This document shows positions 1 through 64,000 of a stretch of 64,000 bases of DNA, piece after piece. A program made the translations under genes and the position numbers. The stretch covers positions 1-64,000 of the forward strand of contig JAILIC010000093.1 in the NCBI GenBank assembly GCA_024695475.1, in the 5' to 3' direction. The stretch is from Treponema sp. Lineage in GTDB: Bacteria; Spirochaetota; Spirochaetia; Treponematales; Treponemataceae. Positions within the stretch are counted from its first letter, which is position 1, and every line of letters starts with the position of its first letter. Under the pieces are notes generated by a model. It ran no database searches and was not told where the DNA came from. It saw only the letters and a program-made list of their open reading frames with translations.

Positions 1-136
1 AAAAAAACTATTTTTCAGTTTATTTATACAAATCCTTTGATTTTAACTAATTTAGGGTTTATAATAGTAGTATACAATTATTATTGCACAACTGCATATA
101 CCCGAACCAAAACAATGTTTACATCAGGAGCGATTT

Positions 137-2242
137 ATGAAGAAGCAACGAAAGGAACTCGACAGATTCGAGAAAAACGCAAGAAGAGGATGGCAAATAA
201 AATCAAAGCTCATAACATTATTTGTTTCAGCAACAGTTTTTTGTGTAGCAGGTACATTGACTTTAACATTAAGCATCTGCAATCGTTTTTTAAAAGAAGA
301 TGCTCAAAAGAGCCTGATTCACACAGCAAACGGTTGTTTTAGCACGTTGACAGATTGGGAAACAACTATAAAAGGTATGTCTGATATTTACGCAAAGACA
401 AAAGGACTTGCAAAAAATGTGCAGGCAGAAGATGCTTCTGCTATCAATCGCATTTTAACCGAAGTAGGAAAAGAAACTAACATAGATTTTATCGCAGTTT
501 TCAATATGGACGGAGTATCTTTGCAAGGCTCCTATAATTTTACGGCAGGACAAAATCTATCCAATATTCCAGAAATCAAAGACGCATTGCAAGGAAAATA
601 TAGCTATCTTTTCGATGAATTCGGAAATCTTCCTTATGCAATGGTTTCTTTTGCTTCTGTTATGGTTGAAGACACTATAGTCGGCTGTCTTGCTTGTGGC
701 TATGATATGTCACAGGACTCATTCATAAATATTGTTTCAGATAGTTACGACGTGGAATGTACCATTTTTGTTGGCGACAAACGTGTTTCCACGACGCTTG
801 GTTCTGAATTGCTCGGCACAAAATTGGACAACGACGAGATCTTGCAGAAAGTTCTCCGCAACGGCGAAGAATATGACGGTCCAATAAAAATACATGACAA
901 AAACTATTACAGCTCTTATCGTCCGATAAAATGCAACAACAAAACTACGGGAATGCTCTATGTAGCAAAGAGTATGGAAATCGTTTCAAAGGTTAGAAAT
1001 CTTACTTTTGCTATTGTAAGCCCGATTCTTTTAATTGTGTTCATCATCTTTATAGTTATCACATACACGTTCGTAAACTGGCTTATGTGGCGTATTTATA
1101 ATGTAACCAACTTTCTTAAAGAGATGGAGACTGGAGATGCAGACCTTACAAAACGCTGTAAGCTCTTTATCAGGGACGAAATTGGAGACTTGATCATTCA
1201 CTTTGATGCATTTCTGGATAAATTGCAGCAGATTATTTCCGAGATTAAAGGTACCAAGCAGGAGCTTACAGTTTCAGGCAGCGACCTTGAAAGCGGTACA
1301 CAGGATGCTTCCAGTTCTATTACACAGATTATCGCAAACATTAACGGTATCCATTCGCAGATTACTTCGCAGTCAGATAGTGTCCGTCAGACCGCCACTG
1401 CTGTTAATGAAATTTCCGACAATATTTCTACACTGAACCAACTTATTCAAGACCAGACAACAGGTGTAACACAAGCTTCTGCCGCGGTTGAAGAAATGGT
1501 CAGTAATATTTCCTCTGTCAATCACTCTGTAGAAAGAATGGCAGAGTCATTCGAATCATTGACAACAAACGCACAGACTGGGTTTAACAAGCAACAAGAT
1601 GTAAACGAGCGTATCAAGCAGATTGAAGATCAGTCTCAGATGCTGCAAGAAGCAAACCTTGCCATATCAAGCATTGCAGAGCAGACAAACCTGCTCGCCA
1701 TGAACGCCGCTATTGAGGCAGCTCATGCTGGCGAGGCCGGTAAAGGCTTTAGTGTTGTTGCTGACGAAATCCGCAAACTGTCAGAAACCTCATCATCACA
1801 GTCTCGCACCATCGGTGAGCAGCTTAACAAGATCAAGGATTCTATTTCTCAGGTAGTAGCGGCCTCTACAGAATCCAGCAAGGCATTTTCTGAGGTGTCT
1901 AACAAGATTAAAGATACCGACCAGCTGGTTATCCAGATCAAGGCCGCCATGGAAGAACAGAATGCCGGATCAAAACAGATTAGTGACGCACTGCATGACA
2001 TGACCTCAAGTACAACAAAAGTCAGTGCGGCATCAAAAGATATGGCCGTGCGTAATGAACGTATCATGTCTGAAATGACCAACCTCCGCGACGCTACCGA
2101 AAGCATGCAGAACAGCATGGAGGAGATGTCAATTGGTGCACGTAAGATTAACGAGACAGGAACAACACTGTCCGATGTATCAGGCATTGTAAAAACTGCC
2201 ATTGAAAAGATTGGTAAACAAATTGACTTGTTCAAGGTGTAA
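137..2242 (+). CDS. Methyl-accepting chemotaxis protein (receptor 1)
   Basis: This 701-residue receptor sits in the inner membrane, senses an unknown external ligand and passes the signal to CheA/CheW. Transmembrane helix 1 spans about residues 24-46, followed by a periplasmic Cache-like sensor, helix 2 at about 286-312, a HAMP region, and a long coiled-coil signalling domain. The hairpin tip, with the motif [20 protein letters not shown], lies near residues 515-540. AGGAG upstream supports the ATG. The neighbour at 2716 is a paralogue with an almost identical signalling half but a diverged sensor, so the two probably read different ligands. The ligand cannot be inferred. Confidence 0.93.
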
Positions 2243-2267
2243 TCGGTATCACGAATACCAGGTGAGT

Positions 2268-2309
2268 TTAAAAGCCCGAAATATACAACTTTGTTGATCG
2301 GGCTTTTAA
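2268..2309 (+). terminator. Intrinsic-type terminator hairpin after receptor 1
   Basis: A 12-bp perfect inverted repeat (TTAAAAGCCCGA / TCGGGCTTTTAA, arms 2268-2279 and 2298-2309) lies 26 bases after the stop codon. The trailing T run is short, about four bases. Confidence 0.7.
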
Positions 2310-2715
2310 CCGTCGCATTTTCAAATTCAGTTCCCCTCTCGATTTTCCTTCATTCTTCAAAATACGTCTTTATAAAATCTTAAACAGGACGATAATCATA
2401 TATAGGAATAAAATTAGATATTCTTACCTACCCGGCAATTTTCGGTTATACTATTTACTATACTATATAAATCAGCAAAATAGTAGTAAGCACAGATAAT
2501 TGTGAGTAATAAAAGCGTTACCATTCGATCTCGAGTTAATTCCAAACAATATGCGTACTTTTTATTTTACAGGCTTCAGTACCACCTCATCATGTAGAAA
2601 AAAAAATAATTTTTTTCAATTAATATTATCAATATGTTTACAAAATTTTAAATTTAGCCGATACTGAAGACAGTAAATATAACTATTTTAAAACTATTCG
2701 CAGGGGAGTGGCATC
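2310..2715. other. AT-rich intergenic region between the two receptors
   Basis: About 400 bases without a credible gene on either strand. The only signals seen are a possible sigma-28-like promoter near its right end and AT-rich tracts. It shares no obvious sequence with the short leader in front of receptor 1, so the duplication does not extend into the promoters. Confidence 0.5.
2637..2664 (+). promoter_or_regulatory. Possible sigma-28 (FliA)-type promoter for receptor 2
   Basis: GCCGATAC at 2657-2664 matches the FliA -10 consensus GCCGATAA at seven of eight bases. A weak TTTA lies about 16 bases upstream. Chemotaxis receptors are classic FliA targets. The -35 match is poor, so this is tentative. 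Confidence 0.35.
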
Positions 2716-4836
2716 ATGGCAAGAAAGGAACTAGACAGGTTTGACACAACTGCCAAACGAGGCATACAAATTCTTACAAAACTAGTTGTCCGTATTGGCG
2801 GCTCTATCATTTTAGGCGTAGCTATAGCAACAGCAATATCAATCGTAACTTTTAACCGAGGTATGAAAAACTACATCAATGCAAGCTTTGATTTTATCGA
2901 ATCAGGATTCAAAGAAACACTGTATGATTGGCAAATCACAGCTGAATCCGATGCAGCACTGATAGCAGGCTGGCATGACCTCAAACTTGCATTATCAGAA
3001 TCTGATTCTGATTTGCTACAAAAAGCAGTACATGACGTAAATGAAAAGCTTGATGTCGACTTCATCGCCATAATTGCTCCAGATATGAAATCATTTTCTG
3101 GGGGAGCCCTTAACATTGATGCAAACGCTTCATTTGCTAATTCTTCTGTCACAAAAATAGCATTGCAAGGTGATCAGACTTCAAGTATCGAAGAAATCGG
3201 CAGCATAACATATGCAATCGTTGCCGCTAATCCAATCTATATAGATGACGAGCTCACTGGCTGTGTCGTTACCGGGTATGATCTTACAAAAGGCGCATTA
3301 ACAAACATGATTCAGGGCTCTTATGATGTAGAGTGTACCCTATTTAAAGCTAACACACGAATTTCGACAACACTTAAGGGTGAAAATGGATCTTCCCTTG
3401 TAGGAACAAAGCTTGACAATCAAAAGATAGTAGATCAGGTACTCAAAAACGGATACCCATACAAAGGATACAACATAATAGCAGGCTCAGACTATTCATC
3501 TGTCTACTTTCCTCTTTTTGCAAGTGATTCTACGACGGTTACTGGTATGGCATTTATTGCTAAACCACTTGCAGTCATAAATCAAACCTATGTAAAAGTT
3601 CTTAAAACTGTTGTTCCTACCGTAATCCTGCTTGTTGTAATTCTGATAACGTGGAACTTTTTCTTTATCAGATGGCTCATGTGGCGTATCTACAATGTTA
3701 CAAACTTCCTCAAAGAGATGGAAACAGGAGATGCAGACCTTACAAAACGATGTAAGCTCTTTATCAGAGACGAAATCGGTGACTTGATTATTCACTTTGA
3801 CCTTTTCCTTGATAAGCTGCAGGAAATTATTACCGATGTCAAACAAACAAAAGTAAATCTTACGGAGAACGGTCAATCTCTCACCGACGGCACCAATCAT
3901 ACAACTGCAGCAATTGATCAGATCATTACCAACATTGATAATATCCACAGTCAAATTTTGACACAAACGGACAGCGTCCAACAGACAGCTGGAGCCGTTA
4001 ATGAAATTACAGACAATATCACCACACTCAATGGTCTTATCGAAGGTCAAGCCTCTGGTGTAACACAAGCTTCTGCAGCTGTTGAAGAAATGATTGGTAA
4101 CATTTCTTCAGTAAATACCTCCGTGGACAAGATGGCAGCATCCTTCACTGTGTTATCAGAAAATGCACAAACTGGTTTTAACAAGCAGCAAGATGTAAAT
4201 GACCGTATCAAACAAATAGAAGAACAGTCACAAATGCTACAGGAAGCAAATCTTGCCATTTCAAACATAGCTGAGCAAACAAACTTACTGGCTATGAATG
4301 CCGCTATCGAAGCAGCCCACGCAGGCGAAGCTGGTAAAGGTTTTAGTGTTGTTGCAGATGAAATCCGTAAACTTTCAGAAACTTCATCATCACAATCTCG
4401 CACGATCGGTGAGCAACTTAACAAAATCAAAGACTCCATTTCGCAAGTAGTAGCTGCTTCTACAGAATCTAGCAAGGCATTTTCTGACGTATCAAACAAA
4501 ATCCGCGATACCGATCAATTGGTTATCCAGATCAAGTCAGCCATGGAAGAGCAAAATGCTGGTTCTAAACAAATTAGTGATGCTTTGCAAAGCATGAACA
4601 ACAGTACCTCTGAAGTACGTACTGCTTCTCATGAAATGGCAAATAAAAACAAAAAGATTATGGATGAGATGAACTCTCTGCAGACCGTAACTAAAAACAT
4701 GCAGCAAAGCATGGATGCAATGGAACAGGGAGCTCAAAAAATCAATGCCACAGGAACACAGCTTGGAGAAATTTCAACGAGTGTTCAAACGGCAATCGAC
4801 AAGATCGGCAAACAAATCGATTTGTTCAAAGTGTAA
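2716..4836 (+). CDS. Methyl-accepting chemotaxis protein (receptor 2)
   Basis: A 706-residue paralogue of the upstream receptor with the same layout: transmembrane helix near 21-44, periplasmic sensor, second helix near 293-320, HAMP, and a signalling hairpin with [20 protein letters not shown] near 519-540. From the segment [19 protein letters not shown] to the C-terminus the two proteins are nearly the same, while the sensors differ. CAGGGGAG upstream supports the ATG at 2716. It probably forms mixed arrays with receptor 1. The ligand is unknown. Confidence 0.93.
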
Positions 4837-4868
4837 GGTCTCCATAAGTACCTTTTATGGAATAGAGG

Positions 4869-4912
4869 AGCTGTCCTGGAAGTTATTACAAACTTCCAGG
4901 GCAGCTTTTTTT
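4869..4912 (+). terminator. Rho-independent terminator after receptor 2
   Basis: A hairpin with arms at about 4869-4883 and 4892-4905 (core CTGGAAGT / ACTTCCAG) is followed by a run of eight T. Confidence 0.88.
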
Positions 4913-4984
4913 ATTTCTGTTGCTACAATATCAGAAAAACGTTACAAAGTAGAAGTTGACTTGCTCTAAGCTATTTTTTGCAAC

Positions 4985-5012
4985 ACTCCCGAAAATTTCG
5001 GGAGTAGCTCCC
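4985..5012. repeat. Palindromic CTCCC/GGGAG element (copy D)
   Basis: ACTCCCGAAA (4985-4994) and TTTCGGGAGT (4996-5005) form a perfect 10-bp inverted repeat. A third arm, GCTCCCC, follows at once, so the middle GGGAG can pair either way. Related three-arm elements start the repeats at 7641, 10396 and 11790. Here it ends just upstream of the probable -35 region of the response regulator gene, so it could be an operator, possibly for that regulator itself. No T run follows, so it is not an ordinary terminator. Confidence 0.6.
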
Positions 5013-5037
5013 CTACAAAACCATTCATTTTTCATAG

Positions 5038-5043
5038 TATAAT
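5038..5043 (+). promoter_or_regulatory. -10 box (TATAAT) for a leaderless response regulator transcript
   Basis: A perfect TATAAT ends seven bases before the ATG at 5051. No Shine-Dalgarno sequence is present, so transcription should start at or next to the start codon. The -35 region is poor (ACAAAA or TACAAA), as in activator-dependent promoters. Confidence 0.6.
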
Positions 5044-5050
5044 CGTGTGT

Positions 5051-5695
5051 ATGAGAAAAAGCATAATTCTTGTTGATGATCATGCACTCTTACTGAACGG
5101 AATTAAAAACTGGATAGAAAATCATTCGGATTATAAGGTGGAATTTCAGGCAGGTAACGTTGAAGACTGTAAGGAAATCCAGAATCAGTTTGAGAGAAAA
5201 AGTCTTAAAGCTGATGATTTTCTTGCGGTCGTTGATATTTCATTTAAGTCTTTAGATTCGCAGATGGAAAATTCTGGTTTTGACATCATCAAAGAATTTT
5301 CCCGACTGAGCATTCCATGCATCGCCTATTCCAGCCACGATTCGGGCGGCTTTGTTGAACACGCAACAAGTCCGTCTGTGGGTGCAAAAGGCTTTGTTTC
5401 AAAAACGGCGGATGAATTCATTCTGCTTGCGGCAATCGACTCGGTGGCAAAGGGCGGAACGTATATCCAGGCTGAGCTTGTAACCGGGCTTCTGGAAGTG
5501 CGCGACATCACTCAAACCTTTACAAAAAAGGAAAAGCTTGTTGCCGACACGCTGACAATTCACAATACCAATGCCGAAGTTGCCACCGCCCTTGGAATTG
5601 CAGAAAAAACTGTCGTAAATTACCTGACAATTTTGTATGATAAGGCAGGAGTAGAAAATAAACTCCAGTTTCTTGAAAAAATGGGAAGATTATGA
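5051..5695 (+). CDS. NarL/FixJ-family response regulator
   Basis: A 214-residue cytoplasmic DNA-binding regulator. The receiver domain has the acidic pair at residues 9-10 (VDDH), the phospho-acceptor Asp62 in VVDIS, and a Lys in the FVSKT motif. Residues about 150-214 form a LuxR-type helix-turn-helix (EVATALGIAEKTVVNYL). A GTG at 5045 is possible, but the ATG at 5051 fits a leaderless start seven bases after TATAAT. It overlaps the next gene by ATGA and belongs with the kinase at 6279. The target genes may include those behind the CTCCC/GGGAG elements, which is inference. Confidence 0.88.
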   Translation: MRKSIILVDDHALLLNGIKNWIENHSDYKVEFQAGNVEDCKEIQNQFERKSLKADDFLAVVDISFKSLDSQMENSGFDIIKEFSRLSIPCIAYSSHDSGGFVEHATSPSVGAKGFVSKTADEFILLAAIDSVAKGGTYIQAELVTGLLEVRDITQTFTKKEKLVADTLTIHNTNAEVATALGIAEKTVVNYLTILYDKAGVENKLQFLEKMGRL

Positions 5696-6282
5696 AATCA
5701 AACAAGTTTGCATTCACAGGACTTTTATGCCTCCTTGCTCTTCTATTGAACATTGCAAGCGCAATGCTGGCCACCGCCCTCAAACTCCCGGCCTTTTTAG
5801 ACACAATTTTTACCGTGGCAATTACTTTTTATGCAGGCCTTATTCCCGGAATCATCGTAGCCACCCTTTTTAACCCGGTTATGACACTTCTCCGCTGCGT
5901 TATGACCGGCAGCGAAATCTTCTTATATGATTTTTTATACGCAATCTGCGGAATTCTCATTGTAATAGCTAGCTGGCTTTTCAGCCGCAACAAAAAGGAA
6001 TTTCATTTTAACCGCCGCGTCACCCTTCTTTACCTTCTGATAATCGTATTTTTTTCAACCTTTGTAAGTTCATTCTCTGCAAGCGCACTGGACACCTTTA
6101 TCCGCCCGCTTTTTGAAAAAGCATCTGGTTTTTCTGCAATCGACGATATTTCTCTTATCTTTCAGAAATTGAATTTCAGCGTATTTTTGTCCTATCTTTT
6201 ACCCCGCATTCCAATTACGCTTTTAGACCGATTTATCTGCACCTTTGCTGCTTACGGTATATATTCGGGGCTACGTAAATGA
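5692..6282 (+). CDS. Multi-pass membrane protein between regulator and kinase
   Basis: A 196-residue protein made largely of hydrophobic segments (at least five predicted helices) with short Arg/Lys-rich loops. It overlaps the response regulator upstream and the kinase downstream by ATGA, so the three are translationally coupled. The overall look resembles small integral membrane sensors or ECF-type substrate-binding subunits, but I cannot assign a family. Since the kinase has only one transmembrane helix and almost no external domain, this protein is the likely signal-sensing partner. That is inference from context. Confidence 0.7.
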   Translation: MKSNKFAFTGLLCLLALLLNIASAMLATALKLPAFLDTIFTVAITFYAGLIPGIIVATLFNPVMTLLRCVMTGSEIFLYDFLYAICGILIVIASWLFSRNKKEFHFNRRVTLLYLLIIVFFSTFVSSFSASALDTFIRPLFEKASGFSAIDDISLIFQKLNFSVFLSYLLPRIPITLLDRFICTFAAYGIYSGLRK

Positions 6283-7100
6283 CAGAGCTTGATTTGCAGG
6301 ATTTAACTTCCGCCCTCAGTCTTTACACCTCATTTTTTATCTTTCTTGTTGTGCTTACCTTTGCAGCCTTTATCATCCTTCTGGCAATTTTGATTCACAA
6401 CATTAAATCCCGCAAAAATCTTAAGGACAACCGGCAATTTATCGAAGAAACAATTGCCGTGCAGGAAGAAGAGCGCCGCAGAATCAGTCAGGAGCTGCAC
6501 GATACGGTAAGCCAGAACATAAAAGCCCTGCTGCTTTCCCAAAGGGAACTTAAAGACTGCTGCACGGACACAAATCTGCTTTCTAAACTTGAAAAAATCA
6601 TCAGCATGGAAAAGAAAAACCAGAAGGAACTGAGGGTCATAATTCAGAATCTTTCTGTTCCCGCCCTTGCAAGCATTCCCTTTAAGACTGTCATCAATGA
6701 TTTGTGTGAGCAGTTTTACGCCCAGAGTAAAATCCCCTGCAAGTTTTTTGTTGCCCCAGACCTTTCTCTGGACGATTTTACCACTGAACAAAAGCATCAT
6801 ATCCTGCGCATTGTTCAGGAGGCTTTGAACAATGCCCGGACCCACGCAAAGGCTGAAGAGACAAGTGTTGTAATCAGACGGATAAGCGGGCAACAGAAAG
6901 CTGGCGGCCTGATTCGCATTATGATTTTTGATGACGGCCAGGGCTTCGATTCTGCAAACCAGCTACCACCGACTGACGCTTCATCTCACTTTGGCATGAG
7001 CGGAATGGAAATGCGGGCGAAACTTTTGGACGGCACTCTTACCGTAAACAGCTCCCCTGATACAGGAACGGAAGTGCAACTGGAAATTCCTGTTCCGTAA
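6279..7100 (+). CDS. NarX/DesK-type sensor histidine kinase
   Basis: A 273-residue kinase: one transmembrane helix at about residues 17-40, a short coiled linker, a HisKA_3 dimerisation helix with the phospho-acceptor His74 in RRRISQELHDTVSQN, and an ATPase domain with the N-box NNARTHA (184-190), the G1 box DDGQGF (218-223) and the GMSGM motif. This class pairs with NarL-type regulators, matching the gene at 5051. There is no extracytoplasmic sensor, so it probably relies on the membrane protein encoded just upstream. Confidence 0.9.
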   Translation: MTELDLQDLTSALSLYTSFFIFLVVLTFAAFIILLAILIHNIKSRKNLKDNRQFIEETIAVQEEERRRISQELHDTVSQNIKALLLSQRELKDCCTDTNLLSKLEKIISMEKKNQKELRVIIQNLSVPALASIPFKTVINDLCEQFYAQSKIPCKFFVAPDLSLDDFTTEQKHHILRIVQEALNNARTHAKAEETSVVIRRISGQQKAGGLIRIMIFDDGQGFDSANQLPPTDASSHFGMSGMEMRAKLLDGTLTVNSSPDTGTEVQLEIPVP

Positions 7101-7123
7101 ACCGTGAAGCAACCGAAGCGTAA

Positions 7124-7642
7124 ATGAAGAAAAACCGTCCGAAGAAATACGAGGAAAGCCTTAAAAACTGCATTTTACTTGCCCGAATAGAATTTTTCAC
7201 AATATCTGCAGACCCAGATGATGAATATCAGTGCCAGCTTGCAGAAAAAATCTTTCAGACACAGAGAAAAATAGAAAAAAAACAGAGGGATAATGGGCTT
7301 TTTGGTGGACGCTACGGGGTAAAATGGTATCAAGAAATCTTTGCAAGGCTTGCGGTCAAATTAGGTATCTCAAAAATGTGCCCCATTTACCGCCTTCCTG
7401 GCTTTTATACTTTTGACAATGCAAATCCCTGCCACGTCTACCAAAAATGGTGCACCGCTTTTGACGGAGTTCTTACCCAAAACGACATAGAGTTAATCGT
7501 TTCTGCTGCCATAAAAAACGACGACAACTTTTATGAATACGGCGTAAAAGCCTGGGAAAACATGCAGGAACAAAAACGCTGGGACCTTCCCGGCGAGCTT
7601 ATTACCATCTGGCGATATTGGAAAGAAAAGCTGAAAAAATAA
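7124..7642 (+). CDS. Hypothetical protein, 172 residues
   Basis: I do not recognise this family. The protein is soluble, rich in Lys, Trp and aromatic residues, with Cys at scattered positions and no signal peptide or membrane helix. It begins 23 bases after the kinase stop without a clear Shine-Dalgarno sequence, and the stop codon lies directly against repeat copy A, which should end the operon. Codon use is that of a real gene throughout and no long competing frame overlaps it. Confidence 0.65.
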   Translation: MKKNRPKKYEESLKNCILLARIEFFTISADPDDEYQCQLAEKIFQTQRKIEKKQRDNGLFGGRYGVKWYQEIFARLAVKLGISKMCPIYRLPGFYTFDNANPCHVYQKWCTAFDGVLTQNDIELIVSAAIKNDDNFYEYGVKAWENMQEQKRWDLPGELITIWRYWKEKLKK

Positions 7643-7816
7643 CTCCCGAGAAAATCGGGAATTATCCCCTGGTTTTTCTAAGTACCTCCTCCCAATACAT
7701 AATAAAAATCTCCGTGTAAAATCACTTTTGTTACCGAAAAATGATTTTTTGCTGCATGACTTGTTTATATTATGTGCGCAAAAAATTAAAAAATCGTCGG
7801 AAAAAAACACGGGGGA
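7641..7816 (+). repeat. Dispersed intergenic element, copy A
   Basis: First of three copies of a roughly 150-175 bp non-coding element. It opens with a CTCCCGA/TCGGGA hairpin and a third TCCC arm (7643-7668), then the conserved core at 7688-7722, which is identical over 35 bases to copy B (10441-10475). AT-rich blocks AAAAATGATTTTTTG and TTGTTTATATTA follow. It ends at the ribosome-binding site of the gene at 7820, so it probably supplies promoter and leader for that gene. Confidence 0.8.
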
Positions 7817-7819
7817 AAA

Positions 7820-8851
7820 ATGCGAAAGCTAACAGAAACAAAAAACATTTTTAAAGTACTGGGTATTGAACATTCAGAAAATTATCACAACAATATGCTT
7901 GCATGGCTTTTTGATGCAAACGGGGGGCATCATGCAGGCTCTGTTTATTTTAGAAATATAGTGAGCAGATTCAGCAAGGAAATGTACGACCTTGTTGCTA
8001 TGAAATGGGAATCGTTTACTGTATACAGGGAATTTCCTGTAGAAAATGATGAGAAAAAAGGCTTTATCGACATTTTCTGCATTTCTGAAGAAAAAAAATG
8101 CATAATCTGCTTTGAAAATAAGATTGGCAGTTCCGAACATTCAAACCAGTTGCAGCGCTATGCAGATTTCATTGAAAAAGAGTATTGCGAAAAAGGCTAT
8201 AAGGCACTCTTTGTGTATCTGACTCCTAATGGTGAAACACCTTCAGATAATCGCTGGAAAAAAATGAATTACCGCGATTTGTATGACATCACATGCACTG
8301 CAAGGGGAAATATTGTTGATGACAAAATAAGAGGTATTGCAGAAGATTATCGGGATATTCTTCTTGGGACTTTCGCTACTGCTCGTGATTTTAAGGATTG
8401 CATCACACGAGCAAATGAGTGCGTTGTTTGCAAAGACTTTCCTAACCTTGAATGTGTCAAAGTCACAGCAATGAATGCTCTTTACAAGGATGCTTCGCTC
8501 ACTTGTTTTGCCCCTGCTGACACTGCAGGCGGATATACCGGTACAAATGATTTGTGCTACATCTGTATCAAAATGGAAAAGGCTCAGTATGAAAAAGGCA
8601 CGCTTGCCTGTGTCCTGACTTTTACGAATCATCCTAAAAATCTTGAAGAAGGCTCTGCATTCAGAAAAACGTTCAGCCCGGCCAATCTTGGTTTCCGCTG
8701 GTATGATGCAATCGAAATTGAAGAAAAGCTGCTGAATGACGGCGAGCTTTTAAAAGATTTCTTTATGAGTGAAAACGGCACTGCGCGTTTTGCAACGGTG
8801 GTAAAGAGCCTGCTTTCTAAGATGAAAGCAGAAATTAAGGGAAAAGATTAG
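7820..8851 (+). CDS. PD-(D/E)XK nuclease superfamily protein
   Basis: A 343-residue protein with a nuclease fold in the N-terminal third. The catalytic pattern is visible as Asp84 in GFIDIF and the Glu99-x-Lys101 pair in CFENKI, followed by a QLQRYADFI helix. This matches the PDDEXK_4 group often found in mobile or defence-related contexts. The C-terminal 200 residues are not recognised. A GGGGG ribosome-binding site precedes the ATG and repeat copy A lies directly upstream. The next gene encodes an ATPase, so the two might act together. Substrate unknown. Confidence 0.75.
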   Translation: MRKLTETKNIFKVLGIEHSENYHNNMLAWLFDANGGHHAGSVYFRNIVSRFSKEMYDLVAMKWESFTVYREFPVENDEKKGFIDIFCISEEKKCIICFENKIGSSEHSNQLQRYADFIEKEYCEKGYKALFVYLTPNGETPSDNRWKKMNYRDLYDITCTARGNIVDDKIRGIAEDYRDILLGTFATARDFKDCITRANECVVCKDFPNLECVKVTAMNALYKDASLTCFAPADTAGGYTGTNDLCYICIKMEKAQYEKGTLACVLTFTNHPKNLEEGSAFRKTFSPANLGFRWYDAIEIEEKLLNDGELLKDFFMSENGTARFATVVKSLLSKMKAEIKGKD

Positions 8852-8888
8852 CCCGTTCTTGACGATTTCTTTTTTCAGCATTATCATT

Positions 8889-8925
8889 TTACTCGGATAA
8901 AACCGAGTCGGAAATATTCGAGTAA
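8889..8925 (+). promoter_or_regulatory. Alternative-pairing hairpin in the leader of the ATPase gene
   Basis: TTTTACTCG (about 8888-8896) can pair with CGAGTAAAA (about 8919-8927), or ACTCGG can pair with the inner CCGAGT. The two folds exclude each other, and the outer one ends right at the AAGGAG ribosome-binding site. It could modulate translation of the gene at 8939. Confidence 0.45.
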
Positions 8926-8938
8926 AAAGGAGATGCAT

Positions 8939-10339
8939 ATGGCAATAGGGGAAGTTTTCTTTGGAAGAAAAGAAAATATCAAAGCAATTTCAAGATTTTT
9001 CAATTCAGATAATAATGATGCAGCCCTAATTTACGGTCGTCGTCGGGTTGGCAAAACAGAACTGATTAAGCATTGCCTGAAAGAAACAAAAACAACTTCC
9101 ATTTATTATGAATGTAAAGAAACCTCTGAGCTGAATAATGTCAAATCCTTTTGTGAAATCATTTCAGAAACTTTTGGTCTGCCGCCTTTAGCCTTTGATA
9201 CCTTTGAATCAACACTTGCTTTTCTCTATAAGCAAGCTGCAAAAAAAGAATTAATCCTTGTGATTGATGAATATCCTTATATCAGGAAAGTTGTAGAGGG
9301 ATTAGACAGCATTATTCAGTCTTTTATCGACAATAACAAGTCTACTTCCAGATTAAAGCTGATTTTATGTGGCTCTTACGTAGAAACCATGAAGTCTTTG
9401 CTCTCGGAAGAAAATCCGCTTTTTGGTCGTTTTGATTTAGTTATGAATCTTAAAGCTATGGATTATTATGAATCAGCTCTCTTCTATAAAGATTTCAGTG
9501 ATGAAGATAAGGTCCGCTTATATTCTGTTTTTGGCGGAATCCCTTATTACAACAGGCGCATAGATTCATCAAAGACAGTTAAACAGAATATAATTGATTT
9601 GATTGCCAGTCCCGGCAGCCGTTTTGAAAATGAAGTTCAGATGCACCTGAAATCTGAAATTTCCAAAATGCAGAATGCGTATGAGGTTTTTGAAGCTCTG
9701 GCAAAAGGATTTGTTCGATTTAAAGATATTCTCTCTCAATCACAAGTCTCAAGTTCACCAACGCTTGCAGATGTTCTTGATAAATTAATAAATATGGATA
9801 TCGTTGTAAAAGAATCTCCAATTAATGATGAAAATAACAAGAAAAAAGCCGGCTATTATATTTCAGACCAGCTGACTTTATTTTATTTCAAATACATTTA
9901 CAGAAATCTTTCAAGACTTGCAGTGATGGAGTCTGAAGCTTTCTATGATAAATTTATTGAACCCGATTTTGAAGAACATTATGTCCCACAGGCTTTCGAA
10001 CAGATTTGCCGGCAATTTTTAATCCGTAAAAATCGCTCAGGAGAATTACCTGATTCTTTTGAAAAGATTGGAAAGTACTGGTATGACGATCCAGTAAATC
10101 ATAAAAACGGCGAATTTGATGTAGTCACCCAAAACGATAATTCATATATTTTCTACGAAGCAAAATTCCGTGAAGGTAAATTAGACAAAAATCTCATTTG
10201 GAACGAAATCCAGCAGGTAAATAGCACAGGTTTAGTTTGCAGCAAATACGGATTTTTCTCTAAATCTGGTTATAAAGAGATTGACGAGTCCCATAAGCAG
10301 CAGTTGATTCTTTATAAGCTGGAAGATTTATATAATTAA
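8939..10339 (+). CDS. P-loop ATPase with C-terminal DUF234 (PD-DExK-like) domain
   Basis: A 466-residue member of the archaeal-type ATPase/DUF234 family. Walker A is at residues about 32-42 (YGRRRVGKTEL), Walker B at 106-112 (LVIDEY), and a sensor-like LCGSY near 142-146. A winged-helix segment follows, then a C-terminal domain carrying EFDVV and FYEAKF, which looks like a degenerate or active PD-(D/E)XK site. AAGGAG has good spacing to the ATG at 8939 but overlaps the in-frame ATG at 8933, so I choose 8939. Families of this type are common in Bacteroides, Treponema and archaea; the function is unknown. Confidence 0.85.
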   Translation: MAIGEVFFGRKENIKAISRFFNSDNNDAALIYGRRRVGKTELIKHCLKETKTTSIYYECKETSELNNVKSFCEIISETFGLPPLAFDTFESTLAFLYKQAAKKELILVIDEYPYIRKVVEGLDSIIQSFIDNNKSTSRLKLILCGSYVETMKSLLSEENPLFGRFDLVMNLKAMDYYESALFYKDFSDEDKVRLYSVFGGIPYYNRRIDSSKTVKQNIIDLIASPGSRFENEVQMHLKSEISKMQNAYEVFEALAKGFVRFKDILSQSQVSSSPTLADVLDKLINMDIVVKESPINDENNKKKAGYYISDQLTLFYFKYIYRNLSRLAVMESEAFYDKFIEPDFEEHYVPQAFEQICRQFLIRKNRSGELPDSFEKIGKYWYDDPVNHKNGEFDVVTQNDNSYIFYEAKFREGKLDKNLIWNEIQQVNSTGLVCSKYGFFSKSGYKEIDESHKQQLILYKLEDLYN

Positions 10340-10395
10340 TTGAAAAACGATACAAAACTGTCCTATTTGAAGTAGAAAAACGTTACAAAAAGATG

Positions 10396-10544
10396 CTCCC
10401 AAAATACTCAGGAGTTAACTCCCATATTTTCTAAGCGTTTCCTCCCAATACATAATAAAAATCTCCGTGTAAAATTGATTTTGTTACAAAAAAATGATTT
10501 TTTGAGGCGTAATTTGTTTATATTACGTTTGGAGGAAAAAAAAC
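10396..10544 (+). repeat. Dispersed intergenic element, copy B
   Basis: Second copy of the element. It starts CTCCC...GGAGTTAACTCC, the last 12 bases (10411-10422) being a perfect palindrome. The 35-base core (10441-10475) is identical to copy A. Downstream lie TTGTTA, AAAAAATGATTTTTTG and an inverted repeat CGTAAT/ATTACG (about 10508-10527), then GGAGG. It ends at the start codon of 10545. The flanking bases AGAAAAACGTTACAAA (about 10375-10389) also occur upstream of copy D near 4933. Confidence 0.82.
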
Positions 10545-11471
10545 ATGGAAGACATTGAGAACGATGAGAAAGTATGTTCCCGTAACTGGATATTTAAGAA
10601 AAGCTGGTTTATAAACGGAAAAATTGATAACGAAAAAGTTCCAGAAGAAGACAATCTGAATGCATATATTGATAACCGTAATAATGAATATAACGAGGCC
10701 GAGATTGTAGACGATATGTGCAATGGCAATATTATTCGGACTTGTTGGGATGGTTCTTGCCTTGCGACATACCTGTTAGGGTGCGAAAATCTTGATTTTG
10801 CTATTTGCCAGATGGAACTGCAGGATGGAAATCTTGAAGTCAATGCTGAGTATATGACTCCATTAAAGTGGCACGAGGACGACGAAGGCTGGCTTATTTA
10901 CGACTATGATGCAACACTTCTGGACATAAACGGGAACATAACTGAAAGACTTTATGATTTTGATCACACCGAAGAAAATGATATTTTCCGAGTTCCCTAC
11001 ACAGACCTTGATATGAACGCCTTTATGAAGGGAGAAATTGTCCTTACAAAAGAAGCCGAAGAAAAGTGGAAAAAAATCCTTTCCGGCGAACTGGAACAGC
11101 CACACTATGGAAGAGCCGCAGCACAGCAGACCGGTACACTTACCGATTATTTTGTGACAATCAATGAAAAAGGCAAAAATCGTGATGTAGCCTTGTATAC
11201 AGATTCAGACGGACTGTACATAAAAGGAGACAGTCTTGAAGCACTTAAAGTGATGAGCGAAGAAAAATTTTATATCCAGACAGCAAGTGGACTTGCAAAA
11301 GAGTTTTCACAAATCAAACCGTCACCTGAAACCTGGCTCAAAGGAAAACCAAAAGGATATTCAATGGAAGCGGGCTTTTGCGACATTGTTTCAAAACGAA
11401 AGAAAGGTGAAGATTCGGACGGCAACTTCGATGGAAACATCAATAAACTGGATGAACTTTTGCAGCTGTAA
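10545..11471 (+). CDS. Hypothetical acidic protein, 308 residues
   Basis: No recognised family. The protein is strongly acidic, soluble and without signal peptide. The N-terminal 170 residues are rich in Asp, Asn and Glu, with a possible RNA/DNA-mimic character, while the last 60 residues are basic. GGAGG lies nine bases before the ATG, within repeat copy B. The stop codon TAA overlaps the ATG of the ParB-like gene by one base, so the two form an operon. Confidence 0.65.
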   Translation: MEDIENDEKVCSRNWIFKKSWFINGKIDNEKVPEEDNLNAYIDNRNNEYNEAEIVDDMCNGNIIRTCWDGSCLATYLLGCENLDFAICQMELQDGNLEVNAEYMTPLKWHEDDEGWLIYDYDATLLDINGNITERLYDFDHTEENDIFRVPYTDLDMNAFMKGEIVLTKEAEEKWKKILSGELEQPHYGRAAAQQTGTLTDYFVTINEKGKNRDVALYTDSDGLYIKGDSLEALKVMSEEKFYIQTASGLAKEFSQIKPSPETWLKGKPKGYSMEAGFCDIVSKRKKGEDSDGNFDGNINKLDELLQL

Positions 11472-11782
11472 TGACAGAAAGAAAGATTCTGAAAGTTCCT
11501 AAACGGAGGCTTTTCTGCAGGATTGAAGAAGTTACGCCTGAAATGGCAAAGGCCTGGCTTTTGAAAAACCCGGAAAACCGCCCGATTGAAGAAGGCCGGG
11601 TGCGCGAATATGCAGATAAAATGCGTCGCGGTGAATGGAAAGAAAAAATGCCAGGAGCCAGTCCTCTTATCGTAATGAATGAGGGAGAACTGATAAACGG
11701 GCAGCACCGCCTTATGGCAGTGCAGAGATATGGAAAAAGTGTTCGTATGCAGGTGCTTGTGTACGAACGGAAAGATAAGTAA
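11471..11782 (+). CDS. ParB/Srx-like domain protein (phage-type)
   Basis: A 103-residue protein carrying the ParB-like core: an EGRVREYADKM helix (41-51), then the signature INGQHRLMAV (75-84). Small proteins of this kind occur in phages and integrative elements and are thought to bind nucleotide or DNA; the exact role is unknown. It overlaps the preceding gene by one base. Its presence, with no partition partner nearby, suggests the region has a mobile or phage history. Confidence 0.7.
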   Translation: MTERKILKVPKRRLFCRIEEVTPEMAKAWLLKNPENRPIEEGRVREYADKMRRGEWKEKMPGASPLIVMNEGELINGQHRLMAVQRYGKSVRMQVLVYERKDK

Positions 11783-11789
11783 AAAAAAT

Positions 11790-11935
11790 ACTCCCAATAA
11801 AATTAGGAGTTAACTCCCGTATTTCCTAAGCGTTTCCTCCCAACACAGAATAAAAATCCCGGTGTAAAATTATTTTTGTTAGAAAAAATGATTTTATGAA
11901 GCGTAATTTATTTATATTACGTTTGGGGGAAAGGA
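11790..11935 (+). repeat. Dispersed intergenic element, copy C
   Basis: Third copy. It has the CTCCC...GGAGTTAACTCC start (palindrome at 11806-11817), the core at 11836-11870 with four differences from copies A and B, and the CGTAAT/ATTACG inverted repeat. The position that holds GGAGG and a start codon in copy B reads GGGGGAAAGG here without a start codon. Instead a further 112-base leader follows before the peptide gene at 12048. Confidence 0.8.
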
Positions 11936-11988
11936 CGAAAGAAGGGACGCTACTAAGTATAAATCGTGGATATTCCACTTTTTATAGC

Positions 11989-12024
11989 CCTGCGTTGCAG
12001 GACACGGATTCGGAAAACGAATCC
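11989..12024 (+). promoter_or_regulatory. Structured 5' leader of the Cys-peptide gene
   Basis: Two adjacent hairpins lie 24 bases before the start codon: CCTGC/GCAGG (11989-11993, 11997-12001) and GGATTCG/CGAATCC (12006-12012, 12018-12024) around a GAAAA loop. They could stabilise the mRNA of a highly expressed small peptide. Confidence 0.5.
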
Positions 12025-12047
12025 TATCTTACTTTGAGGAGAAAACA

Positions 12048-12182
12048 ATGGCATACGAAAAACCACAGATTCTTGCACAGAACAACGCTTCTGGCTCTTA
12101 TGCAGCTGGATGCCCTGCTAAGGATCAAGGTCATAACACAGTAGGTTCTACAGGTTGTGTACCTTGTGAACGTACAGAATAG
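12048..12182 (+). CDS. Cys-containing RiPP precursor peptide (44 residues)
   Basis: A small gene with a strong GAGGAG ribosome-binding site. The peptide has a leader-like N-terminus (MAYEKPQILAQNN) and a core with SGSYAAGCP and three cysteines at positions 22, 37 and 40, the last pair as CVPC. It lies directly upstream of a radical SAM/SPASM protein with an N-terminal PqqD-like recognition domain, the usual arrangement for ribosomally made, radically modified peptides. From memory the layout resembles the FibroRumin-type Cys peptides noted in gut fibre degraders. I cannot verify this. The final product is unknown. Confidence 0.78.
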   Translation: MAYEKPQILAQNNASGSYAAGCPAKDQGHNTVGSTGCVPCERTE

Positions 12183-12249
12183 TTACAATTCTTGTGCAAT
12201 CATGATTATGTCTCAGTCATGTAAAAATCAATGGGGCATAATTGACAGA

Positions 12250-12284
12250 GCTATTCGGGCGATTCTGTCCGAATAGCCTTTTTT
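12250..12284 (+). terminator. Attenuator/terminator between peptide and maturase
   Basis: A 9-bp perfect stem, GCTATTCGG (12250-12258) and CCGAATAGC (12269-12277), is followed by six T. With no separate promoter visible for the maturase, partial read-through would give much more peptide than enzyme, as is typical for RiPP operons. Confidence 0.82.
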
Positions 12285-12295
12285 GGAACTGTTTA

Positions 12296-12364
12296 TGATA
12301 ATCAATGTTCCAAATGAATATGAAGATAAAAAATTTAAAAAGATTGTTGAAGAAAATTATTGAT
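12296..12364 (+). CDS. Possible 22-residue coupling peptide before the maturase
   Basis: A short frame starting ATG at 12296 encodes MIINVPNEYEDKKFKKIVEENY and ends with TGA at 12362-12364, close to the maturase start. It may couple translation into the maturase, or be the remnant of a longer gene. It is highly charged and unlike the Cys peptide, so it is not an obvious second precursor. Confidence 0.35.
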
Positions 12365-12377
12365 AGGAATACAGTGT

Positions 12378-13847
12378 ATGCTTTACAGACAGAAAAAAGA
12401 TACTTACATAAGAAATTATGATGGGCTCGGCTATATAACTTCAACAGGAATTTTTAATGACCGTGTTGTAAATAAATCTGGAGCAGTTTTCCTTTCCGCC
12501 TTGTCGCGTAAAGGACAGACACTCGATGAGTTAGTTGATAAAATCACGCCCTCTTTTGTTGATGTTAGTCGCGAAACTATCAAAGCTGACGCAGAAGAAT
12601 TTTACAATGCTCTTGTTACCGACGGTTTTATCATAAAAGACGAAACAGAAGCGGAGCTTGACAAAAAAGATATAGGCTTTACTTATAATGCTATTCATCC
12701 TAAGACAATTCGTGATGATTTTACCCCGACAATTCAGCGAGCGGACACCGATACTCAGGAATTTTTGGAAAAACATTTTGCAGGAAAACCTCATCTAAAC
12801 AGTTTTCAAATTGAACTTACCAGTAAATGTAATGAGCGATGTGTACATTGTTATATTCCTCATAAATTCAAACTTTATAACATCACAGATGAGCTTTATT
12901 ATTCCACGCTGGAGCAGCTTTCTAAAATGGGCGTGCTTAATGTCACACTTTCTGGCGGTGAATGTATGTGTCATCCAAAGTTCAAAGAATATTTACGTGC
13001 TGCAAAAAAATACGACTTTTATGTGACCATTCTTTCAAACCTGACACTCTTAGATGATGAAATCATCGAAATTATGAAAGAGGGAAATGTTTCTAGCGTT
13101 CAGACTTCACTTTATTCTATGGTTCCAGAACATCATGACGCAATCACGCAGTTACAGGGAAGTTTTTATAAAACACGCGATGCAATTTTAAAATTGATAG
13201 AAAATGATTTGCCACTTCATGTTTCGTGCCCTACGATGAAAGGCAACAAGGATGATTACGGCGATGTTCTAAGATGGTGCCATGAGCATAAAATCCGTGC
13301 GCAGACCGACTACATCATGATGGCAGAATACAACCATGAGACAGAAAATCTTGCGAATCGCCTTTCAGTAGAAGAAGCAGGAAAAGTTATTTCTAGTATC
13401 ATGGCTGACGATGTTGACTATCAGAATGCGATTCTTGCTCCCGATTTTGTCGCACGATGCAATGAAAATCAGTTTAATCCAGAGCGAAGATTGTGTGGTG
13501 TTGGTATTTCTTCATGCTGTATGGTTTCAAACGGTAATGTCTATCCATGTGCTGGCTGGCAGGAAATGGTCTTAGGAAACTTGAATGAAACATCTTTGCA
13601 AGAAATTTGGGATAAGTCAGAAAAAATCAAGTGGCTTCGCGGATTAAAAATGAAAGATTTAGGGGGCGGCGAATGTTGCAAATGCGACAAGGCTGCCTTC
13701 TGTGCGCCCTGCATGGTTCGTAATGCCAACGAAAGTCCGACAGGAAATCCTCTTGAAATAAATCGACACTTCTGTGCGGTAGCTGCAAAAAACAAGCAGA
13801 TTGTGCTTGACTGGCGTAATGCAAAGTTAAAGGAGTTGGGCAGATAG
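12378..13847 (+). CDS. Radical SAM/SPASM peptide maturase with PqqD-like RRE domain
   Basis: A 489-residue enzyme. Residues about 5-90 resemble a PqqD/RRE peptide-binding domain. The radical SAM core has Cys151, Cys155 and Cys158 in SKCNERCVHCYIP, then the LSGGECM motif. The C-terminal SPASM region has CCMVSNGNVYPCAGW and a CCKCDKAAFCAPC cluster for auxiliary iron-sulfur centres. Such enzymes install thioether or carbon-carbon links in the Cys peptide encoded upstream. An in-frame TTG at 12360 could extend it by six residues. The ATG at 12378 is preferred, with AGGA upstream, but the call is not firm. Confidence 0.9.
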   Translation: MLYRQKKDTYIRNYDGLGYITSTGIFNDRVVNKSGAVFLSALSRKGQTLDELVDKITPSFVDVSRETIKADAEEFYNALVTDGFIIKDETEAELDKKDIGFTYNAIHPKTIRDDFTPTIQRADTDTQEFLEKHFAGKPHLNSFQIELTSKCNERCVHCYIPHKFKLYNITDELYYSTLEQLSKMGVLNVTLSGGECMCHPKFKEYLRAAKKYDFYVTILSNLTLLDDEIIEIMKEGNVSSVQTSLYSMVPEHHDAITQLQGSFYKTRDAILKLIENDLPLHVSCPTMKGNKDDYGDVLRWCHEHKIRAQTDYIMMAEYNHETENLANRLSVEEAGKVISSIMADDVDYQNAILAPDFVARCNENQFNPERRLCGVGISSCCMVSNGNVYPCAGWQEMVLGNLNETSLQEIWDKSEKIKWLRGLKMKDLGGGECCKCDKAAFCAPCMVRNANESPTGNPLEINRHFCAVAAKNKQIVLDWRNAKLKELGR

Positions 13848-13851
13848 ATAT

Positions 13852-14733
13852 ATGACTGACTATCATGTTCATATCGGACAGTATGAAAAAGCATATTACT
13901 ATGCTGATCGCGTGTTTTCAGTGCTAAAGAAAAACGGCGTGGATGAAGTGTATGTTTCTAGCACGACAAGCTGTATCTTTTGCAAAGAAAGCACCGATGC
14001 AAGATTTTCTGAACATGATAAAAAAAATGCTCCATCTGCAAGTACACTTTACGCAGCAATAAGCGATGAGATAAAAAACGCACAGCTTTGCGCAAAAGAA
14101 ATCGGTATAAAAGCCCATGCCCTTTATTGGGTAGTACCAGATTTTCACTTTGCAAATTGCAGTCTTACCTTAAAAAAAGCAATGAAAGATGTACCGTATG
14201 ATGGATTTAAAATACATCCATTTGTACAGAGATGGAATTTAGAAGATGAACACATGGCAAGGCTTGCAGAAGAGATTTTTGACTATGCGGAAACAAACAA
14301 AAAGCGGATTGTGATTCATACAGGGGATGACGATTTTTGTAGTCCGAAACTGTTTGAAAAATATATTGCAAGTCATACAGATGTAATTGTTCAACTTGCG
14401 CACTGTCGTCCTTTGAGACAAACGGTTTTTATGATGGAACAGTATGCAAATGTTTTTTGCGATTCTTCTATGACAAATAGAGAAACAATAGCAGAAATAG
14501 AAAAAAATGGTTTTAGAAATCGTGTTTTATACGGAAGCGATTTTCCTATAACACATTGGAGAGAGTATAAACCTGATTATGATCCGACAGAAAAGGAACT
14601 GTCTGATTTTTGTTTATATTATGCAAGAAGCACAGCGTGCCTTGACAAAACGTATGCTGAATTTTTTTCCCAGACTATCCTGCGGCAAGGCAGGTTAACC
14701 GCGATTAAGCGGAGTCTGGGCTTTTTGAGGTGA
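13852..14733 (+). CDS. Amidohydrolase/TatD-like metal-dependent hydrolase
   Basis: A 293-residue TIM-barrel hydrolase with the metal-binding pattern intact: His5-x-His7 in DYHVHIG, FKIHPF, VIHTGDD, LAHCRPL and YGSDFP. It starts five bases after the maturase stop and so is part of the same operon. It may trim or hydrolyse the modified peptide, but no known RiPP role can be cited. The last about 18 residues are encoded inside a strong inverted-repeat structure (14669-14720), which suggests that the original C-terminus has been extended into a terminator. Confidence 0.8.
   Translation: MTDYHVHIGQYEKAYYYADRVFSVLKKNGVDEVYVSSTTSCIFCKESTDARFSEHDKKNAPSASTLYAAISDEIKNAQLCAKEIGIKAHALYWVVPDFHFANCSLTLKKAMKDVPYDGFKIHPFVQRWNLEDEHMARLAEEIFDYAETNKKRIVIHTGDDDFCSPKLFEKYIASHTDVIVQLAHCRPLRQTVFMMEQYANVFCDSSMTNRETIAEIEKNGFRNRVLYGSDFPITHWREYKPDYDPTEKELSDFCLYYARSTACLDKTYAEFFSQTILRQGRLTAIKRSLGFLR
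14669..14726 (+). terminator. Three-way-junction terminator overlapping the hydrolase 3' end
   Basis: The outer stem CCCAGACT (14669-14676) / AGTCTGGG (14713-14720) is followed by CTTTTT. It encloses two smaller hairpins, CCTGC/GCAGG and CCGC/GCGG. The whole structure lies within the coding frame of the hydrolase and directly before the next gene. Confidence 0.75.
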
Positions 14734-14736
14734 AAA

Positions 14737-15090
14737 ATGAAAAAGCAATTTCTTATTATTGTGGTCTTGATTATGTGTATATCAGCTGTTACAAGCAGTG
14801 AGAACAAAAAGAAAACTTTGTATAAGAGATTTACCGAATATTTTGATAAAAAAGTAGAAAAAGCTGAAAAAGAACTTCCCCACATAATTGAAAAAGGTAT
14901 GGAAGCCTTTACCGACAACCTGGAAGATTTTGACAAAGACATTCACGCAGAGCCGGAAAAACAGAGTAAATTCGCAAAGCTTTTTAACTATATTGCAGAT
15001 ATTGATATTGCTGATACCTGTGCAAATGATTATGCACATATAAATCCTGAAGATGTCGAAAGAGTCGGAGCTTACACAGACGCCCGGTAA
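14737..15090 (+). CDS. Small exported protein, 117 residues
   Basis: The N-terminus (MKKQFLIIVVLIMCISAVTSS) is a clear signal peptide or single membrane anchor. The rest is helical and highly charged, with Lys/Glu repeats. No family is recognised. A GAGG ribosome-binding site sits seven bases before the ATG. Because of its position after the RiPP-type genes an immunity role is conceivable, but nothing in the sequence shows it. Confidence 0.65.
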   Translation: MKKQFLIIVVLIMCISAVTSSENKKKTLYKRFTEYFDKKVEKAEKELPHIIEKGMEAFTDNLEDFDKDIHAEPEKQSKFAKLFNYIADIDIADTCANDYAHINPEDVERVGAYTDAR

Positions 15091-15111
15091 GAATAGTACT
15101 AAGGACTGCCC

Positions 15112-15756
15112 ATGATAACCTTCAAAGGGAAAAAATACGCAATAGCAGAAGAAACCACCATCACCTGGATAAAAGATGTTCACTTTCAGCTTGCAAAGCC
15201 ACTTACTGAAAAAATGGGGTTGGAGCTGCCCCAAGATTTTGTTTCAGATAATGAGGGCAAGAGAAAAGACGATTTTGGAAGCCAGACTTATGAGCAGGCG
15301 CTTAAAAAAGGCGAAGAACTTATTGCAATGCACATAAAATGGGCGACCAATAAAAAAGCCCGCCGGTCCTGCAGCTTAAAGCAGGAATACGTCTATATTG
15401 TCACAAGTTACGAACGAGGAGACGATTATTCGGCTTTTGCCTATGCCGCAATAGACAAAGACGATGCAGTAAGCTTTGTTGAAAACGAGCAGAAAAAGTG
15501 GACGGAAGGTTGGGCAACTCACGCTTTTTTGTGGAGAAGCAAACTCGGTCTTTGGGGTGGCGAAAAAATCCTCTGGGGCATTTACAATGTAGAAAAAAGC
15601 GAATGGCTGGCTGATTTTTCTGTAGACGAAAACGAGATGATTTTCTTTGAAGACCAGGTACTCGCAAAAACACCCTATTCCAGCCCAAATACCGGCATCT
15701 TTGTCTGCCCGATGATCGTAAAGAACGGAAAAAGGGAATTTGATTGCCTACAATAG
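15112..15756 (+). CDS. Hypothetical protein, 214 residues
   Basis: A soluble protein rich in Trp, Lys and acidic residues, with no signal peptide and no recognised domain. It follows the exported protein by 21 bases and may be co-transcribed. There is no clear Shine-Dalgarno sequence (AAGGACTGCCC before the ATG is the best candidate). It is the last gene of the accessory region; the next 450 bases are non-coding. Confidence 0.62.
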   Translation: MITFKGKKYAIAEETTITWIKDVHFQLAKPLTEKMGLELPQDFVSDNEGKRKDDFGSQTYEQALKKGEELIAMHIKWATNKKARRSCSLKQEYVYIVTSYERGDDYSAFAYAAIDKDDAVSFVENEQKKWTEGWATHAFLWRSKLGLWGGEKILWGIYNVEKSEWLADFSVDENEMIFFEDQVLAKTPYSSPNTGIFVCPMIVKNGKREFDCLQ

Positions 15757-15943
15757 AGTTTTTAATAAATCTATAAGAACATTCACGATACAATAGTAAC
15801 ATAGTTTATGTTAGTATATAAGCAATATGGTACAGTTCAATAAAAAATGCTGATTTTTCACAATCATACGCTTATACCATTTTGCTGATGGTCTATTTTC
15901 ATACCCTTTTCTGTCTTACTATACTTTCTTAAAAGGCCATATT

Positions 15944-16141
15944 GAGAATCAATATATACACGATTGAAGCTCAAGATATACACGATTGAGTCTCAATATG
16001 TAAACGATTGAAGCTCAAGATATACACGATTGAGTCTCAATATGTAAACGATCGAAGCTCAAGATATACACGATTGAGTCTCAATATATAAACGATCGAA
16101 GCTCAAGATGTACGCAATTGAAACTCAATATGTACGCAAAA
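15944..16141. repeat. Nine-unit 22-bp tandem array of dyad sites upstream of metH
   Basis: Nine contiguous 22-bp units with consensus GARNCTCAAKATRTAMACGATY alternate between two subtypes (GAAGCTCAAG and GAGTCTCAAT), giving a 44-bp super-period. Each junction forms TTGANNNTCAA, in three cases the perfect ATTGAGTCTCAAT. With 22-bp spacing, close to two helical turns, all sites face the same side of the DNA. The array ends about 36 bases before the probable metH -35 box. There are no unique spacers, so it is not a CRISPR. The rest of 15757-16208 holds nothing else recognisable. Confidence 0.9.
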
Positions 16142-16177
16142 TACTATAGTCCAAACGCAACAGTATACAAACAGGAA

Positions 16178-16205
16178 TTACCAATAGATACAACTGGTCT
16201 AATAT
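16178..16205 (+). promoter_or_regulatory. Probable metH promoter
   Basis: TTACCA (16178-16183), a 16-base spacer and TAATAT (16200-16205) give a predicted start near 16212. This would leave the ATG at 16209 outside the mRNA and favour the ATG at 16221 with a nine-base leader. Confidence 0.45.
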
Positions 16206-16208
16206 GAT

Positions 16209-18830
16209 ATGCTTTATTCCATGAAAAAAACACTGAGAGAGTTACTTGGAAAGCATATTCTTTTTCTAGATGGAGGCTCTGGTTCCGTCCTTCAAAAACA
16301 GGGACTGCAACCAGGAGAATTTCCTGAAACATGGAATATCCTCCATCCTGATAAAATCATCGACTTACATTATAATTATTACAAAGCAGGTTCCAACATT
16401 GTCTATACAAATACCTTTGGAGCCTACAGCCTTAAGTTTCCCCATACCACACAGGGGAGTGGTGCCCTGCAGGTAGCTACTGCCTCGCATAATCTGGAAG
16501 CAATCGTCAAAGCAGCAGTACGCAATGCCAATGAAGCTCGTCGCCGTATAGAACAAGAACCCATTACTGAAGAACAGCTTGCTTCAGAGCGACAAGCATG
16601 TACTATTCCACAAGGACTTTCCCCTGCCCAAAGGCCTCATTTTGTAGCACTAGATATTGGTCCATGCGGTAAACTTTTAAAACCAATGGGCGACTTGGAT
16701 TTTGAAGACGCGGTCTCCCTTTTTAAGGAAACCATGCGCATTGCCCTCAGCTGTGACGGACTCGATCTTATCGTCATCGAAACCATGAACGACAGCTACG
16801 AAACAAAGGCTGCCGTCATTGCCGCAAAGGAAGTACGCCAGGAATTTGAACAGTATAAAGACATTCCTATTTTTGCAACGACTGTCTACGATGAAAGCGC
16901 AAAATTACTCACTGGTGCCGATCCTGAAACAATGACAGCCATTCTCGAGGGGCTACGCATAGATGCGTTTGGTCTCAACTGTAGTCTCGGCCCTGATCAA
17001 ATGGCACCCATTGTACCTCGTTTAACACAAGCTGCAAGTACTCCCATCATCGTAAAACCAAACGCAGGCTTGCCCCGCAGTGAAAATGGAAAGACCGTCT
17101 ACGACGTCGATGCACCGTCATTTGCAACTTCCATGCAGCATATCGTAGAGGCTGGAGCTTGCATCGTCGGTGGTTGTTGTGGCACTACCCCAGAATACAT
17201 CTGCCGTTTGGTAAACGCAGTACAAGACAGCGTTCCTCTACCCATTACTGCAAAACAGCAAACTGTTGTTTCGTCATATACACATACGGTCTCTATCGGC
17301 GGAGTACATCCTCCTGTATTAATCGGAGAGCGTATCAATCCAACTGGAAAAAAGAAATTTAAAGAAGCTTTGCGTAATAATGATATTCCTTATATCATCC
17401 AGCAAGGACTTGACCAGGAAGCCGCTGGTGCACATGTATTAGATGTCAATGTCGGCCTGCCAGAAATTGATGAAAAAATGATGATGGTTACCGTCATGAC
17501 AGAATTACAGGCAGTCACCGATATTCCTTTACAACTTGATACCGGTACCCCATCAGTTATGGAAGCAGCCCTTCGCCGTTATAATGGTAAGGCACTGGTA
17601 AACTCCGTCAACGGCAAAGAAGAAATCATGCATGCCGTTTTTCCTCTCGTACAAAAGTATGGTGGAGTCGTCATAGCGTTAACTATCGATGAAGACGGTA
17701 TTCCTACTACTGTTGAAGGCCGCATGAAAATCGTTGATAAAATCTATAAGACAGCTGCGGAGTATGGTATCGGTAAACATGATATTGTAGTTGATCCATT
17801 GGCTATGGCAGTCAGTTCTGATGACACAGCGGCTATCGTTACGTTGCAAACCGTAAAAGCAATTCATGATATCGGTGGCTGTACCAGTCTTGGGGTTTCA
17901 AATATTTCTTTTGGTTTACCGGAACGCGAGCTTGTCACTTCAACATTCTTTACCATGGCAATGGAAAATGGTCTCAGTGCGGCTATTATGAATCCTTTAC
18001 AAACAGAAATGCTCAAGGCCTTTTATGGGTACTGTGTACTAAAAGGATATGACAAGCAATGTCTCAACTACATTGCGTTTGCTCAAAAGTATGCAGAACA
18101 AAAAAACGCCCTAGCTGCTGCAGCGGCCGCAGGTACAGCAGCTCAAACACAGACAAGCGGCTCCTCTACAGCAAATGCAACTGACAGTACAACGAGTATT
18201 CCTGCAAACACACTCGTTTACGCTGTCATTCATGGATTAAAGGAACAAGCTGCAAAATATACTGCAGAACTGCTACAGCAGAAAGTAGATCCCCTCATCA
18301 TTATCAATGACCATCTTATTAAGGCCCTTGATATCGTCGGCAAGGGATTTGAAGCTAAAAAACTGTACCTTCCGCAATTATTGATGAGTGCAGAAGCGGC
18401 AAAATCAGCTTTTGCAGTGATTAAAGAGACGCTTGCAAAAGCCGGAAAAACCGGTAAAAGCAAAGGTAAAATTATCATTGCAACAGTCAAAGGGGATATC
18501 CACGACATAGGCAAAAACATTGTCAAAGTCTTGTTGGAAAACTATGATTTCACCGTCATAGACTTGGGAAAAGATGTGCCACCAGAAACGATCGTAGAGC
18601 GTACCATACAAGATAACGTTCCACTGGTTGGTCTCAGTGCCCTTATGACAACAACCGTGCCTAGTATGGAAGAAACAATCAAGCAACTACGTGAAAAAGT
18701 TCCTGGCACAAAAGTATGTGTTGGAGGAGCTGTCATGACAGAAGAATACGCAAAAATGATTGATGCAGACTTTTATGGTAAAGATGCCATGGCTACGGTA
18801 AAATACGCACAAAGTGTTTTTGGAGCATAA
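16209..18830 (+). CDS. metH: Cobalamin-dependent methionine synthase lacking the reactivation domain
   Basis: The enzyme moves a methyl group from methyltetrahydrofolate through cobalamin to homocysteine. The 873 residues comprise the homocysteine domain (1-345; zinc ligands in GLNCS near 258 and GGCCGTT near 320), the pterin-binding domain (about 370-620), an Ala/Thr/Ser-rich linker (about 640-680), the B12 cap, and the B12-binding domain with GDIHDIGKN near 763-771. E. coli MetH has about 1,227 residues, so the SAM/flavodoxin reactivation domain is absent, as in some anaerobes. An internal start at 16221 (MKKTLRELLG) fits the predicted promoter better. It is followed by a B12-type radical SAM gene. 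Confidence 0.93.
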   Translation: MLYSMKKTLRELLGKHILFLDGGSGSVLQKQGLQPGEFPETWNILHPDKIIDLHYNYYKAGSNIVYTNTFGAYSLKFPHTTQGSGALQVATASHNLEAIVKAAVRNANEARRRIEQEPITEEQLASERQACTIPQGLSPAQRPHFVALDIGPCGKLLKPMGDLDFEDAVSLFKETMRIALSCDGLDLIVIETMNDSYETKAAVIAAKEVRQEFEQYKDIPIFATTVYDESAKLLTGADPETMTAILEGLRIDAFGLNCSLGPDQMAPIVPRLTQAASTPIIVKPNAGLPRSENGKTVYDVDAPSFATSMQHIVEAGACIVGGCCGTTPEYICRLVNAVQDSVPLPITAKQQTVVSSYTHTVSIGGVHPPVLIGERINPTGKKKFKEALRNNDIPYIIQQGLDQEAAGAHVLDVNVGLPEIDEKMMMVTVMTELQAVTDIPLQLDTGTPSVMEAALRRYNGKALVNSVNGKEEIMHAVFPLVQKYGGVVIALTIDEDGIPTTVEGRMKIVDKIYKTAAEYGIGKHDIVVDPLAMAVSSDDTAAIVTLQTVKAIHDIGGCTSLGVSNISFGLPERELVTSTFFTMAMENGLSAAIMNPLQTEMLKAFYGYCVLKGYDKQCLNYIAFAQKYAEQKNALAAAAAAGTAAQTQTSGSSTANATDSTTSIPANTLVYAVIHGLKEQAAKYTAELLQQKVDPLIIINDHLIKALDIVGKGFEAKKLYLPQLLMSAEAAKSAFAVIKETLAKAGKTGKSKGKIIIATVKGDIHDIGKNIVKVLLENYDFTVIDLGKDVPPETIVERTIQDNVPLVGLSALMTTTVPSMEETIKQLREKVPGTKVCVGGAVMTEEYAKMIDADFYGKDAMATVKYAQSVFGA

Positions 18831-18840
18831 CAAACAGTTT

Positions 18841-21138
18841 ATGAATATTGTCATCATACAGCCCCCCTTGGTACAACTTAATACTCCTTATCCTGCAGGA
18901 GCCTATCTTGCCGCCTTTTTTAGAACAACAAATACGGCACAGGCAAAAGACAGTACCACGTGGCTTGATTTAAGTACAGAACTTTTTCATCATCTATTTT
19001 CGCGACAAGGTTTGACACTCCTCTTTGCACAAAGTAAAAAAAAGGCATTACACCTTGCAGACGTAGCAGAGCGTCACGGTGACGATGCCACAGCGTATCA
19101 ATTGAGACGATATGTATCAAGTGCCCCATTGTGGATTGATTGGATAGATCGTATCGTCGCCATGGTGTGCCAGTTACCGCAATCAGGACATGAATGGTTA
19201 CACGAGTTTGTACGCTCTGCACATGCTCCTCGTGGCAATCGTATGGAACAGTACCTTACCACGCTCAATCGCGATGTCAGTATTGATGACGGGCGCATTC
19301 TTGCCAGCCTTGCTCTGGCAGATTTGGCAGACTACATAACGGTTGCCTATGATGAACACTTTAGTCTGGTACGATATGCGGAACGGATAGCCACCAGTAC
19401 AGCACGCTATGATGATGTGTTGAAATCTCTTGAAGCTCCAATTCTTACCACTTTTTATGAGACACTACTGACACAACAACTTGATTCCCTTAATCTTCCA
19501 GATGATACACAGTTCCTGATATCTGTGCCTTTTCCAGGTACCTTTAGTGCCGCCATCTATACCGCCCGCTATATAAAACAGCATTATCCTCAAGCGGTCA
19601 CCGCCATCGGTGGTGGGTATGTAAACACCGAGCTTCGCTGTATCACAGAAAAACGACTGTTTGATTATATAGACTTTATCAGCTATGACAGAGGCTATGG
19701 TTGTTTTTTAACACTCTATGATACTGTTGCCAAAAAGAATGTTTTATCAATACATGATATTCTAGACGGAACTGCTTACTATAAAACAAAATACCTGTAT
19801 CACGACACCATCATTCAAGAACTCAACAGTGATGCCATCTATGAAAAAAAAGAAACTGAGCTGACAAAAACACTCATACCAGATTACACGGGTATCGACT
19901 TTGGTCGTAGTCCCCGTATGGCCGATGATACCAATCCTATGCACCGCATCTGGTCTGACGGAGCATGGATCAAAGCCTATCTTGCCTACGGCTGCTACTG
20001 GCATCGCTGTCTTTTTTGCGATACCACGCTTGAATATGTCTATGGTTTTTGCCAGACAAATGTAACCGCGCTCTATAAAGGATTGCAAAAGCAAGCACAA
20101 CAAACTGGAGTGTATGGCATACACTTTGTTGATGAAGCCTGCCCTCCCCTTGCATTGCAAGAATTTGCCCTGGCAAATTGTGCCTATCCACACACTGCTG
20201 ATACCGATAAAACACACAAGCTCACCTATTGGGGCAATATCCGTTTTGAGAAAACCTTTTCCAGAGATTTGGCAGATCTGCTTTCGTATGGCGGTCTTAC
20301 CGGTGTATCAGCTGGAATAGAAATTGCAACTGGTAAAGGGTTAGAGGCCATACATAAAGGTACCGATATAGAAAACATTGTATGTGCCTGCGCGGCTTTC
20401 AAAGAAGCTGGTATTTTAGTACACGGATACATGATATATGGCTTTTGGAATCAAAGTGAACAAGATCTCATTAACTCTATGGAAACCTTACGACAATTAT
20501 TTGCTGCAGGTCTCATAGATTCCGCATTTTTCCATAAGTTTACATTGACCAGACACTCTACGGTATACAAAGAGTGGCAAGAAGGTAAACACCCTGATTT
20601 AAAACCGATACAGCCAGATGCACATCAATTTGCAGAAAATGACATTCATTTTGAAGGTGAACATAAAAGTGAAAAGTACGGATCCGCTCTTTCAACAGCT
20701 GTTGAAAGCTGGATGCATGGTCAATACCTCAACAAAAAGATACAGTCATGGTTTTCATTCAAAATGCCAGCTCCTTCAATAGCTCCAGATTATGTACAAA
20801 AACTCATTGCAATTTATGAACAAAAGCGGGATACTGCATTTTCGTTTATTCCCAGTGCCTCAAGTGAAAAAAACGGAGGTCGCTATGTATGGCTCGGTGG
20901 AGATGTGATAGTAGTATCAGGAGCGGGTACTTCCGGTCAAAAGCAAATATGCTGGCACTATATGCAAGAGTTGCAATATGCAGACATACCAGCAAAAAAA
21001 GCAGAAGAAATAGTATCATGTCTGCATAACATGTCCATAACAGACGGAGTTCCTCTTACTGGAAAAGAAGTAATAGCACATATACCACCAACTGTATTTA
21101 AGGCACTTCGCGGTAAAGGCATCTGTGCCCTATTATAG
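18841..21138 (+). CDS. B12-binding-type radical SAM protein with a CX4CX2C motif
   Basis: A 765-residue enzyme ten bases after metH and surely in its operon. The N-terminal half includes a Rossmann-like cobalamin-binding-type segment (IGGGYVNTELR near 260). The radical SAM motif, AYGCYWHRCLFCD near residues 382-393, has four residues between the first two cysteines instead of the canonical three. I choose the ATG at 18841 (MNIVIIQPPLV) because GGAG lies upstream and the family begins so. The substrate is unknown. Linkage to metH suggests a methyl-transfer or corrinoid-related role, which is inference. Confidence 0.82.
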   Translation: MNIVIIQPPLVQLNTPYPAGAYLAAFFRTTNTAQAKDSTTWLDLSTELFHHLFSRQGLTLLFAQSKKKALHLADVAERHGDDATAYQLRRYVSSAPLWIDWIDRIVAMVCQLPQSGHEWLHEFVRSAHAPRGNRMEQYLTTLNRDVSIDDGRILASLALADLADYITVAYDEHFSLVRYAERIATSTARYDDVLKSLEAPILTTFYETLLTQQLDSLNLPDDTQFLISVPFPGTFSAAIYTARYIKQHYPQAVTAIGGGYVNTELRCITEKRLFDYIDFISYDRGYGCFLTLYDTVAKKNVLSIHDILDGTAYYKTKYLYHDTIIQELNSDAIYEKKETELTKTLIPDYTGIDFGRSPRMADDTNPMHRIWSDGAWIKAYLAYGCYWHRCLFCDTTLEYVYGFCQTNVTALYKGLQKQAQQTGVYGIHFVDEACPPLALQEFALANCAYPHTADTDKTHKLTYWGNIRFEKTFSRDLADLLSYGGLTGVSAGIEIATGKGLEAIHKGTDIENIVCACAAFKEAGILVHGYMIYGFWNQSEQDLINSMETLRQLFAAGLIDSAFFHKFTLTRHSTVYKEWQEGKHPDLKPIQPDAHQFAENDIHFEGEHKSEKYGSALSTAVESWMHGQYLNKKIQSWFSFKMPAPSIAPDYVQKLIAIYEQKRDTAFSFIPSASSEKNGGRYVWLGGDVIVVSGAGTSGQKQICWHYMQELQYADIPAKKAEEIVSCLHNMSITDGVPLTGKEVIAHIPPTVFKALRGKGICALL

Positions 21139-21206
21139 GAAATTATGGCAAAAGCATTCGGGATATACTGTTCCTTGTTCAGTACACAGTTCCGCCTACC
21201 CCTACC

Positions 21207-21857
21207 CTATAATATCGTGGGAATGTCGCTAATTGATCGTAGTGTTTTCCAGACAGAGGACAAAAGCTCTGCAGGAGGCTCTATCTGGTCTGGTATGAGT
21301 ACACACCTCATACCAGCCGCAATTGCACTGCGTGCACCATTAGGACTATCTTCAACAGCAACACATGCATCAGGTGCACAATTAATACTTGCAGCAGCCT
21401 TAAGGTATATTTCCGGATCTGGTTTACTATTGGACACCATGTCACCTGTAGTGATCGTCTCAAAATACTGAATAACACCTGCTGCCGTCAGCTGACGATG
21501 GACTTTTTCTCCAATAGTTGACGAAGCCAAGGCGAGCCGATAGTTTTTTTCACGGAGATACTGTAAAGCCGCTTCTGCTCCGGCCATTAAAGGCAACCCC
21601 TCCGTGCGCTCGATATATTCAAAATGTTCGTTACTTTTTTCGATATATTTGTCAGCAGGAAAAGAGTCACCAAATAAGCTATGCAACGTATTAAGGGCAT
21701 CTTTTAAACTTTGACCGAGCGTTGCACGATATCCTTTTTCTATATCATCATGTTGTAAATCAAAGTATGGACCTGCATAATGCCAGCAACGTCGACTTAC
21801 AGCCTCTGTATTTAAAATAACACCATCCATATCAAATAGTACTGCAAGATTTTTCAT
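21207..21857 (-). CDS. HAD-superfamily phosphatase (beta-phosphoglucomutase-like)
   Basis: A 216-residue hydrolase with motif I DMDGVILNTE (nucleophile Asp9, acid Asp11), motif II LASST, and motif III/IV KPDPEIYLKAA and EDSPNGARSA. This is the pattern of subclass IA sugar-phosphate phosphatases and mutases. The start is fixed by a promoter: TTGACT, 17 bases, TACAAT and seven bases to the ATG at 21857, so the transcript is leaderless. An upstream TTG start at 21893 would overlap the -35 box. Substrate unknown. Confidence 0.88.
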   Translation of the reverse strand: MKNLAVLFDMDGVILNTEAVSRRCWHYAGPYFDLQHDDIEKGYRATLGQSLKDALNTLHSLFGDSFPADKYIEKSNEHFEYIERTEGLPLMAGAEAALQYLREKNYRLALASSTIGEKVHRQLTAAGVIQYFETITTGDMVSNSKPDPEIYLKAAASINCAPDACVAVEDSPNGARSAIAAGMRCVLIPDQIEPPAELLSSVWKTLRSISDIPTIL

Positions 21858-21864
21858 ATTAGTG

Positions 21865-21893
21865 ATTGTACTTATTGATTTTGGAATAGTCAA
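21865..21893 (-). promoter_or_regulatory. Promoter of the HAD gene (leaderless)
   Basis: On the minus strand TTGACT (21893-21888), a 17-base spacer and TACAAT (21870-21865) end seven bases before the start codon. Confidence 0.75.
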
Positions 21894-22009
21894 ATAGAAC
21901 TACCACTATCTGCTGACACTATTTTTCGATTAAGGCTTATATTTTTCTTGCAGGATTTGTCACAGTTCTTTATACTCTAAAAGAAAGTACATAAAGTGAA
22001 GGTAAAAGT

Positions 22010-22471
22010 ATGATATCTCAATTTAAAAGTGCAGATTTAATAACTGCATATAAAATGATAGAACCTAAACAAACTGTTCTTATTGCAACAAAAGGGGCTA
22101 CCGAAGGCTTATATAACATAACTCCATATGCATGGTGTATGCCGATAGACTATGATCCTGTAACAAAAGTTATTCTTTCAAGCGATCCAAAACATCAAAC
22201 AGCCATTAACATAAAACGGACAAGACGCTTTGCTGTATGCGTACCGACCGATTTGAATGATCCCATCATAGAACAATGTGGTTCAGTATCAGCTCCGGAT
22301 GCAGATAAATTTGCACAGTTTTCAATTCATGGAGAATTAGCAGATAAAATTGACGTAAAAATTCCTGTCGATAATGTATCAGCCTGGATAGAATGCGAAC
22401 TGGTATGTTGCATTCCTGAAGGTTCTGTAGAATTGTTTATTGGTAAGGCAGTAGCGGCGTTTCAACGTTAA
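22010..22471 (+). CDS. Flavin reductase-like FMN-binding split-barrel protein
   Basis: A 153-residue protein of the flavin reductase/flavoredoxin type. It shows the N-terminal VLIATKG strand, NITPYAWCMPIDYDP where the FMN phosphate is usually bound, and the HGELA segment. It likely binds FMN and transfers electrons in the cytoplasm. AAGG lies seven bases before the ATG. Its 3' end overlaps the convergent ArsR gene by four bases. The partner enzyme is unknown. Confidence 0.8.
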   Translation: MISQFKSADLITAYKMIEPKQTVLIATKGATEGLYNITPYAWCMPIDYDPVTKVILSSDPKHQTAINIKRTRRFAVCVPTDLNDPIIEQCGSVSAPDADKFAQFSIHGELADKIDVKIPVDNVSAWIECELVCCIPEGSVELFIGKAVAAFQR

Positions 22472-22815
22472 TTTTCCCGATATTCTGGTGGCAGGGCATT
22501 GATAAACTGCTGTATTCCTGTAACCAGCTGGCGAAGACGATCTATATGATCACGAGTGTTAATTCGATAATACACCTTTGTTCCGATTTTTATTGATTCG
22601 ATAATGTTACAATCTTTCATCGATTTGAGATGATGCGATATAGCAGGTCTTGATAAATGAGACAGAGCCGTAATCTCATTAACACTCAACCCTTTGAGAC
22701 CAGACTTTATTATATTGGCTAGAATATCCAGTCTCTCCTGATCTCCCAAAGCACGAAACAAAAGAATATTTAAAGAACACTGTTTATGTAACTCTTCAAT
22801 TACATTTGAATCCAT
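22468..22815 (-). CDS. ArsR-family transcriptional repressor (divergent from barrel protein)
   Basis: A 115-residue winged-helix regulator: FRALGDQERLDILANI, then a recognition region HLSRPAISHHLKSM and the wing IGTKVYYRI. The classical metal-binding CVC motif of ArsR/SmtB is absent. The frame extends upstream to 22899, but those residues are not ArsR-like, so I prefer the ATG at 22815. It is divergent from the envelope gene at 23033, whose start site carries an operator shared with 25177. It probably represses that gene or both. Confidence 0.85.
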   Translation of the reverse strand: MDSNVIEELHKQCSLNILLFRALGDQERLDILANIIKSGLKGLSVNEITALSHLSRPAISHHLKSMKDCNIIESIKIGTKVYYRINTRDHIDRLRQLVTGIQQFINALPPEYREN

Positions 22816-22945
22816 CTCTAATACAATCCCTGTTTCAATAAAAAACTCATTGAATAGTATAAATGATAAATTATATAATTTCAAGTTATAAAACATCATT
22901 TATCTACATCTGGCGATTTATTCCACAAATTTCGTAATCTGTGGG

Positions 22946-22974
22946 TTCAGTTATTTTTTAAAAAGATGTATAGT
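22946..22974 (+). promoter_or_regulatory. Promoter of the barrel protein gene
   Basis: TTCAGT (22946-22951), a 17-base spacer and TATAGT (22969-22974). Predicted start near 22981, inside the operator that follows. Confidence 0.6.
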
Positions 22975-22979
22975 ACGGC

Positions 22980-22995
22980 TAACAAAACGAACCAA
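22980..22995. promoter_or_regulatory. Shared 16-bp operator, copy 1
   Basis: TAACAAAACGAACCAA begins six bases after the -10 box of the barrel protein gene. The exact reverse complement lies at 25177-25192, seven bases after the -10 box of the LolA-like gene. Both positions overlap +1, where a bound repressor would block initiation. Confidence 0.8.
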
Positions 22996-23032
22996 AAACC
23001 TTATAACTACTATTGTAAAAGGATGTGCTAAG

Positions 23033-24577
23033 ATGACTGTAGTAAAAAAAATTGCAGGATCGCTTATACTCATCTCTGAAGTATTTGCCGTATCAACTGC
23101 TTTTGCAGATGACGGGTTTGACTTTGGCAGTACAAACGATAGCACCACTATCGAAAGTACCAATGCCGATCTAGACTTTGGTGATGATGGATTTGCCTTT
23201 GACGCAGGAGACAGCTTTGGTAACAGTGCTGAACCAACCGTTGTCATCGGAGGAACAGTAAAGCTTGATACCAGGGCTTACCTCAATGATCCAAAAGATG
23301 ACAGCAGCACAGATGGAGAAGATACTCCCCTCTATGCAACTCCTGATGCAACACTCAATGCAACCTATCAAAATAGTGCAAGTGAAATTGAAGTCAAAAT
23401 CAATTTAAGCAAAGACTCCATCAAAACATATCAGGAAGATGTCATTGAAGAAGCTGTAGCTCGTGCTTATGTGGGAAACTTCATTATTGAAGGTGGTAAA
23501 CAAAAGCTTGTCTGGGGAAAAGGTGATAAGCTCCATGTCCTTGATAACTTCTGTGCAACCGACTATACCGATTTTATTTATCCAGACTACATAGACCGTC
23601 GTCTCGCAGTCCCCATGATACACGGTATATTTAACGCACCATCAGGCATGTTCCGGGCCGAAGTTGTCTATGCTCCGATCCTTGTTACTGATCGATATGC
23701 AAGCAGTGGATACTGGATACCTGGAAAAACCGCAGCCTTAACCAGCAGTCTTAAAACAGCAGGAAAAGCTACATTAGCTACTCTTGCACCAGCTAATGGC
23801 ATAACACCAACCTACATACAGCAAATGAGTGCGGCAAACGGTTTATCTTTTGACAATCTCAATCCAGATACCAACAAAATTAAGTATAGTCAGTATGGTA
23901 TCAGATTTACTGGAATAGCTGGCTCTTTTGACTGGGGTGCTTCATATTATTACGGTTATTACAAGCAGCCAAGCATTGACAAGACAAAGCTCACTGCATA
24001 TGTATCAGACTATATCACCAATGCAGGTTCTTCCAACCTTGACACTGGTGTTGCATACGACAGACTGCAAGTATTTGGACTTGAAGGTGCTAAAGCAATA
24101 GGCAGATTTAATACCCGTTTTGAACTGGCATATAATCTTACCGATGATACCACTGGTGATGATACAGCCGTTCACAATAACAGTATTTCATGGCTACCAG
24201 GTTTTGATGTTGACTTACCAATTCATAACCTTAACCTGAACATTCAGGAACAAGGTACCTATATTCTGAAAAATGAGGATATAGACAAAAATCCAAGTGA
24301 TGTTGATTATGATGCAAAAGGTCGCTACACAAACAACAAGTTAGTAGTAAAACTCTCCGATACCTTCTTACATGACAACCTTACATTGGAATTAGCAGGT
24401 ATATGGGGAATTGAACGTGGCGATTTGGTCATCATGCCTAAAGGTACATATACTATAAAAACAGGTTTTGATATTATCGCTTCTGGAATGATTCTCTACG
24501 CTCATGATGAATACTCAGAATTCTATACCTGGCGCAACAACAGCTTTGCCCAGTTAGGCGTAAAGTATCAGTTCTAA
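23033..24577 (+). CDS. Outer-membrane beta-barrel protein
   Basis: A 514-residue exported protein. A signal peptide (residues 1-26, cleavage after STAFA) is followed by an Asp/Gly-rich segment with repeated DFG/DDGF motifs, then alternating aromatic beta-strands and a terminal GVKYQF ending in Phe, the usual signal for outer-membrane insertion. It resembles DUF1302-type porins or spirochaetal barrel proteins. AAGGATG precedes the ATG. Expression is probably controlled by the ArsR protein encoded divergently. It likely works with the LolA-like protein at 25271, which shares its operator. Confidence 0.82.
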   Translation: MTVVKKIAGSLILISEVFAVSTAFADDGFDFGSTNDSTTIESTNADLDFGDDGFAFDAGDSFGNSAEPTVVIGGTVKLDTRAYLNDPKDDSSTDGEDTPLYATPDATLNATYQNSASEIEVKINLSKDSIKTYQEDVIEEAVARAYVGNFIIEGGKQKLVWGKGDKLHVLDNFCATDYTDFIYPDYIDRRLAVPMIHGIFNAPSGMFRAEVVYAPILVTDRYASSGYWIPGKTAALTSSLKTAGKATLATLAPANGITPTYIQQMSAANGLSFDNLNPDTNKIKYSQYGIRFTGIAGSFDWGASYYYGYYKQPSIDKTKLTAYVSDYITNAGSSNLDTGVAYDRLQVFGLEGAKAIGRFNTRFELAYNLTDDTTGDDTAVHNNSISWLPGFDVDLPIHNLNLNIQEQGTYILKNEDIDKNPSDVDYDAKGRYTNNKLVVKLSDTFLHDNLTLELAGIWGIERGDLVIMPKGTYTIKTGFDIIASGMILYAHDEYSEFYTWRNNSFAQLGVKYQF

Positions 24578-24593
24578 ACAATAGAAGTTACAA

Positions 24594-24634
24594 AAAAAGA
24601 CTGCTGTAAAATCATTTTTTACAACAGTCTTTTT
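24594..24634 (+). terminator. Rho-independent terminator (bidirectional)
   Basis: Arms 24594-24611 and 24617-24634 (core GACTGCTGTAAAA / TTTTACAACAGTC, one mismatch) are flanked by A and T runs. It serves the barrel gene and, in reverse, the ArsR gene at 24668. Confidence 0.88.
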
Positions 24635-24667
24635 TATACCAAGAGCATTAAAAATAGTATACAGTAA

Positions 24668-25066
24668 TTACAAATCTATCTCATTTTCGACTGCTTCACG
24701 CTTTTTATCAACTTCTTTTTTTAACTCGATAAGAGTTTCTATCATTTTTACAAAATCTGTAATTTGTGAAAAGTTTTCAGCAATATTCATTTTATAAAAG
24801 ACTTGCGTACCATACTTAACAGGTTTAATTAAACCACATTCGCGTAGGATTCTAATATGGTATGACACTGCAGGACGAGATAAACGGGCTTTTCGCGTTA
24901 AATAGGTGACATTAACTCCCACATCAGCTCCACATGCAACGTCCATCATGATCTTTTGTCGTACCTTATCACCCAATGCTACAAAAAACGGAGATAAACT
25001 TTCAAATATGGCTACAGCTTTTTTACGTTTTTCCTTATAGGATTCTATTACAGAGTCCTCTGCCAT
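24668..25066 (-). CDS. ArsR-family transcriptional repressor (divergent from LolA-like gene)
   Basis: A 132-residue winged-helix regulator with FVALGDKVRQKIMMDVA, the recognition segment ARLSRPAVSYHIRIL and the wing YGTQVFYKM. It is a paralogue of the regulator at 22468, with near-identical recognition helices (LSRPA-S-H). The start at 25066 is chosen because GGAGGAG lies five bases upstream; an ATG at 25081 would lie beyond that site. It is divergent from 25271, whose promoter carries the shared operator. Confidence 0.87.
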   Translation of the reverse strand: MAEDSVIESYKEKRKKAVAIFESLSPFFVALGDKVRQKIMMDVACGADVGVNVTYLTRKARLSRPAVSYHIRILRECGLIKPVKYGTQVFYKMNIAENFSQITDFVKMIETLIELKKEVDKKREAVENEIDL

Positions 25067-25140
25067 AATACTCCTCCTCATCGTCCAACATAAAAACCAA
25101 ACATATTGTCAACAATGTAAAAATAATTTTAATTTTTCAG

Positions 25141-25169
25141 TTGACAAATTTCGATGATATTAGTATATT
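25141..25169 (+). promoter_or_regulatory. Promoter of the LolA-like gene
   Basis: A perfect TTGACA (25141-25146), a 17-base spacer and TATATT (25164-25169). This is one of the strongest promoters in the window, consistent with the need for a repressor. Confidence 0.85.
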
Positions 25170-25176
25170 AAAATCA

Positions 25177-25192
25177 TTGGTTCGTTTTGTTA
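25177..25192. promoter_or_regulatory. Shared 16-bp operator, copy 2 (inverted)
   Basis: TTGGTTCGTTTTGTTA is the exact reverse complement of 22980-22995 and starts seven bases after the -10 box, over the predicted transcription start. Confidence 0.82.
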
Positions 25193-25270
25193 AACTTTCA
25201 TTTTATATTACGTAATAACAGCAAAAAAAGCAATAGTTTTTTTTTCTGTACATATAAAGGAGATATCCAG

Positions 25271-26059
25271 ATGAAATTGACAAAAACACTTATTGCTACA
25301 ACTATAGCACTTTCAATGGCCTTTTCTGCCTTCGCTCTCGATGGCACCGAAATCATGACAAAAGTTTATGACCGTAAAAAACCAGATTTTTCAAAAGCTG
25401 CTGTAATCATGACCCTAACTGACAAAAATGGTAACACGGAAGTCCGTCAAGTTGGAGAATACGGTCGCAACAAGAATGATCTCACCGACACAGTCATGAT
25501 ATTCTTTTCACCTGCATCTGTAAAAGACACACGCTTTTTACAAAAAGAAAATAAAGGCACAGATGATGACAAATGGATTTTTTTACCAGCATTGCGCACT
25601 ACTCGTCGTGTTGCTTCAAGCGATGGTGACAAAGCTTTCGTTGGTACAGATTTTACCTATGATGATATGAGTACTCGCGAAGTTGAAGAAGATACTCACG
25701 AGTTGCTCAAAGAAAGCGAAACAAAATTCAATTTTGACTGCTATGTAGTAAAATCAACACCAAAGGATTCAAAAGATCAGTACTTGTATCGTATTTCTTG
25801 GGTAGACAAAGATTCATGGATTCCTGTCTATATCGAGTTGTACGACAAAAAAGGCAAGTTACAAAAGATTAATTCTATTCCTACCCTTAAAAAGATGCAG
25901 GGAGCAACAGGACATACCTATAATATCCCCGTAAAATCTTTGATGGAAAATGTTCAGACAAACCACTCAACATGCATCGAAATTAAGAACATTGAACTCG
26001 ACAAACCTTTGCAGGATGGTTATTTCTCACCAAACTTCTTGCAGACAGGTCGTTTGTAA
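25271..26059 (+). CDS. LolA-like outer membrane lipoprotein-sorting protein
   Basis: A 262-residue periplasmic protein with a signal peptide (residues 1-23, ending AFSAFA). The body has the look of the LolA/LppX-type half-barrel family: DGTEIMTKVYDRKKPDFS, an early beta-sheet with KDTRFLQ, and the WIFLPALRTTRRV segment. Proteins of this type carry lipids or lipoproteins through the periplasm and often neighbour barrel or RND export proteins. AAGGAG precedes the ATG at 25271. The shared operator links it to the barrel at 23033. Confidence 0.83.
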   Translation: MKLTKTLIATTIALSMAFSAFALDGTEIMTKVYDRKKPDFSKAAVIMTLTDKNGNTEVRQVGEYGRNKNDLTDTVMIFFSPASVKDTRFLQKENKGTDDDKWIFLPALRTTRRVASSDGDKAFVGTDFTYDDMSTREVEEDTHELLKESETKFNFDCYVVKSTPKDSKDQYLYRISWVDKDSWIPVYIELYDKKGKLQKINSIPTLKKMQGATGHTYNIPVKSLMENVQTNHSTCIEIKNIELDKPLQDGYFSPNFLQTGRL

Positions 26060-26077
26060 TATAAGTACTTTATGACT

Positions 26078-26127
26078 AAAAAAGGCTGGCGTACAGTATG
26101 CTGTTTCAACTGTACACCAGCCTTTTT
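26078..26127 (+). terminator. Rho-independent terminator
   Basis: A long stem (arms about 26078-26097 and 26109-26127, AAAAAGGCTGG / CCAGCCTTTTT) between the convergent LolA-like and desulfoferrodoxin genes; it can act in both directions. Confidence 0.9.
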
Positions 26128-26146
26128 GTATTTTAACATCCAGATC

Positions 26147-26527
26147 CTAGAGATCGACTTTCCATAACCCATGTTTATTGCAATACTCATATACTGCAAC
26201 AACACGTTCGCCATGTAAAGCAAAGCTTGCTATAGGTTTGTCACCTGGACTCAAAACTTTTCGTTGGCAACCAGTTTCTGTCTGTACATAAATCCATTCA
26301 ATCCAATGATCACTTTCCATTGGATGCTCTACAGAACCAACTTGAACTGTCAGTATATCTCCATTAATAGTAGCAACGGGAACATGCTTTTCCGTAGCCC
26401 CATCACTAGTATTGCCTTTTAATTCCTTCATAGCCTGTCCACAACACATAACAGGACAGGTTCCTTCCTTGTACAACTCGATAAAGTTGCCACATTTTGG
26501 ACAAATAAAAAAACGAGGTGCAGCCAT
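26147..26527 (-). CDS. dfx: Desulfoferrodoxin (superoxide reductase)
   Basis: A 126-residue cytoplasmic enzyme that reduces superoxide to peroxide without making oxygen, typical of anaerobes. The N-terminal desulforedoxin centre has Cys9, Cys12, Cys28 and Cys29. The catalytic centre has Glu46-Lys47-His48 (EKHVP), His68, His74, Cys116 and His119, all present. It therefore carries both iron sites, unlike the one-iron neelaredoxin known from T. pallidum. AAGGAG lies seven bases before the ATG. Confidence 0.95.
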   Translation of the reverse strand: MAAPRFFICPKCGNFIELYKEGTCPVMCCGQAMKELKGNTSDGATEKHVPVATINGDILTVQVGSVEHPMESDHWIEWIYVQTETGCQRKVLSPGDKPIASFALHGERVVAVYEYCNKHGLWKVDL

Positions 26528-26665
26528 ACAAATTCTCCTTATTTATACGTTAAAATGTATACAGCTTTTAGTATACGGTACAAGTATAAATAACGCAAAT
26601 CATTCACAAAAAAAAAGACACATAAAATAATGGCCATAGCAAATAGAGTCAGCACGTTCTGTTTG

Positions 26666-26694
26666 TTGACAACTACGTCTCAATTTGTTATTGT
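26666..26694 (+). promoter_or_regulatory. Promoter of the cation exchanger (near-leaderless)
   Basis: A perfect TTGACA (26666-26671), 17 bases, and TATTGT (26689-26694). The predicted start near 26701 leaves only about six bases before the ATG at 26707, and no Shine-Dalgarno sequence. Confidence 0.7.
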
Positions 26695-26706
26695 GCTATT
26701 CAGTTT

Positions 26707-27663
26707 ATGTATTTAACTTTACAATTTCTCATTCTTATCATTGGCTTTGTTTTTCTGGTAAAAGGATCAGATTTTTTTGTCATGGGAGCAGCTGGTATCG
26801 CTAAAAAATTTGGTATACCAGAACTTGTTATTGGTCTTACTATAGTTGCTATGGGTACCAGTGCACCAGAAGCTGCTGTCAGTATCACCGGTGTTATAAA
26901 AGGCAGCGCAGACATATCAGTCGGCAACATTCTCGGCAGTAATATCCTCAATATTCTTATCATTCTTGGTCTGTCATCAGTCATTATTCCTATTGCAGTC
27001 GCCCAATCCAGCATACGATATGAAATTCCGTTTACTGCATTCATTTCTGTCATGCTTCTTATTCTCGGTTATGACAGATCCATCGGCAGAACCGACGGTA
27101 TAATACTCTGGGTATTTTTTATTTGGTATTTTTATTATCTCTTCCGCATGGTAAAACAGAATCCTCAAGAAGCATCAATCGATACTGAAGAAACTCCAGA
27201 TATGCCAATCATCAAGACGATTGTTTTGACTATATTAGGACTAGCTATGGTCATTGCTGGCAGTCACTTTGCCGTTGACTCTGCAAGTAACATCGCACGC
27301 ACTTTTGGATTAAGCGAACGTTTTATCGGTCTTACCATCGTTGCTCTCGGAACTTCTTTACCTGAACTATTTACATCGATTCAGGCAGCGCGACACCACA
27401 GTACCGATATTGCAATCGGTAATATAATCGGCAGCAATATATTCAATATTCTCTTTGTCATAGGAACCTCATCTTTAATTATGCCAATTCCTTTTGCAAG
27501 TCGCTTTCAATTTGATGCCGCAGTCGCAATAGGAGCGTGTATTTTGTTATTCTTCTGCTCACTTCCCAAACACAAAATAGGCAGAATTTCAGGAATACTC
27601 ATGCTCATCAGTTATGCCTTGTACTTTGCTTACATAGCATTCAATGCCAAATTACCGCTATAA
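26707..27663 (+). CDS. CaCA-family Na+/Ca2+ (K+-dependent type) antiporter
   Basis: A 318-residue inner-membrane exchanger with about ten helices. Two inverted alpha-repeats carry the ion-binding motifs GTSAPEAAVSI (about 57-67) and GTSLPELFTSI (about 216-226), each followed by GNILGSN or GNIIGSN. This is the YrbG-like bacterial group. The gene is transcribed alone from a strong promoter with almost no leader. Ion specificity cannot be told from sequence. Confidence 0.92.
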   Translation: MYLTLQFLILIIGFVFLVKGSDFFVMGAAGIAKKFGIPELVIGLTIVAMGTSAPEAAVSITGVIKGSADISVGNILGSNILNILIILGLSSVIIPIAVAQSSIRYEIPFTAFISVMLLILGYDRSIGRTDGIILWVFFIWYFYYLFRMVKQNPQEASIDTEETPDMPIIKTIVLTILGLAMVIAGSHFAVDSASNIARTFGLSERFIGLTIVALGTSLPELFTSIQAARHHSTDIAIGNIIGSNIFNILFVIGTSSLIMPIPFASRFQFDAAVAIGACILLFFCSLPKHKIGRISGILMLISYALYFAYIAFNAKLPL

Positions 27664-27682
27664 ACAATCAAAACACACAAAA

Positions 27683-27714
27683 AAGCACATACATTTCAAA
27701 ATGGGTATGTGCTT
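27683..27714 (+). terminator. Hairpin terminator after the exchanger
   Basis: AAGCACATAC (27683-27692) and GTATGTGCTT (27705-27714) form a 10-bp stem; the T run is weak. Confidence 0.65.
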
Positions 27715-27788
27715 ACAATTTCAGTTAGCATAAAGTAATCTTTACACAAATAGCACTTTTTTTTCTTAACAGCTGCGATTTTATGGTT

Positions 27789-27892
27789 TATACTGTATGT
27801 ACGTGATTATCACGCTTGGTGCCGTTGGCACGACAGGGAACTTTGATTCCCCATACAAAACTTGCAAAAATGCAAAGTAGCTATTACGAAAA
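27789..27892 (+). promoter_or_regulatory. Promoter and structured leader of the dehydrogenase gene
   Basis: TATACT (27789-27794) is followed, at the predicted start, by the 13-bp palindrome CGTGATTATCACG (27802-27814). Further small hairpins follow in the leader: GTGCC/GGCAC, GGGA/TCCC and CTTGC/GCAAA. The palindrome is a likely operator. It does not match the Rex, FNR or CRP consensus spacing that I know. Confidence 0.5.
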
Positions 27893-27905
27893 AGGAGAAC
27901 GGTAC

Positions 27906-28853
27906 ATGGCAAACAAAATAACTATCATCGGAGCTGGCTCCGTTGGTGCAACTATTGCTTATACCCTAACTGTTCGTGGAATTGCTTCTGAGATTGTCAT
28001 GATAGATATCAACACTCAGAAAGCATTAGGAGAAGCCTTGGATATTAGACAAGGTACCCCATTCTGCAGTCCAGTTACCATCTATGCAGGAACCTATCCA
28101 GACGCAAAAGATTCCGACATAGTCATTCTAACCTCAGGCGTCGCCCGCAAACCAGGACAATCTCGTCTTGATCTTGCACAAACAAACGTTAATATTACAA
28201 AAAGTATTATCCCAGAAATCACTAAATATGCTCCTACAGCAATTTATCTGATTGTTGCAAATCCGGTAGATATTCTTACCTATCAGTTTTATAAGACTTC
28301 AGGACTTCCAGCAAACCAGATTATCGGTTCAGGCACTATCCTTGATACCGCTCGTCTCCGCGCTCGTATAGCTGAATATTATAAAATTGCCCAGCAAAAC
28401 GTACACGCATACGTTTTTGGTGAACATGGTGACTCCTCTTTTGTCCCATGGTCATTAGCAAATATCGCCACAATTCCGATTGACCAGTATAAGTCTGCTC
28501 TCTCAGACGATGACAGCCTCGTACCTCCTCTGGTTCATGACGAAGTAGAAACCTACATACGTAAATCTGGCGCGAAGATTATTGAACGTAAGGGTGCGAC
28601 ATTCTATGCTGTTGCTATTTCGGTAGTACACATCGTTGAGTGTATCTCAAACGCTATGGACACGACTTTGACGGTTTCATCTCTATTAGATGGAGAATAT
28701 GGAATCTCAAATGTATGTCTAAGTACCTTGTCCGTTGTCGGACATACGGGTATAAAAGGCCGTTTGACTGCACCATTACAGGATCAGGAAATTGCAGCTC
28801 TTCACCGTAGTGCGGAGAGTCTCAAAAGCGTCATTAGCCAGGTTACATTTTAA
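27906..28853 (+). CDS. Malate/L-lactate dehydrogenase family protein (Arg-type, malate likely)
   Basis: A 315-residue NAD-dependent 2-hydroxyacid dehydrogenase. The Rossmann motif is GAGSVGATIA (9-18), Asp34 indicates NAD, the catalytic His174 sits in GEHGDS, and Asp147 and Arg150 are in place. At the specificity-loop position that is Gln in typical lactate dehydrogenases, this protein has Arg81 (VARKPGQSR), as malate dehydrogenases do. With fumarase next door I favour oxaloacetate/malate. AAGGAG fixes the ATG at 27906; the 90 bases of open frame upstream are the structured leader. Confidence 0.85.
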   Translation: MANKITIIGAGSVGATIAYTLTVRGIASEIVMIDINTQKALGEALDIRQGTPFCSPVTIYAGTYPDAKDSDIVILTSGVARKPGQSRLDLAQTNVNITKSIIPEITKYAPTAIYLIVANPVDILTYQFYKTSGLPANQIIGSGTILDTARLRARIAEYYKIAQQNVHAYVFGEHGDSSFVPWSLANIATIPIDQYKSALSDDDSLVPPLVHDEVETYIRKSGAKIIERKGATFYAVAISVVHIVECISNAMDTTLTVSSLLDGEYGISNVCLSTLSVVGHTGIKGRLTAPLQDQEIAALHRSAESLKSVISQVTF

Positions 28854-28942
28854 CCGACAGTAACAGATTTTTATTTCTCACTAACAAAATTAAAAGCCAT
28901 AGGTGGGCGTAGTGTATACATCTCTGTCCACAGGAGGAAAAT

Positions 28943-30334
28943 ATGAGCGAATTTAGAATTGAGCATGACTCAATGGGTGAAGTCAAAGTACCTGCTGACA
29001 AGTACTGGGCTGCACAAACAGAACGTAGTCATGAGAATTTCAAGATCGGAGTTGGAATCGAAACGATGCCTCGTGAAATCACAAAGGCATTTGGATATCT
29101 TAAAAAAGCTGCTGCCATCGCAAATAATGCACTTAAACCAGAAAAAATGACCAACGAAAAGTTGGATGTCATTTCAAAAGCTTGTGACGAAGTTATCAGT
29201 GGTAGTCTTAATGACCATTTTCCATTAGTTGTCTGGCAAACTGGTAGCGGTACACAAAGCAACATGAACGCAAACGAAGTTATTGCTAATCGTGCAAATG
29301 AAATTGCAGGTAAAAAGTTATGTCACCCAAACGATGACATCAACATGAGCCAGTCAAGTAATGATACATTTCCTACAGCAATGCATATTGCTGCAGTTGT
29401 AGAACTTGAAGATAAACTCTTTCCTGCTATTGACTTATTGGTAAATACGTTCAAGAAACTTGAAAAGGATAATGAGGGTATTGTAAAAAGCGGACGCACA
29501 CACTTACAGGATGCTGTTCCTATCCAGTTTAGTCAAGAAATCAGCGGTTGGCGAACCTCACTTGAGCGCGACAAAGAAATGCTTATTTCTTCTTTGCCAT
29601 ATCTAAAACAGCTTGCTCTTGGTGGTACCGCTGTTGGAACAGGACTGAACGCACCTAAAGGTTTTGACACAAAAGTTGCCGAGACTGTTTCAAAACTAAC
29701 AGGAAAGGACTTCGTTACAGCCCCGAACAAATTCCATGCATTAACCAGCAAAGACGAAATCGTATTTGCACATGGAGGTCTCAAAGCCCTTGCTGCAGAT
29801 TTGATGAAAATTGCTAACGATGTTCGCTGGTTAGCTTCTGGTCCTCGTGATGGTCTTGGCGAAATCTATATTCCAGAAAACGAGCCAGGATCTTCAATTA
29901 TGCCAGGCAAAGTTAATCCTACCCAGTGTGAAGCAATGACAATGGTTGCAGTCCAAGTTATGGGTAACGATGTTGCCGTTGGTATGGGTGCAAGCCAGGG
30001 TAACTTTGAGCTCAATGTATTTATGCCAGTAATGGCATATAACTTCTTGCAGTCAGTCCGACTTCTGGCAGAAGTTATGGTCTCATTCAACAATAATTGT
30101 GCTATCGGTATTACCGCAAACAAAGAAAAGATGCATCACAACTTATACAACTCTTTGATGCTGGTAACCGCACTTAACCCATATATCGGTTATGAAAATG
30201 CCGCCAAGACTTCACATAAAGCTTATGAAGAAAACATTTCGCTTAAAGAAGCTTGTGTACAGTTAGGATTCTTAACTCCAGAAAAATTCGATGAAGTATT
30301 CCATCCAGAAGAAATGGCTGGTGTAAAAAAATAA
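28943..30334 (+). CDS. fumC: Class II fumarate hydratase
   Basis: A 463-residue fumarase that interconverts malate and fumarate without an iron-sulfur cluster. Length and motifs are typical: TGSGTQSNMNANEVI near 97-111, the SSNDTFPTAMH segment, and the superfamily signature GSSIMPGKVNP near 315-325. AGGAGG precedes the ATG. It sits between the malate-type dehydrogenase and the Hdr/Flx/Frd genes, so its direction here is probably malate to fumarate. Confidence 0.96.
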   Translation: MSEFRIEHDSMGEVKVPADKYWAAQTERSHENFKIGVGIETMPREITKAFGYLKKAAAIANNALKPEKMTNEKLDVISKACDEVISGSLNDHFPLVVWQTGSGTQSNMNANEVIANRANEIAGKKLCHPNDDINMSQSSNDTFPTAMHIAAVVELEDKLFPAIDLLVNTFKKLEKDNEGIVKSGRTHLQDAVPIQFSQEISGWRTSLERDKEMLISSLPYLKQLALGGTAVGTGLNAPKGFDTKVAETVSKLTGKDFVTAPNKFHALTSKDEIVFAHGGLKALAADLMKIANDVRWLASGPRDGLGEIYIPENEPGSSIMPGKVNPTQCEAMTMVAVQVMGNDVAVGMGASQGNFELNVFMPVMAYNFLQSVRLLAEVMVSFNNNCAIGITANKEKMHHNLYNSLMLVTALNPYIGYENAAKTSHKAYEENISLKEACVQLGFLTPEKFDEVFHPEEMAGVKK

Positions 30335-30377
30335 GCGGGATTATTTCGGTACTGTATACAAAAAAGGAACGGTTTTT

Positions 30378-31193
30378 ATGGAAAATAATACAATTACGTA
30401 TTCCTACTTTCCAGGATGCACATTAAAGAACAAGGCAAAAGATCTTGACAGTTATGCACGTGCATCTGCAGAAGCACTTGGATTTACGTTACAGGAGATT
30501 CCTGACTGGCAATGCTGTGGAGGCACCTACCCCATGGCAAAAGATGAAATTGTCACAAAGTTACCTTCTGTACGTGCCCTTGCTGATGCACAGAAAGCAG
30601 GACAAGATTTGGTAACATTGTGCTCTGCCTGTCACAATGTTATCAAACAGGTCAACAATGATATGCAGAATGACGAAAATGTCATTCTTAAAGTGAATAA
30701 TTATCTCAAACAGGATGAAATTGAATATCACGGGGAAACAAAAGTACGTCATTACCTTGAAGTTCTCCGCGATGTTATCGGATGGGATACTATCAAGTCA
30801 AAAGTATCACATCCGTTTACAGGTAAAAAAATCGGTGCATACTACGGCTGTCTTTTACTGCGTCCTAGTAAAGTACTTGCTATGGACGATCCTGAAAATC
30901 CTCAGATTATTGAAGATTTTATCAAAGCCATTGGTGGTACTCCAGTCATTTATTCACAACGTAACGAGTGTTGTGGTGCATACACCATGTTTGAAGACAA
31001 GAGTATTCCTGCAAAACGGACAGAAGCTATTTTGTCCAACGCTGAGGAAAATGGTGCAGACTTCCTTATCACCGCATGTCCTTTGTGCAGATACAACCTT
31101 ATCAAAAACAAAGGAGACAGCAAGCTAGAGATTCTATACTTTACGGAATTACTTGCAGAAGCTCTTGGAGTCAAGGAGGCAGCACATGCTTAA
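30378..31193 (+). CDS. hdrB: Heterodisulfide reductase subunit B-like protein
   Basis: A 271-residue protein with two CCG domains, the hallmark of HdrB: FPGCTL near the start, QCCGGTYPM (about 43-51), CSACHN, then YYGCLLLRP, ECCGAYTM and CPLCRYN. These cysteines bind non-cubane 4Fe-4S clusters that reduce a disulfide in methanogens. It begins the HdrBCA-Flx-Frd run. Bacteria without coenzymes M and B use other acceptors; here fumarate reductase in the same operon is the natural candidate. Confidence 0.92.
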   Translation: MENNTITYSYFPGCTLKNKAKDLDSYARASAEALGFTLQEIPDWQCCGGTYPMAKDEIVTKLPSVRALADAQKAGQDLVTLCSACHNVIKQVNNDMQNDENVILKVNNYLKQDEIEYHGETKVRHYLEVLRDVIGWDTIKSKVSHPFTGKKIGAYYGCLLLRPSKVLAMDDPENPQIIEDFIKAIGGTPVIYSQRNECCGAYTMFEDKSIPAKRTEAILSNAEENGADFLITACPLCRYNLIKNKGDSKLEILYFTELLAEALGVKEAAHA

Positions 31194-31581
31194 GTCAGAA
31201 ATCGATCAGGCAAAAGAAGAAATTCTTGCCATCAGCGGTGTCAATCCTAAAAAATGCATGGTATGTGGAAAGTGCTCTGGTACCTGTCCAAATTATGACT
31301 CGATGGAATATCATCCTCATCAATTTGTACAAATGGTTGAAAATGGAGATATCGAAAAGCTGTTGTCTACAAAATCAATCTACTCATGTCTGTCATGCTT
31401 TGCCTGTCTGGAGCGATGTCCACGCCAGGTAGAACCTGCCAAGTTAATTGAAGCAGTACGCATGGTTGTCGAACGTCAACGTGGTCCTCAGCATCTGGAG
31501 CCAGAAGCTATTCCTGCTCATCTCGATGATGATATGCCACAGCAGGCTATCATGAGTGCTTTTAGAAAATATCGCAAATAA
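31186..31581 (+). CDS. hdrC: Heterodisulfide reductase subunit C-like protein
   Basis: A 131-residue protein with two 4Fe-4S motifs, CMVCGKCSGTCP and CLSCFACLERCP, matching HdrC, which passes electrons between HdrA and HdrB. The ATG at 31186 has AAGGAGG seven bases upstream and overlaps the end of hdrB, so translation is coupled. The frame upstream of this ATG is a shadow of hdrB. Confidence 0.92.
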   Translation: MLKSEIDQAKEEILAISGVNPKKCMVCGKCSGTCPNYDSMEYHPHQFVQMVENGDIEKLLSTKSIYSCLSCFACLERCPRQVEPAKLIEAVRMVVERQRGPQHLEPEAIPAHLDDDMPQQAIMSAFRKYRK

Positions 31582-31592
31582 AGGAGTGGCAG

Positions 31593-33611
31593 ATGGAAAG
31601 AATTGGTGTTTTCGTGTGCCACTGCGGCACTAATATTGCAGGCACAGTTGATGTTGCCAAAGTAGCAGAAGAATTAGGTAAAGTAGATGGAGTTGTCTAT
31701 TCTACGCACTATACCTATATGTGTTCTTCAGCTGGTCAAAAAATGATTGAAGATCACATTAAGGACGATAAACTTACCGGTGTCGTTCTTTGTTCATGTT
31801 CTCCTCGTATGCATGAAAAAACTTTCAGAGGATGTGCAGAACGTGCAGGTCTTAATCAATTTAAGGTTGAAGTTGCTAATATTCGTGAACAGGATTCATG
31901 GGTTATCAAAGATGTCGCAACGGCTACCGAAAAAGCTATCGCTCTCGGAAAAGCCGCAATTGCAAAATCAATACTTGATACACCGCTTACTCCTGGCGAA
32001 ACTCCAATGACAAAACGTGCATTGGTTATTGGAGGCGGTATTGCAGGTATTACAGCAGCTCTTGATATTGCAGATGCAGGATTCCCTGTAGATATCGTAG
32101 AAAAAAAGCCAACTATTGGCGGTAAAATGGCACAATTGGATAAAACATTCCCGACATTGGACTGTGCTTCATGTATTGTCACTCCAAAAATGACAGAAGT
32201 TTCACAAAATCCAAATATTCGTATTTTATCCTATAGCGAAGTACAAAATGTTACCGGTTATGTCGGAAACTTTACTGCACAGATAAAACGAAAAGCGCGC
32301 TTTGTTGACGAAACAAAATGTACTGGTTGTGGTCTGTGTACCGAAAAATGTCCAATGAAAAAAGTTCCAAATGACTTTAACTTGGATTTAAACAACAAAA
32401 CCGCTGTATTCATTCCTTTTGCGCAGGCTGTTCCTAAGGTTGCAACAATCGATCCAGAATATTGTCTGCATATCAAGGCCGCAAAAAACGGTAAAAATGC
32501 CTGCGGTCTCTGCCAGACTGTTTGTGGTGTCGGAGCCATTAACTATGATGCAAAAGATGAGGTAATCGAAGAAAAGTACGGTGCTATTGTCGTAGCCACC
32601 GGCTATAATCCAATCGATCTTAAACCGTTTGATGAATTTGCTTATTCCCAGAGTAAAGATGTTGTATCTTCTCTCGAATTTGAGCGCTTGTGTAATGCAG
32701 CAGGACCAACAAATGGTGTTCTACTCCGCCCTTCAGACGGCAAACCGCCAAAGACAATCGTATTTGTACAATGTGTTGGCAGCCGTTGTTCCGCAGACGC
32801 GACAAAAGGTCATGAGTATTGTTCAAAGGTATGCTGTATGTATACTGCAAAACATGCCATCCTTACACGTGATCACTACCCAGATACAACATGTTACGTA
32901 TTCTACATAGATGTTCGTACGCCTGGTAAAAACTTTGATGAGTTCTACCGTCGTGCAGTCGAGCAATACGGTGTACATTACATCAAAGGTATGGTCGGTA
33001 AAGTCACACCTCAGGCAGACGGTTCTCTCGATGTCCAGGGATCAGATCTTATTCTTAATAAGCAAGTACATATTAAGGCAGATATGGTAGTTCTTGCAGC
33101 TTCCATCGAAGCCGACAAGACTGCCCGTCCATTGGCAACCATGCTTACAACGAGTATGGACAACAATGACTTCTTCCTTGAAGCACATGCAAAGCTCCGT
33201 CCTGTCGAAAGCCCAACAGCAGGTATCTTCCTTGCTGGTTGCTGCCAGGGACCAAAAGATATTCCTGAAACAGTTGCACAATCAAGCGGTGCTGCTGCTA
33301 AGGCTATTTGTCTGTTGGTAAAAGACAAACTCCAAAATGATCCATGTACGGCACACCCTGATGAAAACATGTGTAACGGCTGTGGTCAGTGTGAAAATGT
33401 CTGTCCGTATGGTGCAATCTCGTATATTGAAAAGGACTTTAGAGGTCCAAACCGCACAACAATCACACGTCGTGTCTCACAGGTAAATACAGCCATGTGC
33501 CATGGTTGTGGTGCTTGTACGGTTGCCTGTCCTTCAGGTGCAATGGATCTATTTGGTTTCAGTAATAAACAAATCATGGCGGAGGTTGACGCAATATGTC
33601 AGGAACTGTAA
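31593..33611 (+). CDS. hdrA: Heterodisulfide reductase subunit A-like flavoprotein
   Basis: A 672-residue FAD and iron-sulfur protein, the bifurcating core in Hdr complexes. The N-terminal HdrA domain starts GVFVCHCGTNIAG; the FAD motif GGGIAGITAALDIADAG lies near 148-164, followed by GGKMAQLDKTFPTLDC. Four ferredoxin-like clusters follow: CTGCGLCTEKCP, a Cys-rich CGLCQTVCGVGA, CNGCGQCENVCPYGA, and CHGCGACTVACPSGA. Length matches bacterial HdrA. It contains no selenocysteine (no in-frame TGA). It overlaps the next gene by 16 bases. Confidence 0.94.
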   Translation: MERIGVFVCHCGTNIAGTVDVAKVAEELGKVDGVVYSTHYTYMCSSAGQKMIEDHIKDDKLTGVVLCSCSPRMHEKTFRGCAERAGLNQFKVEVANIREQDSWVIKDVATATEKAIALGKAAIAKSILDTPLTPGETPMTKRALVIGGGIAGITAALDIADAGFPVDIVEKKPTIGGKMAQLDKTFPTLDCASCIVTPKMTEVSQNPNIRILSYSEVQNVTGYVGNFTAQIKRKARFVDETKCTGCGLCTEKCPMKKVPNDFNLDLNNKTAVFIPFAQAVPKVATIDPEYCLHIKAAKNGKNACGLCQTVCGVGAINYDAKDEVIEEKYGAIVVATGYNPIDLKPFDEFAYSQSKDVVSSLEFERLCNAAGPTNGVLLRPSDGKPPKTIVFVQCVGSRCSADATKGHEYCSKVCCMYTAKHAILTRDHYPDTTCYVFYIDVRTPGKNFDEFYRRAVEQYGVHYIKGMVGKVTPQADGSLDVQGSDLILNKQVHIKADMVVLAASIEADKTARPLATMLTTSMDNNDFFLEAHAKLRPVESPTAGIFLAGCCQGPKDIPETVAQSSGAAAKAICLLVKDKLQNDPCTAHPDENMCNGCGQCENVCPYGAISYIEKDFRGPNRTTITRRVSQVNTAMCHGCGACTVACPSGAMDLFGFSNKQIMAEVDAICQEL

Positions 33612-34075
33612 ACGAAACAGCGGCAGCAAAAAATGTTGCTTCTAAAACATGGACTCCAAAAATAGTAGCATTTTGCTGTAATTGGTGTTCCTATGCAGGT
33701 GCTGATCTTGCCGGTAACAACCGTCTCGAATACCCTGCAAGTGTCAAGATTATCAGGATTCCATGCTCATGCCGTTTGAATCCTCTTTTTATTCTACGTG
33801 CTTTTCAACGTGGTGCTGATGGAGTCATTCTTTGTGGTTGCCACCCTGGTGACTGTCACTATACAAGCGGTAACTATTTTGCACGACGTCGTATGACACT
33901 CCTCTTTTCAATGCTCAGTTTTATGGGTATAGAAAAAGGAAGAACTCGTGTCGAATGGTGTTCTGCAGCAGAAGGTGTACGCTTTGCAGGCATTATGAAT
34001 GATTTTGTTGCAAAAATCACTGCACTTGGTGAAAACAAACGACTGGAGGACCTCAGATGCAAGACGACAAAATAA
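33596..34075 (+). CDS. flxD: MvhD/FlxD-like 2Fe-2S electron-transfer subunit
   Basis: A 159-residue protein of the MvhD family with FCCNWCSYAGAD near 24-35, a CSC segment (usually MCTGR) near 60, and LCGCHPGDCHYTSGNY near 80-95. In Flx-Hdr complexes this subunit links the flavin module to HdrA. Its start overlaps the 3' end of hdrA, supporting a single complex. The family usually has MCTGR where this has CSCR, a small deviation in a cluster-binding loop. Confidence 0.9.
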   Translation: MSGTVNETAAAKNVASKTWTPKIVAFCCNWCSYAGADLAGNNRLEYPASVKIIRIPCSCRLNPLFILRAFQRGADGVILCGCHPGDCHYTSGNYFARRRMTLLFSMLSFMGIEKGRTRVEWCSAAEGVRFAGIMNDFVAKITALGENKRLEDLRCKTTK

Positions 34076-35046
34076 GCGGTCAGCTTATAGAGCGTGCCAA
34101 GGCTTTGCTTGCAGAAGGTAAAGTACAGCGTGTTATTGGTTGGAGAAAAGGTTTGTTTGACTATGATGTCACTCCAAGCTCTTTTTCCTCTACAGATGAC
34201 CTTGAAAAAAACTTTGTATATAACGAATGGTGTGCGGCAAATCTTTCAAAATATCTGGTAAAGATTACCCGTGACATCGAAATTCAAAAGAGTACGACCC
34301 GTACAAACAACATGATGGCAAAAAAACGAGATCCAAACGCTGAGGATAAACCTATACCTCAGGAAAAAGTTCTTGTTTTTCTTAAGCCCTGTGATACATA
34401 TAGTTTTACCGAATTGCTTAAAGAGCATCGTATCACTCGTGATGATGTATTTGTACTCGGCGTACCTTGTGACGGCATGAAAGATCCCGAAAAAAAGGAA
34501 CTTTCAGAGCGATGCGCAGTTTGCAAAAGCAAAAAGCATATCACCTATGATGAGCTTGTTGGAGAAGAAGGAGACATTCTGGAGTCTAAGCGATTTGATG
34601 AAGTTGCAAAGCTTGAAGCAATGACACCAGATGAACGTTTTACCTTCTGGCGAAATGAATTGTCTCGTTGTATCAGATGCAATGCATGTCGTGATATCTG
34701 TCCTGCATGTACCTGTGAAAAATGCGTCTTTGACAATAACAATTTGTATACCAGTAACAAGGTTGCTGCAGACAACTTTGAAGAAAACTTATATCACATT
34801 ATCCGTGCATGGCATGTTGCCGGACGTTGTACTGATTGTGGTGAGTGTTCTCGAGTCTGTCCACAGAATATTCCACTCCATTTGATTAACCGTAAATTCA
34901 TTAAAGATATTAATGAATTGTATGGTCCCTATACCGCAGGAAGCGATATGGAAACAAAGCCGCCAATGCTTACCTATACTACCGGTGATGCCGAGGCCAG
35001 TATTGTGTACGAACGAGACACTGCGGACAACGGAGGTGATGAATAA
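34057..35046 (+). CDS. Flx-type 4Fe-4S dicluster subunit
   Basis: A 329-residue iron-sulfur protein with the motifs CIRCNACRDICPACTCEKCVFD (read as two adjacent clusters) and CTDCGECSRVCP near the C-terminus. The N-terminal half contains FLKPCDTYSF and VPCDGMK, like the FrhB/FlxC-type subunits that accept electrons from the flavin module. It overlaps flxD upstream and shares one base with the next gene. Whether it corresponds to FlxB or FlxC of the described complexes I cannot decide by eye. Confidence 0.82.
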   Translation: MQDDKISGQLIERAKALLAEGKVQRVIGWRKGLFDYDVTPSSFSSTDDLEKNFVYNEWCAANLSKYLVKITRDIEIQKSTTRTNNMMAKKRDPNAEDKPIPQEKVLVFLKPCDTYSFTELLKEHRITRDDVFVLGVPCDGMKDPEKKELSERCAVCKSKKHITYDELVGEEGDILESKRFDEVAKLEAMTPDERFTFWRNELSRCIRCNACRDICPACTCEKCVFDNNNLYTSNKVAADNFEENLYHIIRAWHVAGRCTDCGECSRVCPQNIPLHLINRKFIKDINELYGPYTAGSDMETKPPMLTYTTGDAEASIVYERDTADNGGDE

Positions 35047-36095
35047 TGCTTTCTCTTTCAGCCGATAAACTGGATGCCTTTTTTGAGACAATAGCCACAA
35101 AGGCTCCTTTATACTTACCTGTTGATACCACAGATGGTAAAGCTGATTTTCAGCGATGGACAAAAGGAACTAAATTGAGCAGTGCATTAAAGACTACACG
35201 CTCAGCAAAAGATTTCTTTTTTCCAAAAACAGAACATCTTGTAAACTTAAAGATGGTCGGTAAACATGTTACAGTCGAAGACCCGCGTAAAGAAGTTGAA
35301 GACTTTGTTGTTTTTGGAGTCAGAGCCTGTGATGCAGCAAGTTTTAAAATTGTTGACGATGTCTACTTGAATATGACACCTGTAGATACCTATTACAAAA
35401 ACCGTCGTGACCACGGAACCATCATCACTCTCGCCTGTACAGAACCTGCTCAAACTTGTTTTTGTAAAGCATACGGCATTGATGCCGCAGAACCTGCTGG
35501 TGATGTTTCTGCCTGGCTCGCCGATGGAGTCTATTACTTTAAACCAGTAACAGAACGCGGTCAAAAGTTTATCGATTCCGTACAATCACAGCTTGCAAAG
35601 TCTGATGACAAAGCCGTCGAAGCACAGCAAAAAGCCATCCGTGAAAAATGTGCAAGCACACCTTTTGCTTCACTTGATCTATCAAAGTGGAAGGGAAAGG
35701 ACATGCTCAAAATCTTTAATTCATCGATTTGGAGCGACTTGTCACAAACATGTTTGGGTTGTGGTACGTGTACCTACATTTGTCCAACCTGTATGTGTTT
35801 CGATATCAGAGACTTCGATACCGGCAACGGCGTAAAACAATTCCGATGCTGGGACAGTTGTATGTACTCAGACTTTACGCAAATGGCAGCTGCAAATCCC
35901 CGTCTTTCTCAAAAAGAGCGGTTTCGTCAGCGCTTTATGCATAAGCTGATTTACTATCCAATGGCTCATAATGACAATTTTCAGTGTGTAGGATGCGGTC
36001 GTTGTCTCGATAGTTGTCCAATCCATATGAACATTGTAAAAGTTATCAAGGCGTATAATGAACAAGAACAAGACAATGATGGAGGTAAGGCATAA
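35046..36095 (+). CDS. Flx/AsrA-like 4Fe-4S subunit
   Basis: A 349-residue protein resembling anaerobic sulfite reductase subunit A and the beta subunit of soluble hydrogenases. VFGVRACDAASF near 97 is typical of these, and two cluster motifs follow: CLGCGTCTYICPTCMCFD near 238-255 and CVGCGRCLDSCPIHMN near 318-333. It overlaps both neighbours by single bases. In Flx complexes such a subunit carries electrons from the NADH-oxidising FlxA to FlxC/FlxD. Confidence 0.86.
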   Translation: MLSLSADKLDAFFETIATKAPLYLPVDTTDGKADFQRWTKGTKLSSALKTTRSAKDFFFPKTEHLVNLKMVGKHVTVEDPRKEVEDFVVFGVRACDAASFKIVDDVYLNMTPVDTYYKNRRDHGTIITLACTEPAQTCFCKAYGIDAAEPAGDVSAWLADGVYYFKPVTERGQKFIDSVQSQLAKSDDKAVEAQQKAIREKCASTPFASLDLSKWKGKDMLKIFNSSIWSDLSQTCLGCGTCTYICPTCMCFDIRDFDTGNGVKQFRCWDSCMYSDFTQMAAANPRLSQKERFRQRFMHKLIYYPMAHNDNFQCVGCGRCLDSCPIHMNIVKVIKAYNEQEQDNDGGKA

Positions 36096-36922
36096 TGGAA
36101 AACGATGCATTGATACCTCACGTCTGTAAAATTATTGATATTAAACAGGAAACTCCTGACGTTAAAACATTCTATATCGTTGGTGAAGATGGTAAAAAAC
36201 CATTTGAACATATCCCTGGTCAGTGTGCCATGTTGTTGGTACCAGGACTGGGGGAATCAATGATTTCTATTACTTCATCTCCAACGGTCACTGATCATCT
36301 TGAATTCAGTGTCAAAAAATGTGGTTGCTTAACTTCATGGTTGCATGCTGCAGAAGTTGGACAAGAGATAGCTATACGAGGACCTCTTGGCAATGGATTT
36401 CCTGTAGATACCGTATTCAAAGGCAAAGACATACTCGTTATTGCTGGTGGTATAGGCATTGCTCCTGTACACTCTGTAGTCAATTACATGATGGACCATC
36501 GTTCTGACTATGGTCGTATTCAGGTCATTTACGGATCTCGTTCAAAGGCTGACCTCGTCCGTCTTGAAGAAATGCAGACAGTCTGGAAAAAATCTCCTAA
36601 TACAGAGATAGATCTTACCATCGATAATCCAGAAGAAGGCTGGGACGGACACGTAGGCTTTGTTCCTCCGTATGTAACCGAAATGAATCCCGATCCAAGC
36701 ATGACTGTCATCATGTGTGGTCCGCCAATCTTAATTCACCTTTCTCTTGATGCCCTTAAAAAATTAGGCTTCAAGGATACCCAGGTCTTTACTACAATGG
36801 AAATGCGTATGAAATGTGGTATCGGAAAATGTGGACGTTGTAATATCGGAGACAAATTCGTCTGTAAAGACGGTCCGGTATTCAGCTTTGATCAATTGGG
36901 TGAATTACCACCAGAATACTAA
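36095..36922 (+). CDS. flxA: FlxA/AsrB-like FAD/NAD(P)H-binding oxidoreductase
   Basis: A 275-residue ferredoxin-NADP reductase-fold protein: FAD-binding domain (PGQCAMLLVPG near 46-56, SITSSPT), NAD-binding domain (VIAGGIGIAPVHSVV near 115-129, YGSRSKADL), and a C-terminal 2Fe-2S site with CGIGKCGRCNIG and a last Cys in FVCKDGP. This is the entry point for NADH in Flx-Hdr complexes. It overlaps the upstream gene by one base. Confidence 0.9.
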   Translation: MENDALIPHVCKIIDIKQETPDVKTFYIVGEDGKKPFEHIPGQCAMLLVPGLGESMISITSSPTVTDHLEFSVKKCGCLTSWLHAAEVGQEIAIRGPLGNGFPVDTVFKGKDILVIAGGIGIAPVHSVVNYMMDHRSDYGRIQVIYGSRSKADLVRLEEMQTVWKKSPNTEIDLTIDNPEEGWDGHVGFVPPYVTEMNPDPSMTVIMCGPPILIHLSLDALKKLGFKDTQVFTTMEMRMKCGIGKCGRCNIGDKFVCKDGPVFSFDQLGELPPEY

Positions 36923-36937
36923 AAAGGAGAACGAACT

Positions 36938-37618
36938 ATGAAAAAAGAGGAAATGGCCACTATATATCTGTTCGGTAAAAAATATGATGTGCCAGCAGAA
37001 TTAACAATCATGAATGCCATGGAATATGCAGGATATCAATTAAAACGAGGCTGTGGCTGTCGCAACGGTTTTTGTGGTGCATGTGCTACTATTTACCGTA
37101 TAAAAGGACAAAACCAACTGCAGACTTGTCTTGCATGTTCTAAAAAAGTTGAAAACGACATGTATATTGCAACACTGCCGTTCTTTCCTCTCGTAAAACA
37201 AGTTTACGACATCAATACGATAAAACCAGAACAATCAGTAATGATGCAACTATATCCAGAGATTTATGCATGTGTTGGTTGCAATGCCTGTACACGTGCC
37301 TGTCCTCAAAATCTCAATGTCATGCAGTACATTGCCTATGCACAACGCGGTGACTATGCAAAATGTGCAGAGTTATCATTTGACTGTGTTATGTGTGGGT
37401 GCTGTTCTTCACGTTGTCCTGCAGGTATCAGCCATCCACAGGTTGCGGAGCTTGCTCGCCGCCTGAACGGTAAATACATACAGCCACAAACACAACACCT
37501 CATTGATCGTGTCAATGAAATTGACCAAGGTAAATGCGAAGAGCTTATTCAAAACCTAATGAAAAAGCCTCTGGCAGAAATTAAAGAACTGTATAACAAC
37601 AGAGACATTGAAAAATAA
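36938..37618 (+). CDS. frdB: Fumarate reductase-type iron-sulfur subunit (TfrB/FrdB-like)
   Basis: A 226-residue iron-sulfur protein. An N-terminal 2Fe-2S ferredoxin domain has GCGCRNGFCGACATIY (about 35-50) with a fourth Cys in TCLAC. Two 4Fe-4S motifs follow, CVGCNACTRACPQ and CVMCGCCSSRCPA. It lacks the CCG domain fused to TfrB of methanogens; that role is supplied by the separate HdrB at 30378. No membrane anchor genes accompany it, so the reductase should be soluble. AAGGAG precedes it; an ATG at 36953 is a second option. Confidence 0.86.
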   Translation: MKKEEMATIYLFGKKYDVPAELTIMNAMEYAGYQLKRGCGCRNGFCGACATIYRIKGQNQLQTCLACSKKVENDMYIATLPFFPLVKQVYDINTIKPEQSVMMQLYPEIYACVGCNACTRACPQNLNVMQYIAYAQRGDYAKCAELSFDCVMCGCCSSRCPAGISHPQVAELARRLNGKYIQPQTQHLIDRVNEIDQGKCEELIQNLMKKPLAEIKELYNNRDIEK

Positions 37619-37630
37619 GGGAGGACGAAC

Positions 37631-39271
37631 ATGTACGGAAATTATCTTGATGATGCTGCAAAAATTGTAGCAGAACGACGCGAAGCAAACATTACATTTG
37701 AACATGCACGTCTGACAGCAGACGAAAAGGATGAGATCTTAAAAAAGTATCATCCAGACCGTATTGCAACCCAGTTTGAAGAATTAAAGATTGGTCCAAA
37801 CAAGGGACAAAAGGCTCCATTGGAACTTGCTGAAATTCTTCAGGCAAAACCTCGCATGGAACCAGAAAACATCGATCTTGATCATGTCGATTACGAAACC
37901 GATGTTTTAGTCATTGGTGGTGGTGGAGCAGGAACATCTGCAGCCATTATGGCTAGTGAAGCAGGGGCAAAAGTATTATTGGTTACTAAGCTTCGTGTAG
38001 GGGATGCCAATACTATGATGGCCGAAGGTGGTATTCAGGCAGCTGACAAACCAAATGATTCTCCAGCACAGCACTATCTGGATGCATTTGGAGGCGGCCA
38101 CTTTGATGGTAAACCAGAACTGGTATACACTCTTGTTAATAAAGCTCCAAGTGTTATAAAATGGCTTAACGATCTTGGTGTAGAGTTTGACAAAGAAAGT
38201 GATGGAACAATGGTTACTACTCATGGTGGTGGTACAAGTCGCAAGCGTATGCATGCCTGCAAAGATTATTCTGGTGCAGAGATTATGCGTACACTCCGTG
38301 ACGAAACATTTAACAGAGCTGATACAATTACTGTTGTCGATTTCACCTCTGCCATAGAAATCATAAAAGACGATGCCGGTAATGCTGCAGGTGCAGTCTT
38401 GATGAATATGGAGACCAATGAAATCTATATTGCAAAGGCAAAAGTTGTCATCATTGCAACAGGTGGTGCAGGACGTATGCATTATCAAGGCTTCCCTACT
38501 TCAAACCATTATGGAGCCACAGCAGACGGTCTTGTACTTGCGTACCGAGCAGGTGCAAAACTCTTGTATCAAGATTCTTTGCAGTACCATCCTACCGGTG
38601 CCGCTTATCCTCAGCAGATTTTGGGTAAGTTAGTAACCGAAAAAGTACGTTCACTTGGTGCCAAACTGGTAAATAAGAACGGAGAGGTATACATTCACCC
38701 TCTCGAAACCCGCGATGTCAATGCATCCGGCATTATCCGTGAATGTAAGAATGGCAATGGAATTGATACAGGTATTGGTGGTAGCGCAGTATGGCTGGAT
38801 ACCCCAATGATTGAAGCAATTCATGGAGAAGGTACTATCCTGAAGCGAATCCCTGCCATGTACAATATGTTTATCAAATATGGTATAGACATCCGAAAGG
38901 AACCGATTCTTGTCTATCCTACTCTTCACTATCAAAATGGTGGTGTTGAAATTGATAAAGCATGTCATACCAATGTACCTAACCTGTTGGTTGCAGGTGA
39001 GGCATCTGGTGGTGTACACGGTACTAATCGTCTGATGGGTAACTCATTACTTGATGTTGTCGTATTTGGCCGTGAAGCAGGCATCGAAGCCGGAAAGTTG
39101 TTTAAAAACATCAAACTGGCATCGAAATTAAGTCTGCAACATGTAAAAGACTTTGAGAAAGAACGCTCAGCGGCAGGAATCACCTCTGACACCGTATCTC
39201 CAAAGTTATTGCCACGCTATACTCATGGTAATCCAGAGTTTGATAAAACTATTCCGGGAGCAACAAAATGA
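37631..39271 (+). CDS. frdA: Fumarate reductase/succinate dehydrogenase flavoprotein subunit
   Basis: A 546-residue FAD protein. The FAD motif VLVIGGGGAGTSAAIMASEAG lies near 91-111; GGGTSRKRMH, QYHPTGAAYP and VTEKVRSLGA mark the substrate site, the last with the Arg expected as proton donor; HYQNGGVEID and GTNRLMGNSLLDVVVFG complete the fold. It starts 12 bases after frdB with GGGAGGAC upstream. With FrdB, and fed by Flx-Hdr, it would reduce fumarate to succinate in the cytoplasm. It ends by overlapping the permease gene by four bases. Confidence 0.92.
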   Translation: MYGNYLDDAAKIVAERREANITFEHARLTADEKDEILKKYHPDRIATQFEELKIGPNKGQKAPLELAEILQAKPRMEPENIDLDHVDYETDVLVIGGGGAGTSAAIMASEAGAKVLLVTKLRVGDANTMMAEGGIQAADKPNDSPAQHYLDAFGGGHFDGKPELVYTLVNKAPSVIKWLNDLGVEFDKESDGTMVTTHGGGTSRKRMHACKDYSGAEIMRTLRDETFNRADTITVVDFTSAIEIIKDDAGNAAGAVLMNMETNEIYIAKAKVVIIATGGAGRMHYQGFPTSNHYGATADGLVLAYRAGAKLLYQDSLQYHPTGAAYPQQILGKLVTEKVRSLGAKLVNKNGEVYIHPLETRDVNASGIIRECKNGNGIDTGIGGSAVWLDTPMIEAIHGEGTILKRIPAMYNMFIKYGIDIRKEPILVYPTLHYQNGGVEIDKACHTNVPNLLVAGEASGGVHGTNRLMGNSLLDVVVFGREAGIEAGKLFKNIKLASKLSLQHVKDFEKERSAAGITSDTVSPKLLPRYTHGNPEFDKTIPGATK

Positions 39272-40485
39272 GTTTATTTGGAGGGTTACTTTCTATTAAG
39301 GCAGTAACCTTTTTAATGTTCTCAGTATTTGCGATTTTGGCCATTGGTTATGCCATTGGCCGAATATCAGTACGGGGAATCGAATTAGGAACAGCAGGTG
39401 TCTTTATAGTCGCACTGCTGTACGGATGTTTCTTTTATCCGACATTGAATACACAACTCACTGTAAAATCAATTGCTTTTACTGGTAATGCCCTAAAAGT
39501 CGTTGAGAACATGGGATTGATACTCTTTGTTTCCGCAGTCGGTTTTATAGCAGGACCTAACTTTTTTGATAACCTCAAAAAGAATTTCAAAAGCTATGTT
39601 CTGCTTGGTCTGGTTATCATTGTATCTGCAGCTATAACGTGCAGCCTCTGCATTATTGTAGAGCGCTCACTTGATAGTGGCATGAATCCTAAAGAGATAA
39701 CCGCAATGCTGGTAGGCATTTTTTCAGGTGCATTAACTTCAACGCCTGCTTTTTCTGCATCCAAAGAAGCAGTAGGTACTCCAGAACTGGAGTCTATTGT
39801 TTCTGTTGGATACGGTATCGCCTATTTATATGGGGTTATAGGTGTCGTTTTATTTGTACAGATTGTACCTAAACTCCTACATGTAAACATGGAAGAGGAA
39901 CGTGATAAGTTAAGTGCTGCACAGAGTGGACAAAAAAAGCAGCTTCCAGAGTCGCTTATAGAAATCGATACATTCGGTTTTTTTGCTTTTGCAGCAGCTG
40001 CATTGCTTGGTATCTTTTTTGGATCGTTCAAAATACGTAACTTTTCGTTGACAATGACAGGTGGTTGTCTTATTGTCGCATTGTTATTTGGACACTTTGG
40101 ACATTGTGGTCCAATAGGAATCATACCAAAAACAAATACTCTCAAAGTATGTAGAGAATTAGGTCTGGCATTGTTTTTACTTGGTGCAGGAGTTTCTGGA
40201 GGAGCCAATTTTGTCAAATACTTTAAACCCATCTATTTCTTGTATGGCATAGTAATGACAACATTGCCACTTATCTGTGGATATTTCTTTGCCCGATACG
40301 TACTTAAACTTTGTCTACTAAATAACTTGGGGTCACTGACGGGTGGCATGACTTCCACTCCGGCATTGGGAACATTGATTCATGTTGCAGGAACAGAAGA
40401 TGCGGCAGCAGCATATGCCGCAACATACCCTGTAGCGTTGATAACCGTTGTTCTCGCTTCACAACTAATTATTATCTTTCTTTGA
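39268..40485 (+). CDS. AspT/SucE-type permease (aspartate:alanine exchanger family)
   Basis: A 405-residue inner-membrane protein with about ten helices in two repeats, each with the family motif: GALTSTPAFSASKE (about 151-164) and GGMTSTPALGTLIH (about 355-368). Family members usually have about 550 residues with central TrkA-C domains; these are absent here. The family contains the succinate exporter SucE of Corynebacterium. Since the gene overlaps frdA by ATGA, succinate export or fumarate/succinate exchange is the likely role, by inference. Confidence 0.85.
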   Translation: MSLFGGLLSIKAVTFLMFSVFAILAIGYAIGRISVRGIELGTAGVFIVALLYGCFFYPTLNTQLTVKSIAFTGNALKVVENMGLILFVSAVGFIAGPNFFDNLKKNFKSYVLLGLVIIVSAAITCSLCIIVERSLDSGMNPKEITAMLVGIFSGALTSTPAFSASKEAVGTPELESIVSVGYGIAYLYGVIGVVLFVQIVPKLLHVNMEEERDKLSAAQSGQKKQLPESLIEIDTFGFFAFAAAALLGIFFGSFKIRNFSLTMTGGCLIVALLFGHFGHCGPIGIIPKTNTLKVCRELGLALFLLGAGVSGGANFVKYFKPIYFLYGIVMTTLPLICGYFFARYVLKLCLLNNLGSLTGGMTSTPALGTLIHVAGTEDAAAAYAATYPVALITVVLASQLIIIFL

Positions 40486-40513
40486 GTAACACTCAAAAAA
40501 GCGGGGCTACATT

Positions 40514-40762
40514 ATGAAAATTGAAGTTTGTCTTGGCAGTTCATGCCATGTAAAAGGCGGTAATGGTGTTTTAGAAAAACTCAAAAATGCCATTAAAAAA
40601 CATAACCTTGAAAACAAGGTTGATCTTATTGGAACAGTTTGCTTAGGAGAATGTAAATCAAACGGTGTTAATCTTAAAATTGACGGTAAACTTGTCACCG
40701 GCATTACTGAATCTTCTTTTGATGCATTCTTTGATGAAACTGTTCTAAAAGCACTTGCCTAA
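40514..40762 (+). CDS. Thioredoxin-like 2Fe-2S ferredoxin (NuoE-type domain)
   Basis: An 82-residue stand-alone domain with the four ligands in CLGSSCHVKGG (Cys6, Cys11) and CLGECKSNG (near 43-47), as in the C-terminal domain of NuoE/HoxE. In NADH-dependent complexes it passes electrons from flavin to iron-sulfur centres. It follows the permease by 28 bases, likely in the same operon, and may be a further subunit or an assembly/electron carrier of the fumarate system. Confidence 0.85.
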   Translation: MKIEVCLGSSCHVKGGNGVLEKLKNAIKKHNLENKVDLIGTVCLGECKSNGVNLKIDGKLVTGITESSFDAFFDETVLKALA

Positions 40763-40781
40763 CAGGAAAAGACTATGACCT

Positions 40782-40818
40782 AAAGCCGGAATATACAGCT
40801 ATATTCCGGCTTTTTTCT
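40782..40818 (+). terminator. Rho-independent terminator ending the fumarate block
   Basis: AAAGCCGGAATATA (40782-40795) pairs with TATATTCCGGCTTT (40800-40813), followed by more T. It is the first strong terminator after hdrB, consistent with one long operon. Confidence 0.92.
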
Positions 40819-40849
40819 TATATAAGAAGTATTTGCAGTGTTTTTTTTC

Positions 40850-40877
40850 TTGTCTTTTTACCGATATATAGTATGAT
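40850..40877 (+). promoter_or_regulatory. Probable promoter of receptor 3
   Basis: TTGTCT (40850-40855), 16 bases, TATGAT (40872-40877). An overlapping ACCGATAT could be a weak sigma-28 -10 element. Confidence 0.4.
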
Positions 40878-40922
40878 AATTATGTAGGTAATTATGTAAT
40901 TAACCAATTTCAGGCGGTATCA

Positions 40923-42698
40923 ATGTCTTTTTTCACAAATAAAACTCTTGTTCAGAAAGTCATCATCTTTTCAGCTTTCTTTTTTTGTTTGGTCACGTTT
41001 ATCGCTGTAACAACTTGCATTTTTTCTTCAAAGTCTATACAAAAAGCACAGTTCAAAACGCAACTTGAACAGACAGTTGCTCAAAAGCGTCTAGAATTTC
41101 AGGCAGCCTTAAATAGCGAAATTGTACTTGCCTTACAAATGACAAAATCACCAGTAATAAAAAGCTTTATGATTGATCCTGATGATAGTGACAGCAAAAG
41201 AGCAGCTTTTGAAGAGTTTGAAGCATACCGCCAATCATTTTTAGGCAAAAATGTATTTTGGATTTCAGGAGAAGACAAAAAGTTTTATTCAGACGGAAAG
41301 TATTCCTATACCGTAGATCCAGCAAACGAAGCAGATTACTGGTATAACATGACAATGAAAGAAACCGAGGTATATAACTTCAATATCAACTATAATGAAA
41401 ACCTCGGAAAAACAATGCTGTGGGTTAATGCAGTTGTCCGTAATTCTAAAGGAACTGCAATAGGAATAGCAGGTACTGGTATTCCACTTACCGATTTTAT
41501 CAATAATATGTATGTCGGTCTTGATCCAGCAATCACCATGTACCTGTATAATTCATTAGAAGAAATAACAGGCTCCCGAGACAAAAGTTTAATCGAAAAT
41601 AAAACCATTCTTTCTTCTATACTTCCTGACCTTTCAGGAAAACTTGATACAGATAGCAAAACTGATTTTAAACATATAAGTACCAAACGGGGACAATATG
41701 TAATCACACCTATCGCAGCCATTCAATGGAACATAGCAGTATTTATTCCTTATTCAGCTGCAAAAGGAATTACTGGCATCAGTTTGGCAGTAGCATTCTT
41801 AATGGTTGTCTTAACGTTTATCATCTTAGCCAGCTATACACTCTTTGTTTTAAATATCATCAAATCAATGTCTACCGTCCTCAACAGCACAAAGCAAGAA
41901 ACACAAAACCAGACAAGCTTTATTGAGGGTGTAGAAGAAATTGCAAACGGCAATGTCGTTGCTATCGATCAGTTTGGTACCTTAATGAAAACCCAGATTG
42001 ATCAAATTGAGTTGTCCAGTGCAAAAACAACAGAATTAATGGAAAACATGACTGAAGTAAACAAACTTCGTGCAGACTCTATTGTCAGCGTCACCGACTT
42101 AAATACCAGTTCAAATACGGGTGCAGAACATGTAAATAACATTACTTCAAAAATTGATGAACTGGCACAATGTACCGCAGAATTAAGTGCTGCCAATAAA
42201 TTGATAGCTGGTATCACTAACAGGACAAATCTTTTGGCAATGAATGCTTCAATCGAGGCAGCTCACGCTGGTGAGCAAGGCAAAGGATTTGCTGTTGTTG
42301 CTAAAGAAATTAGAGCACTTGCAGAAAAAAGCCGTATTCAGCAACAGGGTGTTTCAACATCAATTGAAAAAATCAATGAAATGGTTAACGATATTTCAGG
42401 ATTCTCAGATACTATTAAACAGTCTTTTACAGATATCGTAAACAATACAGGTCATGTACAGGATAATTTTCAAGCGATGTCACAACGACTTGAAACTCAA
42501 ATGGATTTGGGAGAGACTATATCTACCAATTTGCAAAGTATCACCAGTATAACAGAACGTACTTCTACCCAATTTACCCAAATGCGAGAATTAAATACAA
42601 AGCTTGCGCAAGAAGTAGAAGTTGCAACAGAAAGTTCACGTACTTTGCTTAAAAACTCACAGGCAATTCTTGACTCCACAGGTATTAAAGTAAAATAA
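40923..42698 (+). CDS. Methyl-accepting chemotaxis protein (receptor 3)
   Basis: A 591-residue receptor unrelated in its sensor to the two at the left end. Helix 1 is at about 11-33, a dCache-like periplasmic domain includes [14 protein letters not shown], and helix 2 lies near 279-305. The signalling hairpin tip, [20 protein letters not shown], is near 436-455. It is monocistronic, directly after the fumarate block, so its ligand might be a related metabolite, but nothing proves this. Confidence 0.92.
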
Positions 42699-42787
42699 CT
42701 GTACCGTTTGGAGTAGTGGTTACGCCAGAACAAAAATATTCTCAATTGCAGTTGCGCTACAAATCAAGTGTAACGTTTGCCATCGTA

Positions 42788-43798
42788 TCAGATGTACGAA
42801 AAGACAGTAACTATACGTAAGAATATGAGCACCAAAATACCAAATACAATCAAGGTATAAATAGAATTGTCCTTAATCTTCTGCAAAATCAATTGTATAG
42901 TATGTAACACAGATTGTTCAGTTGCAACAGTATCTTCACTTGTGTCAGACGTATCATCAGCTTGAACCACTTGTTCCGTCTCTTGCGGAACATCATCCTG
43001 TATATTTTTAGTAATAATATCAGATACAGTCGATGCAGGCTCTGGTATTTCTGCCTCAGGTGATACGCTTTCCTGATGGTCTGTTGCTATAACAGACTCT
43101 TCCTGAGTGATAGGAATTTCAAAATCTGGCTCTTGTGACACTTCATCAGATAATGCAGTTGCATCAACAGGAGCTGCTTTCTGAGCATGGTCCATGACAG
43201 GAATAATGATTCTTGTTTTATTTGTCCATCCTTGCTCTGTCAGCTTGAGACCAATACAAGATGTTCTATTTGAAAACAATTGTATAACACGTTCTTCAAA
43301 CTGGGATTTAAAATACGAAATCTCATTATAGTGCTTACTATTCCATTGACAGATTTGAAAAGCAAGCACATCTGCCTGATCTGCATCCAGTGAAAAAGCT
43401 GTTTCGATATATCCAGATATAACATAGGTAATACATAAAAGAGTATTTTCTGAATCAATAGTATCTATATAGATAACATCAGCACCCTCTTTATTTTGAG
43501 GATATACACGAGCAACTTTATAAGAGCTGTCTTGAGGTACGCTTACAAACGGGTATATGAGATTTTTGGAAAGAGACTGATTTTTCATCTCGTTACCCAT
43601 ATATCGTCCGATTTCTCTAAATTGCAAATCAGTACGAGAGACTTCTTGTAAAGCGTTTCTTGTACTTCCGATAGAGTCGTTTTTTTGATTGTCAGAGAAT
43701 ATCAGAGAATCTATGGACAACGATTCTTTTGTGTTTGCCTGCATTAAAAAAGGTGTTATACAACACACCAGCAAACAACAGATCGTTGCTTTTACCAC
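42788..43798 (-). CDS. Exported protein with C-terminal membrane anchor
   Basis: A 336-residue protein of unknown family. GGAGG five bases upstream selects a GTG start at 43798, which gives a proper signal peptide (MVKATICCLLVCCITPFLMQA). The body is followed by a Glu/Asp/Pro/Thr-rich spacer (about 215-305) and one transmembrane helix near the end (YTLIVFGILVLIFLRIV). The layout suggests an envelope protein tethered by its C-terminus. It is divergent from the metal transporter operon but has no clear share in its operator. Confidence 0.72.
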   Translation of the reverse strand: MVKATICCLLVCCITPFLMQANTKESLSIDSLIFSDNQKNDSIGSTRNALQEVSRTDLQFREIGRYMGNEMKNQSLSKNLIYPFVSVPQDSSYKVARVYPQNKEGADVIYIDTIDSENTLLCITYVISGYIETAFSLDADQADVLAFQICQWNSKHYNEISYFKSQFEERVIQLFSNRTSCIGLKLTEQGWTNKTRIIIPVMDHAQKAAPVDATALSDEVSQEPDFEIPITQEESVIATDHQESVSPEAEIPEPASTVSDIITKNIQDDVPQETEQVVQADDTSDTSEDTVATEQSVLHTIQLILQKIKDNSIYTLIVFGILVLIFLRIVTVFSYI

Positions 43799-43925
43799 GA
43801 ATTCCTCCAAAAGAAACTCAAAAAATATACTACTACTATAGCATAAACTGTATAAATATAAAATGGAAAACAAAGCACAAAACTTATAATATTCAGTTAT
43901 ATTGAAAACCATCAAATTCCTCATA

Positions 43926-43954
43926 TTGACTATACAAGAATTTTCTACTATATA
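43926..43954 (+). promoter_or_regulatory. Promoter of the zinc-type ABC transporter operon
   Basis: TTGACT (43926-43931), 17 bases and TATATA (43949-43954); TATACT two bases later is an alternative. Predicted start near 43961. Confidence 0.75.
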
Positions 43955-43961
43955 CTGAATA

Positions 43962-43984
43962 TTGAAAATGAATTTCATTTTCAA
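43962..43984. promoter_or_regulatory. Fur/Zur-like operator at +1
   Basis: A perfect palindrome with 11-base arms and one central base (TTGAAAATGAA and TTCATTTTCAA) lies directly on the predicted start of a metal-type ABC transporter operon. Size and AT-rich TGAAAAT/ATTTTCA form fit the Fur/Zur/PerR family. No such regulator gene is in the window. Confidence 0.8.
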
Positions 43985-44004
43985 CGAGAGGTTTATTAAC
44001 TATC

Positions 44005-44709
44005 ATGGCACTACTTACATGTACTAATCTTACGGTTGGATATAACGGAATTCCTGTCATCACAAATTTATCTTTTTCGATACAAGCAGGAGATTATCTA
44101 TGTATCATCGGTGAAAACGGTGCCGGTAAATCCACCTTGATGAAAACAATACTGAATTTACAGCCACCCCTATCGGGCACCTGTACCACAGGAGATAATC
44201 TAAAACCAACGGAAATAGGGTATCTTCCACAACAAACAACCATACAACGAGATTTTCCTGCCTCAGTCAAAGAAATCGTATTATCAGGTTGTCAATCCCG
44301 TTGTGGCATAAGACCATTTTATTCCGCTGCCGAAAAAGCACTTGCACTCAAAAACATAGAACGCATGGGCATTACACCACTAATCAATCGCTGTTATCGA
44401 GAACTCTCTGGAGGACAGCAACAACGAGTATTATTAGCACGAGCACTTTGTTCCACACAAAAACTACTGGTACTTGATGAGCCTGTCACCGGGCTCGACC
44501 CAATTGCAACAACTGATATGTACCATTTGATTGCAGACCTAAATAAACATGACGGTATTTCTATCATAATGATTTCTCATGATATTCATGAGGTAATCGC
44601 TTATGCCAGTCATATACTTCATATCGGCAAAGAAGTCTTTTTTGGTACAACAGATGACTTTAAAAAAAGCCATTTAGGCTCATATTATCTTGGAGAAAAT
44701 CATGAGTGA
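44005..44709 (+). CDS. znuC: Zinc/manganese-type ABC transporter ATPase
   Basis: A 234-residue ATPase with Walker A GENGAGKST (about 36-44), Q-loop YLPQQ, signature LSGGQQQR, Walker B LLVLDEP and the switch His in ISHDIHE. Best fit is ZnuC/MntB of the metal-uptake family. It overlaps the permease gene by eight bases. The Fur/Zur-like operator upstream supports control by metal. No substrate-binding protein is encoded in the operon. Confidence 0.9.
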   Translation: MALLTCTNLTVGYNGIPVITNLSFSIQAGDYLCIIGENGAGKSTLMKTILNLQPPLSGTCTTGDNLKPTEIGYLPQQTTIQRDFPASVKEIVLSGCQSRCGIRPFYSAAEKALALKNIERMGITPLINRCYRELSGGQQQRVLLARALCSTQKLLVLDEPVTGLDPIATTDMYHLIADLNKHDGISIIMISHDIHEVIAYASHILHIGKEVFFGTTDDFKKSHLGSYYLGENHE

Positions 44710-45547
44710 CCTATTCGAACAACTTACCCTGTATCTCAGCTATCCGTTTGTACAACATGCACTTATTGTTGGAGTCCTCATTTCCTTATGCTCTTCATTA
44801 ATTGGTGTAACTCTTGTACTCAAACACTTTTCATACATTGGTGATGGGCTCTCACATGTTGCCTTTGGAGCTCTATCCATAGCAACCGTTTTAGGAATAA
44901 CCAATTCCATGCTGCTGGTATTACCCCTGACTATCCTTACTGCTGTTTTACTCTTACAGACAGGACAAAATACCAAAATAAAAGGTGATGCAGCCGTAGC
45001 GATGATCTCGGTAGGGGCACTTGCCATAGGATATTTATTGGTAAACCTTTTTTCAGCCTCAGCAAATATCTCTGGAGATGTATGTACCACCTTGTTTGGA
45101 TCAACCTCAATACTGACTCTCAAAAAGTCTGAAGTATGGCTCTGTATCTTTCTTTCACTCTTTGTTGTTGTTATCTTTATTATTTTTTACAACAAGATAT
45201 TTGCCATTACCTTTGATGAAACATTTGCACAAGCTGTCGGTACCAATGTAAAATTTTACAATGTGTTGGTAGCAATAGTTATTGCCATCATCATTGTACT
45301 GGCCATGAACCTTGTTGGATCCCTGCTTATTTCAGCTCTTATCATTTTTCCTGCTCTGTCTGCAATGAGAATATTCAAAAGCTTTAAGTCAGTAACCTTG
45401 TGTGCAACAATACTTTCTGTTTCTTGTGCTTTTTTTGGTATGATTATCTCAATACTTGCAGGGACCCCAGTAGGTTCAACGATTGTAGCCATTGATATTA
45501 TTGCTTTTTTTGTATCATACTGTATCGGACTATTAAAGAGGAATTAA
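44702..45547 (+). CDS. znuB: Zinc/manganese-type ABC transporter permease
   Basis: A 281-residue permease of the ABC-3 family with eight or nine helices. GDGLSHVAFGALS near 48-60 and the IISILAGTPVGSTIV segment near the end are typical of ZnuB. GGAG fixes the ATG at 44702. It overlaps the upstream ATPase gene by eight bases and the downstream lipoprotein gene by one base. Confidence 0.9.
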   Translation: MSDLFEQLTLYLSYPFVQHALIVGVLISLCSSLIGVTLVLKHFSYIGDGLSHVAFGALSIATVLGITNSMLLVLPLTILTAVLLLQTGQNTKIKGDAAVAMISVGALAIGYLLVNLFSASANISGDVCTTLFGSTSILTLKKSEVWLCIFLSLFVVVIFIIFYNKIFAITFDETFAQAVGTNVKFYNVLVAIVIAIIIVLAMNLVGSLLISALIIFPALSAMRIFKSFKSVTLCATILSVSCAFFGMIISILAGTPVGSTIVAIDIIAFFVSYCIGLLKRN

Positions 45548-46101
45548 TGAAACAGCCACCCATCGTAACACGTTTTGCTATCACAATACTGACTTCTCTT
45601 GTACTTCTCTGCTCATGTAAAAGAGAAATACCAACTGAAGTCATAAAGGTAACGGTGCCTACTAACGTCATAACTGATACAACTCCCTCAACAGACTATT
45701 ATATCGATCAATACTATGGTCAACCTACAAAATCTGATGCAACCGTAGTAAAACAAAAAAAGGGAGCAGATGGCATCGATTTAGATTTGACAAAGCAAAG
45801 CAGTACAATGGTATACTCACAAGTATTTAACATGATGATTTCACCTGAAGACTTTATAGGCAAAACCATTAAAATGCAAGGCTTATGTTCCGTCTATCAT
45901 GACGAAGAAGATAATAAAGACTATTATGCGTGCATTATAATGGATGCAACCGCCTGTTGTGCACAAGGAATTGATTTTGAACTAAAAGCAGGACTTACCT
46001 ACCCTAGTGACAATGAAAAAATTACTATCACTGGTGTCTTTGAACAGTATACAGTAAAAGGCTATGAGAGCTTTCATCTTGCCCGTGCTACATTAGATTA
46101 A
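45547..46101 (+). CDS. Lipoprotein with YcgQ-like OB-fold domain, zinc-operon associated
   Basis: A 184-residue lipoprotein; the lipobox is LVLLCSC, with the modified Cys near residue 24. The second half (MQGLCSVYHDEED, MDATACCAQGIDFEL, ITITGVF) looks to me like the C-terminal domain of YcgQ/TIGR03943 proteins, which are linked to Zur-controlled zinc uptake. It is the last gene of the ABC operon. It might deliver metal to the permease in place of a classical binding protein, which is speculation. Confidence 0.7.
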   Translation: MKQPPIVTRFAITILTSLVLLCSCKREIPTEVIKVTVPTNVITDTTPSTDYYIDQYYGQPTKSDATVVKQKKGADGIDLDLTKQSSTMVYSQVFNMMISPEDFIGKTIKMQGLCSVYHDEEDNKDYYACIIMDATACCAQGIDFELKAGLTYPSDNEKITITGVFEQYTVKGYESFHLARATLD

Positions 46102-46730
46102 GGACACCCAAGTAGTCTACATATAGCAGCAAATTGTTCTTCAGTATCAACATCACATATCTGCTCATAGGTATCAACAGATACAGTGATAACAGCATCC
46201 TGATGCTGCTGTATAATCCATTTACCCGTCTTTTCTAGCGGAAGTGTACACAATTCCTCATAATAATCAGATGAAAAAATAACAGGATTGGCATAATGTA
46301 CTGTTTGTGTTTTAGGATCAGTATATGCAAGTCGTACGATTGCATGTGGATGCTCTTGAAATGCAATGCACAATGATGCGATTGTCTGAACTTGCAACAA
46401 CGGTTGATCAGCAACACAATACATAATGCCATCAGGGGCATTACCATGCATTGAGCCAGTGAAATAAGATGTACCTAAACGGATGGTATCATTAACTAAC
46501 GGGAGACTATGAAGGACTACACCTATATCTGTATCTTTTAATAAAGGAATAAGCTCTGCATAACGAGTAACACATACCGCCTGCTCAATACATCCCTGTT
46601 TTAAAGACTGTCCAATTGTTTCTATTATATATGAAGCAATAGGCTTATCCTGAAGTTTTGCCAACAATTTGTTACTACCAAAACGTCGTGCATCTCCAGA
46701 AGCTAAAATTACCGCACCTATACTACTCAT
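46098..46730 (-). CDS. mocA: MobA/MocA-like nucleotidyltransferase
   Basis: A 210-residue NTP transferase: AVILASGDARRFGSNKLLAKL near 6-26 is the nucleotide-binding motif, VADQPLL near 108-114 the metal site, and NPVIFSS near 158. MocA adds CMP to molybdopterin for molybdenum hydroxylases. A leaderless start at 46730 fits TATACT six bases upstream. It overlaps the convergent lipoprotein gene by four bases. Its placement a few kilobases before selD and the Moco genes supports the MocA reading over a sugar nucleotidyltransferase. Confidence 0.82.
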   Translation of the reverse strand: MSSIGAVILASGDARRFGSNKLLAKLQDKPIASYIIETIGQSLKQGCIEQAVCVTRYAELIPLLKDTDIGVVLHSLPLVNDTIRLGTSYFTGSMHGNAPDGIMYCVADQPLLQVQTIASLCIAFQEHPHAIVRLAYTDPKTQTVHYANPVIFSSDYYEELCTLPLEKTGKWIIQQHQDAVITVSVDTYEQICDVDTEEQFAAICRLLGCP

Positions 46731-46736
46731 AGGAAA

Positions 46737-46766
46737 AGTATATTATGAATACTACAGACATTGCAA
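46737..46766 (-). promoter_or_regulatory. Promoter of the MocA-like gene (leaderless)
   Basis: On the minus strand TTGCAA (46766-46761), 18 bases, TATACT (46742-46737), then six bases to the ATG. Confidence 0.6.
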
Positions 46767-46875
46767 TAACAATACAGAAACTTCTTGACTAATACGACTT
46801 TGATAGCTATAGTAGATGCAATTACTATTAAATTTCTGTAGTATTACTACAGTTTTATAATACAAGGAGTCCGGT

Positions 46876-48561
46876 ATGAAAAGTGACAATGCAAAAAAAG
46901 GTATAGAAAGAGCTCCCCATCGCTCTTTATTCTATGCAATGGGATACACTGATGAAGAATTAGATCGTCCTTTGGTCGGTGTGTGTTGTGCAAAAAACGA
47001 AATTATCCCTGGTCACTTTGAACTAGATCGTATCGCAGAGGCTGTCAAAGCTGGTATCCGTATGGCTGGTGGTACGCCAATCGAATTCCCCGCTATCGGT
47101 GTGTGTGATGGCATCGCTATGGGCCACGAAGGAATGAAGTATTCTCTTGTCACTCGTGAGCTTATTGCCGATTCAGTAGAATGTGTTGCTAAAGCACATC
47201 AATTTGATGCATTAGTAATGATTCCAAATTGTGACAAGATTGTTCCTGGAATGTTGATGGCTGCCGCACGCCTTGACTTACCGACAGTATTTGTATCTGG
47301 TGGTCCAATGATGCCTGGTCACCTTCCTGAAAAAGGAACTGGTAATCCTTATTCTGATAAAAATCTCAGTTTATCTGATATGTTTGAGGCTGTTGGTGGT
47401 GTAAGTTCTGGTCGTATCACCGAAGATCAACTTAAAGAACTTGAACAGTATGCCTGCCCAGGCTGTGGAGCATGTTCTGGTATGTTTACCGCTAACAGCA
47501 TGAACTGTTTGACAGAAGTACTTGGTTTAGGTTTACCAGGTAACGGAACTATACCAGCAATTGCAGGTCGTCGTCTGGCACTGGCAAAACATGCAGGTAT
47601 GCAAGTTATGGAAATGTATAATAAAGGTATCACTGCTCGTAAGATGATGACACCGCAGTCATTCCGCAACGCATTAACAGCAGATATGGCACTTGGTTGT
47701 TCAAGTAATACCATTTTACATGTTCCTGCAATTGCACATGAAGCAGGAGTTCCTATTGATTTGCATATGATCAACGACATAAGCGAACATACTCCTAACC
47801 TCTGTCACTTGGCTCCTGCCGGTCATACCTATATGTGCGAGCTTGATGATGCTGGTGGTGTACAAGCAGTATTGGCAGAACTGGCAAAAAAGAATCTTAT
47901 TGATACAAGCATGATTACCGTTACTGGAAAAACTATTGCAGAAAATATCAAATATGCTCGAAACCGCAATCCTGAAATTTTGCGTCCGATCGAAAATCCG
48001 TATTCAAATAACGGAGGCATTGCTATCCTTTTTGGTAATCTCGCTCCAAATGGTACTGTTGTAAAACGAAGTGCCTGTGCAAAGGAACTTATGAAACACA
48101 CAGGTCCTGCTCGTGTTTTTGACGATGAGTCAGAAGCTATGGAAGCCGTACAAAAGCAGCAGATAAAACCAGGTGATGTCGTTGTCATCAGATACGAAGG
48201 ACCAAAAGGTGGTCCAGGCATGCGCGAAATGCTTGCTGTCACCGCAGCTCTTGCAGGACAGGGACTTGATAAACAGGTTGCCCTCATTACCGATGGTCGT
48301 TTTAGCGGTGCAACACGAGGAGCGTCTCTCGGTCACTGCTCACCAGAGGCAGCAAATGGTGGCCCAATAGGTTTGGTACAAGAAGGTGACAAGATTACTA
48401 TTGATATCAACGCATATAAAATAACACTGGAAGTAAGCGATGAAGAACTTGCAAAACGCAAAGCTGCATGGAAGGCTCCTGCTCCAAAAGTAACAACAGG
48501 ATATCTTGCCCGCTATGCAAAGTTAGTTTCATCAGCTGACAAAGGTGCTATCCTCGAATAG
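46876..48561 (+). CDS. ilvD: Dihydroxy-acid dehydratase
   Basis: A 561-residue iron-sulfur enzyme that makes 2-oxo acids in valine and isoleucine synthesis. [18 protein letters not shown] (about 116-133) and [19 protein letters not shown] (about 194-212) are the family signatures with the cluster cysteines. [16 protein letters not shown] lies near the C-terminus. AAGGAG lies upstream. It is the first gene of an ilvD-ilvB operon; ilvC, ilvE and the small subunit ilvN/ilvH are not in the window. Confidence 0.96.
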
Positions 48562-48594
48562 CATCAAAAAAATACTGACTTCATGGGAGTTGTA

Positions 48595-50307
48595 ATGAAA
48601 ATATCTGGCGCACGTATTGTAATAGAGTGTCTTATTGAACAAGGTATAGACACAATTTTTGGGTATCCAGGCGGAGCCATACTCAATATTTATGATGAGT
48701 TGTATAAAAACAGCTCACGCATACGCCACATTCTTACCGCCCATGAACAGGGAGCATCTCACGCCGCCGATGGCTATGCACGCTCAACAGGCAAAGTTGG
48801 TGTCGTATTTGCCACAAGCGGTCCAGGAGCTACTAATCTAGTTACCGGTATAGCTACCGCATATATGGATTCCGTCCCCATGGTAGCGATCACCTGTAAT
48901 GTAACAAAAGCACAATTAGGCAAAGACAGCTTTCAAGAAATTGATATCACAGGCGTTACTATGCCTATTACTAAGCATAACTACATCGTATACGATGTCG
49001 AAAAACTTGCCGATACCATACGAGAAGCTTTTCTCATTGCTCAGACAGGCCGTCCTGGACCAGTGCTCATCGACATACCAAAAGACGTTACGGCAGCTCT
49101 TTGTGACTACACTCCCCTGACTCAACAAAAACTGGAAGCCCTCAAACAACAAGCCTCAAAAGCAAGCCTCAAACGTGTACTTAAAATACATGAACCATCA
49201 GATAGAGAAATACAAACAATTGCAGAGTATATAAATGCTGCAAAAGCACCATTTATCTATGCTGGTGGTGGTGTTGTCATTTCAAACGCCTATGATGAGC
49301 TTAATCAATTGGCACACATCGCACAAATTCCCGTTTCCGTCAGTCTGATGGGAAAATCGGCATTTCCTAATAGCGATCCATTATGTACCGGTATGATTGG
49401 TATGCATGGAACAAAGGCTTCTAATATGGCAGCAAATGAAAGTGATTTGCTCATTGCCATCGGAACCCGCTTTAGCGACCGTGTTATTGGCGAGCCTAAA
49501 AAGTTTGCACGCCATGCAAAAATTATTCAAATCGATATCGATCCTGCAGAAGTAAATAAAAACATTCCTGCAGACAAAGCACTTATCGGTAATGTAAAAG
49601 ACATATTAAAACGGTTACTTCCATTAATTGCCAAGAAAGAACATTCTTCTTGGAATACACAAGTCGAAGCTTGGAAGAAGGAAGTTCCCTCTTGCTATGA
49701 ACCGGCAAAACCACTCTACCCTAAGTTTATGTGTGAATATGTCCGTTCTAAGCTCGGCTCTGATGCTATCATCTCAACAGAAGTTGGCGAGCATCAAATG
49801 TGGGTTGCCCAGTTCTATAACTTTGAAAAACCACATACATTCCTTACCTCAGGTGGATTAGGAACCATGGGGTATGGGACAGGAGCTGCTATAGGTGCCA
49901 AGATTGCAAATCCATCAACTCCAGTCGTGCACTTTGCCGGTGACGGTTCTTTCCGCATGAACTGCAATGAGCTGGCAACCATACAGCATTATAATATTCC
50001 GGTCATCATCATCATCGTAAATAACGGAGCGCTTGGTAATGTAAGACTCTGGCAAAATCTATTTTATGAAAAGCGTTACAGTCAGACAACATTAGATTTT
50101 GGTCCTGATTTTGTAAAGCTTGGTGCAGCCTATGGTATTCATGCTACCCGGGTAGCAACGAAAGATGAGTTTGCAAACGCTTTTGATGCAGCCATTACAT
50201 CAGGCAAACCTGAAATCATTGATGCAATCATCGATATTGATGAGCCTGTATTACCTATGATTCCTCCAGGAAAGCCTGTAGAAAAGCTCATGATGGAATT
50301 AAACTAG
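48595..50307 (+). CDS. ilvB: Acetolactate synthase large subunit
   Basis: A 570-residue thiamine diphosphate enzyme that joins pyruvate units. The catalytic Glu is in AHEQGASHAADGYAR near 46-60; the cofactor motif GDGSFRMNCNEL followed by NNGALGNVRLWQ lies near 445-485. GGGAG places the start at 48595, rather than the in-frame ATG at 48583. The FAD-binding middle domain is complete. No regulatory subunit follows; a terminator ends the operon. Confidence 0.95.
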   Translation: MKISGARIVIECLIEQGIDTIFGYPGGAILNIYDELYKNSSRIRHILTAHEQGASHAADGYARSTGKVGVVFATSGPGATNLVTGIATAYMDSVPMVAITCNVTKAQLGKDSFQEIDITGVTMPITKHNYIVYDVEKLADTIREAFLIAQTGRPGPVLIDIPKDVTAALCDYTPLTQQKLEALKQQASKASLKRVLKIHEPSDREIQTIAEYINAAKAPFIYAGGGVVISNAYDELNQLAHIAQIPVSVSLMGKSAFPNSDPLCTGMIGMHGTKASNMAANESDLLIAIGTRFSDRVIGEPKKFARHAKIIQIDIDPAEVNKNIPADKALIGNVKDILKRLLPLIAKKEHSSWNTQVEAWKKEVPSCYEPAKPLYPKFMCEYVRSKLGSDAIISTEVGEHQMWVAQFYNFEKPHTFLTSGGLGTMGYGTGAAIGAKIANPSTPVVHFAGDGSFRMNCNELATIQHYNIPVIIIIVNNGALGNVRLWQNLFYEKRYSQTTLDFGPDFVKLGAAYGIHATRVATKDEFANAFDAAITSGKPEIIDAIIDIDEPVLPMIPPGKPVEKLMMELN

Positions 50308-50333
50308 CATTCTATTGAGATAATACTCGTAAC

Positions 50334-50378
50334 AAAAGCAGACTACCTAAATAATTATTAGGTGATCTGCTTTTTTTT
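50334..50378 (+). terminator. Rho-independent terminator after ilvB
   Basis: A long hairpin (AAAAGCAGA...ACCTAA / TTAGGT...TCTGCTTTT) with a run of eight T at 50371-50378. Confidence 0.93.
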
Positions 50379-50379
50379 A

Positions 50380-50408
50380 TTGCGTTTTTAAATTTTTGGG
50401 TTTACTAT
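50380..50408 (+). promoter_or_regulatory. Promoter of the selenium operon (leaderless selD)
   Basis: TTGCGT (50380-50385), 17 bases, TACTAT (50403-50408), then six bases to the selD ATG. The predicted start coincides with the start codon. The -35 is weak. Confidence 0.55.
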
Positions 50409-50414
50409 TGAATT

Positions 50415-51491
50415 ATGAAACCTGATGCAGATCCTAATACAATACAATTAACCTCTTTTGCTAAAGCAGCAGGTTGTGCTGCAAAACTATCACCAAAGGT
50501 ATTGTCACAGTTACTCTCAAAACTACCACCTAATACTGATAAAGCGCTTATCGTCGGTACAGAGACCTCTGATGATGCCGCCGTATATAAACTAACAGAA
50601 GACATTGCAATCGTACAAACCGTAGATTTTTTTCCGCCAGTTGTAGACTCCCCCTATGTATATGGACAAATAGCAGCAACAAATGCAATCAGCGATGTAT
50701 ATGCAATGGGTGGAGAACCACTGACCGCATTAAATATTACCGCTTTTCCCTCATGTCTTGGTCCTGCTGTACTGGGTGAGATTCTCCGTGGTGGAGCTGA
50801 CAAAGTACATGAAGCAGGAGCCTCAATTGTCGGCGGCCACTCCATTAACAGCGAAGAGCCCATTTATGGATTAGCCGTCACTGGTATTATTCACCCCCAA
50901 AAAATACGTAAAAATCAAGGTGCACGCCCGGGTGATATACTTATTCTCACTAAGCCAATCGGTACAGGATTAGTAAATACGGCTGTAAAAGCACAAATGG
51001 CAGAGCCTGAGTCCGCACAACAGGCAATTGCAAGCATGAGTACATTAAATAGAGCGGCAAAACGTGTATTTGATAATTATGAGATACATGCCTGCACTGA
51101 TATAACAGGATTTAGCCTCGCAGGACATTGTCGCGAAATGGCAACTGCAAGTTCAGTATCTATCGAAATAGATGCTGCAAAACTGCCACTCCTGCCAGAA
51201 GTGGCAACCTATGCAGCCCAAGGTCTTGTGCCACAGGGAACCTACCGTAACAGGGAATTTGTCGGTAATGACATAACTTTTGCCAGTGACAATAGCATAC
51301 TGTCAGACATCATCTTTGATCCACAAACATCTGGCGGACTATTGGTCAGTGTCGATGAAAAAGATGTACAAAATATACTCAGAGACTTAGGCACGTATAA
51401 CAAAACAGGAATCGGAACACCTTTTGCTGTCATTGGGCGTGTTACTGCGTATGACGGAATATCAATACATATCATCGGGGATATAGCATGA
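50415..51491 (+). CDS. selD: Selenophosphate synthetase
   Basis: A 358-residue enzyme that makes selenophosphate from selenide and ATP. The active-site loop is KAAGCAAKLSP with Cys21 and Lys24 in the positions of the catalytic Cys17 and Lys20 of E. coli; so this is the Cys form. DDAAVYKL and DVYAMGGEPLTALN complete the ATP site. No selA, selB or tRNA-Sec is in the window. It overlaps the NifS-like gene by four bases. It is thus an orphan SelD in a non-selenocysteine setting, as described for selenium-dependent molybdenum hydroxylases. Confidence 0.95.
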   Translation: MKPDADPNTIQLTSFAKAAGCAAKLSPKVLSQLLSKLPPNTDKALIVGTETSDDAAVYKLTEDIAIVQTVDFFPPVVDSPYVYGQIAATNAISDVYAMGGEPLTALNITAFPSCLGPAVLGEILRGGADKVHEAGASIVGGHSINSEEPIYGLAVTGIIHPQKIRKNQGARPGDILILTKPIGTGLVNTAVKAQMAEPESAQQAIASMSTLNRAAKRVFDNYEIHACTDITGFSLAGHCREMATASSVSIEIDAAKLPLLPEVATYAAQGLVPQGTYRNREFVGNDITFASDNSILSDIIFDPQTSGGLLVSVDEKDVQNILRDLGTYNKTGIGTPFAVIGRVTAYDGISIHIIGDIA

Positions 51492-52711
51492 TATACCTTG
51501 ATAATGCCGCCACGACAATCCAAAAACCTCAAGAAGTCATCGATGCCGTTACACAAGCAATGACATCATGCCTTGGCAACTGTGGCAGAGGGGCACATCA
51601 GGCAAGCCTACAGGCAACACGAGTTATCTATACATGTAGAGAGCAGATCGCTGCCTTATTTAATGCCCCTACCCCATCGTGTGTTGCTTTTACATCAAAT
51701 GCAACCGAAGCCCTCAATACAGCTATTCTTGGAACATTGCAAAGTGGAGACCATGTAATAACAACGGCCAACGAACATAATTCTGTTTTGCGCCCGTTAT
51801 TCTTTCAAAAAAAGAACGGTATACATCTCGATATTGTTCCTATCGATGCAGAAGGATGCATCAACTATCGCGCTTTGGAAAAGCTGGTTACGATCCATAC
51901 CAAAGCCATAGTTATTACACTTGCATCAAATGTTACTGGCAAACTCACTGATCTTTCCCGTATCGGCAACATAATACAAAATATACGCGCAAAACGTATA
52001 CAACAAGGATACGATGATCTTGAAAATCACGGATACCCGCTATTGATTGCCGATGCAACACAGGCAGCTGGTTCTTTTGACATTGACATGCAAAACTGTG
52101 ATGGTCATAACACACATATCGATATTCTCTGCTTTACAGGACACAAAGGACTTATGGGACCACAAGGAACCGGCGGTATCTGTGTCATGCCTGATATAAC
52201 GATACAGCCACTAAAACGCGGAGGCTCAGGTGTAGACTCCTACAATCAAGACCAGCCAAACATCATGCCGACCCTCCTGGAGTCCGGAACCCTCAACGGT
52301 CATGGAATCGCCGGCTTATCTGCGGCTTTAGCCTATATCAAAAAAACAGGAATGCAACATATCCGCGTCCATGAGCAAGAGATGACACAATTTTTTTATG
52401 ACGGAATAAAAGATATTCCTGGTATCCATGTATATGGAACAAGTGTTAACACAAAAACAGAAACACTGGAACAAAAAGCTCCTATCATATCACTTACATT
52501 AGGAAATCTTGACTCAGCGGAACTCTGTGACATCCTTGCCACTGATTATGGCATCGCCACCCGTGCAGGAGCCCACTGTGCTCCATTAGTACACAAAAGC
52601 TTTGGTACCCAGCAACAAGGAATGGTACGTTTTAGTTTTGGTTGGTTTACTACAAAAGATGACCTTATACAAGCTATACACGCATTACAGGAAATTCAAT
52701 TAAGTATATAA
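51488..52711 (+). CDS. NifS-like class V aminotransferase (selenium-linked cysteine desulfurase family)
   Basis: A 407-residue PLP enzyme. YLDNAATT at the N-terminus, ADATQAAGS near 190 and the PLP Lys in CFTGHKGLMGPQG (near 219) are family marks. The C-terminal active-site Cys lies in RAGAHCAPL (near 358). This matches the group next to orphan selD genes (EF2568 type), thought to liberate selenium or sulfur from Sec/Cys. It overlaps selD by ATGA. Confidence 0.88.
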   Translation: MIYLDNAATTIQKPQEVIDAVTQAMTSCLGNCGRGAHQASLQATRVIYTCREQIAALFNAPTPSCVAFTSNATEALNTAILGTLQSGDHVITTANEHNSVLRPLFFQKKNGIHLDIVPIDAEGCINYRALEKLVTIHTKAIVITLASNVTGKLTDLSRIGNIIQNIRAKRIQQGYDDLENHGYPLLIADATQAAGSFDIDMQNCDGHNTHIDILCFTGHKGLMGPQGTGGICVMPDITIQPLKRGGSGVDSYNQDQPNIMPTLLESGTLNGHGIAGLSAALAYIKKTGMQHIRVHEQEMTQFFYDGIKDIPGIHVYGTSVNTKTETLEQKAPIISLTLGNLDSAELCDILATDYGIATRAGAHCAPLVHKSFGTQQQGMVRFSFGWFTTKDDLIQAIHALQEIQLSI

Positions 52712-52735
52712 CACGATATAAAAACGGAGGAAAAA

Positions 52736-53812
52736 GTGAAAACGCTTTCAACAACAACAAAATTGGCATTTGCAGGCATCGTCATTGGTGCTCTTGCATT
52801 TTCTTTGGCAATGACAGGTAATCCTGCCAACATGGCATTCTGTATTGCCTGCTTTGTACGAGACATTGCAGGAAGTCTACGATTACATACCGCAGCACCA
52901 GTACAGTATTTTAGACCTGAAATAGCAGGTATTATAGCAGGAGCGACGATCGTATCATTGGCAACCCATGAGTACAAGTCAACAGCAGGTTCTGCACCAA
53001 TTATAAGGCTATTCTTGGGCTTTACCATGGCTGTCGGTGCCCTCATCTTTTTAGGATGCCCACTTCGTATGGTCATACGTATGGCAGCAGGTGATTTAAA
53101 CGCATATGTTGCACTGATCGGTTTTGCAGCTGGTGTCACCGTTGGTACACTCGCACTCAAAAACGGTTTTACCCTAGGCCGTGCCTATGAAACTCAAAAA
53201 GCAAATGGACTCTTTTTCCCTATTGTCATGGTTGTACTGTTTGTTCTTTCAATTACAACAACCGTTTTTAGCATCAGTGAGAAAGGCCCAGGCAGTATGC
53301 ATGCCCCCGCATTACTCGCTCTTGCTGTAGGTGCAATTATTGGAGGACTATCACAAAAAACACGTACCTGCTTTGCAGGAAGCATTCGTGATATTATTCT
53401 TGTCGGTAGTTTTGATCTTTTTGCCATCATTGCCGGTCTCTTTGTAACCTTGTTGGTATGCAATGCTGCAACAGGACATCTGCATTTTTCTTTTGCAGGT
53501 CAGCCAATTGCCCATTCTCAGCACTTATGGAGCATACTGGGTATGTTTGCAGTCGGTATGGCAGCGGTACTTGCAGGAGGTTGCCCATTTAGACAGCTTG
53601 TACTTGCAGGACAAGGGTCTGCTGACTCTGCAATTACCGTTATCGGCATGGTATTAGGAGCTGCAGCCGCACATAATTTTGGCTGGGCAGGCGCCGCAGC
53701 TTCCGCAACAAGTAAAGGTGGAACCTCTCCAGCAGGAAAAGCGGTATTGATTACATTAATCGTGGTAACGCTCATTATCGCTTTTACACAAAAACGTACT
53801 GCAAAAAAATAA
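52736..53812 (+). CDS. yedE: YedE-type selenium transporter/metabolism membrane protein
   Basis: A 358-residue membrane protein of the YeeE/YedE (DUF395) family with about ten helices. Two repeated motifs, LGCPLRMVIRMA (about 101-112) and GGCPFRQLVLAGQG (about 281-294), have the conserved Cys that handles thiosulfate in YeeE; further Cys occur in CFVRDIAG and CFAGSIRDI. Members in selD operons are regarded as selenium importers. The start is GTG at 52736, with GGAGG eight bases upstream. A TusA-like gene follows, the usual partner. Confidence 0.9.
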   Translation: MKTLSTTTKLAFAGIVIGALAFSLAMTGNPANMAFCIACFVRDIAGSLRLHTAAPVQYFRPEIAGIIAGATIVSLATHEYKSTAGSAPIIRLFLGFTMAVGALIFLGCPLRMVIRMAAGDLNAYVALIGFAAGVTVGTLALKNGFTLGRAYETQKANGLFFPIVMVVLFVLSITTTVFSISEKGPGSMHAPALLALAVGAIIGGLSQKTRTCFAGSIRDIILVGSFDLFAIIAGLFVTLLVCNAATGHLHFSFAGQPIAHSQHLWSILGMFAVGMAAVLAGGCPFRQLVLAGQGSADSAITVIGMVLGAAAAHNFGWAGAAASATSKGGTSPAGKAVLITLIVVTLIIAFTQKRTAKK

Positions 53813-53825
53813 AAAAGGAGATTAT

Positions 53826-54032
53826 ATGATAGAAGTAGATGCACGTGGACTATCCTGTCCAGAACCAGTAATGTTGACAAACAAAGCTGTAAAAGACCAT
53901 CCAAATGAACCAATCCGTATTCTCGTTGATGAAGCCTGTGCTCGTACCAACGTTGAAAAATTTGGCAAGTCAAAAGGAAAAACAGTCTCGATAAACGAGA
54001 CAAATGGTGAATACACCATTGATCTGCAGTAA
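53826..54032 (+). CDS. TusA/YedF-like sulfur/selenium carrier
   Basis: A 68-residue carrier protein with the TusA motif LSCPEPV; Cys11 is the expected persulfide or perselenide site. It lacks the C-terminal DsrE-like half of full YedF. AAGGAG lies upstream. In this operon it probably takes selenium or sulfur delivered through YedE or the NifS-like enzyme and passes it on for insertion into the molybdenum cofactor. Confidence 0.88.
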   Translation: MIEVDARGLSCPEPVMLTNKAVKDHPNEPIRILVDEACARTNVEKFGKSKGKTVSINETNGEYTIDLQ

Positions 54033-54298
54033 TGTTTAAGCGAGTCGCAAAAACATATCTCGTCATTGCTTTTCATACAACTGCAGAAGCAATGGCGACA
54101 GAAAAAATCTGCAACTCTTTTTCGCCTACAGGCAGACTCATTCCACTACCACGGAGTGTTTCTGCTGGTTGTGGTCTTGCTTGGAAAGATGTCGTTGAAC
54201 ATAAAGAACAGCTTGCCCAAGAACTGGCAAAAAATGATATTATACCAGAAGGCTTTTATACCTGTACATTTATGGAAAAAGAGGACAACGCGTCATGA
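54032..54298 (+). CDS. DUF3343 protein (putative Se/S carrier-like)
   Basis: An 88-residue protein of the DUF3343 family: FHTTAEAMATEKICN near 14-28, then LIPLPRSVSAGCGLAW near 37-52 with a single conserved Cys. The family occurs with YedE, YedF and orphan SelD and is thought to carry selenium or sulfur. It overlaps the TusA-like gene by one base and the regulator by four. Confidence 0.85.
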   Translation: MFKRVAKTYLVIAFHTTAEAMATEKICNSFSPTGRLIPLPRSVSAGCGLAWKDVVEHKEQLAQELAKNDIIPEGFYTCTFMEKEDNAS

Positions 54299-54642
54299 AC
54301 TTACAACCACGTATTACCATACGCCTTTTTTGTAATGACCATGAAAAAGGATTTGGACCAGGAATAGCGGAATTATTAGATCGTATCTCAGTTTCAGGAT
54401 CATTACGTGCTGCCTGCAGCGAAATGAATATGTCATACAGTAAGGGATGGAGCATCCTCAAAAGTTGTGAAAAATCATTAGGCTTTGAACTTATTGAACG
54501 CATCACTGGTGGCGAAGATGGCGGCGGCTCAACTGTAACAGATAACGGTAAAAAAATGCTCAAGTGTTTTCGTCAGCTTGAGCGTCAATTAAATGAAGAA
54601 GGAAAACGTCTCATACAAGAACAATTTGGTAACATTTTCTAA
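54295..54642 (+). CDS. ModE-type winged-helix regulator (no molybdate domain)
   Basis: A 115-residue LysR/ModE-type DNA-binding protein: GPGIAELLDRISVSGSLRAAC and MSYSKGWSILKSCEKSLGFELI form the winged helix, with an ERITGG and VTDNG wing. The C-terminal molybdate-binding Mop domains of full ModE are missing. It overlaps the DUF3343 gene by ATGA and probably regulates the selenium or molybdenum genes around it. Confidence 0.87.
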   Translation: MNLQPRITIRLFCNDHEKGFGPGIAELLDRISVSGSLRAACSEMNMSYSKGWSILKSCEKSLGFELIERITGGEDGGGSTVTDNGKKMLKCFRQLERQLNEEGKRLIQEQFGNIF

Positions 54643-54670
54643 CACCAAGAAAAGTGTCACGAATAAACTT

Positions 54671-54689
54671 ACCTAAATTTCTTTTAGGT
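54671..54689 (+). terminator. Weak hairpin after the ModE-type gene
   Basis: ACCTAAA (54671-54677) and TTTAGGT (54683-54689) form a 7-bp stem. Only a broken T-rich tail follows, so it may be a terminator or a processing site. Confidence 0.4.
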
Positions 54690-54760
54690 CTCTTGATTTA
54701 TTGTGAGACATGACTGATAATAGAAGTATACTATGTAAATAACAGGAGGATACGTTTTAT

Positions 54761-55141
54761 ATGAAAAGCATTATAGCAACAGACAAAGCACCAGGAGCAA
54801 TTGGACCATACTCTCAGGCAGTTGAAGCAACACCATTTATCTTTACTTCAGGACAACTTCCTGTAGATCCTGCAACAGGAGCATTTGCTGGTGCCACTAT
54901 TGAAGAGCAAACCAGACAGTCACTCACAAATGTAAAAGCTATTCTTGAAAAAGCAGGTTCTTCAATGGATAAAGTCTTGAAGACAACAGTATTCTTGAGC
55001 GATATGAATAACTTTGCTGCAATGAACAAGGTCTATGCAGAATTCTTTACCGAAGGTTCCTATCCAGCCCGTTCAGCAGTTGAAGTAGCTCGCTTACCAA
55101 AAGATGCATTAGTAGAAATCGAGGCTGTTGCCATCAAATAA
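54761..55141 (+). CDS. ridA: RidA family enamine/imine deaminase
   Basis: A 126-residue protein of the YjgF/RidA family. It clears reactive enamines made by PLP enzymes. AIGPYSQAV near 17-25 and the C-terminal signature [21 protein letters not shown], with the key Arg, are intact. AGGAGG lies upstream. It stands between the selenium and the molybdenum cofactor genes, and hydrolysis of intermediates from the NifS-like or ilv enzymes is possible. Confidence 0.94.
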
Positions 55142-55161
55142 GCTTATACAACAAGCAAAAC

Positions 55162-55190
55162 AAACGGGATTACATAATCCCGTTTGTTTT
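55162..55190 (+). terminator. Terminator after ridA
   Basis: AAACGGGATTA (55162-55172) and TAATCCCGTTT (55175-55185) pair, then GTTTT. Confidence 0.8.
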
Positions 55191-55247
55191 ACCTATCGTT
55201 ATTCTCAAAATAAGATAACGATATACCAAAAACACAACGAGAAGAAT

Positions 55248-56324
55248 ATGAAATTAATAAAAACAGAAGATGCCGTTGGTACAGTGCTCTGTCATGACCT
55301 GACCCAAATTATAAAAGGTGTAACAAAAGATGCGCGATTTAGAAAAGGCCATATAGTAACAGAAGAAGATATTCCTGTCCTTCTTTCGATGGGTAAAGAA
55401 CATTTATATATCTGGGAACAAACACCACATACTTTACACGAAAATGATGCAGCACTCCGATTGCAAGAGATTTGTCAAAATGACAATATGACTGCCACAC
55501 CAGTAAAAGAAGGCAAAATAGAACTCAACGCTGAGTGTGATGGCGTATTCTGTGTTAACAGCAAAGCATTGATCAATGTAAACGCTGTCGAAAACATCAC
55601 CATTGCAACCAGACATGGCAATACCGCAGTAAAAAAAGGCGATAAACTGGCAGGATTTAGAGTCATTCCTCTCGTTGTTGATGAGTCCTACCTTGAACAA
55701 GCCGAAAAGGCTGCTGGTGGTACACCGTTACTGGCATTGCACCCATGGCAACTAAAAACAGCCGCGGTCATCACAACTGGTAGCGAAGTGTACCATGGCA
55801 GAATAAAAGATACCTTTACTCCAGTCATCATAGAAAAAATAGCCGCATATGGTGTATCGGTCATCTTTCATGAATACAGCGATGACAAAACAGAGCAAAT
55901 CACTGCATGCGTACAAAAGGCACGAGAATCTGGAGCACAACTCATTCTCTGTACAGGAGGCATGAGCGTTGATCCTGACGATAGAACTCCTGCGGCCATT
56001 ATTTCTACAGGGGCTCATATTGTCACGTACGGCTCACCAGTACTCCCTGGCGCAATGCTTATGTTGGGATATATCACCCCAGATGGTACACCTCTACCTG
56101 AAAATACCGACACGTGGAATGAGAACCTACCTACAGGCACTGTTCCTATCATAGGATTACCGGGATGTGTCATGTATGCAAAAGCAACTGTATTTGATAT
56201 TGTACTCCCCCGTGTCATAGCAAATCTCCGTATCACAAAAGCTGATATCGCAGCATTAGGCGAAGGCGGTTTGTGTCTTGGCTGCAAGCCCTGCACCTAT
56301 CCACATTGCGGTTTTGGCAAATAG
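55248..56324 (+). CDS. MoeA-like molybdopterin-binding protein with Cys-rich tail
   Basis: A 358-residue protein. The N-terminal 170 residues resemble a MoeA-type arrangement; residues about 175-320 are a MoaB/MoeA-like molybdopterin-binding domain (TTGSEVYHGRI, LCTGGMSVDPDDRTP, GLPGCVMY). The C-terminus, GEGGLCLGCKPCTYPHCGFG, holds four Cys and a His that could bind metal or a cluster. Such proteins occur next to molybdenum hydroxylase genes. They may serve in cofactor maturation rather than ordinary MoeA metal insertion. The ATG at 55248 fits the family; the open frame before it is not conserved. Confidence 0.82.
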   Translation: MKLIKTEDAVGTVLCHDLTQIIKGVTKDARFRKGHIVTEEDIPVLLSMGKEHLYIWEQTPHTLHENDAALRLQEICQNDNMTATPVKEGKIELNAECDGVFCVNSKALINVNAVENITIATRHGNTAVKKGDKLAGFRVIPLVVDESYLEQAEKAAGGTPLLALHPWQLKTAAVITTGSEVYHGRIKDTFTPVIIEKIAAYGVSVIFHEYSDDKTEQITACVQKARESGAQLILCTGGMSVDPDDRTPAAIISTGAHIVTYGSPVLPGAMLMLGYITPDGTPLPENTDTWNENLPTGTVPIIGLPGCVMYAKATVFDIVLPRVIANLRITKADIAALGEGGLCLGCKPCTYPHCGFGK

Positions 56325-56343
56325 GATAAATCTAGGCAAGCAT

Positions 56344-57348
56344 ATGCAAGACTTATTTGGCAGAACAATCGATTATCTCCGTATCTCAGTCACCGATCGT
56401 TGCAACGCACGATGCATGTACTGTATGCCAAAAGAAGGAATTCCATCACTCGATCATACAGACATACTCACCTATGAACAAATGGCTTTTTTTGCAAAGA
56501 TTTGTGCAGAACAAGGAGTACACACTGTTCGACTTACTGGTGGAGACCCGTTAGTACGAAAAGACCTCCATACACTTATCGCACTCCTCAAACAAATACC
56601 AGATATCAAAAAAGTATATCTGACCACAAATGGTCTCTTACTCAAAGAACAATTGCCCCAACTGGTAGATGCAGGTCTTGATGGAGTAAACATCAGCCTT
56701 GACTCAATTGATGAGACACTTTTTTCATACCTCACTCGACTCCCTATCAATCAGCATGGAGCTGCAACAGTACTGCAGGCGATACATGCAGCACTTGCAA
56801 TACCTCACTTTCAAGTCAAAATAAACTGCGTACCATCAGGAGTAAATGACAGCCAGCTAGTTCCTATTGCAGAGCTCGCTAAAGACAACAACATCAGTGT
56901 ACGTTTTATCGAGCTCATGCCACTCGGTTGTGCAAAACATCCTGACCTCACATTTAGAAGTCGCGACTATGTTGCATCCCTTATCGAAAATGAACTTGGC
57001 AAACTACACCCTATAGACAACACCAGGTATGAATACTGTACTATCAAAGGCTACAAAGGAACCATCGGCTTTATCAGTCCAGTCACCCATCGCTTCTGTT
57101 CCTCTTGCAATAGAATTCGATTAACGGCAGATGGATACATAAAAGCGTGTCTCCAGTATCCAAGTACAGCAACCATAAAACCACTGGTAGCTCAAGGCTT
57201 AAACGAGCAAACTGCAACTCAGATCAGGCAATTGATTGCACAACAACTTGCTCATAAAAAGGAACACAATCTCTTTTATGCATCAGATGTATCAGAGAAA
57301 CAACCCGTATATACAACAACTCGCTATATGAATCAAATTGGAGGCTAA
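56344..57348 (+). CDS. moaA: GTP 3',8-cyclase (molybdenum cofactor biosynthesis protein A)
   Basis: A 334-residue radical SAM enzyme, first step of molybdopterin synthesis. The radical SAM Cys motif is CNARCMYC (near 20-27) and the second cluster is CSSCNRIRLTADGYIKAC (near 252-269). The C-terminal GG (QIGG) needed for activity is present. The usual GGEP motif reads GGDP here. The start at 56344 is chosen by homology to the MoaA N-terminus. MoaC, MoaD and MoaE are not in the window. Confidence 0.93.
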   Translation: MQDLFGRTIDYLRISVTDRCNARCMYCMPKEGIPSLDHTDILTYEQMAFFAKICAEQGVHTVRLTGGDPLVRKDLHTLIALLKQIPDIKKVYLTTNGLLLKEQLPQLVDAGLDGVNISLDSIDETLFSYLTRLPINQHGAATVLQAIHAALAIPHFQVKINCVPSGVNDSQLVPIAELAKDNNISVRFIELMPLGCAKHPDLTFRSRDYVASLIENELGKLHPIDNTRYEYCTIKGYKGTIGFISPVTHRFCSSCNRIRLTADGYIKACLQYPSTATIKPLVAQGLNEQTATQIRQLIAQQLAHKKEHNLFYASDVSEKQPVYTTTRYMNQIGG

Positions 57349-57350
57349 GT

Positions 57351-58313
57351 ATGGGAACAGTACTTGCACTGTGTACCAGTGAAAAAAAAGGCATACAAAA
57401 ACAAAATAGACATACTGCTACTTTTATAGAAGACTGGGGCATTGATGGAGATGCTCATGCAGGTAAATGGCACCGCCAGGTATCGCTATTGAGTGCTGAT
57501 AAAATCGAAGCCTTTAAACAACGAAAACCACTTATAGGCGATACACCAATAGAAATTCCTCATGGCGCCTTTGGCGAAAACATCGTTGTCCAAGGCATAG
57601 ATTTCCGTAGTCTCCCTTTAGGGACACGCTTTTACTGTAATGAGGTGATACTCGAACTTACGCAAATAGGCAAACAATGTCACGACCACTGCCAAATTTA
57701 CGAACGTATGGGTGAATGTATCATGCCGAAAGAAGGTGTTTTTACCAAAGTTATACACGGTGGTACCATAAGTGAAGGCGACACAATGACATATACCCTC
57801 CCCTTTACTGCGGCAGTCATCACTATAAGTGATTCTGGCTCACAAGGTACAAGAGCAGATGCCAGCGGTCCTGCGATCGTAGAAGAACTGAAAAAACGAG
57901 GATATCCTGTTGTTTCAACAGCAATTATTCCTGATGACAAAGAAACCATCAGCAAGTTGCTCACAGATCTTGCAGACAAAGGTGTAACACATGATACACA
58001 GGCACAGAGCGTTAATCTGATACTTACCACAGGCGGCACAGGATTTTCGCCCCGAGACGTTACACCAGAAGCAACAAAAGCCATTATAGAAAAAGAAGTA
58101 CCTGGTATTCCTGAAGTAATGCGCCTTGAGTCATTAAAAATCACACCGAGGGCAATGCTCTCACGCGCAACAGCAGGCATACGTGGACAGACACTTATTG
58201 TTAATTTACCAGGCAGCCCAAAAGCATGTATAGAATGTATGTCCTTTATTATGGACACCATAGTACATGGATTAGAGATTCTTACAGATAAGGCACATAA
58301 CTGCGCAAGATAG
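57351..58313 (+). CDS. MOSC domain-MogA fusion protein
   Basis: A 320-residue fusion. Residues 1-145 are a MOSC domain (GIDGDAHAG near 30-38, FGENIVVQG near 74-82, and GKQCHDHC with Cys110 and Cys114), a sulfur-carrier type domain that binds molybdenum cofactor. Residues about 150-315 are MogA/MoaB, the molybdopterin adenylyltransferase (ITISDSGSQGTRADASGP, LTTGGTGFSPRDVTPEAT, NLPGSPKA). It starts two bases after the moaA stop. The fusion suggests direct hand-over of cofactor for sulfur or selenium modification. Confidence 0.93.
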   Translation: MGTVLALCTSEKKGIQKQNRHTATFIEDWGIDGDAHAGKWHRQVSLLSADKIEAFKQRKPLIGDTPIEIPHGAFGENIVVQGIDFRSLPLGTRFYCNEVILELTQIGKQCHDHCQIYERMGECIMPKEGVFTKVIHGGTISEGDTMTYTLPFTAAVITISDSGSQGTRADASGPAIVEELKKRGYPVVSTAIIPDDKETISKLLTDLADKGVTHDTQAQSVNLILTTGGTGFSPRDVTPEATKAIIEKEVPGIPEVMRLESLKITPRAMLSRATAGIRGQTLIVNLPGSPKACIECMSFIMDTIVHGLEILTDKAHNCAR

Positions 58314-58347
58314 TACACGCAGATAAAAGCATACAAGGAGCATGACT

Positions 58348-59139
58348 ATGAATAAAAAAGTAATTGCTTTGGCAATCATTGTAGCTGGTATATGTGCACA
58401 TAGCTTTATATATGCACATGGTAAAAAAGATGGCAGCCAAAAACAAGTCGAGCTCGTCATTGCAGCTGCAGCAAGCCTAACCGACTCTATGAACGATGTC
58501 ATCTCCATTTACGAAAAGGAACACCCAAATGTACATATTGTTCCTACATACGGCTCTTCTGGTACCCTCAGAAAACAAATCGAACAAGGAGCCCCTGCCG
58601 AGCTTTTTATTTCCGCAAATCAGTCACACATGGACACACTGCGTAAACAAGACCTGGTAGATGAATCCTCTGTTAAAGACATGTTTGAAAACAAAGTAGT
58701 ATTAATTACTCCCAGTGATAGCACTAAAAAAATCAAAGCCTATACCGATTGTGGCACAGATTCTATAGAACGTATTGCTCTCGGTATACCTGAGAGTGTT
58801 CCTGCAGGAGATTATGCAAAACAAGTATTTACCGCGTTAGGTATATGGGATACCGTTGCAGCAAAGACTGTGTATGCAAAGGATGTACGTCAAGTATTAA
58901 CCTATGTCGAGATGGGCGAAGTTGATGCAGGCGTTGTCTATGCAACAGATGCAGCTATTTCTAAAAAAGTCACGATTATTTGTGAGGCTCCTGCAAATAC
59001 CCATAAGCCAATACTCTACCCTGCTGCTATTCTTGCACAAGCTAAGCACAAAAAGGAAGCAAAAGCATTTTTTGACTATCTATCAAGCAAACAGGCTGCA
59101 AAAATATTTGCATCGTATGGATTTAAGGTAGTTAAATAA
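58348..59139 (+). CDS. modA: Molybdate ABC transporter substrate-binding protein
   Basis: A 263-residue periplasmic binding protein with a signal peptide (residues 1-24). AAAASLTDSMND and YGSSGTLRKQIEQGAP carry the oxyanion-binding residues; AGDYAKQVF and GVVYATDA are typical of ModA. AAGGAG has proper spacing only for the ATG at 58348, not for the one at 58342. The permease and ATPase genes modB and modC do not follow; a tRNA gene on the other strand does. Confidence 0.92.
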   Translation: MNKKVIALAIIVAGICAHSFIYAHGKKDGSQKQVELVIAAAASLTDSMNDVISIYEKEHPNVHIVPTYGSSGTLRKQIEQGAPAELFISANQSHMDTLRKQDLVDESSVKDMFENKVVLITPSDSTKKIKAYTDCGTDSIERIALGIPESVPAGDYAKQVFTALGIWDTVAAKTVYAKDVRQVLTYVEMGEVDAGVVYATDAAISKKVTIICEAPANTHKPILYPAAILAQAKHKKEAKAFFDYLSSKQAAKIFASYGFKVVK

Positions 59140-59156
59140 AAAAGAGCTATACAAAA

Positions 59157-59226
59157 GCGGTAGACGGGAGTCGAACCCGCCTGTCGGGCTTGGGAAGCCA
59201 GCATAATACCGATATATGACTACCGC
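59157..59226 (-). tRNA. tRNA-Gly (anticodon CCC)
   Basis: A 70-base cloverleaf on the minus strand: acceptor stem GCGGTAG/CTACCGC (7 bp), D stem CATA/TATG, anticodon loop TTCCCAA (anticodon CCC), and T arm GCGGG-TTCGACT-CCCGT. The anticodon stem has one T-C mismatch (28-42) and only one base separates acceptor and D stems. CCA is not encoded. The gene overlaps no protein gene. Confidence 0.9.
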
Positions 59227-59305
59227 AAAGCAGTTTTTACTATAGCAAAAGATAGTCTTTTGTGCAAATACCACGTACCTGCAGGTAAAGTATTTGCCCA
59301 AAAGA

Positions 59306-60007
59306 TTACCTACGTAACGTCCGTAGGTATTGTTTTTGTTCAGCAGTAATGCGATAGCTTTCGACAGCTTTTTGAATGGTCTTGTTATGAGTCCACTCTG
59401 GCAGTACTGATTTTTGGAGTATCGGCAAGGCAGCTTCCCACTGTTTTGCCAGTGCAGTTGCAAAATACCAGGCAACTTCCATTTTGACATAATAGTCATC
59501 ATTGGTAACTGCACATACTTTGTGCATATATTCGGGATTAAAATCTTCATCCAAAAAGTGCTGCATCAGCATACCGATTGCAAAACGAATCGTATATACA
59601 TGACCAGAAGTTAACCACTCATCAATTAAAGGAAGCAACTCCTGTTTGTATTTTTTTAAAACACGTGGGGAAGTCTGATCACACGTTGCCCAGTTGTCGA
59701 TATAAGGCAAAAATGCCGTTAGATATCTTATACATTCATCAAAATCTTTGATTCCTGACATGATAAATCCATGGAGCTGATTTTCTTCAAAATATGAGTG
59801 CGGTAATGCTGACAAAAAAGATTGCATCTGTGAGGGTGTTGCCTGCTTTGCAAACTCTTTTGCATAGGTACGTAATGCAGGAGTCCGCACTCCAATAATA
59901 CGTTCTGCAGGTACCGTCGGAATCAACTTGCACATAAACTCAGCATACTTTTTATCCTGCATCGACAGCAAAGTATCTACAACAGTTTGTTCAATCGTTT
60001 TATCCAT
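59306..60007 (-). CDS. AlkD-like DNA alkylation repair protein
   Basis: A 233-residue all-helical HEAT-repeat protein of the DNA alkylation repair family: GVRTPALRTYAKEF near 39-52, SYFEENQLHGF near 71-81, DNWATCDQTSP near 104-114 and the MEVAWYFA segment. AlkD removes alkylated bases without base flipping. A leaderless start at 60007 is indicated by TATAAT eight bases upstream. It is separated from the RM operon behind it by 76 bases. Confidence 0.88.
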   Translation of the reverse strand: MDKTIEQTVVDTLLSMQDKKYAEFMCKLIPTVPAERIIGVRTPALRTYAKEFAKQATPSQMQSFLSALPHSYFEENQLHGFIMSGIKDFDECIRYLTAFLPYIDNWATCDQTSPRVLKKYKQELLPLIDEWLTSGHVYTIRFAIGMLMQHFLDEDFNPEYMHKVCAVTNDDYYVKMEVAWYFATALAKQWEAALPILQKSVLPEWTHNKTIQKAVESYRITAEQKQYLRTLRR

Positions 60008-60015
60008 ATTGTTCT

Positions 60016-60043
60016 ATTATATACCAGATTATTGAGATAGCAA
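60016..60043 (-). promoter_or_regulatory. Promoter of the AlkD-like gene (leaderless)
   Basis: Minus strand: TTGCTA (60043-60038), 16 bases, perfect TATAAT (60021-60016), eight bases to the ATG. Confidence 0.65.
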
Positions 60044-60083
60044 TTATCAAAGATGTAATCCGGCAACAACTAATAAGAGGGAT

Positions 60084-61001
60084 TTATGCATATTGGACGT
60101 TTATCTGTTCTTTTTCTATCCAACTAAAATCATCTGAAATCAAAAGTTCTTCTTTTTTTACTAAATGTGTTGTCTGCATTGGAATAGTTATATAAGATAA
60201 ATGAAAAGAATCTGCAAGAGCTCGAATTTCATGAGTATCATCGTATGTTAACAAAAAGTGCCCTTTCATTTCTGAGACAATTTCAAAAATCTTTTTATGA
60301 TCAACATCAAAAAGATTGTAAAGTCGTCTACCTGCAACTGTATAGGGAGGATCAATAAAAAAACAAGCATTAACATCGTTCTGGTACTGTTTCATAAGTA
60401 TAAAGGCATCTTCTTTAATAAAATGTATGGTATCACGCAATTTATTTGCTTCTAAAATACGTCTAACAAGTGTTTCTGGATACCAACGGGAAGAAAGACC
60501 TTTTCCACCTTCTCCTGTTTTTATTCTTCCAGAACCTTTTGCAAGTATACCTCCATGATTGGTACGATTACGAACTATTGTAGAAAAAGCACGTTCTTTG
60601 ATACCGTCATTTGCATGAAAAACAGCATCATTGATATTCTCTGATGAAACAATAAAACCCAGTATCTTATCTGTTAACCAATTACAATCATTTTCTGAGA
60701 AAATCGTTTGCCAAACAGCTGCAACATCTTCATCGAGTTCAGCCATCGTTATATGTCTAAAATAATGTTCTGCAGCGGCAGTCAAACTTATAATACCACC
60801 ACCGGCAAAAGGTTCAATTAACTCAGCATCATGAGGAACAGAAGAAAACCATTTTCGTGCAGTAGGTACAAGCCAAGTCTTTCCCCCTGGATACCGAAAA
60901 GGACTGCGTTGTGGTACAGACGCAACATTAACCACTTTTTCTTTTGGATCTGATATATGTAATTCAGGAAACAGTGAGAACTGATGCATTTGCGACTTCA
61001 T
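60084..61001 (-). CDS. D12-class N6-adenine DNA methyltransferase
   Basis: A 305-residue methyltransferase of the Dam/D12 class: FRYPGGKTWL near 36-45, the SAM motif EPFAGGG near 66-72, and the catalytic DPPY near 218-221. It overlaps the restriction enzyme gene by ATGA. As the adenine-modifying partner of a NotI-like enzyme it protects host DNA. NotI itself cuts a GC-only site, so this pair must recognise a different, adenine-containing sequence. Confidence 0.92.
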   Translation of the reverse strand: MKSQMHQFSLFPELHISDPKEKVVNVASVPQRSPFRYPGGKTWLVPTARKWFSSVPHDAELIEPFAGGGIISLTAAAEHYFRHITMAELDEDVAAVWQTIFSENDCNWLTDKILGFIVSSENINDAVFHANDGIKERAFSTIVRNRTNHGGILAKGSGRIKTGEGGKGLSSRWYPETLVRRILEANKLRDTIHFIKEDAFILMKQYQNDVNACFFIDPPYTVAGRRLYNLFDVDHKKIFEIVSEMKGHFLLTYDDTHEIRALADSFHLSYITIPMQTTHLVKKEELLISDDFSWIEKEQINVQYA

Positions 61002-61861
61002 AGCAGTTCAAAAACGGAATGAGTGTCTGGCACACAAGTTTTCCGTTCCTCCAGTTTTTCTTGCAATTGATTTACAAAATCTGTCATATTTCCAGGTTTG
61101 GTATAAATAACAGTGTCCAAAGCGGCTTTGAATTCCGTGTAGACGGTATCTTTTAATACAAGATGATTTTGCTTATCCGCCGTATTATATTCCAAATCAT
61201 ACAAAAACCAAGCAATATCAGCCTGTTGCTTGCTAACTTGTGGTAGAGGTGGTAGCGTTTCAAAAAAAGACTTTTGAATGACAACACACTGTTTCTTTCC
61301 CCATGATTTGAATATTCCTCCTTTATAAAGCATTTGTGGAATCAATCGCTTTCGTGAAGAAGAAAGATAATCAGGATGAGGATAGTTACGCCCACTCCAA
61401 GAAAAGGATGCCGATGGCTGTTCCATATATTTTTGAAACGGATTTCGTAAATTTCCAGTTATATATACACCTTGAACTTCTATAGAAGCAAAATCTGTGA
61501 TATTTCCTTCATTGTCATAACTAACAAGTACATAATCTATATTACCAGCAGATTGGCCATTTGCATCTGTAAGACGAACTTCAGGCAAGGATGTCCACTT
61601 TGTACCTTTAGACCAAACAAAAGCAGCCGCGTTTCGTAAAATCATCCAATCTTCACGAAATCTTGAAGGGCATGTTATTACTTTATTTCCTTGATGATTT
61701 ATACTGCAAACTCCTAATGGATCATCTGCTTTATCTTTAGTACAGTTTGGAAAACGATTATAAAATGGACAAAGTCGATTTTCTCTGTAATATAAAGCAC
61801 GTTCATCTGTATTTTCAGGCGGAAATCCAAATACTTCTGCCATTGGGAGCGTTTCTTTCAT
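60998..61861 (-). CDS. NotI-family type II restriction endonuclease
   Basis: A 287-residue enzyme. AEVFGFPPEN at the start, then CPFYNRFPNCTKDKADDPLG and two more Cys (GVCS, ITCP) form the Fe(Cys)4 site seen in NotI. The catalytic PD-(D/E)XK variant is visible as NIDYVLV followed by SIEVQ (Glu-x-Gln). The start at 61861 (MKETLPMAEVFG) fits TATAAT seven bases upstream; an ATG at 61888 is the alternative. It forms a two-gene operon with the adenine methyltransferase. Confidence 0.88.
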   Translation of the reverse strand: MKETLPMAEVFGFPPENTDERALYYRENRLCPFYNRFPNCTKDKADDPLGVCSINHQGNKVITCPSRFREDWMILRNAAAFVWSKGTKWTSLPEVRLTDANGQSAGNIDYVLVSYDNEGNITDFASIEVQGVYITGNLRNPFQKYMEQPSASFSWSGRNYPHPDYLSSSRKRLIPQMLYKGGIFKSWGKKQCVVIQKSFFETLPPLPQVSKQQADIAWFLYDLEYNTADKQNHLVLKDTVYTEFKAALDTVIYTKPGNMTDFVNQLQEKLEERKTCVPDTHSVFELL

Positions 61862-61868
61862 AAAACTG

Positions 61869-61896
61869 ATTATATCATAATAATACATAATGAAAA
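61869..61896 (-). promoter_or_regulatory. Promoter of the restriction-modification operon
   Basis: Minus strand: TTTTCA (61896-61891), 16 bases, TATAAT (61874-61869), seven bases to the ATG at 61861. A 10-G run on this strand lies about 23 bases upstream of the -35. Confidence 0.55.
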
Positions 61897-61919
61897 AGTA
61901 TTACCTCAGTTTAGTCTCT

Positions 61920-61929
61920 CCCCCCCCCC
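61920..61929. repeat. Homopolymeric tract of ten C
   Basis: Ten consecutive C, preceded by TCTCT, lie between two divergent promoters, about 20 bases from each -35 box. Tracts of this length are prone to slippage. In T. pallidum, poly-G tracts in promoters vary in length and change expression. Confidence 0.9.
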
Positions 61930-61939
61930 TACCGTGACA

Positions 61940-61959
61940 GATTTTGTCGTGACAAAATC
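61940..61959. promoter_or_regulatory. Operator-like palindrome over the IMP cyclohydrolase promoter
   Basis: GATTTTGTC (61940-61948) and GACAAAATC (61951-61959) form a perfect 9-bp inverted repeat with a two-base centre. It covers the -35 box, so a bound protein would repress. Confidence 0.72.
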
Positions 61960-61977
61960 GCCCAGACAGTATATAGT
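61949..61977 (+). promoter_or_regulatory. Promoter of the IMP cyclohydrolase operon (leaderless)
   Basis: GTGACA (61949-61954), 17 bases, TATAGT (61972-61977), then six bases to the ATG at 61984. Confidence 0.72.
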
Positions 61978-61983
61978 AATCGC

Positions 61984-62697
61984 ATGAAAATGGTATCCTT
62001 ACAATCAGAACTAAAAAACAATGAGTATCCAGGACGCGGAATCGTTTTGGGTAAATCACAAGATGGCAAAACTGCTGTAGCAGCCTATTTTATTATGGGA
62101 CGTAGCGAAAACAGCCGCAATCGTATCTTTGTCAAAGATGGTGAAGGTATCCGCACCCAGGCTTTTGACCCTTCAAAAATGAAAGATCCAAGCCTCATCA
62201 TCTATTCGCCAGTACGCGTTTTAGGAACAAAGACTATTATTACCAATGGAGATCAAACTGACACCATCTATGAAGGTATGGATCACCAGCTCACCTTTGA
62301 GCAATCATTGCGTTGTCGTGAGTTTGAACCTGATGCACCAAATTACACACCTCGAATTTCTGGCATCATGCACATAGATCATGGATCATACAACTTTGCC
62401 ATGTCCATCTTAAAAAGTGACAATGGTAATCCTGACAGCTGTAACCGCTTTACCTTTGCATATACCAATCCTCAAAATGGAACCGGTCGCTTTATTCATA
62501 CCTATATGGGTAATGGCAATCCACTTCCTAGTTTTGAAGGTGAGCCAACTTTAGTAGACATCACTGGCGACATCGACAGCTTTACAGACATGGTATGGAA
62601 TGCACTCAATGCTGAAAACAAAGTGTCTCTTTTTGTGCGCTTTATCAACATTGCAGACGGTACCTACACCTCAAAAATTATCAACAAAAACGCATAA
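61984..62697 (+). CDS. IMP cyclohydrolase
   Basis: A 237-residue protein of the PurO-like IMP cyclohydrolase family, which closes the purine ring in the last step to IMP. YPGRGIVLGKSQDGKTAVAAY at the start and MGRSENSRNR near 39-48 match the family. It replaces the C-terminal-half function of PurH in some anaerobes. The ATG at 61984 has no Shine-Dalgarno sequence; the promoter spacing predicts a leaderless mRNA. Its stop overlaps the next gene by one base. Confidence 0.87.
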   Translation: MKMVSLQSELKNNEYPGRGIVLGKSQDGKTAVAAYFIMGRSENSRNRIFVKDGEGIRTQAFDPSKMKDPSLIIYSPVRVLGTKTIITNGDQTDTIYEGMDHQLTFEQSLRCREFEPDAPNYTPRISGIMHIDHGSYNFAMSILKSDNGNPDSCNRFTFAYTNPQNGTGRFIHTYMGNGNPLPSFEGEPTLVDITGDIDSFTDMVWNALNAENKVSLFVRFINIADGTYTSKIINKNA

Positions 62698-63485
62698 TGT
62701 ATTCTTCTCCGTGTGGATATTTTTCAGACAGAAAGTCTCAAATGACCGTGTACTCTTTTCCCACGGAGACAGAAGTTGCAGCATTGTTGTCGTCTGCTTC
62801 AAAACCCGGGTACGACAATAAGCTCCCCGACAACCAAACCTTTCAGCAGTTCTTTTACAGTCAGATGCTAGAACAAGGTTTTAGGCGGAGCAATGATATC
62901 ATCTATCGTAATGACTGTCCCCAGTGCAAACAATGTATTCCTATTAGGATCGATGTTACCCGCTTTACCCCCGACAAAAGTCAACGGCACCTACTTAAAA
63001 AAAATAGCGATATCACACTTACTATTACTGATACGGCAAGAGCATTTATCACAGCAGAAAAACAACTACTCTATCGGCAGTATTACAAATGGCATAATCC
63101 AGATACTACTTGTACAAACATACAGGCAGAAGTAGAGTTAAAAATGCTCAATGGTCTTGATGAGACCTCTCAAAACCCTATATACAATGGCACAATAAAC
63201 ATGGAGTACCGACTTAATGGGTCTCTTATAGGTTGTGGAGTCATAGATCTTGCAGCCAATGCACTATCATCTAATTACTTTTACTGGGATATTTCTAAGC
63301 CGATCCAAAAGCGAAGTATCGGTACCTATAGCATCCTAAAAGAAATAGAGTTTTGCCAGCAAAACAATCGACGCTGGTACTACCTTGGCTATTATATTGC
63401 ACAGTGTGATGCCATGAAATACAAAGGCAACTTTAAACCTCATCAGCTCTGTATCGATAACATATGGCAGGAAGTACGTGCATGA
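62697..63485 (+). CDS. bpt: Aminoacyl-tRNA-protein transferase (Bpt/ATE-like)
   Basis: A 262-residue protein of the arginyl/leucyl-tRNA-protein transferase family. GFRRSNDIIYRNDCPQCKQC near 60-80 and YLGYYIAQCDAMKYKGNFKP near 226-246 are family marks. It adds an amino acid to protein N-termini, marking them for degradation. The N-terminal CPY-type motif reads PCGYF. It overlaps the genes on both sides by one and four bases. Confidence 0.88.
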   Translation: MYSSPCGYFSDRKSQMTVYSFPTETEVAALLSSASKPGYDNKLPDNQTFQQFFYSQMLEQGFRRSNDIIYRNDCPQCKQCIPIRIDVTRFTPDKSQRHLLKKNSDITLTITDTARAFITAEKQLLYRQYYKWHNPDTTCTNIQAEVELKMLNGLDETSQNPIYNGTINMEYRLNGSLIGCGVIDLAANALSSNYFYWDISKPIQKRSIGTYSILKEIEFCQQNNRRWYYLGYYIAQCDAMKYKGNFKPHQLCIDNIWQEVRA

Positions 63486-64000
63486 AAGAACTACAAACAA
63501 AACTTAAAAGCCATATTCCTTCGTTAATCAAGGAATGGCATAATGAAGAAAAGCAAAAAAGTTCCTCAGAGATACTAAATAAGGTAGAATTAAAAACCAT
63601 TTCACAAGCCTTGCTTTCACTTCAGCGGGGACTTACAGGAGATCGTCAACTGGCAGGTGCCGGCTACATGCAAAAACCTGCACTCCTAGGAGCATATCTA
63701 TTATACTATTGGCCTGTCACCTATATGCAGCTTTCATACATTCTTGCAGACAATAAAGCGCTCTATACAGCCATTGCAAAAAAAGCTGTTGAAGAACAGC
63801 GTCCTTTGCACATTCTTGATATTGGCAGTGGTCCAGGACCTGCAACATGTGCCATCTGTGATATGTTACAGCCTTTGTGCCCGTCAATTACCGTGACCTT
63901 GCTTGATTCCAGCCCCAAAGCACTTGCACTGGCAAAACGCTTGTTGCGTCATAGTATAAAAAATGACAATGCCATAAAAACAATTGCAACAACACTGGCA
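63482..64000 (+). CDS. Rsm22-like rRNA methyltransferase (partial, runs off the window)
   Basis: A frame opens with ATG at 63482, overlapping the previous stop by ATGA, and stays open for 173 codons to the window edge. The visible part has RGLTGDRQLAGAGYM, then YWPVTYMQLSYIL and the SAM-binding motif LDIGSGPGPATC near 115-126, followed by the acidic LLDSSPKAL. This matches the Rsm22 family of small-subunit rRNA methyltransferases. The C-terminal portion is missing. Confidence 0.82.
   Translation, partial: MKELQTKLKSHIPSLIKEWHNEEKQKSSSEILNKVELKTISQALLSLQRGLTGDRQLAGAGYMQKPALLGAYLLYYWPVTYMQLSYILADNKALYTAIAKKAVEEQRPLHILDIGSGPGPATCAICDMLQPLCPSITVTLLDSSPKALALAKRLLRHSIKNDNAIKTIATTLA

Follow-up and report, generated by a model that had tools for sequence, protein, structure and literature searches.

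SkfB is a thioether-forming enzyme, and in the FibroRumin system a radical SAM peptide maturase lies beside a small peptide. The locus described here, in which a short peptide gene is followed by genes for a maturase and an amidohydrolase (Table 1), lies in a window of 64,000 nucleotides (positions 1 to 64,000 of Treponema sp. contig JAILIC010000093.1, assembly GCA_024695475.1). It is built like the systems of SkfB, AlbA, StsB and the SCIFF maturase, which also combine RRE, radical SAM and SPASM domains with a Cys-containing precursor, and like those of PqqE/PqqD and the mycofactocin enzyme MftC, where an RRE-assisted SPASM enzyme works on a short peptide with a leader. In such families, as passages of PMC7470986 and PMC9062424 set out, the RRE binds the leader and the SPASM-type radical SAM enzyme carries out the modification. 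The window maturase nevertheless matched the models of these enzymes weakly, remaining under the curated cut-off of every known thioether maturase model compared (SkfB, 64.5 of 300 bits; AlbA, 64 of 850; StsB, 46.3 of 625). The values for PqqE (80.8 of 381 bits) and for the mycofactocin maturase (66.7 of 265) were also below their cut-offs, and the cores found here, unlike those of these two systems, are hypervariable. All the NCBIfam matches listed for the maturase fell far under their cut-offs, the best one reaching 98 of 500 bits. In contrast to sactipeptide and ranthipeptide systems, the precursor is of an unrelated type and the locus has no exporter or protease. A resemblance to FibroRumin-type systems, suggested in the original prediction, did not hold up: TIGR04136 (cut-off 400 bits) gave no match to the window maturase, and its only match in the genome, at 57.8 bits, was to another gene.

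The reading we prefer, with a probability of about 0.6, is that these genes form a compact, accessory cassette for a RiPP, in which an RRE-guided radical SAM enzyme acts on a Cys core, most likely by forming thioethers. That it specifies a radical SAM RiPP of some kind is highly likely; granted this, thioether chemistry is rather probable. The pairing of peptide and maturase, the domain content, the conservation and the spread are all apparent from the sequence comparisons given below, and such cassettes probably make up an undescribed family of RRE-guided radical SAM RiPPs of the thioether type. Two precursor classes were distinguished and named in this analysis: class A, that of the window, and class B, which goes with a sister clade of maturases and was found on plasmids, in a phage and in a few other settings. 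On this reading the family would have two modes or more, class A joining one well-conserved type of maturase to many unrelated cores and class B keeping an almost fixed core on mobile elements. Partial prior description is possible. As characterised in passages of PMC9062424, cluster 115 combines a precursor that conserves at least three cysteines with a peptidase, a hydrolase and several radical SAM enzymes, a layout much like that of three class A loci (L005, L016 and L017), while cluster 59 comprises a recombinase, a radical SAM enzyme and a peptide, a layout like that of the class B plasmid loci. In the same passages both clusters are characterised by an Asp-Cys motif, which these loci do not conserve; in the alignment of 18 class A peptides, no cysteine is preceded by a conserved Asp. 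Among searchable papers, no match was found for AAGCP with radical SAM, FibroRumin or the class B core; nor, where tested, did Pfam or NCBIfam hold a model for either precursor class.

Table 1. Features of the cassette and their coordinates in the window
Feature	Position	Strand	Basis
Palindrome CGTAAT-N8-ATTACG, ~120 bp upstream of the peptide gene	11901–11929	+	just two copies genome-wide
44-aa precursor peptide, class A	12048–12182	+	18 homologs aligned, maturase pairing, codon variation
Terminator-like hairpin (12 pairs and a T run) between peptide and maturase genes	12250–12285	+	consensus scan
Maturase, 489 aa	12378–13847	+	Pfam domains, invariant Cys of homologs, closest solved chain SkfB
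RRE/PqqD domain of maturase	~12468–12632	+	Pfam PqqD, 3e-7
Radical SAM domain (CNERCVHC) of maturase	~12810–13277	+	Pfam Radical_SAM, 1e-22
SPASM domain of maturase, full set of cluster cysteines	~13494–13685	+	Pfam SPASM, 6e-8
Amidohydrolase-superfamily enzyme, 293 aa	13852–14733	+	PF04909/Amidohydro_2 (2e-8), structure match, conserved ligands

The original prediction of a 44-residue Cys peptide with a ribosome-binding site was borne out: GAGGAG lies ~7 nt 5′ of the ATG at 12048, and the peptide contains Cys22, Cys37, Cys40 and the motif SGSYAAGCP. Alignment of 18 class A peptides revealed a conserved leader (residues 1–23, including Cys22-Pro23; MAYTKPQVIAQNASSGSYAAGCP in the family of the window peptide), a hypervariable core, and a C-terminal CxxCE that includes Cys37 and Cys40. 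Thirteen of the 14 invariant columns fall within residues 3–23 and the remaining one is Cys40; the region between Cys22-Pro and the final CxxC varies in both sequence and length. Mean pairwise identity was 0.80 over residues 1–23 versus 0.31 over the remainder, the combination of conserved leader and more variable core that marks RRE-dependent radical SAM RiPPs and to which class B, with its nearly fixed core, is the exception. The codons at invariant residues vary synonymously, with all four Pro codons used at P6 and all four Ala codons at both A10 and A19, which indicates that selection acts on the peptide as a protein. The invariant columns, the synonymous codons and the difference in identity between leader and core together argue that the window peptide is more than a chance ORF. 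A second copy of the cassette, with a different core, is present in the source genome (3.17 Mb; G000:C158). A tandem second precursor-like ORF was seen at L045:3912-4082; its leader is intact (SYATGCP), and its core, as if decayed, is without the usual CxxCE end.

The radical SAM/SPASM protein with a PqqD-like N-terminal domain, proposed from the letters of the sequence, was recognised as such by Pfam, the PqqD and Radical_SAM matches exceeding their gathering scores and the CxxxCxxC motif being present. Homology places its start at the ATG at 12378 rather than the TTG at 12360. Ten cysteines are invariant among 20 maturase homologs: C150, C154 and C157, followed by C372, C390, C432, C435, C441, C444 and C465. 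In the scheme we propose, the N-terminal RRE would bind the KPQxxAQN..GSYAAG leader of the 44-aa peptide, and the radical SAM/SPASM part, with three predicted [4Fe-4S] clusters, would modify the Cys-containing core. Most likely, at least one thioether link would be made from Cys22, Cys37 and/or Cys40, each such link lowering the mass by 2 Da, and the hypervariable stretch would be closed into a loop; the amidohydrolase might then hydrolyse the modified peptide or a product thereof. Judged from sequence, the adjoining enzyme very probably crosslinks the three-cysteine peptide. The hairpin between the two genes may set a high peptide-to-enzyme ratio; comparable hairpins occur in some, though not all, of the relatives, with both classes represented.

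The solved chain closest to the maturase is SkfB (6efn; E 5e-15), but this likeness mostly reflects the shared radical SAM domain, and the chemistry of the maturase is therefore not fixed by it. The enzyme might instead introduce a non-thioether modification (a C–C crosslink, an epimerisation or another change), with the cysteines acting as a disulfide, as metal ligands or as hydrogen donors. Cysteines, prolines and an aromatic residue located a few positions ahead of the first Cys are nearly all that the core classes share, and passages of PMC9062424 attest to many chemistries among SPASM enzymes. Cys is, however, the most constant residue type across these otherwise unrelated cores, with at least two cysteines recurring in nearly all core classes despite their differing sequences (the L053 peptide has just one). 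A non-thioether RiPP thus appears rather unlikely, and thioether formation is retained as the preferred reading.

Further enzymes were seen beside some maturases. In four loci (L015:4680-5999, L016:4630-5916, L017:3675-4952 and L047:4772-6091), a protein of 425–439 aa is encoded between peptide and maturase, in which an RRE/PqqD domain like that of the maturase is fused to a domain with four invariant cysteines. The latter showed a faint likeness to Peptidase_U32 in one member (E 0.09), and free-standing homologs of it occur in many Treponema genomes. This RRE-fused protein, whose predicted structure was poor (pLDDT 47), may be a further tailoring enzyme guided by the leader. Some class A loci encode an additional radical SAM protein, devoid of an RRE, which lies between precursor and maturase at L005:1314-2723, L016:3201-4256 and L017:4953-6011, and directly after the maturase in L050 (346 aa).

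To define the pairing of peptide and maturase, a first set of loci was gathered with the maturase alone, the peptide not being used in the search. It comprised 19 loci, 18 of them with a readable maturase start, and a short ORF with the same leader was found upstream of the maturase in 17 of these 18 close homologs, all from Treponema MAGs. The original prediction was to be given up if homologous maturases never had the small gene beside them; clearly, they consistently do. The exception, L021, is a solitary maturase 88% identical to that of the window, with no peptide and with amidohydrolase similarity lacking an intact ORF. A strict leader motif was matched by 34 of 5010 ORFs in 436 kb of related loci, and all 34 preceded a maturase encoded on their own strand, at distances of 61–3206 bp; since these loci had been picked by maturase or peptide, what is informative here is that the motif does not occur in the rest of their DNA. 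A second scan, overlapping the first set, compared a maturase alignment with 393 Spirochaetota genomes. The maturase was present in 18 genomes, and a KP-type Cys peptide accompanied it at 20 of 20 loci with readable upstream DNA, three of which (G389, G327 and the second G319 locus) were recognised only by a looser motif judged by eye. The maturase frame is broken in one of the 20 (G276), and G304, where the contig ends, is outside the count. Class A was found in 19 of 200 genomes of the genus (~1 in 10), sometimes twice per genome, as in the source genome.

Beyond Spirochaetota, the spread was sampled in plasmid, phage and viral collections. Candidate class A peptides in viral contigs were rejected, the pattern matches having fallen in chance reading frames. 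A tblastn search of plasmids returned seven, from E. coli, Salmonella and Photobacterium, all typed as conjugative and all with full-length maturases 42–43% identical to that of the window. Just upstream of these maturases lies an unannotated ORF of 38 aa (MSYSKPTVLAKSSTYMAQCRPNSKPSGRPCNPPGPSGR), whose core is nearly invariant (CRPNSKPSGRPCNPP). The E. coli and Photobacterium versions of this class B peptide gene differ only synonymously (17 substitutions, none of them non-synonymous), and the extended DNA match between the plasmids of these two hosts (78% over 1681 bp) is confined to the two-gene cassette. The class B core also occurs in two Treponema-family genomes (G200 and G367), in a contig that has phage genes for holin, endolysin and terminase (L111), where the cassette has a GC content of 38.6% versus 63–68% in its flanks, and next to tandem integrases (L112). 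In a maturase tree, class A and class B were each set apart on one side of a branch (support of 99/100 for either class), and core class tracked clade. Within class B, the two Treponema-family members did not form a pair but joined the copies linked to a phage or to integrases; how the long branches L103 and L112 pair is uncertain. Complete E. coli genomes lacked the class B plasmid segment, and the collection of phage records yielded neither the maturase nor a class B peptide. A 94-kb viral contig holds a class B precursor (L115:351-467; MIYTKPKILAQSTVQMAECRPNSRPSGRPCNPPKPGGV) and no maturase anywhere in the record; this precursor could be an orphan, a decoy or a fragment edge. In E. coli and Salmonella plasmids, resolvase-gene fragments flank the class B cassette on both sides (L039, ~7280-7593; L041, ~4576-4889), which may bear on how it moves.

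The nearly invariant class B core is reminiscent of PQQ-type systems, and no transporter or protease was found beside any locus, as might be expected if the maturase used the peptide as the source of a small molecule, either a cofactor or a signal, in the manner of the PQQ and mycofactocin pathways. The hypervariable class A cores are not what a cofactor precursor would show, however, occurrence is scattered, at 19 of 200 genomes in the genus, and no client enzyme co-occurs, all of which makes this explanation improbable. That the small ORF is not a gene, or that the peptide is conserved next to the maturase without being modified, would agree with its shortness and its lack of annotation in public plasmid records but is very hard to reconcile with purely synonymous divergence, invariant residues with varying codons and a motif found exclusively next to maturases. 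Returning to the thioether-type cassette, a single maturase family might serve two evolutionary modes: in gut Treponema it would take endlessly varied cores on a fixed leader (class A), and as an AT-rich two-gene cargo of conjugative plasmids, phages and integrase islands in several bacterial groups it would make one nearly invariant crosslinked peptide (class B). The strict conservation of that peptide would imply a conserved target, for instance in host signalling, in defence or where one element competes with another. This idea is a tentative one, and somewhat doubtful. Should the preferred reading be correct, rumen and gut Treponema would hold an undescribed RiPP family in which one type of maturase takes very different cores, and such an enzyme would be useful in studies of substrate tolerance. 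The version on plasmids and in the phage provides a small peptide that lends itself to testing; its sequence hardly differs among E. coli, Salmonella, Photobacterium and Treponema relatives, which again points to a conserved target.

The metal-dependent hydrolase noted beside the maturase was confirmed as a member of the amidohydrolase superfamily, conserved in class A and with its metal ligands intact. Its structure, predicted from an alignment of related loci together with proteins from genome stretches (a later structure prediction used related loci only), had a pLDDT of 90; the final ~40 residues are poorly modelled and not common to relatives. The fold is a TIM barrel, and the best structure matches, 3cjp (Z 17.0, rmsd 3.0 over 209 residues), 2-pyrone-4,6-dicarboxylate hydrolases and isoaspartyl dipeptidases, all belong to this superfamily. 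Its HxH, H, H and D metal ligands are represented by H5, present in at least 90% of sequences, and by the invariant H7, H122, H156, H184 and D230. Among loci found by the maturase, the enzyme was present at 16 of class A; it was missing from L014, L017, L052, L053 and every class B locus. Its divergence far outpaces that of the maturase (mean identity 0.42 versus 0.79), and a co-diversification with the core was rejected (Mantel r 0.02, p 0.42; for core versus maturase, r 0.09, p 0.22). A core-specific role is therefore unsupported, and its absence from several loci, together with its failure to vary with the core, makes its link to the product weak. The maturase might conceivably act on the amidohydrolase itself, as anaerobic sulfatase maturases do on sulfatases, the peptide being a bystander or regulator; the two enzymes do adjoin at most class A loci, but this is most improbable given that peptide and maturase remain together where the amidohydrolase is missing (class B and others) and that an RRE fits a peptide leader.

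Regarding the other neighbours, the exported protein at 14737, suggested as a further part of the cassette, did not prove to be one, being found elsewhere only in two closely related Treponema loci (L015/L048 and L047). No exporter or leader protease was found beside any locus compared. The palindrome upstream of the peptide gene is a possible operator or promoter element; its other copy in the genome (10507-10535) is upstream of gene 10545, and it was not found in the other loci compared. No Rfam element was detected near the window locus, and defence-system models gave just a weak likeness of the shared radical SAM domain to viperins. Small opposite-strand genes lie just upstream of the precursor in other class A loci and fall into two families (one in L006, L009-L013, L018, L020 and L046; the other in L007, L008 and L019). 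They are helix-turn-helix repressor-like in the two members scanned and absent from the window. Upstream of the cassette, PD-(D/E)XK and ATPase_2/DUF234 genes (7820-8851 and 8933-10339) match the PADLOC candidate defence families PDC-S26 and PDC-S27, relatives of which are also near the cassette in L015 and L047. Downstream, a 44-base tandem repeat (15941-16134; 4.4 copies, 92% matches) separates gene 15112 from a methionine synthase-like gene (16209-18830) whose short MetH-like product aligns with no more than the first 855 of the 1182 positions in the model. The latter gene overlaps another (18814-21138), for a radical SAM protein that weakly resembles B12-dependent methylase models.
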